A stretch of DNA of 64,000 nucleotides, from the NCBI RefSeq assembly GCF_003688725.1, contig NZ_REFP01000008.1, positions 62,001-126,000 on the forward strand, given 5' to 3'. Below are positions 1-64,000 of the stretch, one piece after another. A program made the translations under genes and the position numbers. Positions within the stretch are counted from its first letter, which is position 1, and each line of letters opens with the position of its first letter. This DNA is from Thermoactinomyces vulgaris. GTDB lineage: Bacteria; Bacillota; Bacilli; Thermoactinomycetales; Thermoactinomycetaceae. The notes beneath the pieces are model-generated. The model ran no database searches. It saw only the letters and a list, made by a program, of their open reading frames with translations, and had not been told where the DNA came from.

Positions 1-45
1 CTACCACGCTTCTTTTAACTCCTTAATCTTGACCCTCTTTCATGT

Positions 46-70
46 GACCAGGAATTGCCTGGTCTTTTTT
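46..70 (+). terminator. Rho-independent terminator of a gene upstream of the window
   Basis: A 7-bp stem GACCAGG / CCTGGTC with a 5-base loop is followed by a run of six T. It would end a transcript entering from the left edge; no gene for it is visible in the window. Confidence 0.75.
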
Positions 71-128
71 CTTTTGCCATTCGTTATGATGATATTGACA
101 TAAAGAATATACCCTGAAACGAAGAGAG

Positions 129-554
129 ATGAACACCAAACCGAACGGAAGGATTGAAAAATTTATGACATATCCCCCGCTTTATCTTCAGTTTTTCCGC
201 CATTACCACAACGAAGAGTATTGGGAAGCCCATGAAGTGTTGGAGGAGTTATGGCAAACCCAACGGCACAATGATTTTTATCACGGGTTGATTCAAATTG
301 CGGCCATCATGCATCAGTTGAAGAGGGGAAAAGTACGCGGAGCCAGGAAACTTGCCATCAGTGCCCTCGGTTACCTGAAGCCGTTTGTCCCGCAAAAAGA
401 CGGCGTGGATGTGGCCGAAGTCGTCCGTTGGTTAAACGAATGTTTGCAAATTTTACCGGAAGGTGTGGAAAAAATCAGCCGGGAAGAGGTGAACCGGCTG
501 GGCATTTTGCCGTGCAAGTTGCCGGGCGAACACGATTTTAACAACAACCGCTAA
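129..554 (+). CDS. DUF309 domain-containing protein
   Basis: Small protein of 141 residues belonging to the DUF309 family. The diagnostic stretch YWEAHEVLEELWQ lies near residues 35-47, followed by an amphipathic helix with a GLIQIAA core. The family is all-helical and its histidine/glutamate pair (HEVLE) is strongly conserved; its biochemical role is not known. The ATG at 129 has only a weak GAAGAGAG upstream, and the ATG at 165 (MTYPPLY) is an equally reasonable start because most family members begin just before that segment. The gene is flanked by terminators on both sides, so it is probably transcribed alone. Confidence 0.85.
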   Translation: MNTKPNGRIEKFMTYPPLYLQFFRHYHNEEYWEAHEVLEELWQTQRHNDFYHGLIQIAAIMHQLKRGKVRGARKLAISALGYLKPFVPQKDGVDVAEVVRWLNECLQILPEGVEKISREEVNRLGILPCKLPGEHDFNNNR

Positions 555-580
555 AAAAGATGTCGAAAAAAGGCTTGGGG

Positions 581-606
581 AGTTGTCCGCTGAAACGGAC
601 AACTTC
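581..606 (+). terminator. Hairpin terminator after the DUF309 gene
   Basis: A perfect 9-bp stem AGTTGTCCG / CGGACAACT with a 6-base loop lies 27 bases after the stop codon. The T tract is short and interrupted, so termination may be weak. Confidence 0.6.
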
Positions 607-719
607 TTTGTTTATATAATTATCTTTTATAAATTAAACATAAAATTACTTGTTATTGACTAAATAATTACTAGGTGGCGTCTTCATCAACGAAACCGTC
701 AGGAAAGGAGGATGGAGGA

Positions 720-1286
720 GTGAAGGGGAGACGATGGACTGAAGAAGAGGACCGGCTCTTAAAAGAGACGGTGTTGGAGGCCATCCGTCTTGGAGGAACG
801 CAAATCGAAGCCTTTGAAAAAGTGGGGGAAAAGCTGAACCGGACTCCCGGATCCTGCGGGTTTCGCTGGAATGCAGTCGTCAAGCAACAAGATCCCCATT
901 CATTTCTTGAGGCAAAGAGAGCGCGGGTTGCCAAGCAATTGAGGAAAAACAAAGAAGAACGATGTTCGTCGGTTGATGCGTTGATCCCGATGCTGAAAAA
1001 GCTGGAACAAGAAGAAAAGAGTCTGAAAGAACATTTGAATCATTTGAAGGATAAACGGAAAAAGCTCGACAAGCGTTACCGGATATTAAAAGAGGAAAAT
1101 CGCGGACTGCGTGAAGACCGGGAATCTTATCAATGGTATCAGAAAGAAGTAAAAAACAAGTACCGGTATTTGTTGAATCTGTTGTCGGACATGGGGGCCA
1201 ATCCCTTTTTTTCCGCAACTCTTCCTGCCGAAGATCACGCAGCGGTTCAAACGGAAGCCGAACACAAAAAAGAGACGACTTCATAA
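720..1286 (+). CDS. RsfA-family (Myb/SANT-like) putative prespore transcription factor
   Basis: About 188 residues. The N-terminal 50-60 residues form a Myb/SANT-like helix-turn-helix: RRWTEEEDRLLKETVL, then GGTQIEAFEKVGEKLNRTP and CGFRWN. This matches the DNA-binding region of Bacillus RsfA, which tunes forespore (sigma F) gene expression. Residues 85-150 form a long charged coiled coil (KKLEQEEKSLKEHL), probably for dimerisation. The GTG at 720 is chosen because AAAGGAGG (704-711) sits 8 bases upstream; the earlier in-frame GTG at 675 has no binding site. The next gene also encodes a coiled coil and starts 40 bases downstream, suggesting co-expression. Which promoters it controls cannot be seen. 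Confidence 0.8.
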   Translation: MKGRRWTEEEDRLLKETVLEAIRLGGTQIEAFEKVGEKLNRTPGSCGFRWNAVVKQQDPHSFLEAKRARVAKQLRKNKEERCSSVDALIPMLKKLEQEEKSLKEHLNHLKDKRKKLDKRYRILKEENRGLREDRESYQWYQKEVKNKYRYLLNLLSDMGANPFFSATLPAEDHAAVQTEAEHKKETTS

Positions 1287-1325
1287 AATAATATGGCCAG
1301 ATTTCAATGAAAAGAGGTGCAGCGT

Positions 1326-1574
1326 TTGTCCAGCCGTTCAAAGGAATCGCTTGATCAACAGTTGTCCAGTTTGGAAAACCGGTTGGAACAAATTCAGGCA
1401 CAAGTGAAAGATTTGCTTCGGGAAAACCATAAACTGAAGACGGACTTGAAATTTTTCGAGCTCATGTTGCTGGAAGAGTATCATTTGTTGATTCAACTGT
1501 TGAACCGGGATCAAAATAAAATTTATATTCAATCCGCCCACGGACAAACGAAAAGGGACAAAAATTCAGAATAA
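1326..1574 (+). CDS. Short coiled-coil hypothetical protein
   Basis: Protein of about 82 residues dominated by one coiled coil (SLENRLEQIQAQVKDLLREN, then HKLKTDLKFFELMLLEE), with a charged C-terminal tail. No enzyme motif is seen. The TTG at 1326 is preferred because AAGAGGTG ends about 8 bases upstream; an in-frame GTG at 1317 lies inside that binding site. It directly follows the RsfA-like gene, which also has a coiled coil, and ends at a strong terminator, so the two may form an operon and possibly interact. Function unknown. Confidence 0.7.
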   Translation: MSSRSKESLDQQLSSLENRLEQIQAQVKDLLRENHKLKTDLKFFELMLLEEYHLLIQLLNRDQNKIYIQSAHGQTKRDKNSE

Positions 1575-1580
1575 ACAAAA

Positions 1581-1604
1581 AGCGCCTTGGAAGAGGCGCT
1601 TTTT
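1581..1604 (+). terminator. Rho-independent terminator
   Basis: Stem AGCGCCT / AGGCGCT with a 6-base loop followed by TTTT, immediately after the coiled-coil gene; it closes the rsfA-like operon. Confidence 0.8.
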
Positions 1605-1661
1605 GTACTTTCATGCTGTCTGGAGAGGGCGGGATTATTTCTTTGGAAGGCATTCGGGTGA

Positions 1662-1775
1662 TCAGTATTTTCCGCCACCAAAGCATCCGCCGACAAAGAC
1701 GAAGATGGTGGCAATCACCAAGAGGTAGATCAAAAGTTGTCTCCAGCCGAAACCGCCGCAGTATCCTCCGCTCAT
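1662..1775 (-). CDS. YjcZ-like sporulation peptide, copy 1
   Basis: A 37-residue peptide read on the reverse strand. It has a Gly/Tyr/Cys-rich head (MSGGYCGGFGW), a single hydrophobic segment (LLIYLLVIATIFVFVGG) and a short Gly-rich tail ending FGGGKY. This layout is typical of the YjcZ-type small sporulation peptides of Bacilli. AAGGAGG lies 8 bases before the ATG. It is one of three homologous tandem genes in which copies 2 and 3 are almost identical, and it is the most diverged of the three. Probably a small spore membrane or coat peptide; the role is inferred from the family only. Confidence 0.75.
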   Translation of the reverse strand: MSGGYCGGFGWRQLLIYLLVIATIFVFVGGCFGGGKY

Positions 1776-1817
1776 TTGAATACCTCCTTTCAAGAAAAGG
1801 ATTGCGACATCAGTGAA

Positions 1818-1931
1818 TTAGCAATATCCGCCTTTTCCAAATCCTGATCCGACAAAGACGAAGATGGTGGCAATGACCAGGAGGAAGATCAAAAGTTGTC
1901 TCCAGCCGAAACCGCCGTAGTATCCGCTCAT
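1818..1931 (-). CDS. YjcZ-like sporulation peptide, copy 2
   Basis: A 37-residue peptide, MSGYYGGFGW head, one transmembrane segment (LLIFLLVIATIFVFVG) and a tail ending GKGGYC. It differs from copy 3 at a single residue (Gly3 versus Glu3), showing a recent tandem duplication. It has its own AAGGAGG (reverse of cctcctt near 1938-1944) about 8 bases before the ATG. The tail cysteine is shared by copies 2 and 3, while copy 1 has its cysteines elsewhere. The family is tied to sporulation in Bacilli; no direct evidence here. Confidence 0.75.
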   Translation of the reverse strand: MSGYYGGFGWRQLLIFLLVIATIFVFVGSGFGKGGYC

Positions 1932-1972
1932 TTGAACACCTCCTTTCAAGGAAGATTCAAAGAATCAGCGGA

Positions 1973-2086
1973 TCAGCAATATCCGCCTTTTCCAAATCCT
2001 GATCCGACAAAGACGAAGATCGTGGCGATGACCAAGAGGAAGATCAAAAGTTGTCTCCAGCCGAAACCACCGTAATATTCGCTCAT
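1973..2086 (-). CDS. YjcZ-like sporulation peptide, copy 3
   Basis: A 37-residue peptide identical to copy 2 except for Glu at position 3 (MSEYYGGFGW). It has one hydrophobic segment and the same C-terminal GKGGYC. The ATG is preceded by AAAGGAGG with an 8-base spacer. It is the most upstream of the three homologous reverse-strand copies, with 41-42 bases between neighbouring copies, so one transcript could encode all of them. A palindromic segment at about 2115-2143 separates it from the next small gene upstream. Confidence 0.75.
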   Translation of the reverse strand: MSEYYGGFGWRQLLIFLLVIATIFVFVGSGFGKGGYC

Positions 2087-2213
2087 CTAAAATCCTCCTT
2101 TGTGGATGGGGTTTACTGGTGAAATGGATGTTTTTTCACCAGTGCTGATTTACTTTATGCTCGGTGTTTTTCTTTTGTAAAGGCGAATATCTTTGCCGGG
2201 GAAATTGCCGGGG

Positions 2214-2324
2214 TCAAAGATTCAGATTCATGACAAACACAAAGATGACCGGAATGATCAGCAAGAAAAGAAGCAGATTGAGATATGGCGAATTTTGTCT
2301 GGATTTTGACGGGGAAAAGGACAT
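2214..2324 (-). CDS. Small single-pass membrane peptide
   Basis: A 36-residue peptide with a polar head (MSFSPSKSRQNSPY) and one hydrophobic stretch (LNLLLFLLIIPVIFVFVMN). GAAAGGAG lies about 7 bases before the ATG. It sits just upstream of the three YjcZ-like peptides in the same orientation and has the same size and topology, but no clear sequence identity with them. It probably belongs to the same class of short sporulation membrane peptides. This is inference from context and topology. Confidence 0.6.
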   Translation of the reverse strand: MSFSPSKSRQNSPYLNLLLFLLIIPVIFVFVMNLNL

Positions 2325-2477
2325 GGCGGTTCTCCTTTCGAAAAGCGGCGTATCACTGATGTTTTTTACTATGAATTTATACAAAATTCGTCCAAAAGGT
2401 GTTGGGTGAACATCACGATTTTTGAAGATTGGACGTTTGGAGTGGGTCGCTTTGATAAGCAATTTGAATCAGGGGGG

Positions 2478-2486
2478 CATATAGTA
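2478..2486 (+). promoter_or_regulatory. Possible late-sporulation (sigma K/E-like) -10 element
   Basis: The sequence CATATAGTA fits the sigma K -10 pattern CATAnnnTA and lies 30 bases before the start codon of the gene at 2516. No convincing -35 was identified, so this is a weak call supported mainly by the sporulation-type neighbours. Confidence 0.3.
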
Positions 2487-2515
2487 TATGGAGTTGCCTG
2501 TAAGGAGGAATGGAA

Positions 2516-2800
2516 ATGACCGGAAAAGGACCATCCATGAAAGATCTTGCCCACATGATCAATGCCATTATGGGAAGATCGGTGTTGTCCGAAAGAAAAA
2601 TGGAGCAGATCATGGAAGGGGCCAAACGCGCCCATGAGCGGGGTGGAATGGATGCGGTTTTGCAATACCTGATGAAAGTGACCCAGGCCGATGTCGATTT
2701 CGGGGAATTGAAAAGATTCGCCAACCAGGTGCAAAAAAATCCGCAAAAAGGACTGGACATTTTACAGGGAAAGAGAAGTTTGCCCCGCACAAAAAGGTAA
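2516..2800 (+). CDS. Hypothetical small helical protein
   Basis: Protein of 94 residues, starting MTGKGPSMKDLAHM, predicted mostly helical (SERKMEQIMEGAKRAHERGG, then a repeat of short helices) with a basic tail GKRSLPRTKR. I do not recognise the family with confidence; the size, helical content and the LDFGxL-like DVDFGELKRF segment faintly recall SpoVIF-type sporulation proteins. The second in-frame ATG is chosen because AAGGAGG (2502-2508) lies 7 bases before it; the ATG at 2510 is too close to the binding site. It is followed by a strong bidirectional terminator. Confidence 0.7.
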   Translation: MTGKGPSMKDLAHMINAIMGRSVLSERKMEQIMEGAKRAHERGGMDAVLQYLMKVTQADVDFGELKRFANQVQKNPQKGLDILQGKRSLPRTKR

Positions 2801-2806
2801 ATCTTT

Positions 2807-2840
2807 GCAAACACACCCGGTGAAAACCGGGTGTGTTTGC
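2807..2840. terminator. Bidirectional terminator between convergent genes
   Basis: A perfect 15-bp inverted repeat (GCAAACACACCCGGT and its complement) with a GAAA tetraloop lies between two convergent genes and can serve both strands. Confidence 0.8.
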
Positions 2841-2847
2841 GTCTGGT

Positions 2848-3930
2848 TCAAAATCCTTGCAGGGTTGTCCATACTTCCAGTTTGGTTTGGACCTTGCTGA
2901 TCACTTCATTGGTGAATTCCGTTGTGGTGGCGCTTCCACCCAAATCGGCGGTTCGGACTCCCTCCCGGACCGTTTCGATCACTGATTCATAGATGGCGCG
3001 GGAAGCGGCGCTGGCTTTGGGGTCATCCATATAGGTGAGCAAAGAGGCAGCGGCCAGGATCATGGCCATGGGATTGGCTACGTTTTTGCCGAACAGAGAA
3101 GGCGCCGTGCCATGTGGTGCTTCGGCCATGACCGTTTGGGTGTTGAAGGATTCGTCAAAGCTCATCAAGATCGATTCCGAACCGGCGATGGATCCAAACA
3201 ATTGGAGAACCATATCGCTCAAACAATCTCCATCACGGTTTAATGCAGGAATGACAAGGGGATCGCCGGAGTTGTTGATGAGAAGGGCATAGGTCGCGTC
3301 AATCAGTTGGGGTTCGTAACGGACTTCCGGATAGCGCTTGCTCGCTTCGTCCATTTCTTCTTTTAACATGCCTTCATAGACAGGGCTCACGGTGTATTTC
3401 GGCCCGCCAAACACTTTGGCGTTCATTTTTTTTGCGTGGCGGAAGGCAAATTCGGCAACGGCGCGGCAGGTTTTGCGGTCAATTTGTTCCGTCCGGAAAG
3501 CGATTTCATCCAAGCCCTCACCTTCCCGCCATTCTTTGGCGCCGTAAGCGTCACCCACCGCCATGCGGATGACGGAAATCGGGGCAAAGGTTCCCGCAAC
3601 GGGGCGAACTCCCGGGATTCTGCGACCGGTGCGGATGATCACTTTCCCGTCAATCTCTTTCCGCAAGATGGCATTGGGGCTTCCCACATCCCCTTTTTCT
3701 TCCGGAGTGATGGTGGCCGCTTTCAGGCCGAATCCCGTCCGTTTCATTGCTCGTGCCGCTTCATAAACGACCTCGTTGTTCGTATTTCTCCGGTTTTCAA
3801 GGCTCAAGTCAAACGTTTGAAATTCGAGACCCATTCCGATTACATTCGGATCCAAAACCCGCAATGCTTCATCCAACAGTTCTTGTCCGGTTTGGTCCCC
3901 TTTCATGACTACGATGGTTTTATGGCTCAT
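2848..3930 (-). CDS. Isocitrate/isopropylmalate dehydrogenase-family protein
   Basis: A 360-residue member of the NAD(P)-dependent beta-decarboxylating dehydrogenase family. The start of the fold reads MKGDQTGQELLDEAL, where canonical enzymes have GDGIGPE. The catalytic lysine is probably in GGPKYTVSP, and the metal-binding aspartates are in LIDATYALL and NRDGDCLSDM. The nucleotide-site region reads EAPHGTAP, close to the canonical EPVHGSAP. The substrate loop around residues 95-115 (RTGRRIPGVRP) is short and lacks the Ser phosphorylation motif of E. coli Icd. The exact substrate (isocitrate, isopropylmalate, tartrate or another malate-like acid) is open. GAGGTGAT precedes the ATG. It is monocistronic between terminators. 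Confidence 0.8.
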   Translation of the reverse strand: MSHKTIVVMKGDQTGQELLDEALRVLDPNVIGMGLEFQTFDLSLENRRNTNNEVVYEAARAMKRTGFGLKAATITPEEKGDVGSPNAILRKEIDGKVIIRTGRRIPGVRPVAGTFAPISVIRMAVGDAYGAKEWREGEGLDEIAFRTEQIDRKTCRAVAEFAFRHAKKMNAKVFGGPKYTVSPVYEGMLKEEMDEASKRYPEVRYEPQLIDATYALLINNSGDPLVIPALNRDGDCLSDMVLQLFGSIAGSESILMSFDESFNTQTVMAEAPHGTAPSLFGKNVANPMAMILAAASLLTYMDDPKASAASRAIYESVIETVREGVRTADLGGSATTTEFTNEVISKVQTKLEVWTTLQGF

Positions 3931-4087
3931 GGATTAATCACCTCATTTAAATATTCCGTGTCTATTATACTCTTTCGAACTTTCAATAACTAGCAATAAA
4001 TATTCTGACAAATTGAAAGGCAGGTGACATTCCTTTAAGTTCCGCCCGGGATTCAGTACAATGGAAGGGAGACAGGAAGAGGGAGAG

Positions 4088-5860
4088 ATGGATTTGCGTC
4101 CGAAATATCTGAAATACATAAGTTTTTGTCTGGCGTTTTGTGTGGGAGCCGTTACGGCTTGTTCGCCCTCCTCTTCACCCGGATCCGGGGAAAAGCCGAT
4201 GCCTGAGGCTTCCTCAAACTGGGTCGAGGAACAATTGAAAAACATGACCCTGGAGGAAAAGATCGGGCAAATGTTTATTGTCGGTTTCAAAGGAAAAGGC
4301 GACAGCGAACAAGCGCTCACCGTGAATGAACAAGCCAAAACATTGATTGAGGATTACCATGTGGGAGGCGTTATTTATTTTGACCGGAATGTAAAAAGTC
4401 CAAACCAGGTCGCAACGCTGAGCAATGATTTGCAAAAACTGGCACTTTCATCAGAAAGGAAAATTCCGTTGTTCATCACGGTGGATCAGGAAGGAGGAAA
4501 AGTGGCCCGGTTTAAGGAAGGGTTTACCGCTTTTCCGGGGAACATGGTTCTCGGAGCCACGCAAAATAAAGATTTGGCTTACCAAACCGGAAAACAAATG
4601 GGCAAAGAGTTGAGAGCCGTCGGTGTCAACTTGAATATGGCTCCGGTGTTGGATGTGAATAACAATCCGGAGAATCCGGTGATCGGTGTGCGTTCGTTTT
4701 CCGAAGATCCCGGGTTGACGGCTGAATTGGGAGCGGAATTGATCCGGGGATTTCATGACAGCGGCATCTACACGATTGCCAAGCATTTTCCCGGACACGG
4801 GGACACAGCGGTCGATTCCCATGTGGGACTGCCTGAAATTTCCCACTCCATGGAACGCTTGAACCAAGTGGAACTGGTTCCTTTTAAAGAAGCCATTTCG
4901 CAAGGGACGGATATGGTGATGAGCACGCATATCATCTTCCCTGCGATTGAAACGGAGCCGGGGATTCCCGCCACGCTGTCCGAAAAAGTGTTGACAGGGC
5001 TTTTGCGGAAACAATTGAATTACGACGGTGTCATCATCACCGATGACATGGAGATGGGAGCCATTGCGGAGAATTTCGGCACCCGCGAAGCCGTGGTGCG
5101 TGCCATCAAGGCCGGAGCGGACATTGTTTTGGTCTGCCATTCGCTTGAGCGGCAAACCCAATCCATCGATGCAGTGAAACAAGCCGTCGAAAAAGGGGAA
5201 ATTGACGAGGCGCGGATTGATGAGTCGGTTCGTCGGATTCTCCGTTTAAAAGCAAAAGACTCTTTCTTGAAACAACCGTATGCTGATGTTGAGAAAGCCA
5301 CGGAGCTTGCCAACCAGCCCGAAGCAGAAAAAGTGGCCCGGCAAACCGCCGAGCAAGGGGTGACGTTGGTGAAAGATCCGGCGCAACACATCCCGTTGAA
5401 GCCGGAAAATGCGAAAAAGCTGGCTGTGTTCACCGTGAATAAACCCCAGGCCATATCGGAGGTTTTAAAACAAAACGGATATGAAGCCGATGTGAACTAT
5501 GTTGATTCCCTGAAACAACCGCAAGTTCAGTCCTTGGCGGCGAAAGCCGGGGACGCGGATGCGGCATTGGTCGTGATCAACCAAGTGAAGGAAAATCCGG
5601 CATGGATCGAATTGATTCAAACATTAAATGCCAAACGGATCCCGGTCATTGTCTGGGGAATGGATGTCCCGTACGGATTGGATCAATTGCCGGATGGCGT
5701 CACATCCATCGCTTTATATGGATCGTCCCGTCCGCTGTTGGAAGCCGGAGCCAAAATCATGACCGGCGGGGTCCAAAGCCAGGGGCGTTTGCCGGTCACC
5801 CTGTCGAAACAATATCCGTTCGGCTGGCCAGAACAAGAAAACGGCAACCAGGGAGGATAA
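4088..5860 (+). CDS. nagZ: Beta-N-acetylhexosaminidase lipoprotein, GH3 family
   Basis: A glycoside hydrolase family 3 enzyme of 590 residues that removes N-acetylglucosamine from peptidoglycan fragments outside the membrane. A signal peptide ends in the lipobox VTAC at about residue 25. The NagZ signature KHFPGHGDTAVDSH lies near residue 231, containing the His/Asp acid-base dyad; the nucleophile Asp is in VIITDDMEMGA near residue 320. The C-terminal domain (about 430-590) is the extra domain seen in Bacillus NagZ. The ATG at 4088 follows AGAGGGAGAG; the ATG at 4061 would delay the signal peptide. It lies directly upstream of ytxG with 16 bases between. Probably involved in muropeptide recycling. 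Confidence 0.93.
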   Translation: MDLRPKYLKYISFCLAFCVGAVTACSPSSSPGSGEKPMPEASSNWVEEQLKNMTLEEKIGQMFIVGFKGKGDSEQALTVNEQAKTLIEDYHVGGVIYFDRNVKSPNQVATLSNDLQKLALSSERKIPLFITVDQEGGKVARFKEGFTAFPGNMVLGATQNKDLAYQTGKQMGKELRAVGVNLNMAPVLDVNNNPENPVIGVRSFSEDPGLTAELGAELIRGFHDSGIYTIAKHFPGHGDTAVDSHVGLPEISHSMERLNQVELVPFKEAISQGTDMVMSTHIIFPAIETEPGIPATLSEKVLTGLLRKQLNYDGVIITDDMEMGAIAENFGTREAVVRAIKAGADIVLVCHSLERQTQSIDAVKQAVEKGEIDEARIDESVRRILRLKAKDSFLKQPYADVEKATELANQPEAEKVARQTAEQGVTLVKDPAQHIPLKPENAKKLAVFTVNKPQAISEVLKQNGYEADVNYVDSLKQPQVQSLAAKAGDADAALVVINQVKENPAWIELIQTLNAKRIPVIVWGMDVPYGLDQLPDGVTSIALYGSSRPLLEAGAKIMTGGVQSQGRLPVTLSKQYPFGWPEQENGNQGG

Positions 5861-5876
5861 AGGAGGTGCTGACGGA

Positions 5877-6302
5877 GTGATTCTTGAAATCAGTGTGGCA
5901 GTGATGGCAGTGGCAGTCGTCGTCTTGGTCGTTTTTGCCGTTCGTTTTTTGATAAAAATCACCCAAACCATTGAAACCGTGCAAACCACCTTGAATGAAG
6001 TCAAAGGTCAAGTGACGGCCACCATTGACGAAACGCATTTAACGGTCAGAGAAACCAGGGGCTTGGTGGAAGAGGTCCGCAAGAAGACGGAGAAAACCGA
6101 ATCGTTATTTCATGCGCTGGATGAATGGGGAAAAACCATGGAGCAGATCTCTGTCCGGGTGGATCAGCAAATCAAAGCCCATCAATCCCGGTACGGAAAT
6201 TTGATCAGTGTCATCGGAACGGGAATTGAACTGGCCAAGCGCTGGAAACAGGATCGAAAAACCGATCAAAGCAAAGGAGTGAAAATCCGTGGCGAAGTGT
6301 AA
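5877..6302 (+). CDS. ytxG: YtxG-like DUF948 membrane protein
   Basis: A 141-residue protein with one N-terminal membrane helix (residues 5-27, VAVMAVAVVVLVVFAV) followed by an extended amphipathic/coiled region typical of DUF948. The GTG start follows AAAGGAGGTG with an 8-base spacer. It overlaps ytxH by 14 bases, so the two are translationally coupled. In Bacillus subtilis the ytxG-ytxH-ytxJ operon is under general stress (sigma B) and sigma H control; no such promoter was identified here. Molecular function is unknown. Confidence 0.88.
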   Translation: MILEISVAVMAVAVVVLVVFAVRFLIKITQTIETVQTTLNEVKGQVTATIDETHLTVRETRGLVEEVRKKTEKTESLFHALDEWGKTMEQISVRVDQQIKAHQSRYGNLISVIGTGIELAKRWKQDRKTDQSKGVKIRGEV

Positions 6303-6591
6303 ATACTTTGTTGCAGGAGCTTTTATTGGTGCCGTGGTCGGAGCGGCGGTTGCCGTGTTGACCACCCCGCGCAACGGAAAGGAAATGCGTGAGGAATTGG
6401 AAAAAAATCTGGAATTGACCAAGGAAAAAGGAAAGGAATTTTATTATTCCCTCGTAAATGAACCCGTCGATTCCGTTTACAAGGACACGGAAAAAGAAGA
6501 TTCGTATGAAGGATGGATGGAACTGCCTGCCCCGAAAAAACAGGAAGAGACCAAAGAAGAGCAAAAGACCGGGGAAGTTTCTCCGTCATAA
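6289..6591 (+). CDS. ytxH: YtxH domain-containing protein
   Basis: A 100-residue protein with a short Gly/Ala membrane segment (FVAGAFIGAVVGAAVAVLTTP) followed by RNGKEMREELEKN, the classic YtxH signature, and an acidic/basic tail. The GTG start has GGAG about 9 bases upstream and lies inside the end of ytxG. The family is stress-associated in Bacilli; a structural role at the membrane is usually assumed. A hairpin with a T run separates it from ytxJ. Confidence 0.9.
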   Translation: MAKCKYFVAGAFIGAVVGAAVAVLTTPRNGKEMREELEKNLELTKEKGKEFYYSLVNEPVDSVYKDTEKEDSYEGWMELPAPKKQEETKEEQKTGEVSPS

Positions 6592-6603
6592 AACGATATG
6601 CAT

Positions 6604-6637
6604 GAGCCAACAGAATCCGTTGTTGGCTCTCTTTTTT
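6604..6637 (+). terminator. Internal terminator between ytxH and ytxJ
   Basis: Stem GAGCCAACA / TGTTGGCTC with an 8-base loop, then a C and six T. It ends just before the ytxJ ribosome binding site, so it probably lowers ytxJ expression relative to ytxGH. Confidence 0.7.
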
Positions 6638-6668
6638 AAAAAGAAAAGAATCAAAGGAGGCCTTCACA

Positions 6669-7016
6669 TTGGAACCTTATGTTTTGATTGAAAACCGGGG
6701 GCAATTGGAAGAGGTACTGGCCGGATATGACCGTTTATTGTTGTTTAAACACAGCACCCGGTGTCCTGTCAGTGCGCAAGCTTTTGATGAATTTCAACGG
6801 TTTTTGAAGAATACGGATGCGGACCGGCGGGTCCCGGCTGCAGTTGTACATGTGATTGAACAACGGGAGGTTTCCGATGCCGTTTCAGAAAGGTTTGGCA
6901 TCCGGCATGAATCCCCGCAAGTGATGTGGATCAAAGACGGAAAAGTGTGTTGGCACACATCCCATTCAAATATTACAGCGGAAAAGATCGGCCAAGCGGT
7001 CAGTGAACCCCGGTAA
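6669..7016 (+). CDS. ytxJ: Bacillithiol system redox protein YtxJ (monothiol bacilliredoxin-like)
   Basis: A 115-residue thioredoxin-fold protein. The active site is HSTRCPVS (Cys near residue 37), matching the STRCPxS motif of YtxJ, which acts in de-bacillithiolation of oxidised proteins in Bacillota. The cis-Pro region is HESPQVMW. The TTG start has AAAGGAGG about 8 bases upstream. It is the third gene of the ytxGHJ set, in the order conserved in Bacillus, and supports the view that the organism uses bacillithiol. Confidence 0.9.
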   Translation: MEPYVLIENRGQLEEVLAGYDRLLLFKHSTRCPVSAQAFDEFQRFLKNTDADRRVPAAVVHVIEQREVSDAVSERFGIRHESPQVMWIKDGKVCWHTSHSNITAEKIGQAVSEPR

Positions 7017-7137
7017 ATAGCGGGTTCCGCCGGGGAAACCATGTGGCAAGCCCGTCAAAAGCAGAAAAAATCATCGCTTTCGGGATCAAAAAAGCAAGAA
7101 AAGGCTTGAAACGGGCAATCGGCCGGTGGGCGGAAAT

Positions 7138-7275
7138 TTGCCGGGGGCCTTTATCCCCCGCCATTTTTACGGAATGAGCGGTCAGGAAATGGACCGGGAA
7201 CCGAATATTCCGGAAGAAACGGTGAAAACCCATTGGTTCCGGGCGCGGAAGGAAGTTGATCCGGTTTCAAATTAA
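7138..7275 (+). pseudogene. Possible remnant of a sigma-70 family region 4
   Basis: The frame read at 7138-7275 ends with FYGMSGQEMDREPNIPEE followed by TVKTHWFRARKEV. This resembles sigma-70 region 4.2 (pattern LSYQEIAEILxIPEGTVKSRLxRARK), including the IPEETVK turn and RARKE recognition-helix end. No start codon, binding site or upstream sigma domain is in frame; the preceding 120 bases carry stops in all frames. I read it as a decayed C-terminal fragment of an ECF-type sigma factor in the ytxJ-aroA interval. Similarity was judged by eye. Confidence 0.35.
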
Positions 7276-7278
7276 CGG

Positions 7279-7307
7279 GTGACAATTCAGGCATTTTTCG
7301 TTATAAT
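7279..7307 (+). promoter_or_regulatory. Sigma A promoter for the DAHP synthase gene
   Basis: A -35 GTGACA (7279-7284) and a consensus -10 TATAAT (7302-7307) are separated by exactly 17 bases, with the start codon 43 bases downstream. Confidence 0.75.
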
Positions 7308-7349
7308 ATCAAAAATTATTTTTAGGATGAGAAGAGAGGAGACAGACGA

Positions 7350-8441
7350 GTGAGTGATCAACTGCAAGTGTTAAGGAAACAACTGGATGAAATCAATCTG
7401 AAATTATTGGACTTGTTAAGCGAGCGTGCCCAAATCGCCAAGCAAATTGGCGAGGTGAAGAAAAAACAAGGGATCAACAAGTTTGACCCCGAACGCGAAA
7501 AAAACATGCTGAACACCTTGGTGAAACAAAACCCCGGGCCTTTTTCGGATGACACCATCCGCTATCTGTTCAAGCAAATCTTTAAGGCATGTCTGGATTT
7601 GCAACAAGACAACCAGAAGAAAGAATTGTTGGTGAGCCGGAAAAGAAAAGGAACGGATACGGTGTTGGATTTTGGCGGGGTGACTGTCGGCGGCTCCAGA
7701 CGGCAAGTGATCGCCGGACCTTGTTCCGTGGAGTCGGAGGAACAGGTTTTTGCCGTGGCCAAAGCTTTGAAAGAACAGGGCGTCAAATTGATGCGGGGAG
7801 GCGCTTTCAAACCCCGGACATCGCCTTACGACTTCCAGGGATTGGGCGAAGAAGGCTTGAAAATCTTAAGGCGCGCAGCGGATGAATACGGGTTGAAGGT
7901 GATCAGCGAAATCGTAAGTCCCGTGGACATTGAAATGGCAGAGCAATATGTGGACGTGATCCAAATCGGTGCACGCAATATGCAAAACTTTGAGCTTTTG
8001 AAAGCGGCTGGTTCGGTCAAAACCCCGGTGTTGTTGAAAAGGGGACTGTCCGCAACGATGGAGGAGTTTTTGTTTGCGGCAGAGTATATCGTTTCCCGTG
8101 GAAATGACCAGGTGATGCTGTGTGAACGGGGAATCCGGACCTATGAAAAATGGACACGAAACACATTGGATATTTCAGCTGTTCCGATTCTGAAAAATGA
8201 ATCGCATTTGCCGGTGATTGTGGATGTCACTCACTCAACAGGAAGAAGGGACATTTTGGTTCCCTGTGCCAAAGCGGCTCTTGCTGCGGGGGCAGACGGT
8301 GTCATGCTGGAAGTGCACCCCAATCCGGATGTGGCGTTGTCGGATGCCAAACAGCAGATCAACATCCCTCAATTTGAATCGTTTATGGGCGAGCTTAAAA
8401 GTTCCGGATTGTTGGAAGGCCAGTTGGTTTCGGCAACATAA
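7350..8441 (+). CDS. aroA: Bifunctional DAHP synthase / chorismate mutase
   Basis: A 363-residue fusion that opens and branches the shikimate pathway. Residues 1-90 are an AroQ-type chorismate mutase ([20 protein letters not shown], the usual first helix). Residues about 100-355 are a type I-beta DAHP synthase, with [24 protein letters not shown] and [10 protein letters not shown] typical of the metal and PEP site. It condenses PEP and erythrose-4-phosphate; the mutase domain lets prephenate/chorismate feedback-inhibit the enzyme, as in B. subtilis AroA. GTG start with GAGAGGAG upstream, its own promoter and a terminator after it. Position between ytxJ and ccpA is the Bacillus order. Confidence 0.95.
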
Positions 8442-8453
8442 GCGGGACGGCGT

Positions 8454-8493
8454 AAAAAAAGCGGACCGGCTTCACAGTCTGTCCGCTTTTTTT
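8454..8493 (+). terminator. Rho-independent terminator of aroA
   Basis: Stem AGCGGAC / GTCCGCT with a run of seven T, 19 bases after the stop codon; an A run on the left side also makes it usable in reverse. Confidence 0.85.
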
Positions 8494-8625
8494 CGTGCAA
8501 ATTTTTGATATGATGATCATGGTGGTGAAAATGAACCTTTAAAAGACGAGGATGCTGATCAAATATGTTGGACCGGATCACATCCCTTATAATAAAGAAG
8601 AACTGTGTTACAGGGGGAGGAACGT

Positions 8626-9915
8626 TTGTTGGATGTGAGGGAATATTTGGTGAGAGTGGACAGGAATCAGATTGGTCTGGATGAACTGTTCCATTTGCTG
8701 GTGAAAAACTTGTCTGACTGGACGATTGTTTACCAGACGGTGGGATCGGAGAGAAATCCTTTATTGTCCAAGGGGAATCAAAACAGTGACTATATTGTAG
8801 CTTTTACGGATCCTGAATCGGCGGGAGTGATCCGGGTGGATCAGCCTCAGCATTTGCAGATTGTGAGAGAACCGGCGCTTACGTTTTTGTTGAAAGCCTA
8901 CCGGTCGCAAGCGGACGGGGTGATTCTCAATCCGGGGCAGGATTCGCCTCTGTTTTTGATCAAGCCGCATGTGCAGAAGTTGATTTATGCATATGCGGTT
9001 GAACAGTTTAAAGAGATGCCGGGCCCCTGGGTGCCGACCATGGATGATCAACTGTTATTGGTGGAGTACCAAAAGGGGCAATATTCCGTGGCGGTTTATT
9101 TAAGTGAACAAGATGCGCAATATGTCACGCAAAGGTCGGGAGGACAGGCTGTACAGCATTCGTGGGAAAAAATTGAAGAGCGTTGCCGTGAATTGGGGGC
9201 GGCGGCTCCTTACTTCCATTTTGGTTTGCCGGAGCAGGGACTGTTATCGCCGGAACATGCCGCAGTGATTTTTTCCGGGCTCCGTCAGAAGTTGCTTGAA
9301 CGAGACGAAACCGTTGAATCGCCCGAACGTTTGCCGGCGTCCAACCAACTGCCCGAACCACTGCCGCAGCCTCCCGAACCCGTCGGCAATCCGCCCCAAG
9401 AAACCGCTCCTTCCAATCAGGAGCCGGAGCGTGGGCAACCCCAACCCGTGAGTCCGGAGCCGGTTCCCCGGAAGCCGGTCGATCCGGATGTGGCGTTGGG
9501 CTTGAAAAAGTTGGAGAGAGCCACGATTGAAGGACAGGGAATGGGAAATGGCTGGGAAGTGTGCCGGGCGATGGCGGAGTTGCGCAGAATTTGGGTTGTG
9601 GTGGATCCGGACGGAAATATGGTGATTTTGGCCGGACAGGATCAAAGCCCGATTGTGGACTTTTTCACTTCGGCTGAACACGCCGAGCGCTTGATCAAAG
9701 AAGCCCGTGAAAAAAACCCGAATTTGCCGCCCATGGTTCCGAGATTGATTTCGACGAAAAAGCTGTACCGGGCTTTGGCGCCACGCCAGCCGATTGTCTG
9801 GATCAACCGGGGATCCCCGGAAGCATGGACAAGTATTATGGGAGACACCTTGCCATATGTGCTACAATTAATGTCACAGCTTCAGGATGGAAAGAAGCAA
9901 CTTGGTAAAAACTAA
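8626..9915 (+). CDS. SseB-like two-domain hypothetical protein
   Basis: About 429 residues. The N-terminal part (to about 130) contains DYIVAFTDPESA and a DGVILNPGQDSPLFLIKP segment close to the SseB fold signature; residues 300-400 repeat the theme (IWVVVDPDGNMVILAGQD, then FFTSAEHAERLIKEA). A proline-rich linker (about 235-295, LPEPLPQPPEPVG) joins the two. SseB domains occur in proteins of unknown function that often act as adaptors. No signal or membrane segment is seen. The start is uncertain: TTG 8626 is preferred because CAGGGGGAGG lies just upstream. It is transcribed toward ccpA, 58 bases away. Function unknown. Confidence 0.65.
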   Translation: MLDVREYLVRVDRNQIGLDELFHLLVKNLSDWTIVYQTVGSERNPLLSKGNQNSDYIVAFTDPESAGVIRVDQPQHLQIVREPALTFLLKAYRSQADGVILNPGQDSPLFLIKPHVQKLIYAYAVEQFKEMPGPWVPTMDDQLLLVEYQKGQYSVAVYLSEQDAQYVTQRSGGQAVQHSWEKIEERCRELGAAAPYFHFGLPEQGLLSPEHAAVIFSGLRQKLLERDETVESPERLPASNQLPEPLPQPPEPVGNPPQETAPSNQEPERGQPQPVSPEPVPRKPVDPDVALGLKKLERATIEGQGMGNGWEVCRAMAELRRIWVVVDPDGNMVILAGQDQSPIVDFFTSAEHAERLIKEAREKNPNLPPMVPRLISTKKLYRALAPRQPIVWINRGSPEAWTSIMGDTLPYVLQLMSQLQDGKKQLGKN

Positions 9916-9973
9916 AAAATGCTCGAGAAGAGATGGTTTGTGAACAAAAATTAAAAAATGGATGTGGAGTCGT

Positions 9974-11014
9974 ATGGGTAAGAAAAAAGAGACGATCACG
10001 ATTTATGACGTTGCTCATGAAGCGGGCGTTTCCATGGCGACCGTATCCCGTGTTGTCAATGGAAACCCCAATGTCAAACCGGCAACCAGAAAAAAAGTGT
10101 TGGATGTCATCCGCCGGCTCGGGTATCGGCCCAATGCGGTGGCGCGCGGGCTGGCAAGCAAAAGAACGACCACAGTCGGTGTGGTGATCCCGGATATTTC
10201 CAACGCTTTTTATGCCGAACTGACCCGGGGCATCGAAGATATTGCCACGATGTATCATTACAACATTATTTTGAGCAACTCGGATTTGCAAAAGGACAGG
10301 GAATTGCAGTTAATTGAAACATTGCTGGAAAAACAAGTCGACGGCCTGCTGTTCTTGGGCGGGGAAATCACCGAAGCACACCGGGAAATTTTTTCGGCCA
10401 CACCGGTGCCCGTTGTCCTTGCGGCGAGCCGCGATGAGAAAAAAGAACTTCCCTATGTCACGATTGATCAGATTCAGGCATCCAAAGAGGCCACCCTGAT
10501 CCTGGGGCATGAGGGACATAAACATGTCGGGTTTATCGGTGGCCCGCTGACGGATTCGGTCAACGGCTATCCGCGTTATCTCGGTTACAAAGAAGCCTTG
10601 AAAGAGATGGATATTGCCTTTGAGGAAGACCTGATCCGTTTGGGGGATTATCGCTACCGTTCCGGTTACAAAGCGATGAGAGAACTATTGGAAAGCCGTC
10701 CTGAAATCACCGCTGTCTTTGCGGCCAGCGATGAAATGGCTGTGGGTGCCCTTCATGCGGCATTGGACATGGGGCGTGACGTTCCGAATGATTTATCGGT
10801 CATCGGTTTTGAAAACATTCCGCTGGCTTCCCAAGTCCGCCCGCTTTTAAGCACCGTCGGGGTTCCGATGTATGACATCGGTGCGGTGGCCATGCGGTTG
10901 CTTACGAAATACATGAATGAAGAGCAAGTGGAGACAGGGCAGGTTTATTTGCCGTATCATATCCAATTGCGGGAGTCCACCCGGTTAAAAGAGTGGGAAG
11001 AAGAAAAAGAATAA
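9974..11014 (+). CDS. ccpA: Catabolite control protein A (LacI family)
   Basis: The master regulator of carbon catabolite control in Bacillota: dimeric CcpA with HPr-Ser46-P binds cre sites. The N-terminal helix-turn-helix (ITIYDVAHEAGVSMATVSRV) and hinge (RPNAVARGLASKRTTTVGV) are almost identical to B. subtilis CcpA, followed by a periplasmic-binding-type core to residue 346. The ATG at 9974 is preferred over 9962 since CcpA proteins begin close to the ITIYDVA segment; the site GGAG four bases upstream is tight. It follows the SseB-like gene and precedes mtnN by 14 bases, so mtnN may be co-transcribed. A cre-like site is seen at 38893. Confidence 0.96.
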   Translation: MGKKKETITIYDVAHEAGVSMATVSRVVNGNPNVKPATRKKVLDVIRRLGYRPNAVARGLASKRTTTVGVVIPDISNAFYAELTRGIEDIATMYHYNIILSNSDLQKDRELQLIETLLEKQVDGLLFLGGEITEAHREIFSATPVPVVLAASRDEKKELPYVTIDQIQASKEATLILGHEGHKHVGFIGGPLTDSVNGYPRYLGYKEALKEMDIAFEEDLIRLGDYRYRSGYKAMRELLESRPEITAVFAASDEMAVGALHAALDMGRDVPNDLSVIGFENIPLASQVRPLLSTVGVPMYDIGAVAMRLLTKYMNEEQVETGQVYLPYHIQLRESTRLKEWEEEKE

Positions 11015-11028
11015 GCGAGGAGAAACCG

Positions 11029-11742
11029 ATGGAAAAAAAGATTGGAATTATCGGGGCAATGGACGAAGAAATCGCTTCTCTGCTCCGTTTGATGGAGGAT
11101 GTACGGTCTCATACCCATTATCAAATCACTTATTATGAAGGCCGGCTCGAAGGCACCCCCGTGGTGCTTTGCAAATCAGGCGTCGGCAAAGTGAATGCCG
11201 CATTGTGCACGCAGGTTTTAATTGATCGTTTCCAAGTGCAGGCGATCGTGTTCACCGGCGTGGCCGGGGCTTTGGACCCCAAGTTGGAGATCGGGGATAT
11301 TGTTGTTTCCACCGAATGCCAGGAGCATGATGTGGATGTTAGTGCTTTGGGATTTGCCAAAGGAATCATTCCCTATCAGGAAGTGTCGGTTTACCCGGCC
11401 GATTCCAAGTGGATCGGTTGGGCGGTCAAAGCCGGGGAAACGCTGGAAGGGGTTCAAGTCATACAAGGTAAAGTTTTGTCCGGTGACCAATTTATTTCTG
11501 ATCTTGGAAAAGTCAAGGAATTGCGGGGACAGATGGAAGGAGCTTGTGTGGAAATGGAAGGGGCGGCGGTGGCCCATGTCTCCCATCTGGCCGGCATTCC
11601 ATATGTGGTGATCCGTTCCATGTCCGACCGGGCGGACCATTCGGCCAATGTGAATTTCACGGAGTTTACGCAGTTGGCGGCCAAGCGCTCCAGTGAAATG
11701 GTTTGCCGCATGCTTTCCTTGCGCAACCGGAACCGCTTATGA
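11029..11742 (+). CDS. mtnN: 5'-methylthioadenosine/S-adenosylhomocysteine nucleosidase
   Basis: A 237-residue purine nucleosidase that cleaves adenine from MTA and SAH, feeding methionine salvage and the activated methyl cycle. The start IGIIGAMDEEIASL holds the catalytic glutamate (DEE), the middle FTGVAGALDP is the typical phosphorylase-fold loop, and RSMSDRAD near residue 195 carries the catalytic Asp. Cys/Val-Glu-Met-Glu (CVEMEGAA) is the substrate-binding strand. ATG at 11029 has GAGGAG upstream; in-frame codons before it belong to the end of ccpA. A terminator follows. Confidence 0.95.
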   Translation: MEKKIGIIGAMDEEIASLLRLMEDVRSHTHYQITYYEGRLEGTPVVLCKSGVGKVNAALCTQVLIDRFQVQAIVFTGVAGALDPKLEIGDIVVSTECQEHDVDVSALGFAKGIIPYQEVSVYPADSKWIGWAVKAGETLEGVQVIQGKVLSGDQFISDLGKVKELRGQMEGACVEMEGAAVAHVSHLAGIPYVVIRSMSDRADHSANVNFTEFTQLAAKRSSEMVCRMLSLRNRNRL

Positions 11743-11744
11743 AA

Positions 11745-11776
11745 AACGCCAGCCTGAAAAGGCGGGGCGTTTTTTC
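11745..11776 (+). terminator. Rho-independent terminator of mtnN
   Basis: Stem AACGCC / GGCGTT extended by AGCCT / AGGCG pairing, followed by six T, directly after the mtnN stop. Confidence 0.75.
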
Positions 11777-11845
11777 ATGAATCTGACAGTGTAAAAAAGG
11801 GGAGCGTGAGAGAGAATAACGATAGAGCAAAGGAGGGAAGTGAAG

Positions 11846-12001
11846 ATGGCACGAGATGTATTGTGTGAAGTGAAAAACTGTACCTTTTGGCAACAAGGAA
11901 ACTTGTGCAGTGCCGAGGAAATTTATGTTGTGAGCCACAAAGGGGAAGAAGCGGAAGACACCAAAGAAACCGACTGCAAAACATTTAAGCCGGTACACTG
12001 A
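11846..12001 (+). CDS. DUF1540 domain-containing small cysteine protein
   Basis: A 51-residue protein starting MARDVLCEVKNCTFWQQGN with four cysteines (positions 7, 12, 21 and 44) and the closing motif ETDCKTFKP. This CxxxxC...C...TDCxTF pattern is the DUF1540 signature of small, probably metal-binding proteins of Bacillota and Clostridia. AAAGGAGG lies 9 bases before the ATG. A terminator follows immediately, so it is likely a monocistronic unit between mtnN and acsA. Function unknown. Confidence 0.88.
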   Translation: MARDVLCEVKNCTFWQQGNLCSAEEIYVVSHKGEEAEDTKETDCKTFKPVH

Positions 12002-12009
12002 TGAAAGGG

Positions 12010-12037
12010 GAAGAAGAGTTTTTACTCTTCTTCTTTT
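12010..12037 (+). terminator. Rho-independent terminator of the DUF1540 gene
   Basis: Perfect 10-bp stem GAAGAAGAGT / ACTCTTCTTC with a TTTT loop and a TTTT tail. Confidence 0.75.
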
Positions 12038-12048
12038 GTGTCTAAAAT

Positions 12049-12076
12049 TTGAATTTGATTCGAATTATGTTATAAT
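12049..12076 (+). promoter_or_regulatory. Sigma A promoter of acsA
   Basis: TTGAAT (12049-12054) and TATAAT (12071-12076) are 16 bases apart; the acsA start lies 43 bases downstream. No good cre site was found in this interval. Confidence 0.6.
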
Positions 12077-12119
12077 ACTGAAAAGTGAAACCTTTATTTT
12101 AAAGGGGGCATCTCTTCTT

Positions 12120-13838
12120 ATGAGACATGATGAGACCATTGCAGTGAAAACAACAGGGAATAATCTGCAAGATTATGAAAACACTTACAAGAGCTTCCGC
12201 TGGGAAGAAGTGGAACAACAGTTCACGTGGGCCAAAACGGGAAAAGTCAACGCAGGTTATGAAGCAATTGACCGCCATGTCGATGAGGGGAAAAAAGACA
12301 AAATCGCCTTGTATTATAGTGATGCCAAGCGGGACGAGAAATATACCTTTTACGAGTTGAAGCAAAAGTCAAACCAATTTGGCAATGTCCTGAAAAAGCT
12401 GGGCATTTCCAAGGGTGATCGTGTTTTTATTTTTATGCCCCGGACCCCCGAACTTTATGTCAGTTTCTTGGGAATTATCAAAATAGGCGCAATTGCCGGC
12501 CCTTTGTTTGAAGCGTTCATGGAAGATGCGGTGAAGGACCGCTTGGAAGACAGCGAAGCGGTGGCTCTGGTGACGACGAAAAGTCTTTTGGAACGTGTGC
12601 CGAGAGAAGAGTTGCCAAATTTAAAATATGTGATTTTGGTCGATGGGGAAGAAAACACCGCTGAAGGTGTGTATTCCTTTGAAAAAGAGATGTCGCAGGC
12701 ATCGACGGAATTGGAAATTGAATGGGTTGATCGGGAAGATCCCATGCTGATGCATTATACTTCCGGGTCCACAGGAAAGCCCAAAGGGGTTCTCCATGTG
12801 CATAATGCCATGATTCAGCATTATCAAACCGGGAAGTGGGTTCTCGATCTTCAGGAAAATGACATATATTGGTGCACAGCGGATCCGGGTTGGGTGACCG
12901 GAACTTGTTACGGGATTTTTGCTCCCTGGTTGAACGGAGTGACAAATGTGATTCGCGGAGGACGGTTTTCGCCGGATGACTGGTACCAAACCCTTGAAAA
13001 ATACAAAGTAACGGTTTGGTACAGCGCGCCGACCGCCTTCCGGATGTTGATGGGAGCAGGGGAAGAAGTGGCCAAACGGTATGATCTTTCTTCTGTCCGT
13101 CATATCCTGAGCGTGGGGGAACCGCTCAATCCGGAAGTGGTTCGCTGGGGCTTAAAAGTATATAACAAACGCATCCATGACAATTGGTGGATGACGGAAA
13201 CCGGCGGGATCCTGATTGCAAACTTCCCGCAAATGGAGATTAAACCCGGATCGATGGGTAAACCGATCCCGGGAGTGAAAGCGGCCATTTTGGATGACGA
13301 CGGAAATGAGTTGCCGCCTTATCAAATGGGGAATCTTTCCATTAAAACACCGTGGCCGTCCATGATGAGGCAGATCTGGAAAAACCCCGAAAAATACAAA
13401 GAATATTTCAAAATTCCCGGCTGGTATACATCGGGAGACACGGCATACAAGGACGAGGAAGGTTATTTCTGGTTTCAAGGCCGTTTGGATGATGTGATCA
13501 ATACCTCCGGGGAACGCGTGGGGCCGTTTGAAGTGGAAAGCAAATTGGTCGAGCATCCGGCGGTGGCGGAAGCGGGGGTCATCGGGAAACCGGATCCGGT
13601 GCGGGGACAAATCATCAAAGCTTTTATCTCGCTTCGGGATGGATATGAACCTTCCGATGAGTTAAAAGAAGAGATCCGTTTGTTAGTGAAAAAGGGTTTG
13701 GCGGCTCATGCCGCACCGCGGGAAATTGAGTTTAAAGACAAGTTGCCCAAGACCCGCAGCGGGAAAATCATGCGCCGCGTTTTAAAAGCTTGGGAACTCG
13801 GATTGCCGACCGGCGATTTGTCCACCATGGAAGATTGA
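12120..13838 (+). CDS. acsA: Acetyl-CoA synthetase
   Basis: A 572-residue AMP-forming ligase activating acetate to acetyl-CoA; the length is that of B. subtilis AcsA. The phosphate loop is YTSGSTGKPKGV near residue 215, the mid-domain motif WWMTETGG near 357, and the C-terminal lysine motif KTRSGKIMRR near 550. In Bacillus the last lysine is acetylated by AcuA to switch the enzyme off; the acuABC genes that usually sit next to acsA are absent here. The ATG at 12120 is chosen because the longer frame has no binding site and its extra residues are not conserved. AAAGGGGG lies 11 bases upstream. Confidence 0.95.
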   Translation: MRHDETIAVKTTGNNLQDYENTYKSFRWEEVEQQFTWAKTGKVNAGYEAIDRHVDEGKKDKIALYYSDAKRDEKYTFYELKQKSNQFGNVLKKLGISKGDRVFIFMPRTPELYVSFLGIIKIGAIAGPLFEAFMEDAVKDRLEDSEAVALVTTKSLLERVPREELPNLKYVILVDGEENTAEGVYSFEKEMSQASTELEIEWVDREDPMLMHYTSGSTGKPKGVLHVHNAMIQHYQTGKWVLDLQENDIYWCTADPGWVTGTCYGIFAPWLNGVTNVIRGGRFSPDDWYQTLEKYKVTVWYSAPTAFRMLMGAGEEVAKRYDLSSVRHILSVGEPLNPEVVRWGLKVYNKRIHDNWWMTETGGILIANFPQMEIKPGSMGKPIPGVKAAILDDDGNELPPYQMGNLSIKTPWPSMMRQIWKNPEKYKEYFKIPGWYTSGDTAYKDEEGYFWFQGRLDDVINTSGERVGPFEVESKLVEHPAVAEAGVIGKPDPVRGQIIKAFISLRDGYEPSDELKEEIRLLVKKGLAAHAAPREIEFKDKLPKTRSGKIMRRVLKAWELGLPTGDLSTMED

Positions 13839-13849
13839 TATAACACTAA

Positions 13850-13880
13850 AAAAGACGCCACTTTCAGGTGGCGTCTTTTT
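13850..13880. terminator. Convergent terminator between acsA and the PBP gene
   Basis: Stem AGACGCCAC / GTGGCGTCT flanked by A and T runs. The right arm contains the stop codon of the reverse-strand PBP gene, so the two convergent genes share this element. Confidence 0.75.
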
Positions 13881-16065
13881 CTGGTGAAAAGTAACGCAGG
13901 AACGTACTGGCTTCTTGAGGCTGCTCCGCTCCCGGTTGGGGCTGTTCCGGCTGCTGCGGTTGTTGCGGAGGTGCCGGTTGCTGTCCCGGATTTCCCGGTT
14001 GCTGACCGGGTTGTGCCGGGTTCCCCGGTTGCTCCGGCTGTTGCGGTTGTTGCGGGACCTTATGGCATTCAAAGCATTGGTCCTTGACTTGTCCGCCCGG
14101 ATTTTCAAACTGGCTTCCTTGTTTGATCAGATCCGGACTTGCTTGCTGAGCCGCTTTAAAGATTTTGACCCAAGCTGTTTTGGAAAGATCTTTGTCAGCC
14201 GGGCGATTTGCGTCCGAATAACCGGACCAGACCCCGAGGGAAATTTCCGGAGTATAGCCAATGAACCACAGGTCGTAATAATTGGATGTCGTTCCGGTCT
14301 TACCGGCAATCGTGAACCCTGGGAGACTGGAGCCGATATAGCGACCGGTTCCGTCCGTCACCACTTTCTGCAGCATTTTGGTTAATTCAAAGGAAACAGA
14401 CGGTTTTAAAATGGTTTTTGGCTGATGATGTTTTTCAAACTCGTAAATCACATCCCCATTGGAATCGACGATTTTTTGAATCAAATGGGGTTTGTTATGT
14501 TTTCCGTTATTGGCAATCATGGCAAAGCCGGCTGTCATCTCGGCAACGGTGTACCCTGCACGCATGCCTCCCAACGCGGAAGCTTCGCCATCGTATTTGG
14601 TGGGCGGCATGTCCATCTTGCGTAAGTATTTAAAGCCTTTTTTGATTCCCAGTTCCCGGAAGATTTTCACGGCCGGGATGTTGAGCGAGTTTTGCAAGGC
14701 GACCGTGGCCGTCACCGGTCCGGAATATTTTCCGTTCGCATTGACATAGTTGTCAGAGCTTCCGGCTTTTTTGATCGGTTCGTCAATAATGATGGAGTTG
14801 GGCGAAATGATTCCTTCATTCATGGCCGGACCGTAAACCAGCAAAGGTTTGATGGTGGATCCCGGCTGGTTGGTAGCGCTCAGTGCATAGTTAATGTTGG
14901 ATTTCTCAAAACTGGTGCCACCGACAAAGGCCAGAATGGCTCCGGTTTTGTTATCAATAATGGTTGCACCGATTTGTTCGCTGTGGCCGTTTTTTGAAGG
15001 AATGTGCATTTTGGAAACGGCGTCGTTCACAGCATCGTACATGTTTTTGTCAATCGTTGTGTAAATTTTGTATCCGCCTTGACGAACTTGATCGATGTAG
15101 TTTTTATCCGACTGAACTTTATTGCCTTTTTTCTGATCCAGTTCTTTTAAAACTTGCGCGGCTTCCCGTTCAATGGAAGTAATGATGTACGGGTATTCTG
15201 CGTACGCATTTGGAAAATCCGATGCATTGGCAAGATGGGCTTTAATGTCGTATTTGACGGCTTGATTGTATTCCGCTTGCGAGATTTTGCCGGTTTCAAG
15301 CATTTTCCCCAGTACATATTTCATCCGTTTTAACCCTTTTTGGAAATGCTTGTTTTGTTCTTGTTCGGTGTTTCCATAAAAGGGGTTGTAGTCGTAGGGA
15401 CGTTGCACCATTCCTGCCAGATAAGCCGCTTCCGCAATGGACAATTCTTTGATGTCTTTATTAAAAAGCCCGCGTGCGGCGGAGGCAAAACCAACCATCC
15501 GGGTGCCGTGAGCACCGGGGCCGAATTCAACACTATTTAAATATTTTACAAAAATCTCATCTTTGCTGTAAAAACGTTCCAAACGCACGGCATTGATCAT
15601 TTCCAAGGCTTTGCGCTCATAAGTTTTTTTGGTGTTGTCCAAAATCTCATTTTTCACCAATTGCTGGGTAAGCGTACTTCCCCCGGTTTCCACGCCGCTG
15701 TTACTGATTTGCTGCCAAATGGCGCGTAAGATCGAGCGGGGGACGATCCCGTTATGATTGTAGAAATCCCTGTCTTCGGTGGCGACCAAGGCATCCACAA
15801 CATACGGGCTCACTTCATCCATGTTCTTGATCAGTTTCCGGTCCGTTTGTGCGATCATGCGACCGATCTGCTCTTCTGAACGGAAATAAGCGTAACTGGT
15901 TTGCGACCAGCCGGTCAATTCCTTTTCGTAAGCCTCTTTGGTCCGGATCGTTTCATTTTTGGCAAAAGCAGAAACAACGCCTGCTCCGGCCCCGAAGATT
16001 CCTACAGAGAGAATCAGGATGACTGATAAACAGCCGAGTAAAATACGCTTGATCTTGTTGTTCAT
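13864..16065 (-). CDS. Class A penicillin-binding protein (PBP1A family), copy 1
   Basis: A 733-residue bifunctional peptidoglycan synthase. An N-terminal membrane anchor (residues 8-35) is followed by a GT51 glycosyltransferase domain with EDRDFYNHNG (catalytic Glu) and GGSTLTQQLVKN, then a transpeptidase domain with the active Ser in QPGSTIKPLLVYGP, the SLN motif in LQNSLNIP, and KTGTT near residue 590. The tail from 664 (CFECHKV) onward is a 70-residue Pro/Gln/Gly low-complexity stretch. The ATG has a weak purine-rich site. It is a tandem paralogue of the next gene upstream, 218 bases away. Likely acts in lateral wall or spore wall growth. Confidence 0.93.
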   Translation of the reverse strand: MNNKIKRILLGCLSVILILSVGIFGAGAGVVSAFAKNETIRTKEAYEKELTGWSQTSYAYFRSEEQIGRMIAQTDRKLIKNMDEVSPYVVDALVATEDRDFYNHNGIVPRSILRAIWQQISNSGVETGGSTLTQQLVKNEILDNTKKTYERKALEMINAVRLERFYSKDEIFVKYLNSVEFGPGAHGTRMVGFASAARGLFNKDIKELSIAEAAYLAGMVQRPYDYNPFYGNTEQEQNKHFQKGLKRMKYVLGKMLETGKISQAEYNQAVKYDIKAHLANASDFPNAYAEYPYIITSIEREAAQVLKELDQKKGNKVQSDKNYIDQVRQGGYKIYTTIDKNMYDAVNDAVSKMHIPSKNGHSEQIGATIIDNKTGAILAFVGGTSFEKSNINYALSATNQPGSTIKPLLVYGPAMNEGIISPNSIIIDEPIKKAGSSDNYVNANGKYSGPVTATVALQNSLNIPAVKIFRELGIKKGFKYLRKMDMPPTKYDGEASALGGMRAGYTVAEMTAGFAMIANNGKHNKPHLIQKIVDSNGDVIYEFEKHHQPKTILKPSVSFELTKMLQKVVTDGTGRYIGSSLPGFTIAGKTGTTSNYYDLWFIGYTPEISLGVWSGYSDANRPADKDLSKTAWVKIFKAAQQASPDLIKQGSQFENPGGQVKDQCFECHKVPQQPQQPEQPGNPAQPGQQPGNPGQQPAPPQQPQQPEQPQPGAEQPQEASTFLRYFSPEKDAT

Positions 16066-16233
16066 ATTTCTTCTTTCCCCACTTTTTGTTCGCTCTCGTC
16101 GGGATGGTTAGATGGTTTCATGATGATGCATCAATCCCCTCCCTCCATGTTGACGAGACCTATTATAACATAGGGCATTATCTTGCTAGTCATATATAAT
16201 TTTTGACAATATTTTCATGGATTTTTGACCGCG

Positions 16234-16272
16234 AAAAATCCCCTGATCTTTTTGCCAGATCAGGGGATTTTT
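16234..16272. terminator. Terminator of the second PBP gene
   Basis: A perfect stem of about 16 bp (AAAAATCCCCTGATCT and its complement) just after the reverse-strand stop at 16284, ending in a U run on the reverse transcript. It separates the two PBP transcripts. Confidence 0.85.
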
Positions 16273-16283
16273 CAAACAGATGT

Positions 16284-18641
16284 TCAGTTTTCATCCCGTT
16301 GTCCCGGAGGGCGCCCGGGATGATCGGGCTGATTTCCGTGCTGATGATCCGGTTCCTCCCCGGGATCATCGGGAGGATTGGGGTCGTCTCCGCCACCGCC
16401 ATCCGAAGGTTTGTCATCCGGCGGACGGACAATATCGGGCGGCTTCGTGCCATCATCCGGATTTCCTTGTGAAGGATCATCCGCAGGATTGCCATTGGGG
16501 TCTTTTTGTTTGTTTTCTTTCTCTTTGTCTTCCTGATGTTTGTTTATCCGGTCGCATTCCAGGCACGGAACGCCGTGGAAAAGACCGCCGGGGTTTTCAA
16601 AGCGCGCATTTTTGTCAAAGTATTGAGGCGCTGCTTGCTGAGCGGCTTTAAAAATATTGACCCAGGCTTGTTTGGAGAATTTGTCATTGTGGCTCATCGG
16701 GAAGTTGTAATCGTATCCGCTCCAAACCCCAAGGGTGATTTGCGGTGTGTAACCGATAAACCAAAGGTCCCGGTCTTCGGAAGTGGTTCCGGTTTTTCCG
16801 GCAATGTCAAAACCGTTAATGCGGCTTCCGATATATACACCGGTTCCTCCTTTGACGACCTCGCGAAGCATGTCCGTCACCTGATAGGCGGTTTGCGGAG
16901 AGAAGACCGTTTCCGGTTTGTTTTCGTGTTCATAGATGACTTCCCCGTCGGCATTGGTGATTTTTTCCACTATGTAGGGGTCATTGTATTTCCCTTGGTT
17001 TCCAAACGTTGCAAAAGCCGCCGTCATTCTGGCAACGGAGTAACCTTTGGTTTGCCCCCCGATGGCTGCTGATTCCCCGTCATTTGGATGCGGCGGGATT
17101 TTCAGCTTGCGCAGATACTCGAAGCCGGTGTCATGGCCCAAGTGGTTGAACACTTTGATGGCCGGAATGTTGTAGGACCATTTTAAAGCTTCCCGGATGG
17201 TAACCGGTCCGTGATATTTCTGGTTCGCATTTTGGTAATAGCCGGAACCGTCTCCCCGGGCCAGTTTTTCATCCAATACTTTGGTGTCGGGGGAAACCAC
17301 TTTTTGTTCAATGGCCGGTCCGTAAACGATCAACGGCTTGATGGAGGAGCCGGGTTGGTTTAAAGCGTCAAAAGCATGGTCTTTTTGATTGCCCTCGCGG
17401 TTAGACGAGGAGACAAAGGAAAGAACGGCTCCCGTGCGGTTGTCCATGAGCACTGCACCCAATTGTTCATGGTCTTCAAACTCACCGTATTTGCGCGTGT
17501 GGAAGGTGAGATGTTTGGTGGCTTCCTTGTTGACGGCATCATACATGTTTTTGTCGATCGTGCTGTACACATGGTATCCCTGTGTCTGGATCCGCTCAAT
17601 GTATTTTTGCAAGGTGGCGCGGTATTTGCCTTCCTGGCTCAGTTTTTCGATATCCAGACCGTCTTTTTTCATCAGGATTTCGGCCGCTTCTTTTTCAAGC
17701 GCATACATGATAAACGGATAATTGGCATACCCGTTGGCGTCCGGACTGGGCTTGGCCAGGGAACCCTTGATGTCAAACTTCAACGCTTCCTGATATTGTT
17801 CTTCCGTGATCTTTTTGTTCTCCAACATTTCCGACAGTACCAGTCGCATCCGGTCCAAACCGCGACGGAGATTATCCGGATCACCAAATGGATTGTATGC
17901 ATTCGGGCGTTGAACCATCCCGGCAAGATAGGCGGCCTGGGCGAGATTCAGGTCTTTGACATCCACGCCGAAAATGCCGTTGGCTGCGGCCTGTACACCG
18001 TACAAGTTTTGATTGTTGGCGCCTTTGCCGAAATAGACGCTGTTCATGTAATAAACGAGAATCTGGTCTTTCTCCAACAAGGAGTCAAGCCGGATGGACA
18101 AAACGATTTCTTTGGATTTGCGCGCCAGGTCTTTTTCGAAATTCTCCAGGATGACCCGTCGCACCAATTGCTGGGTGATCGTGCTTCCGCCGGTTGTCAC
18201 GTCCGCATGGGTGATCTGTTGGTAAGCCGCCCGCAAGATCGAGCGGGGGACAATCCCGTGATGTTTGTAAAAATCGCGGTCTTCGACGGAAATAAAAGCA
18301 TCGATCAAGTAAGGGCTGACATCGTTTACTGACTTGATGAGTTTCCGGACATCCCCTTCATTCCGGAAGGCCCCGATGCGAATGGGATTTCCGCTGTCAT
18401 CTTTGTTGGCAAAATAGGCATAACTGTTTTCAAACAAGCTGTTTAATGCTTTTTCAAAATCTTCTTTATCTCTCACCGGTTCATCTTTCACCATGGCGGA
18501 TACAATGCCCGCACCAGTGCCGACCGCAAAAAAAGCGGCGATCAGCACGAAAGCAACAAGTCCGTAAAGGCCAGGTTTCACCGCATTGATCACCGGTTGA
18601 TGCTTTCGTTTTTTTGTAAATCGGGCTGATCTACTTTTCAT
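16284..18641 (-). CDS. Class A penicillin-binding protein (PBP1A family), copy 2
   Basis: A 785-residue paralogue of the neighbouring PBP. N-terminal basic segment (KKRKHQPV) and membrane helix (about 25-48); GT51 domain with EDRDFYKHHG and GGSTITQQLVRR; transpeptidase Ser in QPGSSIKPLIVYGP, KWSYNIP and KTGTTSED. At residue 693 a CLECD motif opens a 93-residue hydrophilic tail rich in Asp, Pro, Gly and Asn, unlike the Pro/Gln tail of copy 1 but beginning at the same structural point with the same CxEC pattern. It is divergent from the T-box and tyrS. Both active sites appear intact. Confidence 0.93.
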   Translation of the reverse strand: MKSRSARFTKKRKHQPVINAVKPGLYGLVAFVLIAAFFAVGTGAGIVSAMVKDEPVRDKEDFEKALNSLFENSYAYFANKDDSGNPIRIGAFRNEGDVRKLIKSVNDVSPYLIDAFISVEDRDFYKHHGIVPRSILRAAYQQITHADVTTGGSTITQQLVRRVILENFEKDLARKSKEIVLSIRLDSLLEKDQILVYYMNSVYFGKGANNQNLYGVQAAANGIFGVDVKDLNLAQAAYLAGMVQRPNAYNPFGDPDNLRRGLDRMRLVLSEMLENKKITEEQYQEALKFDIKGSLAKPSPDANGYANYPFIMYALEKEAAEILMKKDGLDIEKLSQEGKYRATLQKYIERIQTQGYHVYSTIDKNMYDAVNKEATKHLTFHTRKYGEFEDHEQLGAVLMDNRTGAVLSFVSSSNREGNQKDHAFDALNQPGSSIKPLIVYGPAIEQKVVSPDTKVLDEKLARGDGSGYYQNANQKYHGPVTIREALKWSYNIPAIKVFNHLGHDTGFEYLRKLKIPPHPNDGESAAIGGQTKGYSVARMTAAFATFGNQGKYNDPYIVEKITNADGEVIYEHENKPETVFSPQTAYQVTDMLREVVKGGTGVYIGSRINGFDIAGKTGTTSEDRDLWFIGYTPQITLGVWSGYDYNFPMSHNDKFSKQAWVNIFKAAQQAAPQYFDKNARFENPGGLFHGVPCLECDRINKHQEDKEKENKQKDPNGNPADDPSQGNPDDGTKPPDIVRPPDDKPSDGGGGDDPNPPDDPGEEPDHQHGNQPDHPGRPPGQRDEN

Positions 18642-18702
18642 TCACTTGATACCCTCCTCATTCTAGGGTAATATTATAGCATAATCTGGTTATTATAACG
18701 TG

Positions 18703-18929
18703 TAAAAAGCTGTGAACAAGCGAGTAGTCGCCAGACCATTCCTTCCAGAGAGCCGGTGGTTGCTGCGAACCGGCAGGAACCTGGCGGTGAATTACACTTG
18801 GGAGCTTGCGTGTCATGCGCACGGACGACAGGGTCCGTTATCGAAATGAGTGGGAAACGTCCGGTTTCCAATGAGGGTGGTACCGCGGAATCAATCTCCG
18901 TCCCTTTTGATGAGGGATGGAGTTTTTTT
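18703..18929 (+). promoter_or_regulatory. T-box riboswitch of tyrS (tyrosine specific)
   Basis: A canonical T-box leader. The antiterminator motif AGGGTGGTACCGCGG lies at 18874-18888. Stem I elements are visible: AGAGAG before CCGG, and the apical loop region GGTTGCTGCGAACC. The likely specifier is TAC (18793-18795) followed by A, matching tRNA-Tyr. A terminator stem CTCC-TCCCT / AGGGA-GGAG with seven T lies at 18896-18929. Uncharged tRNA-Tyr would stabilise the antiterminator and let transcription continue into tyrS. Confidence 0.95.
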
Positions 18930-18966
18930 ATGACCTACTTTTATTTTACTTAAGGAGGGAACAGGT

Positions 18967-20223
18967 ATGTCAGTAAAAAAAGAATGGTCCGCCGAAACCA
19001 TGGAAAAAACTGAACAACAACTGAGAGTGATCCGGCGTGGAGCAGCCGAAATTTTGCCATTGGAAGATTTGCGGGAGAAATTGGCCCGCTCAATCGAAGA
19101 AAACCGCCCGCTGAAAATCAAACTGGGTTTGGACCCGACCGCCCCGGATCTGCATATCGGCCATACGGTCGTCTTTCATAAACTGCGCGAATTTCAGGAG
19201 TTGGGACATCAGGTTCAGCTGGTGATCGGGGATTTTACCGCACAAATCGGGGACCCGACCGGAAAATCGCAAACCCGGAAACAGTTGTCCGAAGAAGAAG
19301 TGAAAGAAAATGCGAAAACTTATACGGACCAATTGTTTAAAGTGTTGGACCGGGAAAAAACCGAAGTTTATTTCAACAGTCACTGGTTAAGCCCGCTGAC
19401 TTTTGCCGATGTGACCCATCTCGCTTCGAAATGCACCGTGGCCCGCATGTTGGAACGGGATGATTTTTCCAAACGTTACGAAAGGGGTCAGGCCATCAGC
19501 ATTCATGAGTTTTTCTATCCCCTGATGCAAGGGTACGATTCGGTGGTGCTCAAAAGTGACATTGAGATCGGGGGGACGGACCAGACATTTAACTTATTGA
19601 TGGGGCGCCAGTTGCAAAAAGAATACGGTCTGGAAGAACAAGTGATTTTGACGATGCCGATCCTTGAAGGGATGGACGGCGTGAAGAAAATGAGCAAAAG
19701 CTTGGGCAACTACATCGGCGTCGATGAAGAGCCGAATAACATGTATGGAAAAACCATGTCCATTCCGGACGAGTTGATGCTCAAGTATTTTGAGTTGGTG
19801 ACCGATCTGACGGTAGATGAGCTGGATGGGTTAAAACAAGCACTGGAGCAAGAAAAATTGCATCCCCGGGACGCGAAAATGCGGCTGGCGCATACCCTGG
19901 TGCGGATGTATCACGGAAAAGAAGCGGCGGATGAAGCCCAAAGGCATTTTCAGACCGTCTTCCAAAAGGGATCGTTGCCGGACGAGATTCCGGAAGTGAT
20001 ATTGGCCGAAGAAGATTTGGAACAAGGAAAGATTTGGGTGGTTGCCCTCTTGTCCAAGCTGGGTCTGGTGGCTAGCAACGGGGAAGGTCGCCGGATGATT
20101 CAACAGGGCGGTGTCCGGATCAACCAGGAAAAAGTCACTGACATCCAAGCGCAAATTCAAGTGGAAGACGGCATGGTCGTCCAAGTCGGAAAGCGGAAAT
20201 TTGCAAAGGTGAAACGAAATTGA
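18967..20223 (+). CDS. tyrS: Tyrosyl-tRNA synthetase
   Basis: A 418-residue class I aminoacyl-tRNA synthetase charging tRNA-Tyr. HIGH signature in [10 protein letters not shown] near residue 60; KMSKS signature in [10 protein letters not shown] near 240. The KMSKS form (rather than KFGKT) places it with the TyrZ-type subgroup. A C-terminal S4 RNA-binding domain covers about 350-410 ([14 protein letters not shown]). ATG 18967 has TAAGGAGG upstream. It is controlled by the T-box leader and ends in a strong terminator. The nearby rpsD gene mirrors the Bacillus neighbourhood. Confidence 0.96.
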
Positions 20224-20263
20224 ACCGACAGAGCAGGGGATGGCCTGCTCTGCCGGTTTTTTT
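20223..20263 (+). terminator. Rho-independent terminator of tyrS
   Basis: Stem CAGAGCAGG / CCTGCTCTG extended by CCG / CGG across one mismatch, then seven T. It also touches the end of the convergent Nudix gene. Confidence 0.88.
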
Positions 20264-20672
20264 AATATTCCACGATGAATGGATGTCTTTTTTCATGGAG
20301 GCAGTACATGATCTGTTGTTTGACAATGCGTTGGCTGATCATTCTCATGGCCGTGTCGACAGGGAAATAAGCGGCATCATCGACTTCTTCTCCGACCGCA
20401 ATCCGTCCGCTGATGGGTTTGCCGATAAATAACAGTTCGCATTTATGTGAACGTAAGTCCTGGAAAACTCCGCAGTATTTGATCAATTTGATGTTCATCC
20501 CCGCTTTTTGCTTCACTTCGCGAATGGCGGCCAAGCGAATGGATTCTTTTTCTCTCACCCGTCCGCCGGGAATCTCCCAACCGCGTTTCGGGTGTTTGAC
20601 AAGCAAAAGCTGTGAGTGGTAGTTAAAAACCAAAACACGGGAATACAATGAAAATTTCGGAGGTGCCATCAT
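20262..20672 (-). CDS. Nudix-fold protein with degenerate Nudix box
   Basis: About 136 residues with the Nudix fold: VLVFNYHSQLLLVKHP strand, then WEIPGGRVREKESIRLAAIR. In the catalytic helix the sequence continues EVKQKAGM where active enzymes have EVxEExG; the two metal-binding glutamates of REUXEEXGU are replaced by Gln and Lys, while the first RE remains. It may therefore be inactive or use other ligands, possibly acting as a sensor. AGGTGAG precedes the ATG pair at 20672/20669. It is convergent to tyrS. Confidence 0.8.
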   Translation of the reverse strand: MMAPPKFSLYSRVLVFNYHSQLLLVKHPKRGWEIPGGRVREKESIRLAAIREVKQKAGMNIKLIKYCGVFQDLRSHKCELLFIGKPISGRIAVGEEVDDAAYFPVDTAMRMISQRIVKQQIMYCLHEKRHPFIVEY

Positions 20673-21349
20673 AACTCACCTCACCTTTTTGAAAATGAGG
20701 TCCAGGTGGTGAAAAGATTAGCAAAAAACAGAGGGGAAATAATCAGAGGATGATTGGTTCCTTTATATATATTTTAACAAAAATTAGCAAAGATTAACAT
20801 ATATATTGGTATAAAGTAATACGAAAATATGATTAAAATCGGTATATTTTATGCTTGAATTTTGCAACGGTTCAGGGCTTCCGCGGGGATGGTTGCGAGG
20901 AAGTCTGTGGGCACCCGGAAAAAATGAAAAGCCCGGAATGCTTGAAAAGAAAAGGGGCCGGGAAGTCGTGCAGAAGCAAACGGGAGCGGGGAATGCCGCT
21001 TGCGGGAGCGGGAAGGCAGATCAAAAATTTTGGATGATTCTTAATATTTGTCCATAATTTCAGAGAATTCAAACCGGGGAACCGGGGGAACACCCGGTTA
21101 AAAGATAAAGGAATGGATTCACGATTTCAAACCGCCGGCGAAATGATGTTCCAAAAACGTCAAGGGATCCATCTGCCCTGAAACCGGCATCTTCCTCCCA
21201 CTTTTATTATACAACGGCGGAAAAAAGAATATCAGACTGTTTTTTCGGGGGGAAATGGTGCATCATGTTCCAGTGAGATCGTGTCCGGGAGGTTGGATGG
21301 TGCCCGCGGGCCATCCGCCTCCAGTGACGCCGTCAGGAGGAGGAATGAG
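20673..21349. other. Long intergenic region upstream of rph
   Basis: No convincing gene. Bases 20755-20850 are very AT-rich (about TATATATATTTTAAC and similar). From 20870 to 21060 there are GC-rich inverted repeats, for example GGGCTTCC / GGAAGTC near 20876-20915. Further hairpins occur at 21076-21102 (AACCGGG / CCCGGTT) and 21291-21325 (GGAGG-GGATGG / CCATCC-CCTCC), the latter ending just before the rph ribosome binding site. This may be a structured leader for rph. A weak match to the core CTTGCGG of the rifamycin-associated element is at 20998-21004, but it is not palindromic. Confidence 0.45.
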
Positions 21350-23974
21350 ATGAATCCGTATGTCCTTGAGTTTCAGGAAATCCAACCAACGCATCTCAGG
21401 CTTGTCGGGGGAAAAGGATATCATTTGGGAGAGCTCTCAAAGATTCAAGGCATCCACGTGCCGGAAGGATTTTGTGTGACCACAGCCGCTTTTGAAAAGG
21501 CCTTGGCATCAAATGAAACCTTTCATATGCTGTTGGACCGGCTCACCCGGCTGAAAGATGAGGATCTTGAACAAACGGGTGAAATCAGTGGGAAGATCCG
21601 GAAAGTGATCATGCAGTCCACCCTTCCCCAAGAGATGGTGAACGAGGTGGACCGCCTGCTTGAAAAGTTTGGAAGGGAAGAAGCATATGCTGTTCGTTCC
21701 AGCGCAACGGCCGAGGATTCGCCTGACCATTCTTTTGCGGGACAGCTGGTTTCCTGGCTCCATGTCAAGGGGACCCGGGAAATTTTCCGGTCGGTGAAAC
21801 AATGCTGGGCTTCTCTGTTTACGGATCGGGCTGTGATTTACCGCATGAAAAACGGGAGGGATCATCGGGAGGTTTTGCCGGCTGTTGTGATTCAAAGGAT
21901 GGTTTTTCCTGATGCTTCCGGTGTCATGTTCACCGCCGATCCCGTCACTTCCAACCGCAAGGTGCTGGCGGTGGATGCGTGCTTCGGATTGGGGGAGGCC
22001 TTGGTCTCCGGCGAAATTTCCGGCGACAGCTACAAAGTGCGGGAAGGAAAAATCACGGAGAAACGGATTGCCTGCAAAAAGTCGGCGGTTTATGCACGGA
22101 AAGAGGGCGGGACGGAGAAAAAGGGGATCCCGCCGGAGAAGCAAAACCGTCCCGTCCTTTCAGAAAAGCAAGTGTTGAAGTTGGAGCAAACCGGCAGGAT
22201 GCTGGAAGCGCATTTCGGATGTCCCCAAGACATCGAATGGTGTCTGGCCGACGGCACCGTTTATATTGTTCAGAGCCGCCCCGTCACCACTTTGTTTCCT
22301 GTTCCAAAGCAGGGGGAAGCCCGGGGAAAACGCGTTTACGTGTCGGTCGGGCATCAACAAATGATGACGGATGCCATGAAACCGTTGGGATTGTCTTTTT
22401 TCCTGTTAACGACGCCCGCGCCCATGCGGACCGCAGGGGGAAGGTTGTTTGTCGATGTCACGCCGATGCTGGCTTCGCCTGAAAGCCGAAACCATTTGAT
22501 CCAATCCCTCGGACAAAACGATCCGCTGATCAAAGACGCGCTGATGACCATTGTCAAACGGGAGAATTTTTTTGAGGATTTTACCCGATCTTGTCCGGAT
22601 AGCAAAGGACGCAATCCCGGACCGGGACGCCAAGCGCTGCCGTCTCCGCCTGATCCGGCCTCCATTCCAAGCGATCCGTCTGTCGTTTTGGAACGAATGA
22701 GAAAAGCTCAGGCATCCGTCGAACAGTGTAAACAAGAGATCCGACAGAAAGCCGGACCGGCGTTGTTTGATTACATCCGGCATGATCTGAAACGACTGAG
22801 GAAGGAGTTATCTTCCCATATCGATTTGATTCAGGCGGCGATGGACGCTGCGATGTGGATCAATGAAAAGATGGAACAGTGGCTGGGGGAAAAACACGCA
22901 GCCGACCAATTGACGCAATCAGTGCCGAACAACATCACGTCGGAAATGGGAATGGAGCTTTTGGAGGTGGCCGATGCGATCCGCCCTTATCCGCAAGTTG
23001 TGGATTATTTGCAACAAGTGAAAAAGGATTCTTTTTTGGATGACATGATCCGGTTGGAGGGCGGCAAAGAAGCCCGTGCCAAAATCGATGCTTTTCTTGA
23101 AAAGCATGGAATGCGTTGTCCCGGGGAAATTGATATCACCCGGACCCGTTGGAGCGAAAAGCCCGTCACATTGGTTCCCGTCATTTTGCACCACGTCAAA
23201 AACTTTGGGCCGGGTGCCGGCAGACGCAAGTTCGAGCAAGGAAAGCAAAAAGCATTGAAAAAAGAAAAGGAATTATTGGAACGGTTGAAAGAACTGCCGG
23301 ATGGCGGGCAAAAAGCAAGGGAAACCAAGCGGATGATCCAGCGGCTGAGAAACCTCGCCGGCTTCAGGGAATATCCCAAGTACTGTATCATTCAACGTTA
23401 CTTTATCTATAAGCAGTCCTTGCTGAAAGAAGCGGAAAAGCTTGTGCAAAAGGGGATTTTGCGGGATAAAGAAGAGGTTTTTTACCTCACTTTTGATGAA
23501 TTTTGCGAAGCGGTGCGCACCGGCAGGCTGGATAAACGCATCATCCGCCGGCGAAAGAGAGAATACCAATTCTATGAAAAACTGTTCCCTCCGCGTGTGA
23601 TCACATCCGATGGCGAAATCATCCAAGGCCGGTACCGACGGGAAAACCTCCCGGACAACGCAATTTTGGGGCTGCCGGTTTCTTCCGGCATTGTCGAGGG
23701 ACGGGCCCGTGTTCTTTTAAACATGGAGGACGCGGTTCCGGAAGACGGGGGTATTTTGGTGACAAGATTTACCGACCCCGGTTGGACTCCCTTTTTTGTC
23801 TCGGTGAAAGGATTGGTTACCGAAGTGGGAGGGTTGATGACCCATGGCGCTGTCATTGCCCGGGAATACGGCTTGCCGGCTGTGGTCGGGGTGGAGAATG
23901 CGACCAAGCGGATCAAGGACGGACAAAGGATCCGGGTGAATGGCACGGAGGGTTATATCGAAATTTTGGAGTGA
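21350..23974 (+). CDS. rph: Rifampin phosphotransferase (rifamycin-inactivating)
   Basis: An 874-residue dikinase-like enzyme that phosphorylates rifamycins using ATP, giving AMP and phosphate. The N-terminal ATP-grasp part (1-315) has LVGGKGYHLGEL, AVRSSATAEDSP and QDIEWCLADG. The central rifampin-binding domain starts YVSVGHQQMMTDAMKPLG, the hallmark that separates Rph from PEP synthase. The C-terminal swivelling domain has the phospho-carrier His in GGLMTHGAVIAREYG, near residue 832. ATG 21350 is chosen because CAGGAGGAGG lies just upstream. Older annotations call such genes pps. It interrupts the interval between tyrS and rpsD. Confidence 0.93.
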   Translation: MNPYVLEFQEIQPTHLRLVGGKGYHLGELSKIQGIHVPEGFCVTTAAFEKALASNETFHMLLDRLTRLKDEDLEQTGEISGKIRKVIMQSTLPQEMVNEVDRLLEKFGREEAYAVRSSATAEDSPDHSFAGQLVSWLHVKGTREIFRSVKQCWASLFTDRAVIYRMKNGRDHREVLPAVVIQRMVFPDASGVMFTADPVTSNRKVLAVDACFGLGEALVSGEISGDSYKVREGKITEKRIACKKSAVYARKEGGTEKKGIPPEKQNRPVLSEKQVLKLEQTGRMLEAHFGCPQDIEWCLADGTVYIVQSRPVTTLFPVPKQGEARGKRVYVSVGHQQMMTDAMKPLGLSFFLLTTPAPMRTAGGRLFVDVTPMLASPESRNHLIQSLGQNDPLIKDALMTIVKRENFFEDFTRSCPDSKGRNPGPGRQALPSPPDPASIPSDPSVVLERMRKAQASVEQCKQEIRQKAGPALFDYIRHDLKRLRKELSSHIDLIQAAMDAAMWINEKMEQWLGEKHAADQLTQSVPNNITSEMGMELLEVADAIRPYPQVVDYLQQVKKDSFLDDMIRLEGGKEARAKIDAFLEKHGMRCPGEIDITRTRWSEKPVTLVPVILHHVKNFGPGAGRRKFEQGKQKALKKEKELLERLKELPDGGQKARETKRMIQRLRNLAGFREYPKYCIIQRYFIYKQSLLKEAEKLVQKGILRDKEEVFYLTFDEFCEAVRTGRLDKRIIRRRKREYQFYEKLFPPRVITSDGEIIQGRYRRENLPDNAILGLPVSSGIVEGRARVLLNMEDAVPEDGGILVTRFTDPGWTPFFVSVKGLVTEVGGLMTHGAVIAREYGLPAVVGVENATKRIKDGQRIRVNGTEGYIEILE

Positions 23975-23986
23975 GCCGAAAAAACC

Positions 23987-24028
23987 AAAAAACCCTGAAA
24001 GCCTGGATCCAGGCTTTCAGGGTTTTTT
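23987..24028. terminator. Bidirectional terminator between rph and rpsD
   Basis: A near-perfect palindrome of 42 bases centred on GGATCC with A6 and T6 ends. It serves both convergent genes. Confidence 0.9.
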
Positions 24029-24052
24029 CGTCGCATATGCCGTTTTGCCGGA

Positions 24053-24655
24053 TTAACGGGAGTAGAACTCGACGATCATGGTCTCGTTAATCTCAGACGG
24101 CAATTCCGAGCGCTCCGGAAGACGGGTGTAGGTACCTTCCATTTTGTTTTCATCAAAGGTGAGATATTCCGGAAGGTATTGGCGTTCTTCCAAAGCTTCT
24201 TTGATGATTTGCAGGTTGCGGCTTTTTTCGCGTACGCCGATGACATCGCCCGGTTTTACTTGGTAAGACGGACGGTCCACTTTTTTCCCGTTGACCAGGA
24301 TGTGGCCGTGTACCACCAATTGGCGTGCTTGTGCACGGGTACGGGCAAGTCCGAGACGATACACGAGGTTGTCCAAACGGGATTCCAACAGCTTCATGAA
24401 GTTTTCCCCGTGGACCCCTTTCATTTTCCCTGCGCGTTTGAACAGATTACGGAATTGCTTTTCATTAACGCCGTACATCAGACGGAGTTTTTGTTTTTCC
24501 TGCAATTGCATTCCGTATTCGGAAAGCTTTCTGCGTTGGTTCGGGCCGTGTTGTCCGGGAGCGTACGGGCGTTTTGCCAACTCTTTTCCGGTTCCGGAAA
24601 GAGAAATTCCCAGACGACGGCTTAATTTCCAAGTAGGTCCTGTGTAACGTGCCAT
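24053..24655 (-). CDS. rpsD: 30S ribosomal protein S4
   Basis: A 200-residue primary 16S rRNA-binding protein and assembly initiator. It starts [16 protein letters not shown], has [17 protein letters not shown] and an S4 RNA-binding domain around 90-155 ([28 protein letters not shown]). The N-terminal zinc-finger cysteines of some S4 proteins are absent, so this is the C-minus form. GAAAGGAGCC precedes the ATG. It is transcribed alone from a sigma A promoter with a long leader. Confidence 0.97.
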
Positions 24656-24858
24656 ACTTTTTGGCTCCTTTCATCATTTGCTGGTTTTTCGCAAATGACA
24701 GGGTGCTGATTCGCGAATTACCCGCACTTTCCGGATAGCGGCGAAAAGCCGGATACCCACCGGTTCCCGGTGAGGCGAATCAGTGAGGGTGATCCCTTCA
24801 CCTATCGTTTGCTTGCTATCCTCAAAACCCTTTTTCAGGAACTTTGAGCCATACAAGG
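24656..24858 (-). promoter_or_regulatory. rpsD leader, probable S4 autoregulatory element
   Basis: A 200-base untranslated leader separates the rpsD promoter from its start. It contains several complementary segments, for example CCGGATA / TATCCGG (24736-24755) and ATTCGCG / CGCGAAT. In Bacillus the rpsD mRNA leader folds into a pseudoknot bound by excess S4. The Bacillus consensus could not be verified by eye, so the assignment rests on position, length and structure potential. Confidence 0.5.
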
Positions 24859-24862
24859 AATT

Positions 24863-24890
24863 ATTATAGCCGGTTCCATACAAAAGTCAA
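24863..24890 (-). promoter_or_regulatory. Sigma A promoter of rpsD
   Basis: On the reverse strand TTGACT (24885-24890) and TATAAT (24863-24868) are separated by 16 bases. Confidence 0.75.
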
Positions 24891-24921
24891 TAACAGAAGG
24901 GAAAATGGAGGAATGGGACGA

Positions 24922-25575
24922 TCAGACGGGTTTGACACGAATGTAGTGGATCGGCAGGCCGCGGGCGACAAATTTTTCTTCGTATTCAGTGGTGATATTG
25001 TCCGCCTGAAAGGGGCTGTTGTGCAGATCCCGCGTCATTTCGACCGTTTCCCAGCCGTATTCGGCAAATTCCTCCAATGAAAAGTCAAACAGGCTGACAC
25101 TGTCGGTTTTTAAAATCAAGTCACCGCCGGGAGCCAATACTTTCCGGTAACGTTCCAAAAAGCGATGATGAGTCAAGCGCCTTTTGGTATGCCGCTTTTT
25201 AGGCCATGGATCGCTGAAGTGAAGGTACAGGCGGTTGATTTCCCCGTTGCCGAAGACCTCATTTAACCATTCCACATCCATCCAGATGTAATGAAGGTTT
25301 TGGTTTTCGGTTTCTTCTCCTTTTCGGACGGCTTTTAACAAAGGCTCCTGAATTTTTTCGACGCCGATCCAGTTTATATCGGGATATTGGGTGGAAGCTT
25401 TGGCTAAAAATTGGCCCTTTCCGGTCCCGAGTTCCACGTAAAGGGGGTTGTCGGGATGGGGAAAGCGCGTACGCCACTTGCCTTGCCACTCATTTTTGTT
25501 TTCTTCCGTGACCCGGAAAACCATCGGGTGATTGGAAAGAATTTTCGGTGCTTCTGGGTTTCTTCTCAGTCGCAT
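24922..25575 (-). CDS. trmB: tRNA (guanine-N7-)-methyltransferase
   Basis: A 217-residue SAM-dependent enzyme methylating G46 of tRNAs. It starts MRLRRNPEAPKILSNHP, has the SAM site YVELGTGKGQFL near 47, and the TrmB signature LHFSDPWPKKRHTKRRL near 120. The C-terminal TEYEEKF is the conserved substrate motif. It lies upstream of rpsD on the same strand but has no obvious terminator; transcription may read through toward the rpsD promoter. Confidence 0.96.
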   Translation of the reverse strand: MRLRRNPEAPKILSNHPMVFRVTEENKNEWQGKWRTRFPHPDNPLYVELGTGKGQFLAKASTQYPDINWIGVEKIQEPLLKAVRKGEETENQNLHYIWMDVEWLNEVFGNGEINRLYLHFSDPWPKKRHTKRRLTHHRFLERYRKVLAPGGDLILKTDSVSLFDFSLEEFAEYGWETVEMTRDLHNSPFQADNITTEYEEKFVARGLPIHYIRVKPV

Positions 25576-25749
25576 GGTTCTCTCTGATCCTCCATTTAAA
25601 ATTCCTTTCTATTATAACGATTGACAAGCGGGAAAACAAAGGGTTTCCCTTTTGATGCCCGGTTTTTTGCCGGGTGGGTGTATACATAAACGAAGCGGTT
25701 TGGATTGGAATAGATAGAAAATAGATCTTCAATGAAGGGAGAAGGATGG

Positions 25750-26058
25750 ATGTATCATTATCCGTATGGATGGATGGGAAATGAAGGATATATTGAGCAG
25801 AGAAGGCCTGAACCCCCGGGAAGGCCGGGGAGCCCCGGTCAGCAGCAACCCCCGCAACAACGTCCCTTCGTCGCTCCTCAAACGTTGCGCCAATATGTCG
25901 GTCAGGTGATCCGTGTGGTGGTTCGTGATGTATTCCGTTATCCCACCTACGTTTATGTCGCCGATGTGAACCGTTGGGGAGATGCCACCTTGGTTGCTTG
26001 TGTTCAAGGGGTCCCCCGGCCGATTGTTGTTTCCTCCAGACAAGTCAGCATCGTGTAA
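25750..26058 (+). CDS. Hypothetical protein with Pro/Gln-rich linker, coat-like
   Basis: About 102 residues. The N-terminus is aromatic (MYHYPYGWMGNEGY), followed by a low-complexity RPEPPGRPGSPGQQQPPQ segment and a compact C-terminal domain of about 55 residues (VGQVIRVVVRDVFRYPTYVY, then VACVQGVPRPIVVSSRQV) that looks like a small beta domain. The ATG at 25750 is preferred since AAGGGAGAAGG lies 4-5 bases upstream. Composition resembles small spore-surface proteins of Bacilli, but no family is recognised. A terminator hairpin follows. Confidence 0.65.
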   Translation: MYHYPYGWMGNEGYIEQRRPEPPGRPGSPGQQQPPQQRPFVAPQTLRQYVGQVIRVVVRDVFRYPTYVYVADVNRWGDATLVACVQGVPRPIVVSSRQVSIV

Positions 26059-26075
26059 CAGGAAAGATCCGTTTT

Positions 26076-26115
26076 TCCGGGCTTGTGAAGGTGTCGTCCT
26101 TCCGGCCCGGATTTT
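26076..26115 (+). terminator. Hairpin terminator after the Pro-rich gene
   Basis: CCGGGC / GCCCGG stem extended inward by GAAGG / CCTTC and followed by TTTT. Confidence 0.6.
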
Positions 26116-26276
26116 GTTGATATAAATAAAAACATTTAATATGCTAAGATTAAAGCCGGTACCGTGCAAGTTGGGGCGACACTTGGTTGGCATGGATCCG
26201 GAGGTCTGTCCGTTTGATTTTGCTATACAATGGGAACAAGGATGGATGATTTTTCGGACTGGTTCGGGGTGTTGAT

Positions 26277-27008
26277 GTGTCAAAAAGATATTTTCTGCTC
26301 TTGATGGTTTTCATGGCTTTTGCCTGTGTGGCTTGCCAGGGGTTTCTCTTCGGCATTCAACAAGACCCCACGGATCACTGGGGTTTTTATGAAAAATTGT
26401 ATCAAGAGGTTCCAAAAATCAAAGATTTGCTTTTGGATGCGGGTGTGCAAACTTACTTGCAAAATCAACCCTATATTTACGGCGGAAGTGATGATGGCCG
26501 GTATTTGTCCGTTTTAACTTACATAAAGGAAAAACAAGTGTTTCGGATGGATTTTTACCAATTGGACAGCGGCCGGTGTGTCCAAACCCTTTATTTGCCG
26601 GAAAAAAGCAAGCTGGAAACCAAAATGCATTCCAAAGACGGCGATGAGATGGTGGAATATCTGGAAATTGTACAAGAAACGATCGACAAAGGATACCGGA
26701 TCAACAAGCCGGTGAAACCAGTTTTGTTAGTGACCGGCAACCGGTATATCCTGCAGAAAGAAGCCGGATGGTATGCACGGGCGTATAAGCAGGAAGGCGA
26801 TTTGTATTTGACGGTTGAAAATGAAAAGGACCAGCGTTGGACGGTTTTCCGGAAAGATTTAAAAGGAATCAAAGAAAATGAAATTTATCCTTATTTGGTG
26901 CCTTTGGATGAGAATCATTCCGACTGGGCTTTTGCGGTTGTGCTGAAAGGGGACCGGGCGGAAGAAAACATGATCCGCCGTTTTGATGCCGGCACTTTCC
27001 GGCCCTGA
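26277..27008 (+). CDS. Hypothetical lipoprotein
   Basis: A 243-residue protein with a lipoprotein signal peptide (YFLLLMVFMAFACVAC, lipid Cys at residue 20). The mature part is acidic/basic mixed with no repeat or catalytic motif; it contains YIYGGSDDGRYLSVLTYI and a second similar block near the end, suggesting beta structure. GTG start; the upstream binding site GGGGTGTT is weak. No family recognised. The next gene starts 50 bases downstream and may be co-transcribed. Confidence 0.7.
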   Translation: MSKRYFLLLMVFMAFACVACQGFLFGIQQDPTDHWGFYEKLYQEVPKIKDLLLDAGVQTYLQNQPYIYGGSDDGRYLSVLTYIKEKQVFRMDFYQLDSGRCVQTLYLPEKSKLETKMHSKDGDEMVEYLEIVQETIDKGYRINKPVKPVLLVTGNRYILQKEAGWYARAYKQEGDLYLTVENEKDQRWTVFRKDLKGIKENEIYPYLVPLDENHSDWAFAVVLKGDRAEENMIRRFDAGTFRP

Positions 27009-27057
27009 ACCCCGCACAACCCGCGGATTTGGCACCGACTGGACGGGAGGAAGAGGG

Positions 27058-27654
27058 ATGGAGACCAAAATTCTTTTGATTCGTCATGGGGAAACCTTGT
27101 GGAACCGGGAATTTCGCAAGCAAGGGCAACGGGATGTCCCGTTGAGTGATTTGGGCAGGGAGCAGGCTGCCAAGCTGGCCGGCTATCTGAAGGATGAAAC
27201 GTTCAGTGCCATTTATGCCAGCGACCTGTCCCGCGCCAAAGAGACGGCACAACTGGTGGCCAAACCGCACCGGTTGCCGGTCACGGTCTTTCCGGAATTC
27301 AGGGAAAGAAATTTTGGTGAGTGGGAAGGGTTGATGGATGAGGAAGTGAAACGGAAATATCCCGACTGGAAAGAAGTGACTTTAAACGGGGGAAAATACG
27401 GTGTGGAAACCGTGAAAGCCATGCAAAAACGATTTTCTGAAAAATGCGAGGAATTGGCCAGGGAACATTTTGGAGGGCAAATTGCGATTGTGGCCCATGG
27501 TTTGTGCATCCATATGTTTTTGCATGCGGTGACTGGCGGGGAGTACGGCCCGCAAAGAGAAAAATTGAAAAATACCAGCATGACCCGGCTGATTTATCAC
27601 CAAAACGGCCGGTGGACGGTGGAAAGTTATAATGAAGTGCCGCATCTTCAATGA
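27058..27654 (+). CDS. Histidine phosphatase family protein
   Basis: A 198-residue member of the phosphoglycerate-mutase-like phosphatase superfamily. The phospho-His site is LIRHGETLWN (His near residue 10); FRERNFGEWEG near 80 carries the acid Glu, and IVAHGLCIHMFL near 145 holds the second His. Members include CobC, GpmB and broad phosphatases, and the substrate cannot be chosen from sequence. ATG 27058 follows GGGAGGAAGAGGG. The stop overlaps an ATGA of the degraded regulator that follows. Confidence 0.85.
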   Translation: METKILLIRHGETLWNREFRKQGQRDVPLSDLGREQAAKLAGYLKDETFSAIYASDLSRAKETAQLVAKPHRLPVTVFPEFRERNFGEWEGLMDEEVKRKYPDWKEVTLNGGKYGVETVKAMQKRFSEKCEELAREHFGGQIAIVAHGLCIHMFLHAVTGGEYGPQREKLKNTSMTRLIYHQNGRWTVESYNEVPHLQ

Positions 27655-27683
27655 GATTATCCGCTAATGGAGGTTGTCCGGCT

Positions 27684-29020
27684 GTGGAAGCAGAATGCAA
27701 CGATTTTCAAGAGCTCAGAAAGGAGCTTTTCCGGTTGCGGGAAAGGCAGCAGCTGATTGAAGCGGCTTTTGAGAGCGCCTATGAGGGGATTGTTCTTGTG
27801 GATCCCGACGGGAAAATTGTCATGCTGAACGACACGTATGCCAGATTTTTGCAGGTGGATGCCCGGGAAGTTATCGGGCGGCATGTGACCGAAGTGATTG
27901 AAAACATACGGATGCACATTGTCGTCCGCACCGGCCGGCCGGAGCTGGCGCAAGTCCAACGGATCCGCGGCGGAGACATGTTGGTTCATCGCATTCCCAT
28001 CCGTAAAAACAACCGGGTGGTTTCCGCAGTTGGCAAAGTTTTGTTTCAAGATGTGAACAAACTGCACGCCTTGTCCCGCCGGGTCATGCAGTTGAGCAAA
28101 GAATTGGACTATTACAGGGGAGAATATTTTAAAAAATTGGGAATCCGATACCGTTTTGATGATATTGCGGGAAAAAGCGAAGCCATGCTCCGGGTAAGGA
28201 AATGGCGCGGAAAGTGGCTTGGAGTGATTCCACGGTTTTCATCGGGGGCGAAAGCGGAACCGGAAAAGAAATGTTTGCCCATGCCATCCATTTTGAAAGC
28301 CCGAGACGGGGAAAGCCGTTTATTAAAGTCAATTGTGCCGCCATTCCGGAAAGCCTGGTGGAATCGATTTTGTTCGGGTATGAAGAGGGGGCGTTACCGG
28401 AGCTTCCCCGGGAGGCAGAAAGGGAAAGTTTCTCCTCGCGGAGGGTGGCATGATTTTTTTGGATGAGATCGGGGAACTTCCTCTCACCATGCAGGCAAAA
28501 CTGTTGCGCGTGTTGCAGGAAAAAGAAGTGGAGCCGGTGGGATCGGCTCATCCGGTTCCGGTCAATGTCCGGGTGTTGGCAGCCAGCAACCGGGATTTGG
28601 AAGAGATGGTCAGGGAAAAGCGGTTCCGGTTGGATTTATTTTACAGGCTTCATGTGATTTCCTTACAGATTCCCCCGTTGCGCAAGCGGAAAGAAGACAT
28701 CCCGGACCTGGCACAGATCCTGCTCAGGGAATTATCGGCGGATCTGGGGATTTACGCAAGCCGGATCACGCCGGGAGCCATGGGATGCCTGTTGAATTAT
28801 GACTGGCCCGGAAACGTCCGGGAATTGCGAAATGTCTTGGAGCGGTCGATGCATCTGATGGATGGGGACACATTGGATGTGAAACACTTGCCGTATCACC
28901 TGCAGAAAAAACAAGGATGCCATGACGGGAAATTTTCCTTGAAGTCCGCCGTGGCCCGGGCGGAAAAAGAAGCGATCCGGCAAGCATTGAAAGCTGCGAA
29001 CGGAAACCGGAATTTGGCCA
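27684..29020 (+). pseudogene. Broken sigma-54-dependent activator (PAS-AAA+)
   Basis: An enhancer-binding protein decayed by two frameshifts and a 3' deletion. Frame 1 (from GTG 27684, GGAGGT upstream) holds a PAS domain (AFESAYEGIVLVDPDGKIV) and the start of the AAA+ domain ([16 protein letters not shown]). A one-base loss near 28198-28204 shifts to the frame with [16 protein letters not shown] (Walker A). A second loss at 28394-28395 falls within the sigma-54 contact motif GAFTGA: GCG TT ACC GGA GCT needs one base to restore it. The frame then runs through [11 protein letters not shown] (Walker B) and WPGNVRELRNVLERS. The HTH is missing; the sequence joins a permease remnant after GNRNLAI. 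Confidence 0.88.
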
Positions 29021-29458
29021 TTGGCGATCATGAATACAGCCTCGGAAGTGGGGTTTGGAAATGTGATTGCCGGCTTGCCGGAGTTTCAGTCGATTACCCG
29101 TGCCCTGTTGTCGATGGACGTGAATCCCCTTTTTTCCGAGGCATTGTCCATCAACATTCTGGCCGGCATCACCGGGTCCGCATCCGGCGGGATGAGCATT
29201 GCCCTTGACATCATGGGGCAAAAGTATCTGGAGCTGGCCGCAAGCATCGGGACGGATCCCGAAGTGTTGCACCGGATCGCTTCCATGTCGGCCGGCGGCA
29301 TGGACACATTGCCCCATAACGGGGCGGTCATCACCCTTCTGGCGATCTGCGGATTGACGCATCGGGAAGCGTATCCGGACATTTTTGCGATCACGGTGAT
29401 CAAGACGTTGGTTGTTCCGCTTATGATCTTGTTGACCATCGCGACGGGAATTTATTAA
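29021..29458 (+). pseudogene. C-terminal remnant of a GntP-family permease
   Basis: About 145 residues in frame from TTG 29021: IMNTASEVGFGNVIAGLPEF, GITGSASGGMSIAL, SAGGMDTLPHNGAVITLL and a last membrane helix (FAITVIKTLVVPLMILL). This is the final third of a GntP/hydroxybutyrate-type permease, normally about 450 residues; the rest is gone. It begins exactly where the regulator pseudogene ends, and the short repeat TTGGC occurs at 29014-29018 and 29021-29025, suggesting deletion between short homologies. Any residual translation would give only four or five helices. Confidence 0.85.
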
Positions 29459-29484
29459 AAATTTTTTCAAGAGGAGGATACCGG

Positions 29485-30252
29485 ATGGCGGAAAGAACGG
29501 TGATTGTGACAGGCGCTGCCGGAACGATCGGGCGGGCCATTGCCCGGGCGTTTGCCGGAGAAGGAGACTTTGTGGCGGTCTGGGATGTAAAGAAAGAAGC
29601 GGCTGAATCGGTGGCGGAAGACATCCAAAATGAAACGGCCGGATCGGCCAAAGGCTATGCGGTGGATGTGACCAGCGAAGAGCAAATCAAGCAAAACACC
29701 AAGTTGCTTGTGGATGAACGGGGCAGCATCGATGTGATTGTCAATAATGCCGGATTGCAACATATTGATCCGGTGGAGCATTTCCCACTCGAAAAGTGGA
29801 ATCATTTGTTGGATGTGATGTTGACCGGTCCGTTTTTGTTGATCAAACATGTGTTGCCGGTGATGAAAAAACAGAAGTACGAGCGGATCATCAATATTTC
29901 GTCCGTGCACGGAAAGACCGCTTCCCCCTTTAAAGCGGCCTATATTTCAGCCAAACACGGATTGGTGGGGCTGACCAAAACGGTTGCTTTGGAAACCGCC
30001 GATTACGGCATTACCGCCAATGCGATCATGCCCGGCGCCGTGGATACCCCGCTGGTGCAAAATCAACTGGAGAAATTGGCCTCGGAAGAAGGGATCACAA
30101 AACAGGAGGCTTTGATGAAACATTTGTTGAACAAACAAGCCGTCAAACGGTTTATCCGCCCGGAAGAAGTGGCTGCTTGTGCGGTTTATCTTGCTTCGGA
30201 TCCGGCCGGGGCGGTGACCGGAGAGACCATTTCCGTATCGGGCGGATGGTGA
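29485..30252 (+). CDS. 3-hydroxybutyrate dehydrogenase (SDR family)
   Basis: A 255-residue short-chain dehydrogenase interconverting 3-hydroxybutyrate and acetoacetate with NAD. Rossmann motif VTGAAGTIGRAIA; NNAG motif NNAGLQHIDPVEHFPLEKWN, which is the 3HBDH form; catalytic Ser/Tyr/Lys in ISSVHG and YISAKHG; closing SVSGGW. GAGGAGG lies about 7 bases before the ATG. In Bacillus the yxjC permease, scoAB CoA-transferase and yxjF dehydrogenase genes form one locus; here only the last gene is intact, next to the remnant permease and broken activator. It may now be expressed from read-through or be on its way to loss. Confidence 0.9.
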   Translation: MAERTVIVTGAAGTIGRAIARAFAGEGDFVAVWDVKKEAAESVAEDIQNETAGSAKGYAVDVTSEEQIKQNTKLLVDERGSIDVIVNNAGLQHIDPVEHFPLEKWNHLLDVMLTGPFLLIKHVLPVMKKQKYERIINISSVHGKTASPFKAAYISAKHGLVGLTKTVALETADYGITANAIMPGAVDTPLVQNQLEKLASEEGITKQEALMKHLLNKQAVKRFIRPEEVAACAVYLASDPAGAVTGETISVSGGW

Positions 30253-30352
30253 CAAAATTTCCCCGTCTTAAAAAGGCGGGGATTCTTGCGTCCTGCGGGT
30301 GGTTTCGTTAAGATAATAGAAGAAAAATCAAGATATGAACCGAGGAGCAACG

Positions 30353-30829
30353 ATGACGTTAGAAACTTTATACCAAGAACTGCAGGATTTAAATCCCGGT
30401 GAAATTGAAACCATACATAAACTGGTTCAAGCTTTGAAACGCACAAGGGTCAGCCCGCTGGCATATATTGAGGAAGTCATGAACTTTCAAGCGACGGGCT
30501 ACGATGAACAGAAAAATGCGTACATTCACCGCATGTGCATCACAGATGAATTGAAAAACCGCTACAAAATCTTGCATGGCGGCATCACCGCCACTTTTAT
30601 CGACACGGCCATGGGATCCACCATTTTTCAAATGGAAGGGAAAGATGCCCGGGTCGTGACCCTGGACTTGAATGTTCATTTTTTGGCACCAGGCCAGGAA
30701 GGCTGGCTGACTTCCGAAACGCAAGTGATCAAAAAGGGAAAAACGACCATTATTTTGGAAACCAAAGTGTTCGATGAGCGGGAAAAGATGATTGCCACAG
30801 CTTCCTCAACCTTTTTCCGTTTGAAGTAG
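30353..30829 (+). CDS. PaaI-family hotdog thioesterase
   Basis: A 158-residue acyl-CoA thioesterase-like protein. A helical N-terminal extension (about 45 residues) precedes the hotdog fold with the PaaI motif LHGGITATFIDTAMG near 76-90 and VHFLAPGQEG. Substrate unknown. The ATG at 30353 follows CGAGGAG with a 6-base spacer; the ATG at 30335 lies before this site. The Nudix gene starts 12 bases after it, so the two form an operon. It is a paralogue of the protein at 37865. Confidence 0.85.
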   Translation: MTLETLYQELQDLNPGEIETIHKLVQALKRTRVSPLAYIEEVMNFQATGYDEQKNAYIHRMCITDELKNRYKILHGGITATFIDTAMGSTIFQMEGKDARVVTLDLNVHFLAPGQEGWLTSETQVIKKGKTTIILETKVFDEREKMIATASSTFFRLK

Positions 30830-30841
30830 GCGGGGATTTTT

Positions 30842-31267
30842 ATGACAAAACCTTACAAAATCGTGGCAAAAGCGATTATTTTTCATGAAGGCCATGTGCT
30901 AATTTTGCGCAAGTCGCTGGAAGAACGCCTGGCCAAAGACACTCACGGTTGGGACTTTCCGGGAGGCGGTTTGGAACCGTGCGAACCGATCATGGATGCG
31001 TTGGCCCGGGAAGTGAAGGAAGAAACCGGTTTGGAAGTGAAAGTGGTGGCACCGGCATATATATACGATGAGATCCAGGAAGAAAAGCATTTGATCATTG
31101 TTAAATTTGCCTGTGACCAACCCACGGGAGATCTGACTTTAAGTGCAGAGCATGACCTTTACCGTTGGGTTTATCTGGACGAACTGGACGAGGGAGAATA
31201 TCCGGAATGGATGAAAGAAGAGATCCGCCGGGCTTATCGGATTTACACCGATTTTCGCGGTCTTTGA
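30842..31267 (+). CDS. Nudix hydrolase
   Basis: A 141-residue Nudix enzyme with an intact box: GGGLEPCEPIMDALAREVKE, then ETG, near residues 40-62, keeping all metal-binding glutamates. This contrasts with the degenerate Nudix protein at 20262. Substrates of the family are nucleoside diphosphates linked to another moiety; which one is not predictable. It is co-transcribed with the upstream thioesterase and followed by a terminator. Confidence 0.9.
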   Translation: MTKPYKIVAKAIIFHEGHVLILRKSLEERLAKDTHGWDFPGGGLEPCEPIMDALAREVKEETGLEVKVVAPAYIYDEIQEEKHLIIVKFACDQPTGDLTLSAEHDLYRWVYLDELDEGEYPEWMKEEIRRAYRIYTDFRGL

Positions 31268-31290
31268 ATCTTGGAACAAGAACAGAGAAG

Positions 31291-31321
31291 TCCTCTGGTT
31301 GTGAAACCGGGGGATTTTTTT
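31291..31321 (+). terminator. Rho-independent terminator
   Basis: Ten-pair stem TCCTCTGGTT / AACCGGGGGA (two G-U pairs), a 4-base loop and seven T. Confidence 0.8.
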
Positions 31322-31340
31322 GGGATGGGAGGAAACGGAC

Positions 31341-31865
31341 ATGCTTCGTGTCAATCTTCGTTTGGCCATGTTTTTTGTGTTCTGTGGCGTTTGTGGCGTG
31401 TTGTTGGCAGGATGCGCGGATCAGCCGGAAATGGGAACGGGCACGGTGGTTGGAAACGAAAAGAAAGTGATGATGCTGGAAGAAACCCATCTGCTCGAAC
31501 TCCGGGAAGATGAACAAAAGATTTATGATCAGTATAAGAGCAAACCGGTGGAAGATTTGAAACAGATCGATCCCATTGTTGCGGCCAAGCTGTATCTCCA
31601 CGCCGTTTTGAACCATGATGAAGAGATGGAGGAATTGTTGTCTGTCAATAAAAAGCCCGGGGACCACCAGAAACTGATCCAAAAGGTGAACAGTATGAAA
31701 CGGGTGTTGACCGGAGTGACAAAAGTGAAGTTTGTCCAACTTGATGACCATACGGGTTACGTCGAGTATCCGCTGATGGGCGAAGATGCCAGCCGGTTTC
31801 AAATGGTGAAAAATGAACAGGGAATATGGAAAGTGGATACAAGCAGTTTGATTGAATCCTCTTGA
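31341..31865 (+). CDS. Hypothetical lipoprotein
   Basis: A 174-residue protein with signal peptide MLRVNLRLAMFFVFCGVCGV and lipobox LLAGC (Cys about residue 25). The mature domain has LREDEQKIYDQYKSKPVE, AAKLYLHAVLNHDEEMEELL and a C-terminal beta hairpin (GIWKVDTSSLI), a layout like small NTF2-like extracellular domains. ATG 31341 follows GGGAGGA. It starts just after a terminator and ends before another, so it is monocistronic. Function unknown. Confidence 0.75.
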   Translation: MLRVNLRLAMFFVFCGVCGVLLAGCADQPEMGTGTVVGNEKKVMMLEETHLLELREDEQKIYDQYKSKPVEDLKQIDPIVAAKLYLHAVLNHDEEMEELLSVNKKPGDHQKLIQKVNSMKRVLTGVTKVKFVQLDDHTGYVEYPLMGEDASRFQMVKNEQGIWKVDTSSLIESS

Positions 31866-31886
31866 TTTGTTCCCGGAATCTTGCAG

Positions 31887-31913
31887 CCACCCTGCGTTAC
31901 GGGTGGTTTTTTT
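31887..31913 (+). terminator. Rho-independent terminator
   Basis: Stem CCACCC / GGGTGG with an 8-base loop and seven T. Confidence 0.78.
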
Positions 31914-32049
31914 ATTGATCTTTATGAAATCTAACATTATAAATATAAAGTTTTATGGTTTAAAAATGCAATAGAACGGGAAATACATAACGCATATCGG
32001 GAATAAGGTTTGGATTTTTTATCTGTTGTATTGAAAAAAGGAGGTTTTT

Positions 32050-32838
32050 GTGATCCGTTTCCGTTGGTTTTCTTTTTTGGGCATGGTTTTTTGTTTTCTG
32101 TTTTTCACTGCTTGTGTGCCGGACCGCCCCGAAGGCCGGTTTACTTTGGAAGAAGGAACGTTTACCTTTGCGATGAGCGGTCTGTATAAACCGTTCAACT
32201 ATCATGACACCCGACAGGGAGGAGAATTGACCGGATTTGATGTGGAGATCGGGAAGGCATTGGCCAAAGAAATGGGATTGAAACCCAATCCGGTTGCCAC
32301 GCCTTGGGAAACCATCATTGCCGGTTTGCAAATGAGAAAATATGATGCCATCATCGGCAGCATGGGGATTACCGAGAAGCGAAAACAAGCTGTTGATTTT
32401 ACGATCCCTTATTACCGTTCGGGTGCGCAAATATTTGTGTCCGCTGAGAACACGTCCATTCGTTCGGCGGATGATTTGAAAGGAAAAATCATCGGGGTGA
32501 TGAAGGCGTCCACTTTTAAAGAGGTGGCATCCGGCTACAGTTCCGATCTCGTGGAATACACCAGCGACATCACCGCTTTGCAGGATTTGCCGACCGGGCG
32601 TCTGGATGCCGTCATTACCGATCAGGCCGTCGGGTTGTATGCGATGAACCGGATGAATTTCCCGATCAAAGATGTCGGTGAGCCGCTGACACAAGACGAG
32701 ATGGCCATTGCCGTGCATAAAGGGGATAAAGAATTGCAGCAAAAGTTAAATCAGGCTCTTGAAAAGATCATCCGGGACGGGACGTATGACCGGATCAGTC
32801 ACAAGTATTTTAATCGGAATCTTCTGGAAAATGAATGA
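32050..32838 (+). CDS. Amino acid ABC transporter substrate-binding lipoprotein
   Basis: A 262-residue family 3 solute-binding lipoprotein. Signal peptide with lipobox FFTAC (Cys about 23); YKPFNYHDTRQGGELTGFDV near 45-60 and IGSMGITEKRKQAVDF near 100 are the ligand-domain signatures; the Arg in the latter usually binds the amino-acid carboxylate. GTG start five bases after AAAGGAGG. First gene of a three-gene transporter operon with a permease and ATPase. Likely ligand is a polar amino acid such as glutamine or cystine. Confidence 0.93.
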   Translation: MIRFRWFSFLGMVFCFLFFTACVPDRPEGRFTLEEGTFTFAMSGLYKPFNYHDTRQGGELTGFDVEIGKALAKEMGLKPNPVATPWETIIAGLQMRKYDAIIGSMGITEKRKQAVDFTIPYYRSGAQIFVSAENTSIRSADDLKGKIIGVMKASTFKEVASGYSSDLVEYTSDITALQDLPTGRLDAVITDQAVGLYAMNRMNFPIKDVGEPLTQDEMAIAVHKGDKELQQKLNQALEKIIRDGTYDRISHKYFNRNLLENE

Positions 32839-32853
32839 AATAGATGTGAAGGG

Positions 32854-33537
32854 GTGACTTTCAACAGAAACATGGAGATCATGGAAATTTTCCAAGTGAC
32901 GTTTGCTGGCTTTACCAAAGCCGCTTGGCAAACCGTTCAGTTAACGTTTTGGTCCTTGCTTTTGGGAACGGCGATTGGCTTGGTGTTTGCATTTTTCAAA
33001 ATTTCCCGCAATGCCGTTTTAAATGGAATTGCAACGGTTTATATCACGGTGATTCGCGGGACGCCGCTGATTGTGCAGATTTTTGCCATTTACTTCGGCT
33101 TGGCGCAACTCGTGGTGTTGGATTCGTTCACGGCCGGGGTGTATGCGCTGGCCATCCATGCCGGAGCCTATATTGCGGAAATTTTCCGCGGCGCGATTCA
33201 ATCCATCGACAAAGGACAGATGGAAGCGTCCCGTTCCCTTGGCATGACTTATCCGATGGCCATGCGCCGGATTATTTTGCCGCAGGCTTTTCGCCGTTCC
33301 ATTCCTTCCTTGGGGAACCAGTTTATCATCGGGTTGAAAGATTCTTCCCTGGTGGCTTATATCGGCGGAACCGAGTTGTGGGCCACGGCTTTGGGAGCGG
33401 CGGCGGATAATTTTAAGCAGTTTGAGACTTATTTGATTAACGGGTTTTATTATTTGGCATTGGTTTTGATTTTTACATTTCTGCTGCAGTGGGTGGAGAA
33501 GCATTTGGATGTGGAACAAAGGAGTGTCCGTGCTTGA
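32854..33537 (+). CDS. Amino acid ABC transporter permease
   Basis: About 227 residues, five predicted membrane helices. The His/Glu/Gln/Arg-type permease signature [14 protein letters not shown] lies near 60-75, and the EAA loop [21 protein letters not shown] (as [11 protein letters not shown] with a conserved G) near 120-140 contacts the ATPase. The start is uncertain: GTG 32854 has AAGG close by, ATG 32872 has AAGGGG too far away. It ends overlapping the ATPase start by four bases (TTGA), so translation is coupled. Confidence 0.9.
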
Positions 33538-34259
33538 TTCAGGTGAAAAAGTTGAACAAGTCGTTCGGAGGAGTGCAGGTGTTGAAGGATGTCAATTTTA
33601 AAGTGGAAGAAAGCGAGGTGGTTGTTTTCATCGGGGCCAGTGGTTCGGGAAAGAGCACATTGCTCCGTTGCCTGAATTTTTTGGAGAAACCGGACGGAGG
33701 CGAAATTTGGTTCAAGGGAAAAAAAGTGGAGCCGAAAAAAAAGAATCTGAACCGGATTCGCCAGGAAGTCGGCATGGTTTTTCAGCATTTTCACCTTTTC
33801 CCGCATCGGACAGTTCTTCAAAATCTGATGGAGGCCCCGGTTCATGTGAAAAAAGTTCCCAAAGAAGAGGCCGAGCGTTTGGGACTGAAAATGTTGGACA
33901 AAGTCGGGTTGCGCGAAAAAGCCCATGTCTATCCTTACGCTTTATCCGGCGGACAAAAACAGCGGGTGGCGATTGCGCGGGCCTTGGCGATGCAGCCGAA
34001 AGTCATGCTGTTTGACGAACCGACTTCCGCCCTGGATCCCGAATTGGTGGGGGAAGTGTTGACCGTGATGAAAGAACTGGCTCAAGACGGGATGACGATG
34101 GTGATTGTCACCCATGAAATGGGATTTGCGCGTGAAGTGGCCGATCAGGTGATGTTCTTGGATCAAGGGGTGATTGTGGAATCGGGACCGCCGGAACAAA
34201 TTTTTGAATCCCCGAAAGAAGAAAGGACCCGGCAGTTTTTAAGCCAGGTTTACAATTGA
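33534..34259 (+). CDS. Amino acid ABC transporter ATP-binding protein
   Basis: A 241-residue ATPase energising uptake. Walker [12 protein letters not shown] near residue 38, signature [16 protein letters not shown] near 136, Walker [15 protein letters not shown], and H-loop [11 protein letters not shown] 33534 is chosen since AAAGGAG lies 9 bases upstream and the overlap with the permease stop is exactly TTGA. Last gene of the operon, followed by a terminator shared with the convergent GAF gene. Confidence 0.95.
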
Positions 34260-34273
34260 ACGGGAAAGGTTTG

Positions 34274-34307
34274 AAAACCCCGGGTTGGAGACAACACCGG
34301 GGTTTTT
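34274..34307. terminator. Convergent terminator
   Basis: Stem AAAACCCCGG / CCGGGGTTTT with a 13-base loop, between the ABC operon and the reverse-strand GAF gene. Confidence 0.8.
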
Positions 34308-34810
34308 CAGTTTGCAAGGAGCGGACTCCAGTCCGTTTTTTGGATTATGATTTCGGCGTACTTTTCCAGCTGGGCCAGATCTTCCTCATCAAAACGGGCT
34401 TCCTTCGGGCTGTCAATATCCAAGACGCCGATGATTTTTCCGTTTACCGACAAAGGGATGACGATTTCGGAACGGCTGTCGGCGTCACAAGCGATATGTC
34501 CGGCAAACTCCAGGACGTTTTTCACCAGTTGCGGCCGCTCCTCTTTGACAGCGGTTCCGCATACGCCTTTTCCGACGGGGATCCGGACACAAGCCGGTTT
34601 GCCCATGAAAGGACCCAAGACCAATTCGCCGTCTTTCATCAGGTAAAAGCCGGCCCAGTTAATGTCAGACAAGGAATGAAATAAATGTGAGGCGGCATTG
34701 GATAAATTCGGAAGCCAGAAGGTTTCTCCTTCCAACAGGGCGGACAGTTGTTGTTGCATGGATTCATAACGCGTGGTTTTGTCTCCTTTCACTTCTTCAA
34801 AAGCAAACAT
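34307..34810 (-). CDS. Free methionine-R-sulfoxide reductase (GAF domain)
   Basis: A 167-residue single GAF domain of the fRMsr type, which reduces free methionine-R-sulfoxide. The three catalytic/resolving cysteines are visible in GKPACVRIPVGKGVCGTA and HIACDADSRSEIV, with the usual spacing. NWAGFYLM and GVLDIDSP are further family motifs (YtsP in Bacillus). Start chosen at the ATG at 34810 because ATGGAGGGC lies just upstream; the longer frame has no site. It is divergent from the M29 peptidase. Confidence 0.92.
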   Translation of the reverse strand: MFAFEEVKGDKTTRYESMQQQLSALLEGETFWLPNLSNAASHLFHSLSDINWAGFYLMKDGELVLGPFMGKPACVRIPVGKGVCGTAVKEERPQLVKNVLEFAGHIACDADSRSEIVIPLSVNGKIIGVLDIDSPKEARFDEEDLAQLEKYAEIIIQKTDWSPLLAN

Positions 34811-35005
34811 TGAATGCCCTCCATTTCTCCGGTCGTGATCGGTGAGACCGGGTGATTTCATGTTTTCGCAGGTATGGTTCCCATTGTACACCGGACCGGC
34901 GGGGATGAAAAGATTGTACGCTTTGGGCAAAGAAGTGTTAGAATATAAAAATGACAAGAAACAGATGCAACACAATCGACATTGAACCATAAAGGGGATG
35001 AAGAA

Positions 35006-36121
35006 ATGCGTGATTCACGTGTTTTGAAATTGGCCGAAATTTTGGTGAACCATTCTTGCAAAGTCCAACCGGGGGAAAAAGTCCTGATTGATGTATTCGG
35101 CAATGAACGGGAACTGGCCCGTGCATTGATTGAGGAGGTTTATAAAGCGGGCGGGCATCCGTACGTGCAGCTCAACGACCAGATGATCACCCGTGCGCTT
35201 TTAATGGGAACTTCTGAAGAACATATGGAAACGTTAACATACCATGCGCTCGAACAGATGAAATCCATGGATTGTTACATTGGGATCCGGGGCAATGACA
35301 ATGTGAGTGAGCTGAGTGATGTTCCCGAAGAAAAAATGAGATTGTACATGAGCCTGTTTAATCACCGGGTACATAGCGAGCAACGGGTGAAACACACGAA
35401 ATGGGTGGTTCTCCGTTATCCCAACGCGTCCATGGCACAGCTGGCCAACATGAGTACGGAGGCTTTTGAGGATTACTATTTCCGTGTATGCAATGTGGAT
35501 TATGAACAAATGTCCAAAGCCATGGATCCGCTGGTGAAACGAATGGAGCAAACGGACGAAGTGCGGATTGTGGGCCCGGGAACGGACCTCACCTTCTCCA
35601 TCAAAGGAATTCCGGTGGTCAAATGTGCAGGGGAAATGAATATTCCCGACGGGGAAGTGTTCACCGCTCCGGTCCGCGATTCGATCAATGGCGTGATTAC
35701 GTTCAACACCCCGTCGGTATATCAGGGAGTCACCTTTGAAAACATTTCCTTTGAGCTCAAAGACGGTAAAATTGTGAAAGCGACCGCCAATGACACCGAG
35801 CGGTTAAACCAAATTTTGGACACCGATGAAGGAGCCCGCTATGCCGGGGAATGGAGTTTGGGTTTGAATCCGCATATCCATCATCCGATGAAGGACACCT
35901 TGTTTGACGAAAAAATCAACGGAAGTTTCCATTTTACTCCGGGACGGGCTTACGATGAAGCGGATAACGGCAACCGCTCGGCCATTCACTGGGATCTTGT
36001 TTTGATTCAACGGCCGGAATACGGCGGCGGAGAAATTTATTTTGACGGCGAACTGATTCGCAAAGACGGGCTCTTTGTAGTGGACGATTTGATTCCGCTC
36101 AATCCGGAAAATCTAAAATAA
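35006..36121 (+). CDS. M29-family aminopeptidase
   Basis: A 371-residue metallo-aminopeptidase related to AmpS/PepS and Thermus aminopeptidase T. Two-metal ligands are expected in EMNIPDGEVFTAP (near 210), HFTPGRAY and the HWDLV segment near 335. ATG 35006 has AAAGGGGATG upstream. It ends 30 bases before the PTS EIIA gene, with no terminator, so read-through is possible. Probably cytosolic peptide turnover. Confidence 0.92.
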   Translation: MRDSRVLKLAEILVNHSCKVQPGEKVLIDVFGNERELARALIEEVYKAGGHPYVQLNDQMITRALLMGTSEEHMETLTYHALEQMKSMDCYIGIRGNDNVSELSDVPEEKMRLYMSLFNHRVHSEQRVKHTKWVVLRYPNASMAQLANMSTEAFEDYYFRVCNVDYEQMSKAMDPLVKRMEQTDEVRIVGPGTDLTFSIKGIPVVKCAGEMNIPDGEVFTAPVRDSINGVITFNTPSVYQGVTFENISFELKDGKIVKATANDTERLNQILDTDEGARYAGEWSLGLNPHIHHPMKDTLFDEKINGSFHFTPGRAYDEADNGNRSAIHWDLVLIQRPEYGGGEIYFDGELIRKDGLFVVDDLIPLNPENLK

Positions 36122-36151
36122 ACAAAATGGATCAAAGAGAGGGGCAAAAAA

Positions 36152-36634
36152 ATGTTCTTTTGGAAGAAAAAAAAGAAAAGCATTGAAGTTTATTCCCCGA
36201 TGAACGGACGGTTTGTATCATTGGATGAAGTGCCGGACCAAGTTTTTTCCCAAGGAATGATGGGAGAAGGATTTGCGGTGGATCCGGTTGGCGGGGAAGT
36301 GGTTTCCCCGGTCGATGGCAAAGTAATTCATGTTTTCCCGACAAAGCATGCCATCGGTTTAAAAACAGCGGATGGCCTGGAAATTCTGGTCCACATCGGC
36401 ATTGACACAGTGGAGTTGAACGGTGAAGGATTTGAAACCTTTGTCAGCGAAGGCGATTCGGTCAAAGTTGGGCAAAAATTGTTAAAGGTGGATGTGGATT
36501 TCTTGAAGGGGAAAGGAAAATCGCCGGTTTCGCCGGTGGTTTTTCCTCAGTCAGCCGAATGGAAGATTGAATTTAAAGAGCAAGAAGATTTAAAAGCAGG
36601 AGAAACCCATGTTGCAAGCGTAGAAAAAAAATAA
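36152..36634 (+). CDS. PTS glucose-type EIIA component
   Basis: A 160-residue stand-alone EIIA-Glc-type domain that takes phosphate from HPr-His-P. The phosphorylated His is H81 in EILVHIGIDTVELNGEGF; the helper His is in FPTKHAIGL near 70. No EIIB or EIIC domain is fused or adjacent, so it must serve another permease or act as a signal. Together with CcpA it is part of carbon control. GAGAGGGGC precedes the ATG; a terminator follows. Confidence 0.93.
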   Translation: MFFWKKKKKSIEVYSPMNGRFVSLDEVPDQVFSQGMMGEGFAVDPVGGEVVSPVDGKVIHVFPTKHAIGLKTADGLEILVHIGIDTVELNGEGFETFVSEGDSVKVGQKLLKVDVDFLKGKGKSPVSPVVFPQSAEWKIEFKEQEDLKAGETHVASVEKK

Positions 36635-36656
36635 AGAGAATCAGCGGCCAAGAGGA

Positions 36657-36705
36657 AGAGGCTTCCTTCTCATTTAGTCAGATGGAAGGGGAAGCCTCTT
36701 TTTTC
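36657..36705 (+). terminator. Rho-independent terminator of the EIIA gene
   Basis: Stem AGAGGCTTCC / GGAAGCCTCT with an inner CCTTC / GAAGG pairing, followed by six T. Confidence 0.82.
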
Positions 36706-36729
36706 TAAAAGCTCAAGGGGGAATGAATC

Positions 36730-37773
36730 ATGAATTTTCCGGAAGAACAAGTTTTAACCACCCTGGTGGAATTGATGCAAATTCAAAGTCCTTCCGGCCA
36801 TACCGACCATGCGATTGAATATGTCACCCGCCGGTTGACCAAGGCGGGAATGCAGCCGGTGTTCACCAACAAAGGAGGGGTGTTTGTCACCATCAAGGGA
36901 GAAAACGACACCCAACACCGGTTTGTGACAGCCCATGTGGACACGTTGGGTGCCATGGTGAAAGAGATCAAGGAAGACGGGCGCTTAAAATTGAGCAAAA
37001 TCGGCGGGTTTGGTTGGTTTTCCGTGGACGGGGCCTATTGCTTTGTGGAGACGAGAAAAGGAAAGGTGTTTACCGGAACCATCCTCGCTTCCCATACGTC
37101 GGTTCATGTTTATCATGATGCCGAAAAACAAGAACGCTCCGATGAGAACATGGAAGTCCGGCTGGATGTGCGGGCCGGCTCCCGGGAAGAGATTGAGGCG
37201 CTTGGCATCCGGGTGGGGGACTTTGTTTCATTTGACCCGTCCGTTGTCCAAACGGATACCGGTTTTGTCAAAGCCCGCCATCTGGATGACAAAGCCAGTG
37301 TGGCCGTCATGCTGGAGCTTTTAAAACATTTGAAAGAATCCGGGGCGAAACTGCCTTATACCACCCATTTTTATTTCAGCAACTTCGAAGAAGTGGGCTT
37401 TGGGGCGAATGCCGGGATCCCGGTCCCTGTTTGCGAATACGTGTCGGTTGACATGGGGGCGACCGGGGAAGGGCAGGCATCGGATGAATTTAGCGTGTCC
37501 ATTTGTGCCAAAGACGGTTCGGGCCCTTATCATTACGGGTTGACCAATCATTTGATCCGGCTGGCCGAGGAGCATCACATTGCTTATCAAGTGGACATTT
37601 ATCCGCATTATGCTTCTGATGCCAGTGCCGCCGTCCGGGCAGGGTATGATGTGAAGCATGCCTTGATCGGCCCGGGGGTGGATGCTTCTCATGCTTATGA
37701 ACGGACGCATCGGGATGCTTTGGAAAACACATATCTGCTTTTGTATCATTATTTGCTTTCAAACATGGCGTGA
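36730..37773 (+). CDS. M42-family metallopeptidase (glutamyl aminopeptidase-like)
   Basis: A 347-residue dodecameric-type aminopeptidase. Metal ligands: His in TAHVDTLGAM near 65, Asp in HLDDKASVAVML near 182, Glu pair in FEEVGFGA near 215, Asp in VDMGATG near 240, and His in SHAYERTHRDAL near 320. AGGGGG lies 8 bases before the ATG. Third peptidase in this neighbourhood (with M29 and M20), suggesting peptide-based nutrition. Confidence 0.93.
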   Translation: MNFPEEQVLTTLVELMQIQSPSGHTDHAIEYVTRRLTKAGMQPVFTNKGGVFVTIKGENDTQHRFVTAHVDTLGAMVKEIKEDGRLKLSKIGGFGWFSVDGAYCFVETRKGKVFTGTILASHTSVHVYHDAEKQERSDENMEVRLDVRAGSREEIEALGIRVGDFVSFDPSVVQTDTGFVKARHLDDKASVAVMLELLKHLKESGAKLPYTTHFYFSNFEEVGFGANAGIPVPVCEYVSVDMGATGEGQASDEFSVSICAKDGSGPYHYGLTNHLIRLAEEHHIAYQVDIYPHYASDASAAVRAGYDVKHALIGPGVDASHAYERTHRDALENTYLLLYHYLLSNMA

Positions 37774-37864
37774 ACCGGGTTTGTGAGCCGTGGGCCGTGC
37801 GGTTTTCTCAGGACAGCTTGTTTTTGAAACGGGATCATATTTGCAAGTAAAGGAGAGAGAAAAG

Positions 37865-38344
37865 GTGGATCTCAGGAAGGAACTGGACAGGATTCTCCGG
37901 GACGGCAACGATGAGGAAAGGGAAATTTTATCTTTGGCTGTACAGGCCATCCGGCAAAAAAGGGATCGTGACAGTGCCTATTTGTCCGGTTTTATGGGGT
38001 TGAAGGGTGAATTCATCGGTGAGGATGAGTATCAGTTTTCCGTTCCGATCACTCCGTTCATGTTGAATAAAGCCGGCATTGTCCATGGAGGCATCACGGC
38101 TACACTGGCCGATTCAACGATGGGATCATTGATCAACCGGCGGCTGTCGGACAAATACCAGGGAGCCGTGACGGCCGAAATGAAAATCAATTATTTGTCG
38201 CCGGGAACGGGCGAACGGATCATTTCCAGAGCCAAATTGCTGAAGATGGGAAGCCATTTGGCAACCGCCACTTGTGAGATCAAGAATGAGAAAAATCAAT
38301 TGATCGCGCATGCATCGGGAACCTTTTTCATGATTCGAAAATAA
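37865..38344 (+). CDS. PaaI-family hotdog thioesterase
   Basis: A 159-residue hotdog-fold protein with VHGGITATLADSTMGSLI near 75-90 and INYLSPGTGE. A helical N-terminal extension precedes the fold. It is a paralogue of the protein at 30353: same domain layout, same HGGITAT core, same C-terminal FF end (GTFFMIRK versus STFFRLK). GTG 37865 is chosen because AAAGGAG lies 9 bases upstream; the open frame extends farther without a site. Substrate unknown. Confidence 0.85.
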   Translation: MDLRKELDRILRDGNDEEREILSLAVQAIRQKRDRDSAYLSGFMGLKGEFIGEDEYQFSVPITPFMLNKAGIVHGGITATLADSTMGSLINRRLSDKYQGAVTAEMKINYLSPGTGERIISRAKLLKMGSHLATATCEIKNEKNQLIAHASGTFFMIRK

Positions 38345-38437
38345 GAAGAAACTTTTTGGCGGTACGGAAGAGGGATGGACGACGGCGGATGTTTAAAAGA
38401 GCCATACCGCCATTTCCGGTGATGTGATAAAACAGAA

Positions 38438-38476
38438 GAACGAGGGGGCCGAAAAAAGGCCTCCTCGTTCGTTTTC
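38438..38476. terminator. Convergent terminator
   Basis: GAACGAGG / CCTCGTTC stem extended by GGCC / GGCC, with T-rich right flank; located between the thioesterase and the reverse-strand gene. Confidence 0.75.
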
Positions 38477-38498
38477 CTGAGGGAATTGAGCGGGCGGG

Positions 38499-38867
38499 TC
38501 ATTCCACCACTTCGAGATGCGTCAGATAATCGACCGGCTGATCCTTGTTGCTGCCGTCTGCCAAATACAGAAGCGCCGGACCTCCTTCCCGGATTGGTTT
38601 GTTGTCTTTGGCAAAGCACAAATAAGCTTTTTTCGCTTCTTCCATGGAAATGACAACATCTTCGCCCTGACGGCGGCGACAAATCAACTTGGTGGCTTTT
38701 TCGGAAGGCTCGGCATTGGCCAGAAACGGGGCCAATTCGACAGCCAGCCCGCTCACTCCGTCCAGACGCTCCTCAAGAGGGAAACGGCGCTCATCAAAAA
38801 TCCAAATGGTTGGATCCAGATGAATGGTATATTTTACATCTCCGGTTACTTGAATGACGGAATTCAT
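38499..38867 (-). CDS. Hypothetical protein
   Basis: About 122 residues, starting MNSVIQVTGDVKYTIHLDP. It is predicted as a mixed alpha/beta domain with WIFDERRFPLEER, ICRRRQGEDVVISMEEA and a C-terminal PALLYLADGS strand. No signal peptide, membrane segment or catalytic motif. Three candidate starts (38876 GTG, 38870 ATG, 38867 ATG) are close together; the last has GGGTGAT at the best distance. It is divergent from glsA with a cre-like site between them. Family not recognised. Confidence 0.65.
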   Translation of the reverse strand: MNSVIQVTGDVKYTIHLDPTIWIFDERRFPLEERLDGVSGLAVELAPFLANAEPSEKATKLICRRRQGEDVVISMEEAKKAYLCFAKDNKPIREGGPALLYLADGSNKDQPVDYLTHLEVVE

Positions 38868-38892
38868 CATGATCACCCAAACGAATTGAATT

Positions 38893-38906
38893 TTATAACG
38901 TTTTCA
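38893..38906. promoter_or_regulatory. Candidate cre site (CcpA operator)
   Basis: Read on the reverse strand the 14-mer is TGAAAACGTTATAA, matching the cre consensus TGWAANCGNTNWCA at all but one position. It lies between divergent promoters of the 38499 gene and glsA. CcpA itself is encoded in this window. Confidence 0.4.
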
Positions 38907-38996
38907 TTATATCGAAGATGAAGCGGAGAATAAAATAACAAATGCTGAATCGGACATGATAATTCATAAAAGAACTTCGGAAAGAAGGAAGCCGAT

Positions 38997-39908
38997 ATGC
39001 AAAAATTACTGGAGCGTTTGATTGAAAAACATCTGCCCACAACCCGGTATGGCAAGTGTGCCGAATATATTCCCGTATTGGCCGGGCAGGATCCGTCCCA
39101 GCTGGGGATCACCGTTGTCACAAAGGACCAAAAAGTGTATCAGGCCGGACGGTTTCCGAAACGCTTCACGCTGCAAAGCATCTCCAAGGTGATTGCATTG
39201 ATGCTCGCGGTAATGGATAACGGGGACCGCAAAGTTTTTTCCAAAGTGGGAATGGAGCCCACCGGCGATCCTTTTAATTCCATATATAACATGGAAATGA
39301 TGAAGTTGAAAAAGCCGTTAAATCCGATGATCAATGCCGGGGCGTTGGTGGTGACCTCCCTGATCAAAGGGAGAACGGCACGGGAAAAGACGGGGCGGAT
39401 CATCCGGCTGATCGAGGAAATGACAGGAAGCAAAGGAATTGAAGTGGATGAAGAAGTTTTTCGTTCCGAATATGAATCGGCGCACAGGAACCGGGCACTG
39501 GCCCACTTGTTGAAAGAACTCAACCTGATCGACCGGGTGGAGGAAACATTGGAAGCCTATTTGCTTCAATGCTCGATTCAGGTTACCTGTGAAGACCTGG
39601 CCAAAATCGGATTATGCCTGGCCCGGTACGGACAAACCTTTGACAACCGGATGGTGGTTCCGGTCTATGTTTCCCGAATGGCGAAAACCTTTATGGTGAC
39701 ATGCGGCATGTACAATGAGTCCGGGGAATTTGCCATCAAAGTGGGAATACCGGCAAAAAGCGGGGTCTCGGGAGGCATTATGGCTTCCGTGCCGATGGAA
39801 ATGGGAATCGGAGTGTTCGGTCCGGCCCTGAACGAAAAGGGAAACAGCATCGGGGGGGTTGCGTTATTGGAAGATCTTTCGAGGGAATTGGATTTAAGTA
39901 TTTTCTAA
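38997..39908 (+). CDS. glsA: Glutaminase
   Basis: A 303-residue serine-dependent beta-lactamase-like glutaminase hydrolysing glutamine to glutamate and ammonia. The catalytic Ser-x-x-Lys is in LQSISKVIAL near 62; NPMINAGALVV near 110 and SGVSGGIMASVP near 258 are conserved substrate-site segments. GAAAGAAGGAAG precedes the ATG. The candidate cre site is about 90 bases upstream. Confidence 0.95.
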   Translation: MQKLLERLIEKHLPTTRYGKCAEYIPVLAGQDPSQLGITVVTKDQKVYQAGRFPKRFTLQSISKVIALMLAVMDNGDRKVFSKVGMEPTGDPFNSIYNMEMMKLKKPLNPMINAGALVVTSLIKGRTAREKTGRIIRLIEEMTGSKGIEVDEEVFRSEYESAHRNRALAHLLKELNLIDRVEETLEAYLLQCSIQVTCEDLAKIGLCLARYGQTFDNRMVVPVYVSRMAKTFMVTCGMYNESGEFAIKVGIPAKSGVSGGIMASVPMEMGIGVFGPALNEKGNSIGGVALLEDLSRELDLSIF

Positions 39909-40027
39909 TAACGGGATTCGGTATTTTACAAACGGAGGGGGTCATGATACACTAACTTTAACGCAGGGAATACGGGCCGTTTTAAGCAAACCAATTGCAA
40001 TGACGGCGGTCGATGGAGGGGTTTGCT

Positions 40028-40327
40028 TTGACCATACCAACACAGACCGATTTGAGTTACAAGGCTCTGCAATTACTCAGAGAAGATGCAGATAAAATCG
40101 CTCAACTTATTTCCGTACAGCTTGACAATCTCACCTTGCCAAAATGTCCTTTATATGAGGAAGTTCTAGATACACAAATGTTTGGTTTATCAAGGGAAAT
40201 TGATTTTGCCGTCCGGGCAGGATTAATCGAAAAAGAGCAAGGGCAACAAATCATTCATGATCTGGAACGGAAATTAGCTGATTTTTATTCGAAAGTTTTG
40301 CCTAAGTCTAATGATAATAAGTCATAG
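40028..40327 (+). CDS. ylaN: YlaN family protein
   Basis: A 99-residue helical protein, nearly identical in its core to Bacillus Yla[21 protein letters not shown] and [15 protein letters not shown]. YlaN is linked to iron homeostasis and Fe-S cluster supply and binds Fur in some Bacillota. TTG 40028 is chosen because GGAGGGG lies 6 bases upstream; the ATG at 40013 lies before that site. Followed by a terminator. Confidence 0.93.
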
Positions 40328-40333
40328 ATGAAT

Positions 40334-40363
40334 AGACTCCTTTGAAAAAGAGGAGTCTTTTTT
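40334..40363. terminator. Convergent terminator of ylaN
   Basis: AGACTCCT / AGGAGTCT stem with a 9-base loop and T6, just before the end of the reverse-strand exchanger gene. Confidence 0.82.
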
Positions 40364-40373
40364 CTTTTTGGAT

Positions 40374-41438
40374 TCAGGCGACAAAAAAGACCGCGCCCAA
40401 GATGAAATAGACAATCAGCAGCAAAACCCCTTCATACCAGTTGGTCGCCCCGTCCCGGGAAATGGATGCGGTGATCAATGCAGAGACGGCAATGGCCGCA
40501 ATTTCATGATGGGTGAAGAGGATGTCCATGGGATTTTGAAACAACCGGCTCACAAAGATTAAGACGGGGGCCACAAAGAGACTGATTTGCAGGCTGCTTC
40601 CGATGGCAATTTCCACGGCCGCCCCCATCCGGTTTTTCATGGCCAGAAAGATGGCTGCGCTGTGTTCGGCTGCATTTCCGATGATCGCAATCAGAAAAGC
40701 GCCGACAAATAATTGGGACCATCCGAGGGTGTGAGCGACGGCTTCGACGCTGTGCACAAGCCATTCACTTTGAATTGCCACAAAAACCGTGGAAATGAAA
40801 AGAAGGAGGAGGGAAATTTTCCCGGACCAAACCGGTTCCTCTTTTTCTTCTTCCCGGTCCGGCAGACCATCCACGGCGTCCCCCAATTCATCTTTGTGCG
40901 TGACAAGAGAGAAATAAAGCCACAAAAAATAGCCGGCAATCAGGAGAAAAGCAATGACCATGCTGATAATCCCGACCTCCCGCTCCCCGAGAGATTGGAT
41001 AAAGGCGGCCGGGATAAACAGGGCGATCACGGAAAGCATCATCAGGGATGCATTATGGCCGGCAAGTTCGGAATTAAAGCGCTGGGTTTTATGTTTCATC
41101 CCTCCGAAAAGGACACTCAGTCCCAGCACCAACAGCAAGTTTCCGATCACCGAACCGGTGATGCTTGCTTTGACCATGTCGAAGTATCCTTCTTTCACCA
41201 GAAAAATAGCGATGATCAATTCAGCCGCATTGCCGAAGGTGGCATTTAACAGTCCCCCCAACCGTTCCCCGGCATAATGGGCCACATTTTCCGTTGCTTT
41301 TCCCAACAACGCAGCCCACAGCAAAAGAGAGAAGGAAGCTGCAACAAATTGGATGAATTGGTTGCCCCAAAAGTAATGAGCCCCTGCGCTGAGCAAGGTG
41401 GAAAGAATCAATAAAGGATAAAACCATTTGTTATTCAA
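40374..41438 (-). CDS. cax: Calcium/proton exchanger (CAX family)
   Basis: A 354-residue integral membrane antiporter with about 11 helices and the two inverted alpha repeats of the family: FGNAAELIIAIF near 68 and IGNAAEHSAAIFLA near 250, whose Glu residues bind the cation. A hydrophilic, acidic loop (LPDREEEKEEP) near 190 separates the halves. TTG start follows AGGGGTG by 8 bases. Exports Ca2+ in exchange for H+; substrate range cannot be fixed from sequence. Confidence 0.9.
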   Translation of the reverse strand: MNNKWFYPLLILSTLLSAGAHYFWGNQFIQFVAASFSLLLWAALLGKATENVAHYAGERLGGLLNATFGNAAELIIAIFLVKEGYFDMVKASITGSVIGNLLLVLGLSVLFGGMKHKTQRFNSELAGHNASLMMLSVIALFIPAAFIQSLGEREVGIISMVIAFLLIAGYFLWLYFSLVTHKDELGDAVDGLPDREEEKEEPVWSGKISLLLLFISTVFVAIQSEWLVHSVEAVAHTLGWSQLFVGAFLIAIIGNAAEHSAAIFLAMKNRMGAAVEIAIGSSLQISLFVAPVLIFVSRLFQNPMDILFTHHEIAAIAVSALITASISRDGATNWYEGVLLLIVYFILGAVFFVA

Positions 41439-41631
41439 TCCTGCGCACCCCTCATTCCATAAGATGTGAGTTTATGTTGAACAAAAAACGATTTTGTCAT
41501 ACGGAAACGCAAAAAAATGTCAAATCCTATCAAAGTATCTGTAAGACGATTTCGAAAGTTTATGGCAGGAAATCTCTGTAAAAAATCGAAATAATTGAAC
41601 ATACTCCATTTTATGAAGGGAGGGACGTTCG

Positions 41632-42450
41632 ATGACTCCCGTGTCCAAGGACATAGCGATATTTATTGATCTGGAAAATGTGTATTACGGACTCAAAAAG
41701 TATCATATGGACCCGGATCACCCGGATGAGACTCATAATTTATTTTTGCGTCTGCAAGAACATTACGGACGGGATGCCATCCGCCTCATGGAAGCATATG
41801 CGGATTTTGAGCAATTGGATTTGTCCATGATGAGCCTGCAAAAAAAACGGGTTCACATCCATCAGGTGTACGGGAACGGGCGAAACGGCCGGGAACGGAA
41901 AAATGCGGCGGACATTCAGTTGTGTTTGGATGCCATGGAAGTGTTATATGAAATTCCCGAAATCAACACGTTTGTAATCGTCAGTGCGGATCAGGACATG
42001 ATCCCGCTTTTGGACCGCTTGTGGTCGAGAGGAAAGCAGGTTGAACTTTTTTGCCTTTGTGATGAAAGTTTATCCCGAACCGCTCAGTTGCATGAGTTTT
42101 GTGACCAAACCCACAATCTCTTTGAATTTTTGAATATTAACGAATTTCAGAATCTGACGCGGCTGGATCGCCTGATTCATAATGCGGTGGTGCAAATTTA
42201 TGAATGGTATCATGATCCCAACAATATTGGAAAGAGTTATGGAAGCACGTGGATCAAAAATGATTTTATGCGTAAATTCCACTTGGACGAAATGGAAGCG
42301 AACCAATTGTTTACGAAGCTTTTAAAAGGGAAATTTATTGTTCCTGTAGAAATTGAGATGGAAGATAAAACATATTATGGTTATAAGGTGAATCTCAACC
42401 ATTCTCAGGTGCAAACCATGGTGAAAATCGCCGGGTATAAGGTAAGTTGA
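41632..42450 (+). CDS. NYN (PIN-like) domain protein with C-terminal winged domain
   Basis: A 272-residue protein. Residues 7-150 form a NYN/LabA-type RNase-like domain: IAIFIDLENVYYGL (first Asp), KNAADIQLCLDAM, and VIVSADQDMIPLLDRL, supplying the acidic metal-binding set. Residues 165-270 form an extra helical/winged domain (STWIKNDFMRKFHLDEMEAN, then TKLLKGKFIVP), likely nucleic-acid binding. GAAGGGAGGGA precedes the ATG. Bacterial homologues are often in RNA metabolism; the target is unknown. Confidence 0.85.
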   Translation: MTPVSKDIAIFIDLENVYYGLKKYHMDPDHPDETHNLFLRLQEHYGRDAIRLMEAYADFEQLDLSMMSLQKKRVHIHQVYGNGRNGRERKNAADIQLCLDAMEVLYEIPEINTFVIVSADQDMIPLLDRLWSRGKQVELFCLCDESLSRTAQLHEFCDQTHNLFEFLNINEFQNLTRLDRLIHNAVVQIYEWYHDPNNIGKSYGSTWIKNDFMRKFHLDEMEANQLFTKLLKGKFIVPVEIEMEDKTYYGYKVNLNHSQVQTMVKIAGYKVS

Positions 42451-42520
42451 CCGGATTTCCGCCGGACGGTTGTGCTAAACTATAACCGGGGGCCATTCTG
42501 ACGACAAGGGGGGATGATGC

Positions 42521-42901
42521 GTGGCTGAAGAAACCAATCAAGGGTCGATCCGGATTGCCGACGACGTGGTTGCCGTGATTGCTGGACTGGCGGCAGGCAA
42601 AACCCATGGAATTGCCAGCATGTCAGGCGGGATGGCTGAAGGGTTCGCCAAACGGGTGAGCGGGAAGAACATCACCAAAGGCGTGCAAGTCGAAGTGGGC
42701 AATTTGGAAGCGGCCATTGATTTAAGAGTCATCGTGGACTATGGCCAACCCATTCACAAAGTATGCCGGGAACTCCAACAAAATGTGAAAGAAGCCGTGG
42801 AAACGATGACGGGCTTACATGTGGTTGAAGTCAATGTCAAAGTGGACGGCGTCCATATAAAGGAAACGGCTGTCCAAGCCGGTAACGGGGAGTTGCGTTG
42901 A
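42521..42901 (+). CDS. Asp23/Gls24-family envelope stress protein
   Basis: A 126-residue protein with the family core IRIADDVVAVIAGLAAGKTH, SMSGGMAEGF and INKVxx-like VVEVNVKVDGVH. Members associate with the membrane through partners such as AmaP or with fatty-acid/cell-wall genes. GTG 42521 follows AAGGGGGG. Monocistronic, ending at a convergent terminator. Confidence 0.9.
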   Translation: MAEETNQGSIRIADDVVAVIAGLAAGKTHGIASMSGGMAEGFAKRVSGKNITKGVQVEVGNLEAAIDLRVIVDYGQPIHKVCRELQQNVKEAVETMTGLHVVEVNVKVDGVHIKETAVQAGNGELR

Positions 42902-42903
42902 AA

Positions 42904-42935
42904 AAGAGGGTGAAGCCAAAGCACCCTCTTCTTTT
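42904..42935. terminator. Convergent terminator
   Basis: AAGAGGGTG / CACCCTCTT stem with a 9-base loop, then CTTTT; lies between Asp23 and yugN genes. Confidence 0.78.
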
Positions 42936-42945
42936 GTCCAAATCT

Positions 42946-43299
42946 TTATTTTTTCTCTTCCAGCAAAGCTTTTTCCAAATCATTCAGCAGTTGTTGGACT
43001 TCTTCTTTTAATTCTTCCGGGACTTCGGCAGTGTCATCCAGGCCGTGCGGGAAGAAGTGACGGGAAAATACGGGAGTGCCCAGCTCCAGCAATGCTTTCG
43101 GGTGTTCCAAACGTTTATCGTTCACGACATCTCCGCTCAGACGCAGGTAGTAACTCACGCCATTGGCTGACAATTTGTAATCGTACGTGACCCGTTCATA
43201 ATCCCAGGACCAGCGGACAAATCCCAATTTTTTCATTAATTTTTCCATTTCGCCGAATTCTTTTTTGATCCCTTTGGTTTTACTGTCATAAAAAATCAT
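42946..43299 (-). CDS. yugN: YugN-like family protein
   Basis: A 117-residue protein aligning over its whole length with Bacillus YugN: EMEKLMKKLGFVR, WDYERVTYDYKL, YYLRLSGDVV and the RHFFPHGLD block. Function is unknown. AAAGGAGGCGC precedes the ATG. The C-terminus is a charged helix. Confidence 0.88.
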   Translation of the reverse strand: MIFYDSKTKGIKKEFGEMEKLMKKLGFVRWSWDYERVTYDYKLSANGVSYYLRLSGDVVNDKRLEHPKALLELGTPVFSRHFFPHGLDDTAEVPEELKEEVQQLLNDLEKALLEEKK

Positions 43300-43433
43300 T
43301 CATGTGCGCCTCCTTTGTATTGGCACCGTATTCAATCCTTTTTTATCATAGTACGAACGCTTTGACAAAGCAACCGGACAAAGGGGCATAAAGGAGGAGC
43401 GAAAAAGGGAAGAGAGGAGTGCCGAGAGGACAG

Positions 43434-44636
43434 ATGAAAGAACGATTGGACCGTCTTTTTCCCCTCATGAAAAAGTGGCGCCGGCATTTTCATCAATATC
43501 CTGAACGTTCTTTTCAAGAGCGGGAAACATCCGAAAAGGTGGCTGGCTATCTGAAAAGTTTAAATCTGGAGGTCAAAACGGGAGTCGGCGGGTACGGCGT
43601 GACCGGTTTCCTCAAAGGAAAAGGAGAAGGGCCCACGGTCGCATTGCGCGCGGATATGGATGCTTTGCCGATTCAGGATGAGAAAACGTGCGAATACCGC
43701 TCGACCGTTCCGGGAGTGATGCATGCTTGCGGGCATGACGGGCACATGGCCATGTTGATGGGAGCAGCCGCTTTGTTGTCAGAGTTGCGTGAAGAGTTGC
43801 GCGGAAATGTTTTGTTTCTTTTTCAACCGGCTGAAGAGTTGGTTCCCGGAGGAGCCAAAGCCATGATTGAAGCCGGGGTGTTGGAAGGAGTGGATGTGAT
43901 TTACGGGGCCCATTTGTGGACGCCTCTTCCCCTCGGCACGGTCGGGTCCCGCCCGGGAGTGTTGATGGCGGCGGCGGATGCGTTCCGGATTGAGATCAAA
44001 GGGCGGGGCGGCCATGCCGGATTGCCGCATGAATCCGTTGATGCGGTGCAAATTGCCGCTCACTTGGTGGTTCATTTGCAATCCATTATCAGCAGGGAAG
44101 TCAATCCCTTGGAACCGGCAGTGATTTCAGTGGGAATGATCCAGGCGGGGCAAACTTTCAATGTGATTGCGGAACATTGCCGGTTGGAGGGCACCGTGCG
44201 CACATTCAATGAAGAAGTCCGCCGGTTGATTGTGCGCCGGATGAAAGAAGTCACTGAGTCCACTTGCCGCATGTATGGGGCCGATTGCGAATTTTACTAT
44301 GAGTGGGGGTATCCCGCCGTTTCCAACGAGTCCCGGCCCGCACGGGAATTAATGGACGAAGCGCGAAAGATTGACGGAGTTTCCTGCGTGAAGGAAATGG
44401 AACCTTTAATGGCTGGTGAAGATTTCAGTTATTACCTGAAGGAACGTCCCGGCGCCTTTTGCTTTATCGGGGCGGGAAATGATCAGGATTTTCGGTATCC
44501 GCACCATCATCCGATGTTTGATTTTGATGAAAGGGCCATGAAAATCGGGGCCGAATTATTGACCCGGACGGCCTTGAGGGAAATGGGGCTGGAATTGGAG
44601 GAAATAGGGAAAATTCCCGGGCAGTGTCAGGAATGA
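43434..44636 (+). CDS. M20-family amidohydrolase (N-acyl amino acid/hippurate hydrolase type)
   Basis: A 400-residue zinc hydrolase. Motifs: HQYPERSFQERET, ALRADMDALPI near 80, MHACGHDGHMAML near 100 (Cys/His ligands), QPAEELVPGGA near 137, AHLWTPLPLGT and EDFSYYL near 322. The family deacylates N-acyl amino acids or peptides. ATG 43434 follows GAGAGGACAG; the GTG at 43419 is too close to its site. Next gene starts 44 bases downstream. Confidence 0.92.
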   Translation: MKERLDRLFPLMKKWRRHFHQYPERSFQERETSEKVAGYLKSLNLEVKTGVGGYGVTGFLKGKGEGPTVALRADMDALPIQDEKTCEYRSTVPGVMHACGHDGHMAMLMGAAALLSELREELRGNVLFLFQPAEELVPGGAKAMIEAGVLEGVDVIYGAHLWTPLPLGTVGSRPGVLMAAADAFRIEIKGRGGHAGLPHESVDAVQIAAHLVVHLQSIISREVNPLEPAVISVGMIQAGQTFNVIAEHCRLEGTVRTFNEEVRRLIVRRMKEVTESTCRMYGADCEFYYEWGYPAVSNESRPARELMDEARKIDGVSCVKEMEPLMAGEDFSYYLKERPGAFCFIGAGNDQDFRYPHHHPMFDFDERAMKIGAELLTRTALREMGLELEEIGKIPGQCQE

Positions 44637-44680
44637 GTTGTCCCTCCCTGGCAAAGGATATAACCCAAGGGGGGATTCTG

Positions 44681-45124
44681 ATGCATACTTTACGCGAAGT
44701 CATGTCGACCAACGTTGAAGCTGTGTCGCCGCAGGACAATGTGTATGAAGTGGCAAACAAAATGCGCGGTTCCAATGTCGGGATGATACCGGTTGTGGAA
44801 AACGGAGAGTTAAAAGGCGTGATTACAGACCGGGACCTTGTAACACGGGGAATTGCAGACAAGAAGCCGAATTCCAGTTCCGTCAGCGACATTATGTCCA
44901 CCAATCTTGTTTATGGTACACCGGATATGACGGTGGATGAAGCCGCTGAATTGATGGCAAGAGCGCAAGTGAGACGTTTGCCTGTGGTGGAAAACAATCG
45001 TGTGGTCGGAGTTGTTTCGATCGGGGATCTGGCGGTTCAGCCGGAGTTCCAGGATGAGGCCAGCCAGGCTTTGAACGAAATCTCCGAAACGCACAATCCA
45101 AATGCATCCAATGACCTCCAGTGA
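44681..45124 (+). CDS. Tandem CBS-domain protein
   Basis: A 147-residue protein with two CBS motifs: LREVMSTNVEAVSPQDN plus GVITDRDLVTRG, and VSDIMSTNLVYGTPDMT plus GVVSIGDLAV. It may bind adenine nucleotides as a small energy sensor, as in the Bacillus YhcV/YrbE-like group. ATG 44681 follows CAAGGGGGGA. A C-terminal acidic tail (EISETHNPNASN) is present. Terminator follows. Confidence 0.92.
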   Translation: MHTLREVMSTNVEAVSPQDNVYEVANKMRGSNVGMIPVVENGELKGVITDRDLVTRGIADKKPNSSSVSDIMSTNLVYGTPDMTVDEAAELMARAQVRRLPVVENNRVVGVVSIGDLAVQPEFQDEASQALNEISETHNPNASNDLQ

Positions 45125-45130
45125 GTTTGT

Positions 45131-45168
45131 GCCATGTTGCCGGTGAAACGCCGGCGGCATGGTTTTTT
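45131..45168 (+). terminator. Rho-independent terminator of the CBS gene
   Basis: GCCATG...GCCGG / CCGGC-GGCATGG stem, then six T. Confidence 0.8.
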
Positions 45169-45261
45169 GCATGCTTTTTACATGGGAATCCGGGTGCATA
45201 AAGTGGGCGAAAAGGCCGCAATCTAAAAGAAGATACTGGTTGAAAAAGGAGCGAAGAAAAC

Positions 45262-45744
45262 GTGAGCGAAAAGATTTCGTCAGCCAATGTGGATAAAAAA
45301 TCCCAAAAAGCGTATCAAAAACTGGCAAAAAAACATCAACCGCGGCCCAATGTGCTGAAAAACTGTGTGAAAGCATTTGTGGTCGGAGGAGCCATTTGCA
45401 TGCTGGGCCAAGGGCTGTCGCAAATGTATGTCAAGTGGTTTGGGTTTCCGCCGGAGAAAGCCGGAAATCCAACAGTGGCCACATTGGTTTTTATTTCCTG
45501 TTTGTTGACGGGGTTGGGAGTATATGACCGGATCGGTCAATGGGCAGGAGCGGGAACGGCCGTACCGGTGACCGGCTTTGCCAATTCCATTGCTTCAGCC
45601 GCCTTGGAGCACCGTTCCGAAGGGTTTGTGCTGGGAGTCGGCGGAAACATGTTCAAACTGGCCGGTTCGGTGATTGTCTTTGGAACCGTTGCGGCGTTTT
45701 TCATCGGCATCATTCACTACTTTTTCTTTCATTGGATCAAATGA
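45262..45744 (+). CDS. spoVAC: Stage V sporulation protein AC
   Basis: A 160-residue inner spore-membrane protein with about four helices (FVVGGAICMLGQGL, TLVFISCLLTGLGVYD, and two near the C-terminus). The Q/GTAVPVTGFANSIASAALEH segment is diagnostic. SpoVAC is the mechanosensitive part of the channel moving Ca-dipicolinate in and out of the spore core. GTG 45262 has AAGGAG about 10 bases upstream. Followed by spoVAD after 15 bases. Confidence 0.96.
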   Translation: MSEKISSANVDKKSQKAYQKLAKKHQPRPNVLKNCVKAFVVGGAICMLGQGLSQMYVKWFGFPPEKAGNPTVATLVFISCLLTGLGVYDRIGQWAGAGTAVPVTGFANSIASAALEHRSEGFVLGVGGNMFKLAGSVIVFGTVAAFFIGIIHYFFFHWIK

Positions 45745-45759
45745 TCGGGGGAGATGGAA

Positions 45760-46791
45760 TTGAAACAAAGTAAATTAATCGGACAGAGTACATGGAGCTT
45801 TTCCGAAGACCTGTGTGTGCTTTCCAGTGCAGCTACGGCAGGCCCCATGGAAGGCGAAGGGCTGTTGAAGGATCGTTATGACAAGGTGTATTCCGATTTA
45901 TACATGGGAGAAGAGACATGGGAAAAAGCCGAGCGCAAAATGTTGGAAGACGCAGTGCAAATCGCCATTGAAAAAGCAAACCTGACCCCGGAGCAAATCA
46001 ATTTCTATGTGGCAGGCGATTTGTTAAACCAAAACATTTCTGCTTCCTTTTCCGCCAAAACAAACCAAATTCCCCTGCTGGGAGTGTACGGCGCCTGTTC
46101 CACTTCCATGCTTTCGTTGTCATTGGCTGCTGCTTTGGTGGACGGGGGATATGCCGATTATGCCGTGGCCGGTGTCAGCAGCCATAACTGCACGGCCGAA
46201 AGGCAATACCGTTATCCGACGGAATACGGAGGCCAAAAACCGGATACGGCTCAATGGACGGTCACCGGCGCCGGAGCTTGTGTTGTCGGGAAAGGAAAGG
46301 GAACAATCGGGATTCGCTATGCGACCATTGGCAAGGTGACGGATTTGGGTGTGAAAAATCCGTTTGACATGGGATCAGCCATGGCCCCGGCCGCGGCCAA
46401 AACGATTCAAACCCATTTTAAAGACACAGGCCGGACGGCGGATGATTATGATTTGATCGTCACCGGGGATCTGGCCAGTGTGGGATTACCCATAGCCAGG
46501 GAACTGTTGGAGAATGACGGTTACAACATGGGAGCCAAATTCAAAGACTGCGGTTTGATGATTTATACCCAGGATCAGCAAACCTTTGCCGGGGGAAGCG
46601 GGTGTGCCAGCAGTGCGGTGGTGACTTACGGTCATTTATTGAAGGCGATGGAAGAAGGAGTGTATGACCGGATCCTGGTGGTGGCGACCGGAGCCTTGCT
46701 CAGTCCGGTTTCTTATCAGCAAGGCGAAGCGATTCCTTGCATTGCCCATGCCGTTTCATTTGAAAGGCGAAATGAGAAGGGAGGGTCTTGA
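45760..46791 (+). CDS. spoVAD: Stage V sporulation protein AD
   Basis: A 343-residue protein with a thiolase-like fold that binds dipicolinic acid on the inner spore membrane. Landmarks: GVYGACSTSMLSLSLA, SSHNCTAERQYRYPTEYG, VTGAGACVVG, and VTGDLASVGLPI. TTG 45760 is preferred because GGGGGAG lies 6 bases before it; the ATG at 45754 sits on the site. It shares one base with the start of the GDSL gene. The usual third member, spoVAE(B), is missing at this place. Confidence 0.95.
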   Translation: MKQSKLIGQSTWSFSEDLCVLSSAATAGPMEGEGLLKDRYDKVYSDLYMGEETWEKAERKMLEDAVQIAIEKANLTPEQINFYVAGDLLNQNISASFSAKTNQIPLLGVYGACSTSMLSLSLAAALVDGGYADYAVAGVSSHNCTAERQYRYPTEYGGQKPDTAQWTVTGAGACVVGKGKGTIGIRYATIGKVTDLGVKNPFDMGSAMAPAAAKTIQTHFKDTGRTADDYDLIVTGDLASVGLPIARELLENDGYNMGAKFKDCGLMIYTQDQQTFAGGSGCASSAVVTYGHLLKAMEEGVYDRILVVATGALLSPVSYQQGEAIPCIAHAVSFERRNEKGGS

Positions 46792-47459
46792 TGCATAATG
46801 AACCACCAGCCGCCGTTTCTTATTTGGCCATCGGGGATTCGTTGACGGAAGGAATCGGGGCAAACAGTCCCCAACAACATTTCGTGGCCCAGCTTTTCCG
46901 TTATTTAAGGCATTCCGATCACTGCCACTTCCGTAATTGGGGGATTTCGGGAATGACTTCCACCGAGTTGTTGCAGCTGGTGCAACATTCGGCTTTCCAA
47001 CGACTCCTCCCGCGTTTGACCCACTTGACTGTGACCACGGGGGGATGCGATTTTATCGAGCTGTTTGAAAAAGGAAAGCTGACCGTCGGGGAAATCCTGA
47101 AATCTTCCCGCATGGTGCAAAGAAATGTCCGGCAAATCCTTTCATTGATCCGGCGGCAAAATCCTCGGTTGACCGTTTATCTGTTGGGATTTTACATTCC
47201 GTTGCCGGCATATGAGATGGGGATCGAGCAGGCGCAGCTCTTTGTCCAGATGTTGAACCGGGCGTATTCGGGTTTGTGCAAGCGGTTCCGAGTGAATATG
47301 GTGGATCCGTATCCATCGTTTTTAAACCGCAAAGAGTATTTTGCCGATGAAGTGCATCCCAACCAAACGGGTTATGATGAGTTGGCCCGGTTATTCATCC
47401 AGTCGGCCAAGCAAAGTCCTCTTCAGAATCCTGGGGAAATGAGCAAAACCATCTCTTAA
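46791..47459 (+). CDS. GDSL/SGNH-family spore lipase (LipC-like)
   Basis: A 222-residue SGNH esterase. Block I is YLAIGDSLTEGIGA (nucleophile Ser), block II around NWGISGMTS, block III TVTTGGCDFIEL and block V DEVHPNQTGYDEL (catalytic Asp/His). It resembles the Bacillus spore-coat lipase LipC (YcsK) acting in germination. Its start overlaps the spoVAD stop (TGATG), so it is translationally coupled to a sporulation operon, supporting a spore role. The third-block Asn of canonical SGNH enzymes reads Gly-Cys-Asp here. Confidence 0.85.
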   Translation: MHNEPPAAVSYLAIGDSLTEGIGANSPQQHFVAQLFRYLRHSDHCHFRNWGISGMTSTELLQLVQHSAFQRLLPRLTHLTVTTGGCDFIELFEKGKLTVGEILKSSRMVQRNVRQILSLIRRQNPRLTVYLLGFYIPLPAYEMGIEQAQLFVQMLNRAYSGLCKRFRVNMVDPYPSFLNRKEYFADEVHPNQTGYDELARLFIQSAKQSPLQNPGEMSKTIS

Positions 47460-47526
47460 AAAGGGGGGGTTTTTTATTTATCATAATGATATCATTTAGA
47501 TAACAAATCAATTTCGAGGTGAAGGT

Positions 47527-48378
47527 ATGAATCAATCACGGGAAGTTGTTACCTGGAAAGTGAATGGATTTTTGATGCTTTTGGTTCACTTGGTATTACT
47601 GGTTGCCGGAGCAGTGTTGGTTTTGGCAGGCCATTTGCTTGGTGTCATTTTGTTGATTCTGTTTTTCGTCACTTTGCCGGGGTACACCCTCATTCAGCCG
47701 AACGAAGCGCGTGTCTTGCTGTTTTTTGGGAAATATGTGGGCAGTGTCCGGGAAGACGGGTTTTTCTGGCTCAATCCGTTTGCTGCCAAAAAAAAGATCT
47801 CTTTACGCGTCCGGAATTTCCAAAGCGATAAGTTAAAAGTGAATGATGCCGACGGAAATCCGATTTTGATCGGAGCGGTGATTGTCTGGCGGGTCGTCGA
47901 TTCAGCCAAAGCATTGTTGGATGTGGAAGATTTCGATTCTTTTGTTGCGGTGCAAAGTGAAACGGCCATCCGGGCCATTGCCAGCCGTTATCCGTATGAC
48001 CGCCAAGACGATGCGGAAATCTCTCTGCGTACGGCCACCGACGATGTGACAGAGAATTTGCGGGAGGAATTGGGGAAACGTTTGGCGATTGCCGGGGTGG
48101 AAGTATTGGAAGCGCGGATCAGCCATTTGGCATATGCCCCGGAAATCGCCCAGTCCATGTTGCGCCGCCAGCAAGCGCAGGCAGTCATTGCTGCACGCAA
48201 GCAAATTGTTGAAGGGGCCATGAGTATGGTTGAAATGACGCTGTCCCATTTGGAAAAACAGGGTGTGGTTCAACTGGATGAAGAAAGAAAAGCGGCCATG
48301 GCCAATAATCTGATGGTGGCGCTGGTTTCGGAGAGTGAATCCCAGCCTGTGATCAATACAGGCACCCTGTACTCATGA
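47527..48378 (+). CDS. SPFH/stomatin-family membrane protein
   Basis: A 283-residue protein with two N-terminal hydrophobic segments (15-70) followed by an SPFH domain: [50 protein letters not shown] coiled helical part ([20 protein letters not shown]) follows. SPFH proteins form membrane-attached oligomeric rings. ATG 47527 has CGAGGTGAAGG just upstream. It overlaps the next gene (ATGA), so both are made together. Confidence 0.92.
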
Positions 48379-48563
48379 GCAAAGAAAAAAAGCGTTTCCT
48401 TCTCCGGCTCGACCATGCACTTTATTCGGCTTTGGAAAAATGGGCAGCGGATGAGTTTCGCAGTGTGAATGCACAGATCGAGTTTATTTTAAAACAAGCC
48501 GCGAAAAAAGCAGGCCGGTTTCCTCCGGAACCAAAGACCGGGAAGAAGGAAAATAAACTATAA
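48375..48563 (+). CDS. Arc-like ribbon-helix-helix protein
   Basis: A 62-residue protein with [20 protein letters not shown] and [19 protein letters not shown], the strand plus two helices of an Arc/MetJ ribbon-helix-helix DNA-binding fold, ending in a lysine-rich tail. It begins inside the SPFH stop (ATGA). RHH proteins next to SPFH genes are seen in many bacteria with no known function; self-regulation of the pair is a reasonable guess. Confidence 0.85.
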
Positions 48564-48585
48564 CGCTATGAATCTCGTCTATACC

Positions 48586-48630
48586 AAATCACCCCTCGAT
48601 TCATAACTAGAATCAAAGGGGTGATTTTTT
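48586..48630 (+). promoter_or_regulatory. Terminator-like hairpin containing the subtilisin ribosome binding site
   Basis: AAATCACCCCT...GATTC / GAATC...AGGGGTGATTTTTT forms a long stem; the right arm holds AAAGGGGTGAT, which is the only ribosome binding site for the ATG at 48631. The T run ends at the start codon. When folded it would both end SPFH-RHH transcripts and hide the site. Confidence 0.65.
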
Positions 48631-49716
48631 ATGAGTGCCAACTATCACTTGTTGCTACGCTCTCCTGCCCATTTGAAAAAAATCAAAGCCGCGGGAGGAA
48701 ACATCCTGTTTGTTGGAAAATACACGCCGGCGGTGATTGTGTCATTCAAACATCCCGACCAGGCCCGGAAAATTGCCAATAGTCCGGAATTGATCGGCAT
48801 TGCCAAAGATCAGTTGTTAACCCTCCCGTATTATAAGGTCAACAAGGTGATCAAAGCATCGGCCGTGCCTTATCCCGAACACAAGATGATGAATCAACAG
48901 GTGTTGACGTGGAATATCGCCCGCGTGATCGGAAAACGCCGTTTAAACAGCGGATCGGGCGTCCGGGTCGGTGTCATTGACACGGGGATTGATTTTCATC
49001 ATCCCGATCTGGCTTCCAATGTGAAAGGAGGAGTCAACATTCTGTCTCCTTCTCTGCCGCCGATGGATGAAAACGGTCACGGAACACACATTGCCGGCAT
49101 CATCGGTGCATTGAACAATCATTACGGTGTGGTGGGAGTGGCTCCGAAGGTTTCGCTTTATGCCATCAAAGTACTCAATGCATCGGGAAAAGGGACGATT
49201 TCCAATTTGATTCGCGGTGTGGAATGGGCGATTGCCAACCGCATGCATATTTTAAACATCAGTATCAGCGGGGGAAAGTTGACCACGCCTCTGTTGGATT
49301 ATGTTCTTCAAGCGGCGGTCAAACGCGGGATTCTGGTGGTGGCTGCAGCCGGAAACACCGGAACGCCGGCGGGGACGGGCGACACCGTTTCGGTTCCGGC
49401 GCGGTTGGCCCCGGTGATTTCGGTGGCGGCATTGAACCGGAATAACGGGCGCGAACCTTACTCCGCGACGGGAAAGGTGGATTTGGCCGCACCGGGATCG
49501 CAAATATTGAGTACCTACTCGTTACGCCGGTTTGCGATCTTAAGCGGGACATCCATGGCCGCCGCCCATGTCAGCGGGGTTTTGGCCATTTACCGGGCGG
49601 CTTATCCGCGGATGGATGCGAACGAGCTCAAAAAAATGGTTTTTCAGCGAGCCATTGATTTGCCGCCGGCAGGTCCGGATCCCTGGACCGGAAGAGGATT
49701 GGTCCGCGCATTGTGA
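48631..49716 (+). CDS. Subtilisin-like serine protease (S8), no signal peptide
   Basis: A 361-residue S8 peptidase. Catalytic triad: Asp in VGVIDTGIDFHHPD near 113, His in NGHGTHIAGIIG near 149, Ser in LSGTSMAAAHVSG near 310; oxyanion Asn in AAAGNTGTP near 240. The first 85 residues resemble an I9-type propeptide. No secretion signal is visible, so it may be intracellular or spore-located. The ribosome binding site lies inside a terminator-like hairpin. It is convergent with mgtE, with only two bases between the stops. Confidence 0.92.
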   Translation: MSANYHLLLRSPAHLKKIKAAGGNILFVGKYTPAVIVSFKHPDQARKIANSPELIGIAKDQLLTLPYYKVNKVIKASAVPYPEHKMMNQQVLTWNIARVIGKRRLNSGSGVRVGVIDTGIDFHHPDLASNVKGGVNILSPSLPPMDENGHGTHIAGIIGALNNHYGVVGVAPKVSLYAIKVLNASGKGTISNLIRGVEWAIANRMHILNISISGGKLTTPLLDYVLQAAVKRGILVVAAAGNTGTPAGTGDTVSVPARLAPVISVAALNRNNGREPYSATGKVDLAAPGSQILSTYSLRRFAILSGTSMAAAHVSGVLAIYRAAYPRMDANELKKMVFQRAIDLPPAGPDPWTGRGLVRAL

Positions 49717-49718
49717 GA

Positions 49719-51068
49719 TCACATGAGGTATTGCAGAAAAAGGGTGGCGAACCCGAAGTAAATCATCAGGGAAAAGACATCGTTTAAGGTGGTGATCAAA
49801 GGGCCGGAAGCGGTTGTCGGGTCTATGCCGAATTTCTCCAAAATCAGGGGGACGAAGGTGCCGACCATGGTTCCCAAGATCAGGGTGAAGAAAAGGGAAA
49901 GCCCGACGACCAACCCCAGCTGAAAACTTTTCCAAATTCCGATCGCCAAGGTGATAAAAACACTGCATATCAAGCCGATGATCACACCGGCAATCCCTTC
50001 CTGACGGATGAATTTCCGGAAGTGATCCGGGGCGGGTTGATCCTTGGACAGGGCCCGGATGGTCAAAGCCAGCGATTGCGTCGCTGCATTTCCGGTCATC
50101 CCGGCGACCATCGGCATAAAGAGCGTCAAAACGGGAAGGACTTCAATGGTGCTTTCAAACAAGCCGATTAGATTGGCGGTGAGGATGCCGATTCCGAGTA
50201 AGATGATCAGCCAGGGAATCCGCTTGCGGGCGGAATCAAAGGGATCTACAAAGTCCGTCGGTTGGACGGCTGACAGTTGTTCCAAATCTTCCCGGGCTTC
50301 TTCGATCAGGACGTCGATAATATCATCCACGGTGACAATGCCCACCAGTTTTTTGTTTTGATCCACCACGGGCAGGGCCAGAAAATCATATCGGCTCAGG
50401 ATCCGCGCCACTTCTTCCTGATCCATGTCAACTGGAACTGAAATGACCCGTTCATTCATGATCCGGTCGATTTTTTCGTGGGGTTCACGGATCAAAAGGT
50501 CCCGCAAGGAAAGAACGCCGATCAGCCGGTGGCGGACATCGGTCACATACAAATAATAAATCGTTTCGGCAGCAGGGGCGATTTCCCGCAAAAAACGCAA
50601 TGTTTCTTCCACTGTATAGTGGGAGAAGATTTGGACGTATGCATTGGTCATCAATCCTCCGGCCGTGTCTTCCGGATAATGCAGCAATGCCCGAACCTGA
50701 TCGGCTTCCACTGTTTTCATCTCTTTTAAAAGCAAAGTGGATTGGGACAATTCCAGTTCGCTGAGCAGATCGGCGGCATCGTCGTTGGGCATGTGGTCGA
50801 GTACTTGCGCAGCTTTTTTTTGACCCAATGCGGCAAGGACTTCCTTTTGTTCCTGAAGGTCCAATTCTTCCATGAGAAGGGCGATTTCTTCCGGCTGCAA
50901 CAGGGTGAGCAGGCGCCTTTGATAAATATTGCTCAATTGGAAAAACAGGCGGGCCAGATCATACGAATGCAATTTTTGGATCATGGCCCGAAAACCCGTT
51001 TGATCCAGGTTTTGCAAGTAAGTCAACAGTTGCTTTAAATCTTTTTGTCCGATTGGTTGATGATCCAT
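49719..51068 (-). CDS. mgtE: Magnesium transporter MgtE
   Basis: A 449-residue Mg2+ channel: N-terminal superhelical domain (1-130, LQPEEIALLMEELDLQEQ), two CBS domains (130-255; MTNAYVQIFSHYTVEE and IGVLSLRDLL, then LVGIVTVDDIIDVL), a plug helix, and five membrane helices with the pore segment MVAGMTGNAATQS and PLITTLNDVFSLMIYF. The ATG at 51068 has AAGGGGAAAT upstream; the longer frame adds nine unconserved residues. No M-box riboswitch fits in the short upstream gap. Confidence 0.96.
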   Translation of the reverse strand: MDHQPIGQKDLKQLLTYLQNLDQTGFRAMIQKLHSYDLARLFFQLSNIYQRRLLTLLQPEEIALLMEELDLQEQKEVLAALGQKKAAQVLDHMPNDDAADLLSELELSQSTLLLKEMKTVEADQVRALLHYPEDTAGGLMTNAYVQIFSHYTVEETLRFLREIAPAAETIYYLYVTDVRHRLIGVLSLRDLLIREPHEKIDRIMNERVISVPVDMDQEEVARILSRYDFLALPVVDQNKKLVGIVTVDDIIDVLIEEAREDLEQLSAVQPTDFVDPFDSARKRIPWLIILLGIGILTANLIGLFESTIEVLPVLTLFMPMVAGMTGNAATQSLALTIRALSKDQPAPDHFRKFIRQEGIAGVIIGLICSVFITLAIGIWKSFQLGLVVGLSLFFTLILGTMVGTFVPLILEKFGIDPTTASGPLITTLNDVFSLMIYFGFATLFLQYLM

Positions 51069-51148
51069 GATGGATTTCCCCTTGTCATAAGCCAAGCTTG
51101 TGTTTACATAAATTGAAACTGACGTGACAAAAAAGGAGGAAGTTCAAT

Positions 51149-51496
51149 ATGTACCCTATGTTTTACCCTCCGTTCAGACATGGTTATGGCAGTCCCTATT
51201 ACCCGTTCCCGGTTTATCCCCCGGGCACCGGTTGCGGCTGCGGAGGAGGCCGTTACGGCGGATATATGCCGGGTTACTCATACCCCTCCAACCCTCCGTA
51301 TGGAGGAGCTTATGGTCCGCCTCCTCAATCCGGGATGTCATATCCTATGTTTCCACCAGATGACCAAGGATATCAGTGGCAATGGCAAAGGCCGCGCCGG
51401 AACAACCCCCGGGCCTGGGAATCGCCCGAATCCCCGGAATCCCCTTGGTTCCGGGCTTATCAGAATCAGGAAAAAAACGAGAAGGAAGAAAAGTGA
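51149..51496 (+). CDS. Pro/Tyr/Gly-rich spore-coat-like protein
   Basis: A 115-residue low-complexity protein: MYPMFYPPFRHGYGSPYYPF, then CGCGGGRYGGYMPGYSYPSN and a charged C-terminus (NQEKNEKEEK). Composition (Pro, Tyr, Gly, few hydrophobics) resembles Bacillus coat proteins such as CotF/YppG-type peptides. AAGGAGG lies about 9 bases before the ATG. A CGCG cysteine pair is present. Assignment as coat-like is from composition and neighbours only. Confidence 0.65.
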   Translation: MYPMFYPPFRHGYGSPYYPFPVYPPGTGCGCGGGRYGGYMPGYSYPSNPPYGGAYGPPPQSGMSYPMFPPDDQGYQWQWQRPRRNNPRAWESPESPESPWFRAYQNQEKNEKEEK

Positions 51497-51610
51497 CCCG
51501 ACCGGGTTTTCCCTTTGTTTTATGCAAAGGGAATTTTTTTTGGAAAAAACAAGATCATTGAAAACCAAACGATACGGACACACTACGGACAGAAGGAGGG
51601 AATGGAAATC

Positions 51611-51760
51611 ATGAGAATGCCGGATGTGATTCGCGAACCGGAAATTGCTCAGCCCCGACAACCGGAAATCATGACGCCCCGGGATCCGGAACCCGAAAGA
51701 AGAGAAGAACCGCACGCTCCCGACCGGAGTCCGGAACGGGTCAAAGAACCGAAACAATAA
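51611..51760 (+). CDS. Small Glu/Pro/Arg-rich peptide
   Basis: A 49-residue hydrophilic peptide, MRMPDVIREPEIAQPRQPEI and PRDPEPERREEPHAPDRSPE, with proline in most turns and no hydrophobic core; probably disordered. AGAAGGAGGG at 51591-51600 supports the ATG at 51611 (the ATG at 51602 is too close). It follows the coat-like gene by 114 bases and ends at a strong terminator. Confidence 0.6.
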   Translation: MRMPDVIREPEIAQPRQPEIMTPRDPEPERREEPHAPDRSPERVKEPKQ

Positions 51761-51763
51761 GAA

Positions 51764-51802
51764 AAAACGGAGCTTGTCAAAATGATTTGACAGGCTCCGT
51801 TT
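51764..51802. terminator. Convergent terminator
   Basis: AAACGGAGC...TGTCAAA / TTTGACA...GCTCCGTTT forms a long stem with an ATGA loop, serving both the peptide gene and the PrcB-like gene. Confidence 0.82.
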
Positions 51803-51805
51803 GAT

Positions 51806-52240
51806 TTAAAGCCAATGAACTTCGGCGTGTTCCACATGATTTTTGGGTTCTGTGACAATAATAACGGCAGGATAAGTGATCACCTGCGCTTGGAAAGAAT
51901 CCTTGGACGGTTCGTGTTTTTGCGCATGAACCACCAGTTTGTTGCCCTTTTGCTCCACTTTTTTCACGTCAATTTTATAGCCCGCCGTCGGCTTTTCTCC
52001 CAAACCTAAAATGACATATTTTTTGGAGTCGGCTGAAAGCAGACGGATGGATTCCCCGGGGGATTGCAGCGATTCTTGAGCTTGGTTTTGAAGTTGAGAC
52101 GGCACCTGTTCCAAAGAGACGACTTGAAAAGGGATTTCTTCCATGACCGTTCCTCCCGTGTCAGATTCTTGACCGAAGGTTGAGCAACCGGCCAGCAAAC
52201 AAAAAATAAAAACGGAGACAATGGATTTGAAAGTGTGCAT
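51806..52240 (-). CDS. PrcB-like lipoprotein
   Basis: A 144-residue lipoprotein, signal peptide with lipobox LLAGC (Cys about 19). The mature C-terminal part has YVILGLGEKPTAGYKIDVKK and VITYPAVIIVTEP, the pattern of the PrcB C-terminal domain (protease complex subunit, and small secreted relatives). Start at the ATG 52240, with GGGGTGA about 9 bases upstream. It is divergent from the XPB gene. Its protease partner is not in the window. Confidence 0.8.
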   Translation of the reverse strand: MHTFKSIVSVFIFCLLAGCSTFGQESDTGGTVMEEIPFQVVSLEQVPSQLQNQAQESLQSPGESIRLLSADSKKYVILGLGEKPTAGYKIDVKKVEQKGNKLVVHAQKHEPSKDSFQAQVITYPAVIIVTEPKNHVEHAEVHWL

Positions 52241-52348
52241 TGGTTTTTCACCCCACAATTGCTTTTATGGGATAGACGTTTTTTTATGACCGGGAGTTTC
52301 AACATTCTTTCAACCGGTCACCAATTCGGGGACAGGAGGTGAAAAGGG

Positions 52349-54007
52349 TTGGCTTTCAAACCATTGATCGTCAGGGACAATGGGATCATTCTCGCAGAAA
52401 AACGGGCTCCGGGAATTCAGGATGTGATTCAAAAACTGGATCAGTTTGCCCGGTGTGTCAAAGAAACGGATGTTTTGTACACGTACCGTTGGGATGAATG
52501 CTCCCTGTGGCAAGCCGCCGCCGACGGATCCGATCCGGACAGCCTCGTGATGTGGCTTCGACAACATGCCAAATTTCCGCTTTCTTCCGGACTGGTGCAA
52601 AAAATAAAAACGGAAATGAAACGTTTTGGTTTGATCCGGTTTGAGAAAGACAGCAAAGAGACGTTTCTTTTGATGTGCCCGGAAGAAAAGATCATTCGAC
52701 GCATCAAACAATTGTCGGAGATTATGAAATGTATTCTTCAAAAGAACAAAAATACCCTTGTGATTCCGATGGAATATCGGGGATTGCTGAAAAAGAAATG
52801 TGTTGATTGGGGTTATCCGCCTTTGGATGCCATCGGCTCTTCCGAAGGAGCACAGCTTTCCCTGCGCTTGAAAACCCACCCTTCTTTTCCCGGATTGCGT
52901 CAATACCAACAACAAGCGGTGGATGCTTTTTGCCATCCGGAGCAAAGCTGGCGGACAAGCGGGGTGATCCTGTTGCCGTGCGGCTCGGGAAAAACCGTGG
53001 TGGGCCTTGGCATTATGGAAAAGATTCAAAAAGAGACGCTGATTCTGACCCCGAATGTCACCTCCTGCCGACAATGGATCCGCGAATTGAAAGAGAAAAC
53101 CGACTTGCCGGAAGAATGGATCGGAGAGTATACATCTTTAACGAAAAACATCGCCCCGGTCACGGTCACCACGTACCAAATGTTGACCAAAAGAGACGGA
53201 AAAACGGGTGCATTTTTGCATATGCACCTTTTTTCGAAAAGAGATTGGGGACTGATCATTTATGATGAAGTGCATTTGTTGCCGGCACCGGTTTTTCGGG
53301 TCACCGCCGGCTTGCAAGCCAAAAGGAGGCTCGGGTTGACAGCGGCATTGATCCGGGAAGACGGTCGGGAAAAGGATGTATTTTCGCTCATCGGGCCGGT
53401 GATTTATGCTTCCCGGTGGAAAGAGATGGAGGAAGGGGGATGGATCTCGGAAGCGGTTTGCCATGAGGTGCGTGTTCCGCTTTCCGACTCACTGAAAGAG
53501 GTTTACCAAACCGCCGAAAAACGCCACCGGTACCGCCTGGCCGCGGAAAATCCGCTGAAACAGGAGGTCTTGCAAGAGATCTTAAAAAAACATCAGGGCG
53601 AGCAAATTTTGGTGATCGGCCAGTATGTGGATCAACTGAAAGCTTTGGCGGAGCGTTTTGACGCCCCGCTCATCACCGGTTCCACCCCGCAACCGGAACG
53701 GGAAGAGTGGTACAGGAAGTTTCGGAAAAAGGAAATCTCTGTTTTATTTGTTTCCAAGGTGGCGAATATGGCGATCGACCTGCCGGATGCGAAAGTGGCC
53801 GTTCAAGTGTCCGGAACGTTTGGTTCCCGCCAGGAAGAGGCCCAACGTTTGGGGCGGATTTTACGGCCGAAAGCAAACGGACAAAAAGCTTATTTTTATC
53901 AGCTGGTCACCCAGGACACCGTGGATCAGGAATATGCATGGCAACGCCAAACCTTTTTGCGGGAAAAAGGGTACAACTATTTCGTCGTAAAGTGGGGGGG
54001 AACATAA
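52349..54007 (+). CDS. XPB/Rad25-type DNA repair helicase
   Basis: A 552-residue SF2 helicase of the bacterial XPB group. N-terminal domain (1-170) begins PLIVRDNGIILAEKRAPG and has YTYRWDECSLWQAAADG, as in mycobacterial XPB. Motor: Walker A LLPCGSGKTVVGLG near 212, DEVH box LIIYDEVHLLPA near 305, RLGLTAAL, and motif VI EEAQRLGRILRPKANG near 505. Proposed to unwind damaged DNA in repair. TTG 52349 follows CAGGAGGTG. The stop overlaps the next start (TAATG), so it is coupled to the Helicase_C_3 partner. Confidence 0.92.
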   Translation: MAFKPLIVRDNGIILAEKRAPGIQDVIQKLDQFARCVKETDVLYTYRWDECSLWQAAADGSDPDSLVMWLRQHAKFPLSSGLVQKIKTEMKRFGLIRFEKDSKETFLLMCPEEKIIRRIKQLSEIMKCILQKNKNTLVIPMEYRGLLKKKCVDWGYPPLDAIGSSEGAQLSLRLKTHPSFPGLRQYQQQAVDAFCHPEQSWRTSGVILLPCGSGKTVVGLGIMEKIQKETLILTPNVTSCRQWIRELKEKTDLPEEWIGEYTSLTKNIAPVTVTTYQMLTKRDGKTGAFLHMHLFSKRDWGLIIYDEVHLLPAPVFRVTAGLQAKRRLGLTAALIREDGREKDVFSLIGPVIYASRWKEMEEGGWISEAVCHEVRVPLSDSLKEVYQTAEKRHRYRLAAENPLKQEVLQEILKKHQGEQILVIGQYVDQLKALAERFDAPLITGSTPQPEREEWYRKFRKKEISVLFVSKVANMAIDLPDAKVAVQVSGTFGSRQEEAQRLGRILRPKANGQKAYFYQLVTQDTVDQEYAWQRQTFLREKGYNYFVVKWGGT

Positions 54008-55845
54008 TGATGCGGGTGAGAGAGCTCCGGTATTGTTTGACTTCCTTATCCGACGCGGAACGAAAACAGATTGCAAACGCGCTGGATCTTCAAGAAGAGT
54101 CATTGGCTGCGATGGAACAGAAACTGACCGATCCCGCTTATTATCAGGATTGCCTGCAAAAGATGGACCGAAAAACGTACCGGTGGTTTTGGTCGGTCTT
54201 TTTGAAGAAGGGAAAAATAAAAAAACAAGCCCTGCATCAGGAAAAAAACCTGCCACTTTCCAAAGTGGAATATCAGCATCTGCTGGATGCGGCTTGCGGG
54301 CGGGGATGGATTTATTGCCTGCGGAACCGGCATATGGAGCGGATGTATTATGTGCCTTGGGAGATCCGGGTGGCCTGGGCCCGGTCCATTTCTGTCGCTC
54401 AGTCTCTTCGCCCATTGGATGAAGAACGCGTCATTCCTGTCCAATCCAATCCTTTGAAAGCAAGCCAGGCCTTTTTTCACTTTTTGACATCGTTAAGCCA
54501 TGAACCTTGGCTGTTGAATCGGACCGGCCATCTCTCCAAAAAAGATCTGAAAAAAATGGATGTCGAGTTGGATTTGGACGACGTTCATGCATCCTGGCCC
54601 GGCTGGTCCGGTTTTCTGCTGGAAACCGCCCGTTTGCTCGGATTGGTCACAGAGACCAAAAAACATGTTGCCGTTCATCAAACAAGGTGGAAAAGCTGGC
54701 TTTCCACCCCTTGGCCAAAAAGTGTCGGCCAATTGTATGATGCCGTTCGCCATGTCCTTTTGAAAGATCACCCGGAGCTGGACGGATTCTGCTTGATTTT
54801 GGAACAATTGCCGGCCGGAACGTGGTGGGGATTGGAACAATTCTGGCGCCGTCTTAAAACGGAGGTGCCGCTGAAGATGCCGTTTCAATTCATCAAACGG
54901 TTGCAAGAGGGGTTTATCACCCCGATGGCTTGCATGGGCTGGTTGGAGTCGGGCAGGACGGAAAAAGGAGAAACTTGTTTCCGATGGATGTCTTATCCCC
55001 CCAGGGAGTGGGTGGATCCAGGCGAAATGCCGGTCTATGTCGATCCAGCACCGGAAGTTTATGTCCCGTTTCATTTTCCGTGGGAAAAGCGTCATGAACT
55101 TTCCTTGTGGGCGGATTTTATGGGCGGGGATTACATGCTTGTGTACGAGATCAACGAAAGGTCATTGGTCAGAGGGCTCCAATACGGACGGACGGTGGAC
55201 AAGATTCTGGAAAAACTGGAAGCATGGGCGGGGGAAGTTCCGTCTTCTGTTACGGAAAGGCTCCTTGATCTCAAAAAAAGAATCGGTGCCGTCACCCTGT
55301 CAACATGGACGTGCCTGAAAATCGAAAACGATGACGTGGCAAAAGATTGGCCGGAGCGGTTGGAAGAGGCCGGCTGGGAAGTCAAAAAACTGAACGGGTC
55401 CGAGTATTTTATCAAAGAAACACCAGGGAAAGTCAGGGCCTGGCTGAAACAGCAGAACCGGGAAGCCATCATGGAAAAAAAGGAATGGTCTGGTAAAGCC
55501 GAAAACCTGGAAACCGATTTTGAGGGCATCCGGGATTGCCGGGTCGAAGTTCCGAAACCGGAGCCTGTTCCTTTGCCCAAGGCTTGGTTTTCCGGGCTCA
55601 GACCATATGGAATCAACATGGCCAGGGAAATGGTCCGGCAAAGCATTTCTCACGGATTGCCGCTTTTCATGGAGCATCAGGGGCGAAAAATGGAAGTGTA
55701 CCCGGAACATTTGCGTTATGAAAATGGCAAATGGATGATGGAGGCGCTGGTTGGAACCGAGCGAAAAAACATTCATTTGGGTGAAGTGGAAGCTTTCCAG
55801 ATGTTGCCCTCTCCTTCTGTATCGCGGGAAAATCCATTACAATAA
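54007..55845 (+). CDS. Helicase-associated protein (Helicase_C_3-like), XPB partner
   Basis: A 612-residue protein starting MMRVRELRYCLTSLSDAERK. The N-terminal half is helical with winged-helix-like segments (VEYQHLLDAACGRGWIY, WSGFLLETARLLGLV). Residues about 340-450 contain VYVDPAPEVYVPFHFPWEK and YEINERSLVRGLQYG plus ILEKLEAWAGEVPSSV, the pattern of the Helicase_C_3 domain found in large proteins encoded next to XPB in Actinobacteria. No helicase motor is present. The final 60 residues are WYL-like (MEVYPEHLRYENGKWMM). It overlaps the XPB stop, suggesting the two products form a complex. Confidence 0.8.
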   Translation: MMRVRELRYCLTSLSDAERKQIANALDLQEESLAAMEQKLTDPAYYQDCLQKMDRKTYRWFWSVFLKKGKIKKQALHQEKNLPLSKVEYQHLLDAACGRGWIYCLRNRHMERMYYVPWEIRVAWARSISVAQSLRPLDEERVIPVQSNPLKASQAFFHFLTSLSHEPWLLNRTGHLSKKDLKKMDVELDLDDVHASWPGWSGFLLETARLLGLVTETKKHVAVHQTRWKSWLSTPWPKSVGQLYDAVRHVLLKDHPELDGFCLILEQLPAGTWWGLEQFWRRLKTEVPLKMPFQFIKRLQEGFITPMACMGWLESGRTEKGETCFRWMSYPPREWVDPGEMPVYVDPAPEVYVPFHFPWEKRHELSLWADFMGGDYMLVYEINERSLVRGLQYGRTVDKILEKLEAWAGEVPSSVTERLLDLKKRIGAVTLSTWTCLKIENDDVAKDWPERLEEAGWEVKKLNGSEYFIKETPGKVRAWLKQQNREAIMEKKEWSGKAENLETDFEGIRDCRVEVPKPEPVPLPKAWFSGLRPYGINMAREMVRQSISHGLPLFMEHQGRKMEVYPEHLRYENGKWMMEALVGTERKNIHLGEVEAFQMLPSPSVSRENPLQ

Positions 55846-55863
55846 AAAGGAGGAGGGGTGTTC

Positions 55864-56295
55864 ATGGAAACACTGGACATGGCGACCATACTGCTTGAAG
55901 CATATCAATTGGCGGATAAAATCAACGAATCGCCGGAAGTCGAAGAGTACCTGCGGACCAAACGACGGCTGAGTGAAGATCAGGAAGCGCAAAAATTGAT
56001 CCGGGAATTCCACAAAGTGAAGGATCAGTTTGAAGAAGCCCAGCGGTTTGGCATCTTTCATCCCAATTATCACGAGGCCAAGGAAAAGGCGGTGAAGTGG
56101 CAGGAGAAATTACGGAAACACCCGGCCATCCATTCGTATTTGTTGGCCGAGGAACAACTGGACCGGCTGTTGCATGAAGTCTCCAGGACCATCGCACATG
56201 CCGTGTCCGAATCCGTGAAGGTGCCGGGCAATGATCCGGTTTTCCCAATCGGGGCCAAAGGTTGCGGCGGATGTGCAAGCCACTCTTCCTCTTGA
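55864..56295 (+). CDS. ylbF: YlbF family protein (RicF)
   Basis: A 143-residue helical protein with VEEYLRTKRRLSEDQEAQKL and HPAIHSYLLAEEQLDRLLHE, plus the cysteine tail KGCGGCAS that in Bacillus YlbF helps bind the Fe-S cluster of the YlbF-YmcA-YaaT complex, which affects RNase Y processing, competence and sporulation. GGAGGAGGGGTG precedes the ATG. ylbG follows after 190 bases, as in Bacillus. The partners ymcA and yaaT are not in the window. Confidence 0.93.
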   Translation: METLDMATILLEAYQLADKINESPEVEEYLRTKRRLSEDQEAQKLIREFHKVKDQFEEAQRFGIFHPNYHEAKEKAVKWQEKLRKHPAIHSYLLAEEQLDRLLHEVSRTIAHAVSESVKVPGNDPVFPIGAKGCGGCASHSSS

Positions 56296-56324
56296 TTTTA
56301 TCCCTTGTTGAAATAGAACGAGCC

Positions 56325-56360
56325 GGCAGAGAAAGCGCCTTTGGGTTTTTCTCTGCCTTG
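56325..56360 (+). terminator. Rho-independent terminator of ylbF
   Basis: GGCAGAGAAA / TTTCTCTGCC stem with a GC-rich loop followed by TTG TTT; separates ylbF from ylbG. Confidence 0.65.
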
Positions 56361-56393
56361 TTTATATTTGGTGTATTTCGCGCATTGAATAAT

Positions 56394-56412
56394 TGTTAAC
56401 AGAGTGTTAACA
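56394..56412 (+). promoter_or_regulatory. Double TGTTAACA palindrome upstream of ylbG
   Basis: Two identical, self-complementary 8-mers TGTTAACA at 56394-56401 and 56405-56412 are spaced 11 bases centre to centre. They sit in an AT-rich region that includes TTGTTA and TATTAG separated by 17 bases, so the pair overlaps a possible promoter. It looks like an operator for a dimeric repressor; the protein is unknown. Confidence 0.4.
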
Positions 56413-56485
56413 TGATATTAGGCTGTTTTTTTATCCAAACAATGGCGCCCTCCGGACACGTTCCGAAGAAAAGGAGTTACCAAGC

Positions 56486-56722
56486 ATGAATATTGCGGAA
56501 AGATTAGGTTTGGCTGTTTGGGTCAATGATCTGAAGTCAGCCCGTTCGTTGGGTCGCATGGGAAACATTCATTACATTTCCAAACGATTAAAGTACGTTT
56601 ACCTTTACATTGATGAAAAATCTGCGGATCAGGTCATCCACCGCATTGAGCAATTACCGTTTGTAAAACGCGTTGAAAGATCGCAAAGAAGGAACATTTG
56701 CCTTGACTTTCATAAATCATGA
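56486..56722 (+). CDS. ylbG: YlbG family protein
   Basis: A 78-residue protein matching the DUF2129/YlbG family: AERLGLAVWVNDLKSARSLG, GNIHYISKRLKYVYLYID, FVKRVERSQR. Function unknown. AAAGGAG lies about 9 bases before the ATG. Encoded after ylbF as in Bacillus, but with its own probable promoter (see the TGTTAACA pair) and a terminator after it. Confidence 0.92.
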   Translation: MNIAERLGLAVWVNDLKSARSLGRMGNIHYISKRLKYVYLYIDEKSADQVIHRIEQLPFVKRVERSQRRNICLDFHKS

Positions 56723-56739
56723 TGTCCATACTTTCATTT

Positions 56740-56765
56740 CTGTCACATCCAGTGACAGTTTTTTT
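56740..56765 (+). terminator. Rho-independent terminator of ylbG
   Basis: CTGTCAC / GTGACAG stem with a 5-base loop and seven T. Confidence 0.85.
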
Positions 56766-56819
56766 GTTGTCTGTTATTTCGTATTTCGAAATTTACCATG
56801 TCGGAAGGAGTAAGAGAAG

Positions 56820-58040
56820 ATGCCGGTCTGGAAGCGAAACATGTATATTTTGATGGTGTCGCAGTTTTTGGTTTTAGGATCGATGACCATGATCATGCCA
56901 TTTCTTCCGCTTTATTTGAAAGAACTGGGCATGACGGATCCCAAGCAAGTCCAATTATGGGCTGGCTTGATTTTTGGGATCAACTTTTTGTCCCAGATTA
57001 TTGTCCAGCCGATCTGGGGGAATCTGGCTGACCGGTACGGCAGAAAAATGATGATCTTGCGTTCCGGGTTTGGCATGTCGGTTGCCATCTTTCTCATGAG
57101 TCTGGCCACATCCCATTGGCAGCTTTTTTTCCTTCGCCTCTTAAACGGGATGGTTTCCGGGTTTATTCCGGCCTCGATTTCATTGATGGCGACCAACTCC
57201 CCGAAAGAAAAAAGCGGTTATGTGTTGGGGATGTTGCAAGCCGGGGCAACCGCAGGATCCATCATCGGTCCCTTTATGGGCGGGGTTTTGGCCGAGTTGG
57301 TCGGATACCGGAATAACTTCATTCTCACGTCTGCCATGTTGCTGACTGCGTCGTTGGTGGTTTTGTTTGCGGTCAAGGAAGAGAAAAAACCGGATCCTTC
57401 CGTCCAGCCGAAACAATCGGTTTTGAAGGACGGTCTTTTTGTGCTGAATCAGCGCACGTTGCTGCTTCTTTTCGGAGTCGGTTTGTTGTTGCAATTTGCC
57501 AATGTCGGCCCGACACCGCTGATGTCTTTGTTTGTGGATGAATTGGGAGCGCACGGGCACGTCGCCTTTTTTGCCGGATTGGTGACGGCGATGACAGGCG
57601 TTTCCAACATGCTGTCTTCCCCGATATTGGGCAGAACCGCCGACCGTTACGGGTCAGACCGTGTTCTTTTTATGGCTTTGATTGCTTCCGGACTGCTGTT
57701 TATCCCGCATATGGCGGTCACCAACATTTGGCAGCTGTTGATTCTCCGTTTCTTGTTGGGGCTTTGCGTCGGAGGATTGTTGCCTTCGCTGAACACATTG
57801 ATCCGCCGTTTTTCGCCCCCGGGAAAAGAAAGCACCGCATACGGTTTTTACACCAGTGCCAACAGCATCGGCAATTTGCTCGGTCCCATCTGCTACGGCG
57901 CCATGTCAGGATGGTTTGGTATCCGTGGCGTTTTTCCGGTGACCGGCCTCATTTTGATCCTGAATGCTTTTTGGTTTAATGCGGTGATGCGCAAGAAAGT
58001 CCGGGATCCCCATTCCCGCAAGGCGGCCAAATCGGCCTGA
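56820..58040 (+). CDS. MFS multidrug-type efflux transporter
   Basis: A 406-residue major facilitator with 12 predicted helices in two halves separated by a charged loop (VKEEKKPDPSVQPKQ) near 185-200. The A-motif NLADRYGRKMMIL is near 67 and a second ILGRTADRYGSDRV near 275; motif C-like GAxxGPxxGG appears as GSIIGPFMGGVLA near 145, typical of drug/H+ antiporters. AGGAGTAAGAGAAG precedes the ATG. Resembles MdtG/YfmO proteins. Ligand unknown. Confidence 0.9.
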   Translation: MPVWKRNMYILMVSQFLVLGSMTMIMPFLPLYLKELGMTDPKQVQLWAGLIFGINFLSQIIVQPIWGNLADRYGRKMMILRSGFGMSVAIFLMSLATSHWQLFFLRLLNGMVSGFIPASISLMATNSPKEKSGYVLGMLQAGATAGSIIGPFMGGVLAELVGYRNNFILTSAMLLTASLVVLFAVKEEKKPDPSVQPKQSVLKDGLFVLNQRTLLLLFGVGLLLQFANVGPTPLMSLFVDELGAHGHVAFFAGLVTAMTGVSNMLSSPILGRTADRYGSDRVLFMALIASGLLFIPHMAVTNIWQLLILRFLLGLCVGGLLPSLNTLIRRFSPPGKESTAYGFYTSANSIGNLLGPICYGAMSGWFGIRGVFPVTGLILILNAFWFNAVMRKKVRDPHSRKAAKSA

Positions 58041-58136
58041 CAAAAAAACGAATTTGGAGGTTTTGGCTTGTTTCTTTCCGCCTCTCTTCCATACAATAGA
58101 TAAAGCAATGATGATTTTTTGTGAGGAGAGATTCTG

Positions 58137-58601
58137 TTGAACTTTTTTCAGGATTTGAAGGAAAAACTGGAGAAAAGTGTGGAGACGGCCGGCCAAAAAT
58201 CTCAAAAAATGTTGGAGATGAGTCGCTTAACACTTCGGATAAAAGGGAAAAAAGAAGATATCGAACACGAGGTCAGCAAACTGGGATGGCAAGTCTATCG
58301 CCACTGGGAGGAACATGGGAATCTCGAATTGACGGACAGCATTGTCCTTTCTTTGGAATCGATCCGGGATCAGCAAAAACGGCTCGAAGCGTTGACCAAA
58401 GAGCTGGAAGAGTTAAAGAAAAAGGAGATTGTTTCCCGCAAGGAAGCCGAACGGGTTCCTTTGGATTTGGCATCGGACGAGGCGGAGGGGGGGAAACCGG
58501 AAGCATTGGTGTCTTCCGTAATTTACATCTGCCCTTTTTGTGCCCGCCAAATCGCTCCCGATGACCAAAGCTGCCCCCATTGCCAAAAACGCTTCTATTG
58601 A
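58137..58601 (+). CDS. Coiled-coil zinc-ribbon protein
   Basis: A 154-residue protein. The N-terminal 100 residues are a charged helical/coiled region (MLEMSRLTLRIKGKKEDIEH, LEALTKELEELKKKE). The C-terminus is a zinc ribbon with two CxxC pairs, ICPFCARQIAPDDQSCPHCQ. TTG 58137 follows GAGGAGAG. Adjacent to the DUF1232 gene (15-base gap) and probably co-transcribed. Function unknown. Confidence 0.82.
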   Translation: MNFFQDLKEKLEKSVETAGQKSQKMLEMSRLTLRIKGKKEDIEHEVSKLGWQVYRHWEEHGNLELTDSIVLSLESIRDQQKRLEALTKELEELKKKEIVSRKEAERVPLDLASDEAEGGKPEALVSSVIYICPFCARQIAPDDQSCPHCQKRFY

Positions 58602-58615
58602 GGAGAGGAGCATCC

Positions 58616-58975
58616 ATGAAGCAAAAAAATAAAATCATCGCCATGCTTCAGGTGTTAAAAAAAGAAGCAATGACAAAAGAGGGAGAAAAAAAGATCATTG
58701 ACCAGTTCAACCGCAAAGTGGAAAGTGTCGGCGGAATTCAGGCATTGATTCACAAGTTGAAGGTCATGTACCATTATTTCCGCGATCCCGGCGTCAGTAT
58801 GAAGAAAAAAGGGTTGGTGGGAGCGGCCCTTCTTTATTTCATCCTGCCGACCGATGTGATCTTTGACTGGTTGCCGATGGTGGGATATATCGATGACATG
58901 GCGGCCGTCTTGTTTGTTTGGCGTTTTTTATCAAAGGAACTCGAACGGTTTGAACAGGGAAAAGAACTGAATTAG
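58616..58975 (+). CDS. YkvA/DUF1232 family membrane protein
   Basis: A 119-residue protein with the DUF1232 core GAALLYFILPTDVIFDWLPM followed by VGYIDDMAAVLFVWRFL near 70-105, one or two membrane helices, and an amphipathic N-terminal region. GAGGAG lies 5 bases before the ATG; the frame before it overlaps the upstream gene. Followed by a terminator. Function unknown. Confidence 0.88.
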   Translation: MKQKNKIIAMLQVLKKEAMTKEGEKKIIDQFNRKVESVGGIQALIHKLKVMYHYFRDPGVSMKKKGLVGAALLYFILPTDVIFDWLPMVGYIDDMAAVLFVWRFLSKELERFEQGKELN

Positions 58976-58990
58976 CCAACTGATTCCAAA

Positions 58991-59046
58991 AGTAGGAAAT
59001 CGGCAGAGACATTTTTTGCCAAGAAGCTGATTTCTTACTTTTTTTA
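58991..59046 (+). terminator. Rho-independent terminator
   Basis: AGTA-GAAATCGGC / GCTGATTTC-TACT long stem with an internal bulge, then a T7 run. Confidence 0.65.
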
Positions 59047-59217
59047 TTCTTACAGTTTTGCTACAATAAATGGAGAATATTGTAGATCCGGTGGCATTGA
59101 CAGACTTTCTTCGACAAAAAAAGGATCGGATTGGTTCGATAATTTTAATGGATAGAAAAGGATAAGTGGGGAGAAAAGTTGAAGCGGAGTACATATGAGG
59201 GCGAGAAAGGGGAATCG

Positions 59218-60021
59218 ATGATGAACCACAGGTCTGTGGCGATTACAGTGACAAGCGGCAAAGGAGGCGTCGGCAAGTCGACGACCGTTGCTTCACTGGG
59301 ATTGGGTTTGGCTCAGTTGGGTTATAAAGTTTGCCTGGTGGATACCGATATCGGATTGCGCAAGCTGGACTTGATGCTGGGTTTGGAAAACCGGATCGTC
59401 TATGATCTGGTCGATGTGATCGAAGGGGTAAGCAAATTGCGCCAGTCCCTGGTTCGCCATAAAGAGTACAATCAGCTCGCGTTGTTGCCCGCGGCGCAAA
59501 CCAGGTACAAGGAAGAGGTTTCACCTGAACAGGTTCAAGCGCTTGTGAATGAGTTGCGGAACGAATTTGACTATATTTTGATCGACTCACCGGCAGGGAT
59601 CGAAGGAGGATTCCGCAACGCGATCGCTTCCGCGGACCGGGCCATTCTTGTTGTCAATCCGGAGATTCCATCTGTCAGGGATTCGGACCGGGTCATTGGT
59701 TTGTTGGAGTCGGCGAACATCCGGCAAATCGACTTGATCGTGAACCGGGTGCAACCCGGAATGGTCAGAGACGGGGACATGTTGAGCGTGGAACGGGTAC
59801 AAAGCCATCTCGCCATCAATCTTTTGGGCATTGTTCCGGAGGACAAACGCATCATCCGTTCTTCCAACACCGGGGAGCCGGTTATTTTGGATCACAAATC
59901 GTTGGCCGGGAAAGCGTTTGCCAACATTGCCCGCCGGTTGATCGGAGAAGAAGTGCCGTTTTTGGAATTGGAGTCTTCCACGATTATCACCAGGATCAAG
60001 AGGTTGTTTCATATCGCTTAA
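59218..60021 (+). CDS. minD: Septum site-determining ATPase MinD
   Basis: A 267-residue deviant Walker ATPase that binds the membrane as an ATP dimer. Walker A SGKGGVGKSTTVA near 14; switch I LVDTDIGLRKLDLMLGLENR near 37; DYILIDSPAGIEGGF near 120; the C-terminal membrane helix TRIKRLFHI closes the protein. The extended open frame back to 59179 lacks a site; GAAAGGGG precedes 59218. The last base overlaps the minE region by one. No minC is next to it. Confidence 0.95.
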   Translation: MMNHRSVAITVTSGKGGVGKSTTVASLGLGLAQLGYKVCLVDTDIGLRKLDLMLGLENRIVYDLVDVIEGVSKLRQSLVRHKEYNQLALLPAAQTRYKEEVSPEQVQALVNELRNEFDYILIDSPAGIEGGFRNAIASADRAILVVNPEIPSVRDSDRVIGLLESANIRQIDLIVNRVQPGMVRDGDMLSVERVQSHLAINLLGIVPEDKRIIRSSNTGEPVILDHKSLAGKAFANIARRLIGEEVPFLELESSTIITRIKRLFHIA

Positions 60022-60041
60022 TGAAATTTGAGGTGACAAGG

Positions 60042-60302
60042 ATGGCTTTTTTGAACATGTTTAATCGGGATAAGGATGAACCAACGGCCATGACGGCAGA
60101 TGATCGGTTGTCATTGGTGCTCAGCTATCAACGATCGGACATCAACGAACAAAAGCTCAAAGAGTTTCGCGCACGGCTGATCGAGTTATGCGATGATTTT
60201 GGTTACGATGTGGTCGGACAAGTGGTGGTGGTTCCGCAATCCAAAGAACGAACGACCATCATCAATGCAAGCATTCCGGTGAAATTGAAAGGCCAGGTAT
60301 AA
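60042..60302 (+). CDS. minE: Cell division topological specificity factor MinE
   Basis: An 86-residue MinE. N-terminal membrane-binding/anti-MinCD part MAFLNMFNRDK and DRLSLVLSYQRSDINEQKL (E. coli: [20 protein letters not shown]), then the dimerisation domain EFRARLIELCDDFG and INASIPVKL. GAGGTGACAAGG lies before the ATG at 60042; ATG 60021 is possible but adds seven unconserved residues. It would drive MinD oscillation, a trait not found in B. subtilis, which uses MinJ/DivIVA. A terminator follows. Confidence 0.93.
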   Translation: MAFLNMFNRDKDEPTAMTADDRLSLVLSYQRSDINEQKLKEFRARLIELCDDFGYDVVGQVVVVPQSKERTTIINASIPVKLKGQV

Positions 60303-60304
60303 GT

Positions 60305-60337
60305 AAAAGCACGGACCGGTGCGGGTTCGTGCTTTTT
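60305..60337. terminator. Convergent terminator after minE
   Basis: AAAGCACG-ACC / GGGT-CGTGCTTT stem with one mismatch, then T5; located between minE and the reverse-strand SANT gene. Confidence 0.78.
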
Positions 60338-60341
60338 CTTT

Positions 60342-61175
60342 TTACAAGAACTTGTGATTGATCAGGTGTTTTTCCAAAAACTCGATAATATGGCTGGGAA
60401 AAGCTTTGTCTTCCGTCAAGGTGAACATGGCCACCGAAACCCGGGTGGTCCCGTATGTACGCATGAGAGAGAGTAATTTGGATTTCGCTTCATTGTTGGG
60501 GCGCCCGTATTTTTTTTCAAAAGCTTTTAAGACCAGCTCTTCTTCTGGTGTCAGAGATGATGCATGATCCGTCCTGTCATCGGAAGGAGTGATTAAAGAT
60601 TGTTGATATGTATGCATTTGATGAAAAGCAGATGTCAATTGTTGATTGGTTCCGGAAAGATCCTTGGATGGGACGGGAAAGGACTGGTTCACCTGTTGCA
60701 GTGACGGATGAAACGGCCAATCATGCAATTGCCGGCGGCGCCGGGGTCTTTGCACGGGAAGGTGTTTGAATTTTTCGGGATGTTTTCGCCTTAAGGTATA
60801 AATCCGTTGGTAGATGGCTCCCTGGGTACGGGAAAGTTTCTTTTCCAGTTCGCTGATCGCGGCAGAGAGGGACTTTCCTTCTTCCAAATATTCATTGACG
60901 GTTTCAATGACCAATTCTTCTTCTTCTTTTTCCCAGCTGTTCAGGCGGTTCCCGCCGTCCGGCGAATTTTCTAAAGAGTGAAAACGATCTGGATATTCCG
61001 ACCTCAGCTTTCTTACGTGTGACATCACTCCGGAATATCCGCGTTTTAATTGTTCAGACAGTTCTTTTAGAATTTCCCGTTCTTTTTTACCTTCTTTTAA
61101 ACCTTTATTCATTGTTTTTATAATCAACTCGTTTTCTTCTTCGGTATATTTCCCTTTTTTTGTTTCAAAAAACAT
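60342..61175 (-). CDS. Protein with two tandem Myb/SANT-like repeats
   Basis: A 277-residue protein. Repeat 1 (10-65): GKYTEEENELIIKTMNKGLK, SGVMSHVRKLRSEYP. Repeat 2 (82-138): NSWEKEEEELVIETVNEYLE, RTQGAIYQRIYTLRRKHP. Both match the RsfA-type helix-turn-helix. A basic patch RPRRRRQ at about 147 follows, then a disordered linker and a C-terminal helical domain (EEELVLKAFEKKYG). The ATG at 61175 is preferred: AAGGAG lies 10 bases upstream, and the frame's TTG is too near. Likely a regulator with two DNA-binding units. Confidence 0.78.
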   Translation of the reverse strand: MFFETKKGKYTEEENELIIKTMNKGLKEGKKEREILKELSEQLKRGYSGVMSHVRKLRSEYPDRFHSLENSPDGGNRLNSWEKEEEELVIETVNEYLEEGKSLSAAISELEKKLSRTQGAIYQRIYTLRRKHPEKFKHLPVQRPRRRRQLHDWPFHPSLQQVNQSFPVPSKDLSGTNQQLTSAFHQMHTYQQSLITPSDDRTDHASSLTPEEELVLKAFEKKYGRPNNEAKSKLLSLMRTYGTTRVSVAMFTLTEDKAFPSHIIEFLEKHLINHKFL

Positions 61176-61472
61176 TCGGTGCAAACTCCTTCCGAAGATA
61201 ATTTTCCTTAAAATCTTTACTTATAAATATAACAGAAAAGCCGTAATCTTTTCCACTGCCCATTTTATAAGCAAGGGTAATTATTAATGTTTAACAAGGA
61301 ACCGGGCTTGTTTTTTCGTTCACAGACCAGAAAATTTAAGGAAATCCATCTGAAATTATATAATAAAATCATTTTCTTGGCGACGGAGGTATGAAAACTG
61401 GGAATTTTGCCCATAACCCTTATTAAGAGAGAAAAAGAATAGGTTGATATGAACGATGAAAGGGGCGGAGTA

Positions 61473-61913
61473 ATGACACTGTTGTCGATTCAAGAAATCA
61501 GTTCTCTTTTATTTTCACGTCATAGAATCAAAACCCAACGAGATTTAAGCGACCAGGAACTCCCCCATCGCCATTGGAATGAAACCGAACGTGCCGCATT
61601 GGTGATTTTTTGGGGGTTATTGATTTACCCGAAGCTGGATCCGGATTTAAGAGAAGAAAATGAGTCAGACGCGGTACATATCAAACGGTTTATCAATATA
61701 TTTGAAAACTATTTGGGAAGTGCCGGACGGTGCCGTGAAGTGTTGGAAAAACTGAAGGAACATGATTATATCCGCTTTCGCGATGAAGAATGGGTGGTTC
61801 CCGGAACCGGATTGTTTTCCGCTGTCGATGCGGCCAAAATGTACCGGTATTTTCGTTCATCGGTTTTGTCCCGCAAGATCTTCCAACTTCTTTATCCGGA
61901 TCAACATGTTTGA
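61473..61913 (+). CDS. Hypothetical protein
   Basis: About 146 residues, mostly helical: LSIQEISSLLFSRHRIKTQ, NETERAALVIFWGLLIYP, HIKRFINIFENYLG, a winged-like C-terminal part (EEWVVPGTGLFSAVDAAKMY). No signature recognised; a MarR/helix-turn-helix-like fold is possible but cannot be shown. The ATG at 61473 follows GGGGCGGAG; an in-frame ATG at 61449 has no site. A strong terminator follows. Confidence 0.7.
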   Translation: MTLLSIQEISSLLFSRHRIKTQRDLSDQELPHRHWNETERAALVIFWGLLIYPKLDPDLREENESDAVHIKRFINIFENYLGSAGRCREVLEKLKEHDYIRFRDEEWVVPGTGLFSAVDAAKMYRYFRSSVLSRKIFQLLYPDQHV

Positions 61914-61929
61914 ACAGACAATTCCAAAA

Positions 61930-61973
61930 AATGACCCCAGTAATTACTTTTCAAAGTAATAGCTGGGGTCATT
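61930..61973. terminator. Convergent terminator
   Basis: AATGACCCCAG / CTGGGGTCATT with an inner ATTACTTT / AAAGTAAT stem; near-perfect 44-base palindrome between convergent genes. Confidence 0.85.
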
Positions 61974-62187
61974 CTTGTTTTAAAGATTCAAGAAACAAAC
62001 GCAAGGTTTTTCGCTGATCGGGTGATAATTCCAAAGCAACACGAATAAGATGTTGAATGTCGTCGGGCAGATGGTGGATAAACGGTTGTTCTTGCCCGAG
62101 TTGATTAATGAGTTGCTCGATTAAATTGCGCGATTCGTTAATGTGCTTGTAGGTTTCGATCAACAGCTTCTCTGTTGGCTGGCTCAT
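61969..62187 (-). CDS. Hypothetical small helical protein
   Basis: A 72-residue all-helical protein, MSQPTEKLLIETYKHINESR and LPDDIQHLIRVALELSPDQR. The ATG is 11 bases after the stop of a smaller reverse-strand gene (62199-62354) and may be translationally coupled to it. No family recognised. Confidence 0.65.
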   Translation of the reverse strand: MSQPTEKLLIETYKHINESRNLIEQLINQLGQEQPFIHHLPDDIQHLIRVALELSPDQRKTLRLFLESLKQE

Positions 62188-62198
62188 TGCAATCCATC

Positions 62199-62354
62199 CT
62201 ACTCTTTGACGGAATGAAGGATCTCATCAATTTCTTTTTTGATATAGATCAATTCTTCATGGCTCAATTTATGCAGGTCACGAATCATCATCTCGAGCTT
62301 CATGGAGCGGAATTCTTCCAGAAAAGACGGCATATATTGTGGTTGCATGGACAT
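62199..62354 (-). CDS. Hypothetical 51-residue helical peptide
   Basis: MSMQPQYMPSFLEEFRSMKL, then EMMIRDLHKLSHEELIYIKK and EIDEILHSVKE: an amphipathic helical peptide. GGGAG lies about 9 bases before the ATG. It is directly upstream of the 72-residue gene and probably co-translated. Function unknown. Confidence 0.6.
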   Translation of the reverse strand: MSMQPQYMPSFLEEFRSMKLEMMIRDLHKLSHEELIYIKKEIDEILHSVKE

Positions 62355-62612
62355 ACCCGTTTACTCCCTTCGGTTTATCAATCTGTGATGGGTCAGGTTT
62401 TCATTCTATCAAAAATTCGACGCAGGTCAACATCGGTTTTTGACCTTGTCCTCTGTTTTTTGTCAGCTTTTTGCCGGGATGTTTCCTTTTTTTCTTTCAA
62501 TCAGACAAACCCTTTGGTAATTTAGACAAAATTTTGGGTTTAATATATTGAATAACGGGTAATAATTTGTTGACTCTCGTCAAACCAAATGAAAAGAATT
62601 GAGGTGCTTCGC

Positions 62613-62780
62613 ATGATCGAACAGTTAAAAGCACTGGAAGAGCGTCTCTATTCCGTTCAACAAGAATACTTGCTGGCAAAAGAAAGACATGAATTTTTGG
62701 CACAATATGATCTTTACGAAGAGTGGAAACAATTGAAAAAACAACAGAGCGAACTGAAGTCACAGTTAGGGCTCAATTAA
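62613..62780 (+). CDS. Short coiled-coil protein
   Basis: About 55 residues, MIEQLKALEERLYSVQQEYL plus AKERHEFLAQYDLYEEWKQL, a single coiled coil. The ATG at 62613 is chosen because TTGAGGTG lies 8 bases upstream; the frame also opens at 62589 without a site. A terminator follows. Function unknown. Confidence 0.65.
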   Translation: MIEQLKALEERLYSVQQEYLLAKERHEFLAQYDLYEEWKQLKKQQSELKSQLGLN

Positions 62781-62793
62781 ATGATAAATGGCA

Positions 62794-62830
62794 GAAAACA
62801 GCCGGCGAATCCAGCCGGCTGTTTTCCATA
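62794..62830 (+). terminator. Rho-independent terminator
   Basis: Perfect 13-bp stem GAAAACAGCCGGC / GCCGGCTGTTTTC with a 7-base loop, ending in the T run. Confidence 0.85.
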
Positions 62831-62850
62831 TTTTTTAAGCATCCAATCAA

Positions 62851-62879
62851 TTGACAAACAAAGGATTGCGTATTATGAT
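62851..62879 (+). promoter_or_regulatory. Sigma A promoter of the SAM riboswitch transcript
   Basis: TTGACA (62851-62856) and TATGAT (62874-62879) with a 17-base spacer, about 40 bases before the riboswitch. Confidence 0.85.
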
Positions 62880-62919
62880 GTCAAAAGATCATTCATGACA
62901 TCGAAATCCAACACCCGAT

Positions 62920-63090
62920 CTTCTTATCCAGAGAGGTGGAGGGACTGGCCCGATGAAACCTCGGCAACGGGCTCTTCGGAGTACTGTGCCAATTCCAGCA
63001 AGCGTTTTGAAGCTTGGAAGATAAGAAGAGGTTTTCAATAACATGGAGACAGAAGACCTCTTCGTATGCATCGAAGAGGTCTTTTCTTTT
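62920..63090 (+). promoter_or_regulatory. SAM-I (S-box) riboswitch
   Basis: Conserved S-box core: CTTATCCAGAGAGGTGGAGGG, then CTGGCCCGATGAAACCTCGG, CAACGGGC, ACTGTGCCAATTCCAGCAAG and the closing GGAAGATAAGAAG. A terminator stem GACCTCTTCG / CGAAGAGGTC with T-rich tail lies at 63055-63090; the segment AAGAAGAGGTTTTC (63023-63036) can pair with its left arm as antiterminator. With S-adenosylmethionine bound, transcription of the downstream transporter would stop. Confidence 0.96.
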
Positions 63091-63108
63091 AATAAAGGGG
63101 AGAGACGA

Positions 63109-64000
63109 TTGGAAAACAGAGAAAATCCATGGGCTTTATTGCCTTTTGCCGTGTTTTTGATCTTGTTTATTGGTGTGGGGGCTTATACCGGTGATTTCAC
63201 CAAAATGCCGGCCATCATTGCCGTGATGATTGCATCGGTGTTGGCCTTGTGCATGCACCGCAAAGAGTCGTTGGCATCGAAATTGCAACACTATTTTCGT
63301 GGAGCCGGCCATCCGGATATCATCATGATGATCTTGATCTTTTTGTTGTCCGGTGCCTTTTCGGCAGTGGCCAAAGGCATGGGCGCCGTGGATTCCACGG
63401 TCAACATGGCCCTGAACCTTTTGCCGGCCAATTGGTTGATGGTCGGACTGTTCGTGATCGCCTGCTTCATTTCGTTGGCGATGGGAACATCGATGGGAAC
63501 GATCGTGGCACTCGCGCCGATCGGGGTCGGAATCAGCCAACAGGCGGACATTGCACCGGCCTTGTCCATGGCGGTGGTGATCGGGGGAGCCATGTTCGGG
63601 GATAACTTGTCCTTTATCTCCGACACCACGATTGCAGCGGTCAGTACCCAAAAGATCCGGATGAAAGACAAATTTAAAGCCAACTTTTTGATTGTGTTGC
63701 CCGCCGCCATCTTGACCGCAGCGATTCTCTTCTTTTTCACGGGGGGCGGACAAGGCAGTGTGGCCGGCGGTCAAGACTTCTCCATTCTCCAGACACTGCC
63801 TTATATCGCCGTGTTGATTACGGCCTTGCTCGGGGTTCATGTATTGATCGTTTTGATCTTGGGCATTGTTTTTGCTGGAGCCATCGGACTGTTTGAGGGA
63901 AGCTACACATGGCTTTCCTTGGTGAAACATGCCGAAGAAGGGATCACCGGCATGCAATCCTTGTCGATCCTGGTGCTGTTGATCGGCGGGATGGTGGAAT
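63109..64000 (+). CDS. NhaC-family antiporter/symporter, likely methionine transporter (MetT-like), partial
   Basis: The first 297 residues of a membrane transporter that runs past the window end. TTG start follows AAAGGGGAG. MENRENPWALLPFAVFLILF opens the first helix; later GAFSAVAKGMGAVDSTVN, MGTSMGTIVALAPIGVGI and GAMFGDNLSFISDTTIAAV are the NhaC/Na+-antiporter superfamily signatures. The S-box control and family relation to MetT suggest import of methionine with a cation, rather than pH homeostasis; this is inferred from regulation. Confidence 0.85.
   Translation, partial: MENRENPWALLPFAVFLILFIGVGAYTGDFTKMPAIIAVMIASVLALCMHRKESLASKLQHYFRGAGHPDIIMMILIFLLSGAFSAVAKGMGAVDSTVNMALNLLPANWLMVGLFVIACFISLAMGTSMGTIVALAPIGVGISQQADIAPALSMAVVIGGAMFGDNLSFISDTTIAAVSTQKIRMKDKFKANFLIVLPAAILTAAILFFFTGGGQGSVAGGQDFSILQTLPYIAVLITALLGVHVLIVLILGIVFAGAIGLFEGSYTWLSLVKHAEEGITGMQSLSILVLLIGGMVE

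Follow-up and report, generated by a model that had tools for sequence, protein, structure and literature searches.

An XPB helicase gene of Thermoactinomyces vulgaris overlaps the gene of a partner protein whose nearest known relative is TFIIH subunit p52

The XPB locus and its two overlapping genes

The window analysed here, a 64,000-nucleotide stretch of Thermoactinomyces vulgaris contig NZ_REFP01000008.1, carries an XPB gene (52349-54007) and a partner gene (54007-55845), at the same coordinates as in a preliminary description made by reading the sequence alone (Table 1). GGAGGTG precedes the TTG start at 52349, and the stop codon of the XPB gene (TAA, 54005-54007) overlaps the partner gene as TAATG, as that description had it, because the partner's ATG occupies 54007-54009; a second in-frame ATG follows at 54010. 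The YlbF/YmcA-family gene downstream probably belongs to the same operon, and a gene that we read as a member of the same family occupies that place in 13 of the best 80 of 587 XPB loci surveyed, all of them in Bacilli. The neighbours of the pair examined in the window are ordinary genes by Pfam.

Table 1. Features of the XPB locus, in window coordinates
Feature	Positions	Strand	Basis and remarks
XPB-family SF2 helicase/translocase	52349..54007	+	552 aa, TTG start; NF045503, ERCC3_RAD25_C
XPB N-terminal domain (Helicase_C_3; binds p52 in TFIIH)	52364..52741	+	PF13625, residues 6-131, E 2e-17
XPB helicase core, two RecA-like domains	52895..53989	+	ResIII 183-334, ERCC3_RAD25_C 361-547
TAATG stop-start overlap, XPB/partner	54005..54009	+	read from sequence
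p52/Tfb2-like XPB partner with WYL-like tail, 612 aa	54007..55845	+	Pfam, profiles, structure model
N-terminal winged-helix half of partner, about residues 2-335	54010..55011	+	p52 likeness by fold only
Clutch domain (Helicase_C_3) of partner, residues 338-430	55018..55296	+	PF13625, fold, p52-clutch profile match
p8-like domain of partner, residues 435-486	55309..55464	+	position of p52 C-terminal p8-binding domain; model match
WYL-like domain of partner, residues 535-603	55609..55815	+	fold of model
YlbF/YmcA-family gene	55858..56295	+	12 nt downstream of partner; Pfam Com_YlbF, E 2e-26

The first protein is a clear bacterial XPB, as it had been called: it scores 725 bits against NCBIfam NF045503 (repair_heli_XPB; equivalog cut-off 610) and matches Pfam ERCC3_RAD25_C at E 2e-46. 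XPB has an N-terminal Helicase_C_3 domain of its own, which the preliminary description had passed over. The Helicase_C_3 pattern that had been noticed in the 612-residue partner was recovered by profile search (PF13625 at residues 348-439, E 9e-10, 39.1 bits against a gathering cut-off of 34.2), and at E <=0.1 the same family matches every partner in both alignments (29 of 29 and 34 of 34). The partner, described from the outset as having no motor, gives no motor match in Pfam, NCBIfam or PADLOC, and Pfam finds no nuclease family beyond single chance-level matches in the window protein and its aligned relatives. Its supposed WYL-like end gives no match to Pfam WYL (PF13280), which two of 29 relatives match (best E 0.0038) and 1 of 34 partners in the wider set (E 0.0041), but in a structure model (pLDDT 83, pTM 0.66) the stretch 535-603 superposes on BrxR and DriD WYL domains, with 67-69 residues aligned at 1.4-1.8 A and Z 9-10.3 (BrxR: Z 10.3, 1.4 A over 69 residues; DriD-ssDNA: Z 10.2, 1.6 A over 68). 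The segment also matches PafBC and CapW by fold, and other small barrels such as Hfq at Z about 8; as modelled, the end of the partner has a WYL fold.

Distribution and linkage

Among the window genome and 60 relatives, all 34 genomes with XPB have the partner. It follows XPB directly in 28 of 29 loci, window included (alignment A1, 29 of 30 loci with the fragment L028 omitted; three of 33 matching genomes yielded no locus). Since start codons in these loci were picked within 36 nt of the XPB stop, exact overlaps in relatives are biased, while adjacency of the frames is unbiased. The pair is likewise kept beyond this strain across the phylum: the partner was found in 32 of the 32 XPB-bearing genomes among 398 (in G250, G294, G367 and G444 the matched stretch crosses stop codons) and in 5 of the 366 genomes without XPB.

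For a wider survey we scanned with XPB alignment A3, read partners from the flanks and used the best 80 of 587 loci. These include Bacillota, Chloroflexi, Planctomycetes, Spirochaetes, Hydrogenedentes, Latescibacterota, Gemmatimonadetes and cyanobacteria, with eight loci from Actinobacteria and three from Thorarchaeota, and the partner is present in 76 of the 80 genomes (matches inside the XPB gene itself not counted); the earlier view of the pair as mainly actinobacterial does not survive this count. The partner lies directly behind XPB in 36 of these 80 loci and near but not directly behind it in 17 of the 53 partner-bearing ones, and in 23 of the other 27 it is elsewhere in the genome, although in one of the 23 (L104) it truly adjoins XPB and is cut by a contig end. 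By these computations the bacterial protein is a full XPB with an N-terminal clutch, nearly always found with a partner.

Clustering of the neighbourhoods, with shadow reading frames mixed in, gave few recurrent neighbours. Repair genes do occur near XPB in other genomes, in favour of a repair role: an AddB-like nuclease gene in Hydrogenedentes and an SMC/RAD50-type ATPase gene in a Chloroflexi MAG stand beside XPBs whose partner is elsewhere, and in a Thorarchaeota MAG an RFC gene separates XPB from its partner. A small ORF (75 residues) between XPB and partner in Gemmataceae, clearly present in 2 of 18 genomes tested, has no Tfb5 match in Pfam, only DUF2336 (E 5e-4) and DUF188.

The nearest known relative of the partner is TFIIH p52

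A profile of 34 partners was searched against 177,635 PDB sequences (alignment A4: the window plus 33 of the 53 partner-bearing loci among the best 80 of 587, leaving out the eight actinobacterial loci L122, L127, L128, L130, L132, L134, L138 and L140, the contig-end cuts L085, L090 and L126, the split L087, and L069, L081, L098, L113, L125, L136, L137 and L139, which were not chosen). The six best matches are p52/Tfb2 (E 1.3e-9 to 1e-6); XPB N-terminal domains come next from 6.4e-6, and then nothing better than 0.52. A control profile of 29 XPB N-terminal domains (alignment A6: 13 from the window and relatives, 16 from the best 80 of 587 loci) recovers the N-terminal domains of eukaryotic XPB (E 2e-19) and no p52 up to E 10. 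The C-terminal half of the partner scores p52 (2.4e-8) and XPB (2.8e-7) almost alike, and a profile of Bacilli partners puts XPB marginally ahead (5.4e-5 against 9.5e-5 for p52). Taken alone, the N-terminal half failed as independent sequence evidence for p52: it finds no p52, and what it does match are widespread winged-helix proteins, none better than E 0.05.

Pfam Tfb2 (PF03849) has no match in the window partner and no protein over its cut-off in 61 genomes; it reaches E <=0.1 in 7 of the 34 aligned partners, and the best relative (L118) has 22.4 bits (cut-off 34.5) at E 6.9e-5. As a genome probe this eukaryote-derived model was rejected, its best match to a partner (E 8.6e-4) being close to noise. 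The yeast Tfb2 residues that matter most for holding Ssl2 (E342, R369 and F370) are not kept in the bacterial consensus, as read from the 34-partner profile alignment. A profile of Thorarchaeota partners finds XPB at 0.0055 and no p52, leaving the idea of these partners as nearer kin of eukaryotic p52 unsupported by sequence; yeast XPB scores 297 bits with Thorarchaeota XPB and 246 with window XPB, which settles nothing on kinship to eukaryotes.

In structure searches, all 22 Foldseek matches of the window model with E <=0.001 are p52-type chains of TFIIH structures. In VIA, residues 2..486 match p52 17..461, nearly all of its length, over up to 381 residues at Z 8-9.9, values no higher than those of the WYL rows. 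The model of a Thorarchaeota partner (pLDDT 75; 8 of 22 alignment rows common to the first model) has p52-type chains as its top 20 matches, and the p52 N-terminal half matches it at Z 9.7 and rmsd 14, tied with single winged-helix regulators. In the window model 89-92 residues of the partner clutch superpose on XPB N-terminal domains at 2.0-3.4 A, and in the Thorarchaeota model 90-94 residues of it fit the XPB clutch at 1.2-2.1 A (Z 14.5-16.3). For the p8-like segment, the match to p52 reaches residue 461, and in-register Tfb5 chains appear at E 1.2 only. Over whole chains the p52 match has rmsd 10-20 A and TM about 0.2-0.3; the domains therefore agree in order, not in rigid shape. By profile and fold, then, the nearest known relative of the partner is p52/Tfb2, and the domain order of its model appears to be that of p52 (winged helices, clutch, p8-like end) with a WYL-like domain added.

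Origin of the partner

A tree of the clutch domains (33 of the 34 A4 rows, L115 being omitted for unknown residues) groups fungal p52 with the partners and yeast XPB with prokaryotic XPB, a split of 100/100 that comes from 101 columns, with long branches that meet and a bootstrap short of convergence. AU tests reject none of three other placements: the two eukaryotic rows both with the partners (p 0.465), p52 on the side of XPB (p 0.39) and a eukaryote-only pair of p52 and XPB (p 0.198). The second of these placements suits an origin of the partner by duplication of the XPB N-terminal domain onto a winged-helix protein within bacteria, which would make the likeness to p52 a parallel invention; that the clutch carries nearly all of the sequence signal, and that winged helices are common folds, points the same way. 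However, with the broad partner profile XPB ranks below six p52 sequences, the XPB domain profile finds no p52, and each of the two models resembles p52 both before and after the clutch and has a p8-like segment following it. We regard such a duplication as unlikely; it too would have the partner bind XPB and is compatible with the clutch-to-clutch mechanism described below.

Kinship with p52 invites a wider reading: that an ancient XPB-p52 translocase module exists in Bacteria and Thorarchaeota, joined in Gemmataceae by a stand-alone p8-sized third subunit encoded between the two genes, and that such a module, and not a eukaryotic invention, is the source of the XPB arm of TFIIH. We offer it tentatively, as a proposal about which we are somewhat more doubtful than convinced.

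A proposed XPB-p52-like module

We think it quite probable that this gene pair specifies a bacterial XPB-p52-like module, a regulated double-stranded DNA translocase held together by clutch-to-clutch binding and probably serving repair. The clutch of the partner would pair sheet to sheet with that of XPB, as in p52, and the p8-like end would touch or position the second RecA domain of XPB, so that the partner might both switch on and limit the XPB ATPase; together they would pump double-stranded DNA and open it. Less certainly, damaged or single-stranded DNA may be where the winged helices and an ssDNA-type WYL tail dock the motor, and DNA repair may be the task of the module more than transcription. 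Depletion of M. tuberculosis ercc3 transposon mutants under rifampicin, reported in PMC10534295, leaves room for a transcription-linked role of XPB. A complex of the two proteins, as the preliminary description proposed, is likely; its idea of a substrate- or strand-sensing subunit missed p52 as the nearest relative, and strand sensing is possible for the WYL tail only.

The two genes could instead share an operon without their products touching, the partner being a DNA-binding protein that acts alone, and the loci in which it is near but not directly behind XPB, the genomes in which it lies elsewhere and an orphan partner of 425 aa (G380) would all fit. Yet the partner accompanies XPB in those 76 of 80 genomes even where linkage is lost, and the XPB of G016, on our reading, has kept its clutch though the segment after it is gone, and we judge the absence of contact improbable. 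Very improbable is a role in anti-phage defence or transcription regulation, with the WYL end sensing ssDNA as in BrxR, CapW and DriD and XPB as effector or target: the WYL fold is nearest to BrxR, DriD, CapW and PafBC, the XPB motor (residues 177-337) weakly matches PADLOC's PbeA models (best E 2e-25) and XPB has a patchy distribution within the family of the window genome (8 of 23 genomes), but the partner matches no PADLOC model, XPB is present in 19 of 19 genomes from other families of the order, the neighbours in the window are ordinary, in many genomes of the phylum the match to the partner stops short of the WYL part, at about position 505 of the 607 in the profile, and the modelled Thorarchaeota partner ends in disorder.

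Comparison with known systems

As a two-protein module, the XPB-p52-like pair resembles archaeal XPB-Bax1, in which XPB also has a dedicated partner; Bax1, however, is described as a nuclease in a 2026 review (PMC13024598), whereas the window partner matches no nuclease family. The same review calls XPB function in archaea and bacteria "more elusive". With PafBC, DriD, CapW and BrxR the partner shares a WYL fold at its C-terminus (about 70 residues at 1.4-2.4 A), but its WYL-like domain comes after a p52-like chain and gives no Pfam WYL match.

In the eight actinobacterial loci (of the best 80 of 587), a Helicase_C_3-type partner lies upstream of XPB; these partners differ in standing 0.3-5 kb from XPB and in their greater length (655-942 aa when counted from the first possible start, with two of them cut). 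We take Rv0862c to be such a Helicase_C_3 partner of actinobacterial XPB, likening it by name and domain; titles and abstract openings of the literature on Rv0862c give it no function.

PMC6422496 and PMC7708078 describe p52 as holding XPB and regulating its ATPase, and the former has the XPB-p52 contact weakened by human disease mutations. One paper states that no p52 homolog is known in bacteria, and a link of the bacterial XPB partner to p52 is not reported in the literature searched. The partner differs from p52 in its extra WYL-like domain, its score below the Pfam Tfb2 cut-off and its lack of the known yeast contact residues; nor does the window genome have a Tfb5 (best E 1.8) or Ssl1 (best E 0.009) match over cut-off, p8 and p44 of TFIIH thus not being found. 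What the two share is a clutch and a paired XPB with a matching clutch and, as the models suggest, the order of winged helices, clutch and p8-like end. Because a p52-like gene adjoins bacterial XPB, part of a supposedly eukaryotic machine may be widespread in bacteria and simple to study: a same-operon p52-like partner offers a direct, testable mechanism for the years-old question of what bacterial XPB does, has a bearing on the origin of TFIIH, and provides a two-protein model for the XPB-p52 contact that human disease mutations hit.

The partner accompanies XPB far beyond one strain

The preliminary description had read the two genes as an XPB helicase joined by a TAATG overlap to a 612-residue partner with a Helicase_C_3 pattern but no motor. 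Profile searches agreed: XPB passes the NCBIfam equivalog cut-off, and Pfam placed Helicase_C_3 both in XPB (residues 6-131, E 2e-17) and, above cut-off, in the partner (residues 348-439, E 9e-10), in which Pfam, NCBIfam and PADLOC yielded no other family above cut-off and no motor. The overlap itself lies exactly as described (see the table). By reading, a YlbF/YmcA-family gene also follows in 13 of the best 80 of 587 XPB loci, all of them Bacilli, and small divergent genes resembling the PrcB_C lipoprotein gene occupy, by eye, the same place in two other genomes (G016, G059).

Table. The XPB-partner pair and its flanking genes in the window
Feature	Position	Strand	Remarks
XPB	52349-54007	+	552 aa, TTG start; 725 bits, above NCBIfam equivalog cut-off
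Partner gene	54007-55845	+	612 aa; joined to XPB by TAATG
YlbF/YmcA-family gene	55858-56295	+	begins 12 nt past the partner gene
PrcB_C lipoprotein gene	51806-52258	-	divergent from XPB

The pair is not confined to this strain, nor is it chiefly a feature of Actinobacteria. In a set made up of the window's genome plus 60 relatives, all 34 genomes with XPB also carry the partner (32 were found with a single protein query and two, G052 and G059, with A4, a profile of 34 partners); XPB occurs in 19 of 19 genomes of the order's other families versus 8 of 23 in the window's own family. The partner lies directly behind XPB in 28 of the 29 loci examined, the exception being L029 of genome G042, and is away from XPB in G042 and G052. 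Across 398 genomes of the phylum, XPB is present in 32 and the partner in every one of these: in two (G065, G291) the partner match reaches only about E 6e-6, yet adjoins XPB, and in four stop codons interrupt the matched stretch. Five of the 366 phylum genomes without an XPB call have a partner match: in G264 the partner is followed immediately by an XPB gene cut off by the contig end, G380 holds an orphan partner of 425 aa, and the other three are weak matches (E 1e-6 to 9e-6) confined to the winged-helix part.

Scanning named genomes confirmed XPB at 587 places; the best 80 of these were retained for analysis. The partner lies within the locus in 53, and directly behind XPB in 36 of these (a possible start no more than 60 nt from the XPB stop). 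Of the remaining 27 genomes, 23 have it elsewhere or, in one case (L104), cut by a contig end; thus 76 of the 80 carry it, contrary to the earlier view that the pair is known mainly from Actinobacteria. No partner was found in two Brachyspira (L105, L121), a cyanobacterial MAG (L109) and a Methanolliviera MAG (L103).

Architecture and profiles liken the partner to p52

In the AlphaFold model of the window's partner (pLDDT 83), VIA aligned up to 381 residues with p52, the XPB-holding subunit of TFIIH (model 2-486 with p52 17-461), at a large whole-chain rmsd. All 22 Foldseek matches at E ≤0.001 were chains of TFIIH-containing transcription/repair complexes or the p52 crystal structure; because Foldseek shows entry titles only, 6trs, 8ebt_D and 7o4i_2 were identified from their labels (p52, GTF2H4 or TFB2) in PDB profile searches, and the remainder are presumed to be p52-type from chain names, lengths and entries. 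For a Thorarchaeota partner (pLDDT 75), the top 20 matches were p52-type chains, the N-terminal half of p52 scored Z 9.7, level with single winged-helix regulators, and the Helicase_C_3-type domain, or clutch, superposed on that of XPB at 1.2-2.1 Å. These models are only partly independent, as their alignments share 8 rows (of 22 in the second).

When a profile of 29 Bacilli-type partners was run against 177,635 PDB sequences, the first 13 matches were TFIIH sequences, among which XPB N-terminal domains (E 5e-5) and p52 (E 1e-4) scored nearly the same. With the 34-partner profile, the top six were p52/Tfb2 (1.3e-9 to 1e-6), the alignment, of profile 230-450 with p52 111-368, extending to the N-terminal side of the clutch, followed by XPB (6.4e-6), the first unrelated entry appearing only at 0.52. 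As a control, a profile was built from 29 XPB N-terminal domains; it retrieved XPB (E 2e-19) but, up to E 10, no p52. By halves, the N-terminal part found no p52 by sequence, and the C-terminal part scored p52 and XPB nearly equally. No partner tested reached the Pfam Tfb2 cut-off, and the yeast contact residues named in the consulted part of PMC9557730 are, by reading of the alignment, not kept.

The best clutch tree set XPB domains and yeast XPB apart from partners and fungal p52 (split support 100/100), although it rests on 101 usable columns, with long branches meeting and the bootstrap not settled. AU tests do not reject grouping p52 with the XPB domains (p 0.39), and likewise accommodate a eukaryote-only pair or both eukaryotic rows on the partner side. 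That the partner is p52-like is well supported by architecture and best profile match; that it and p52 descended from the same gene is likely but less firm. Among the open-licence PMC papers listed, titles and abstract openings gave no link between a bacterial XPB partner and p52 (a subscription paper or preprint could exist), and PMC3353954 reports that p52 homologs in bacteria had not been found.

Related and variant genes

The window's own genome encodes on contig C1 a 376-aa protein that is paralogous to the winged-helix half of the partner, lacks the clutch (L171:2783-3913, profile E 1.5e-20), matches no Pfam family and lies near genes read as aroA and qcr. Similar paralogs occur in G003, G012, G042, G052, five genomes of one family (f9) and Brevibacillus genomes, even where XPB is absent (G012). 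XPB itself is shortened to 495 aa in G016 (L186:175-1662), keeping the clutch and losing the segment after it; G003 shows the same shortened match. A second profile match suggests that the clutch and p8-like unit are duplicated in the partners of L116, L118, L067 and L081. A Caldalkalibacillus partner occupies two reading frames (L087:8689-10637), either a real break or a sequencing error, and Thorarchaeota partners terminate in a CxxCPxxxxC stretch.

A putative controlled translocase

Human p8, the small TFIIH subunit, has 71 residues and yeast Tfb5 chains 72-76. In two Gemmataceae, a stand-alone ORF of about this size (75/76 aa; L081:9244-9471, L067:9303-9533) lies between XPB and the p52-like gene and matches the partner's p8-like segment (residues 435-486) at E 7e-7 and 1e-6; among ORFs between 45 and 400 aa long at the best 80 loci, the next reached E 0.87. 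It has no Tfb5 match in Pfam; a search of 18 genomes recovered the ORF itself in two and weak matches (E 0.003-0.04) within longer frames in three more. It is a lead only, a candidate p8-like third subunit.

In TFIIH, according to PMC6422496, the clutch of p52 has the same fold as the N-terminal domain of XPB, the two join through their sheets, and p52 stimulates the XPB ATPase. The XPB of Chaetomium is enabled, and at the same time limited, by p52 together with p8 (PMC7708078). Both clutches, that of XPB and that of the partner, are in place, as is an apparent p8-like end, which gives the pair what a TFIIH-type mechanism requires, and the three elements may act in that way. By analogy, we infer that the pair would be a controlled dsDNA translocase.

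XPB neighbors in other phyla suggest a role in repair. In Hydrogenedentes, an AddB-like PD-(D/E)XK protein lies directly behind XPB (L074:3319-6510, assigned by Pfam; L075 and L100, by neighborhood cluster), and a Chloroflexi MAG has an SMC/RAD50-type ATPase near XPB, both in genomes where the partner lies away from XPB. In a Thorarchaeota MAG, XPB and the p52-like gene are separated by a gene for an RFC clamp-loader subunit (L072:9108-10220); two RIO kinases nearby point to an archaeal contig. The rifampicin phenotype of M. tuberculosis ercc3 transposon mutants, noted in the excerpted text of PMC10534295, leaves room for a role in transcription.

The WYL-like end proposed for the partner was recovered by fold. 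Bacilli partners have it, and inspection by eye shows it in one Spirochaete row (L114) and one Deltaproteobacterium row (L129); many partners of other classes lack it, their match ending at about profile position 505 of 607. This end is most plausibly an accessory contact for ssDNA. In structure comparison, C-terminal residues 535-603 of the window's partner resemble the WYL domains of BrxR, DriD, CapW and PafBC, some entries of which are ssDNA-bound.
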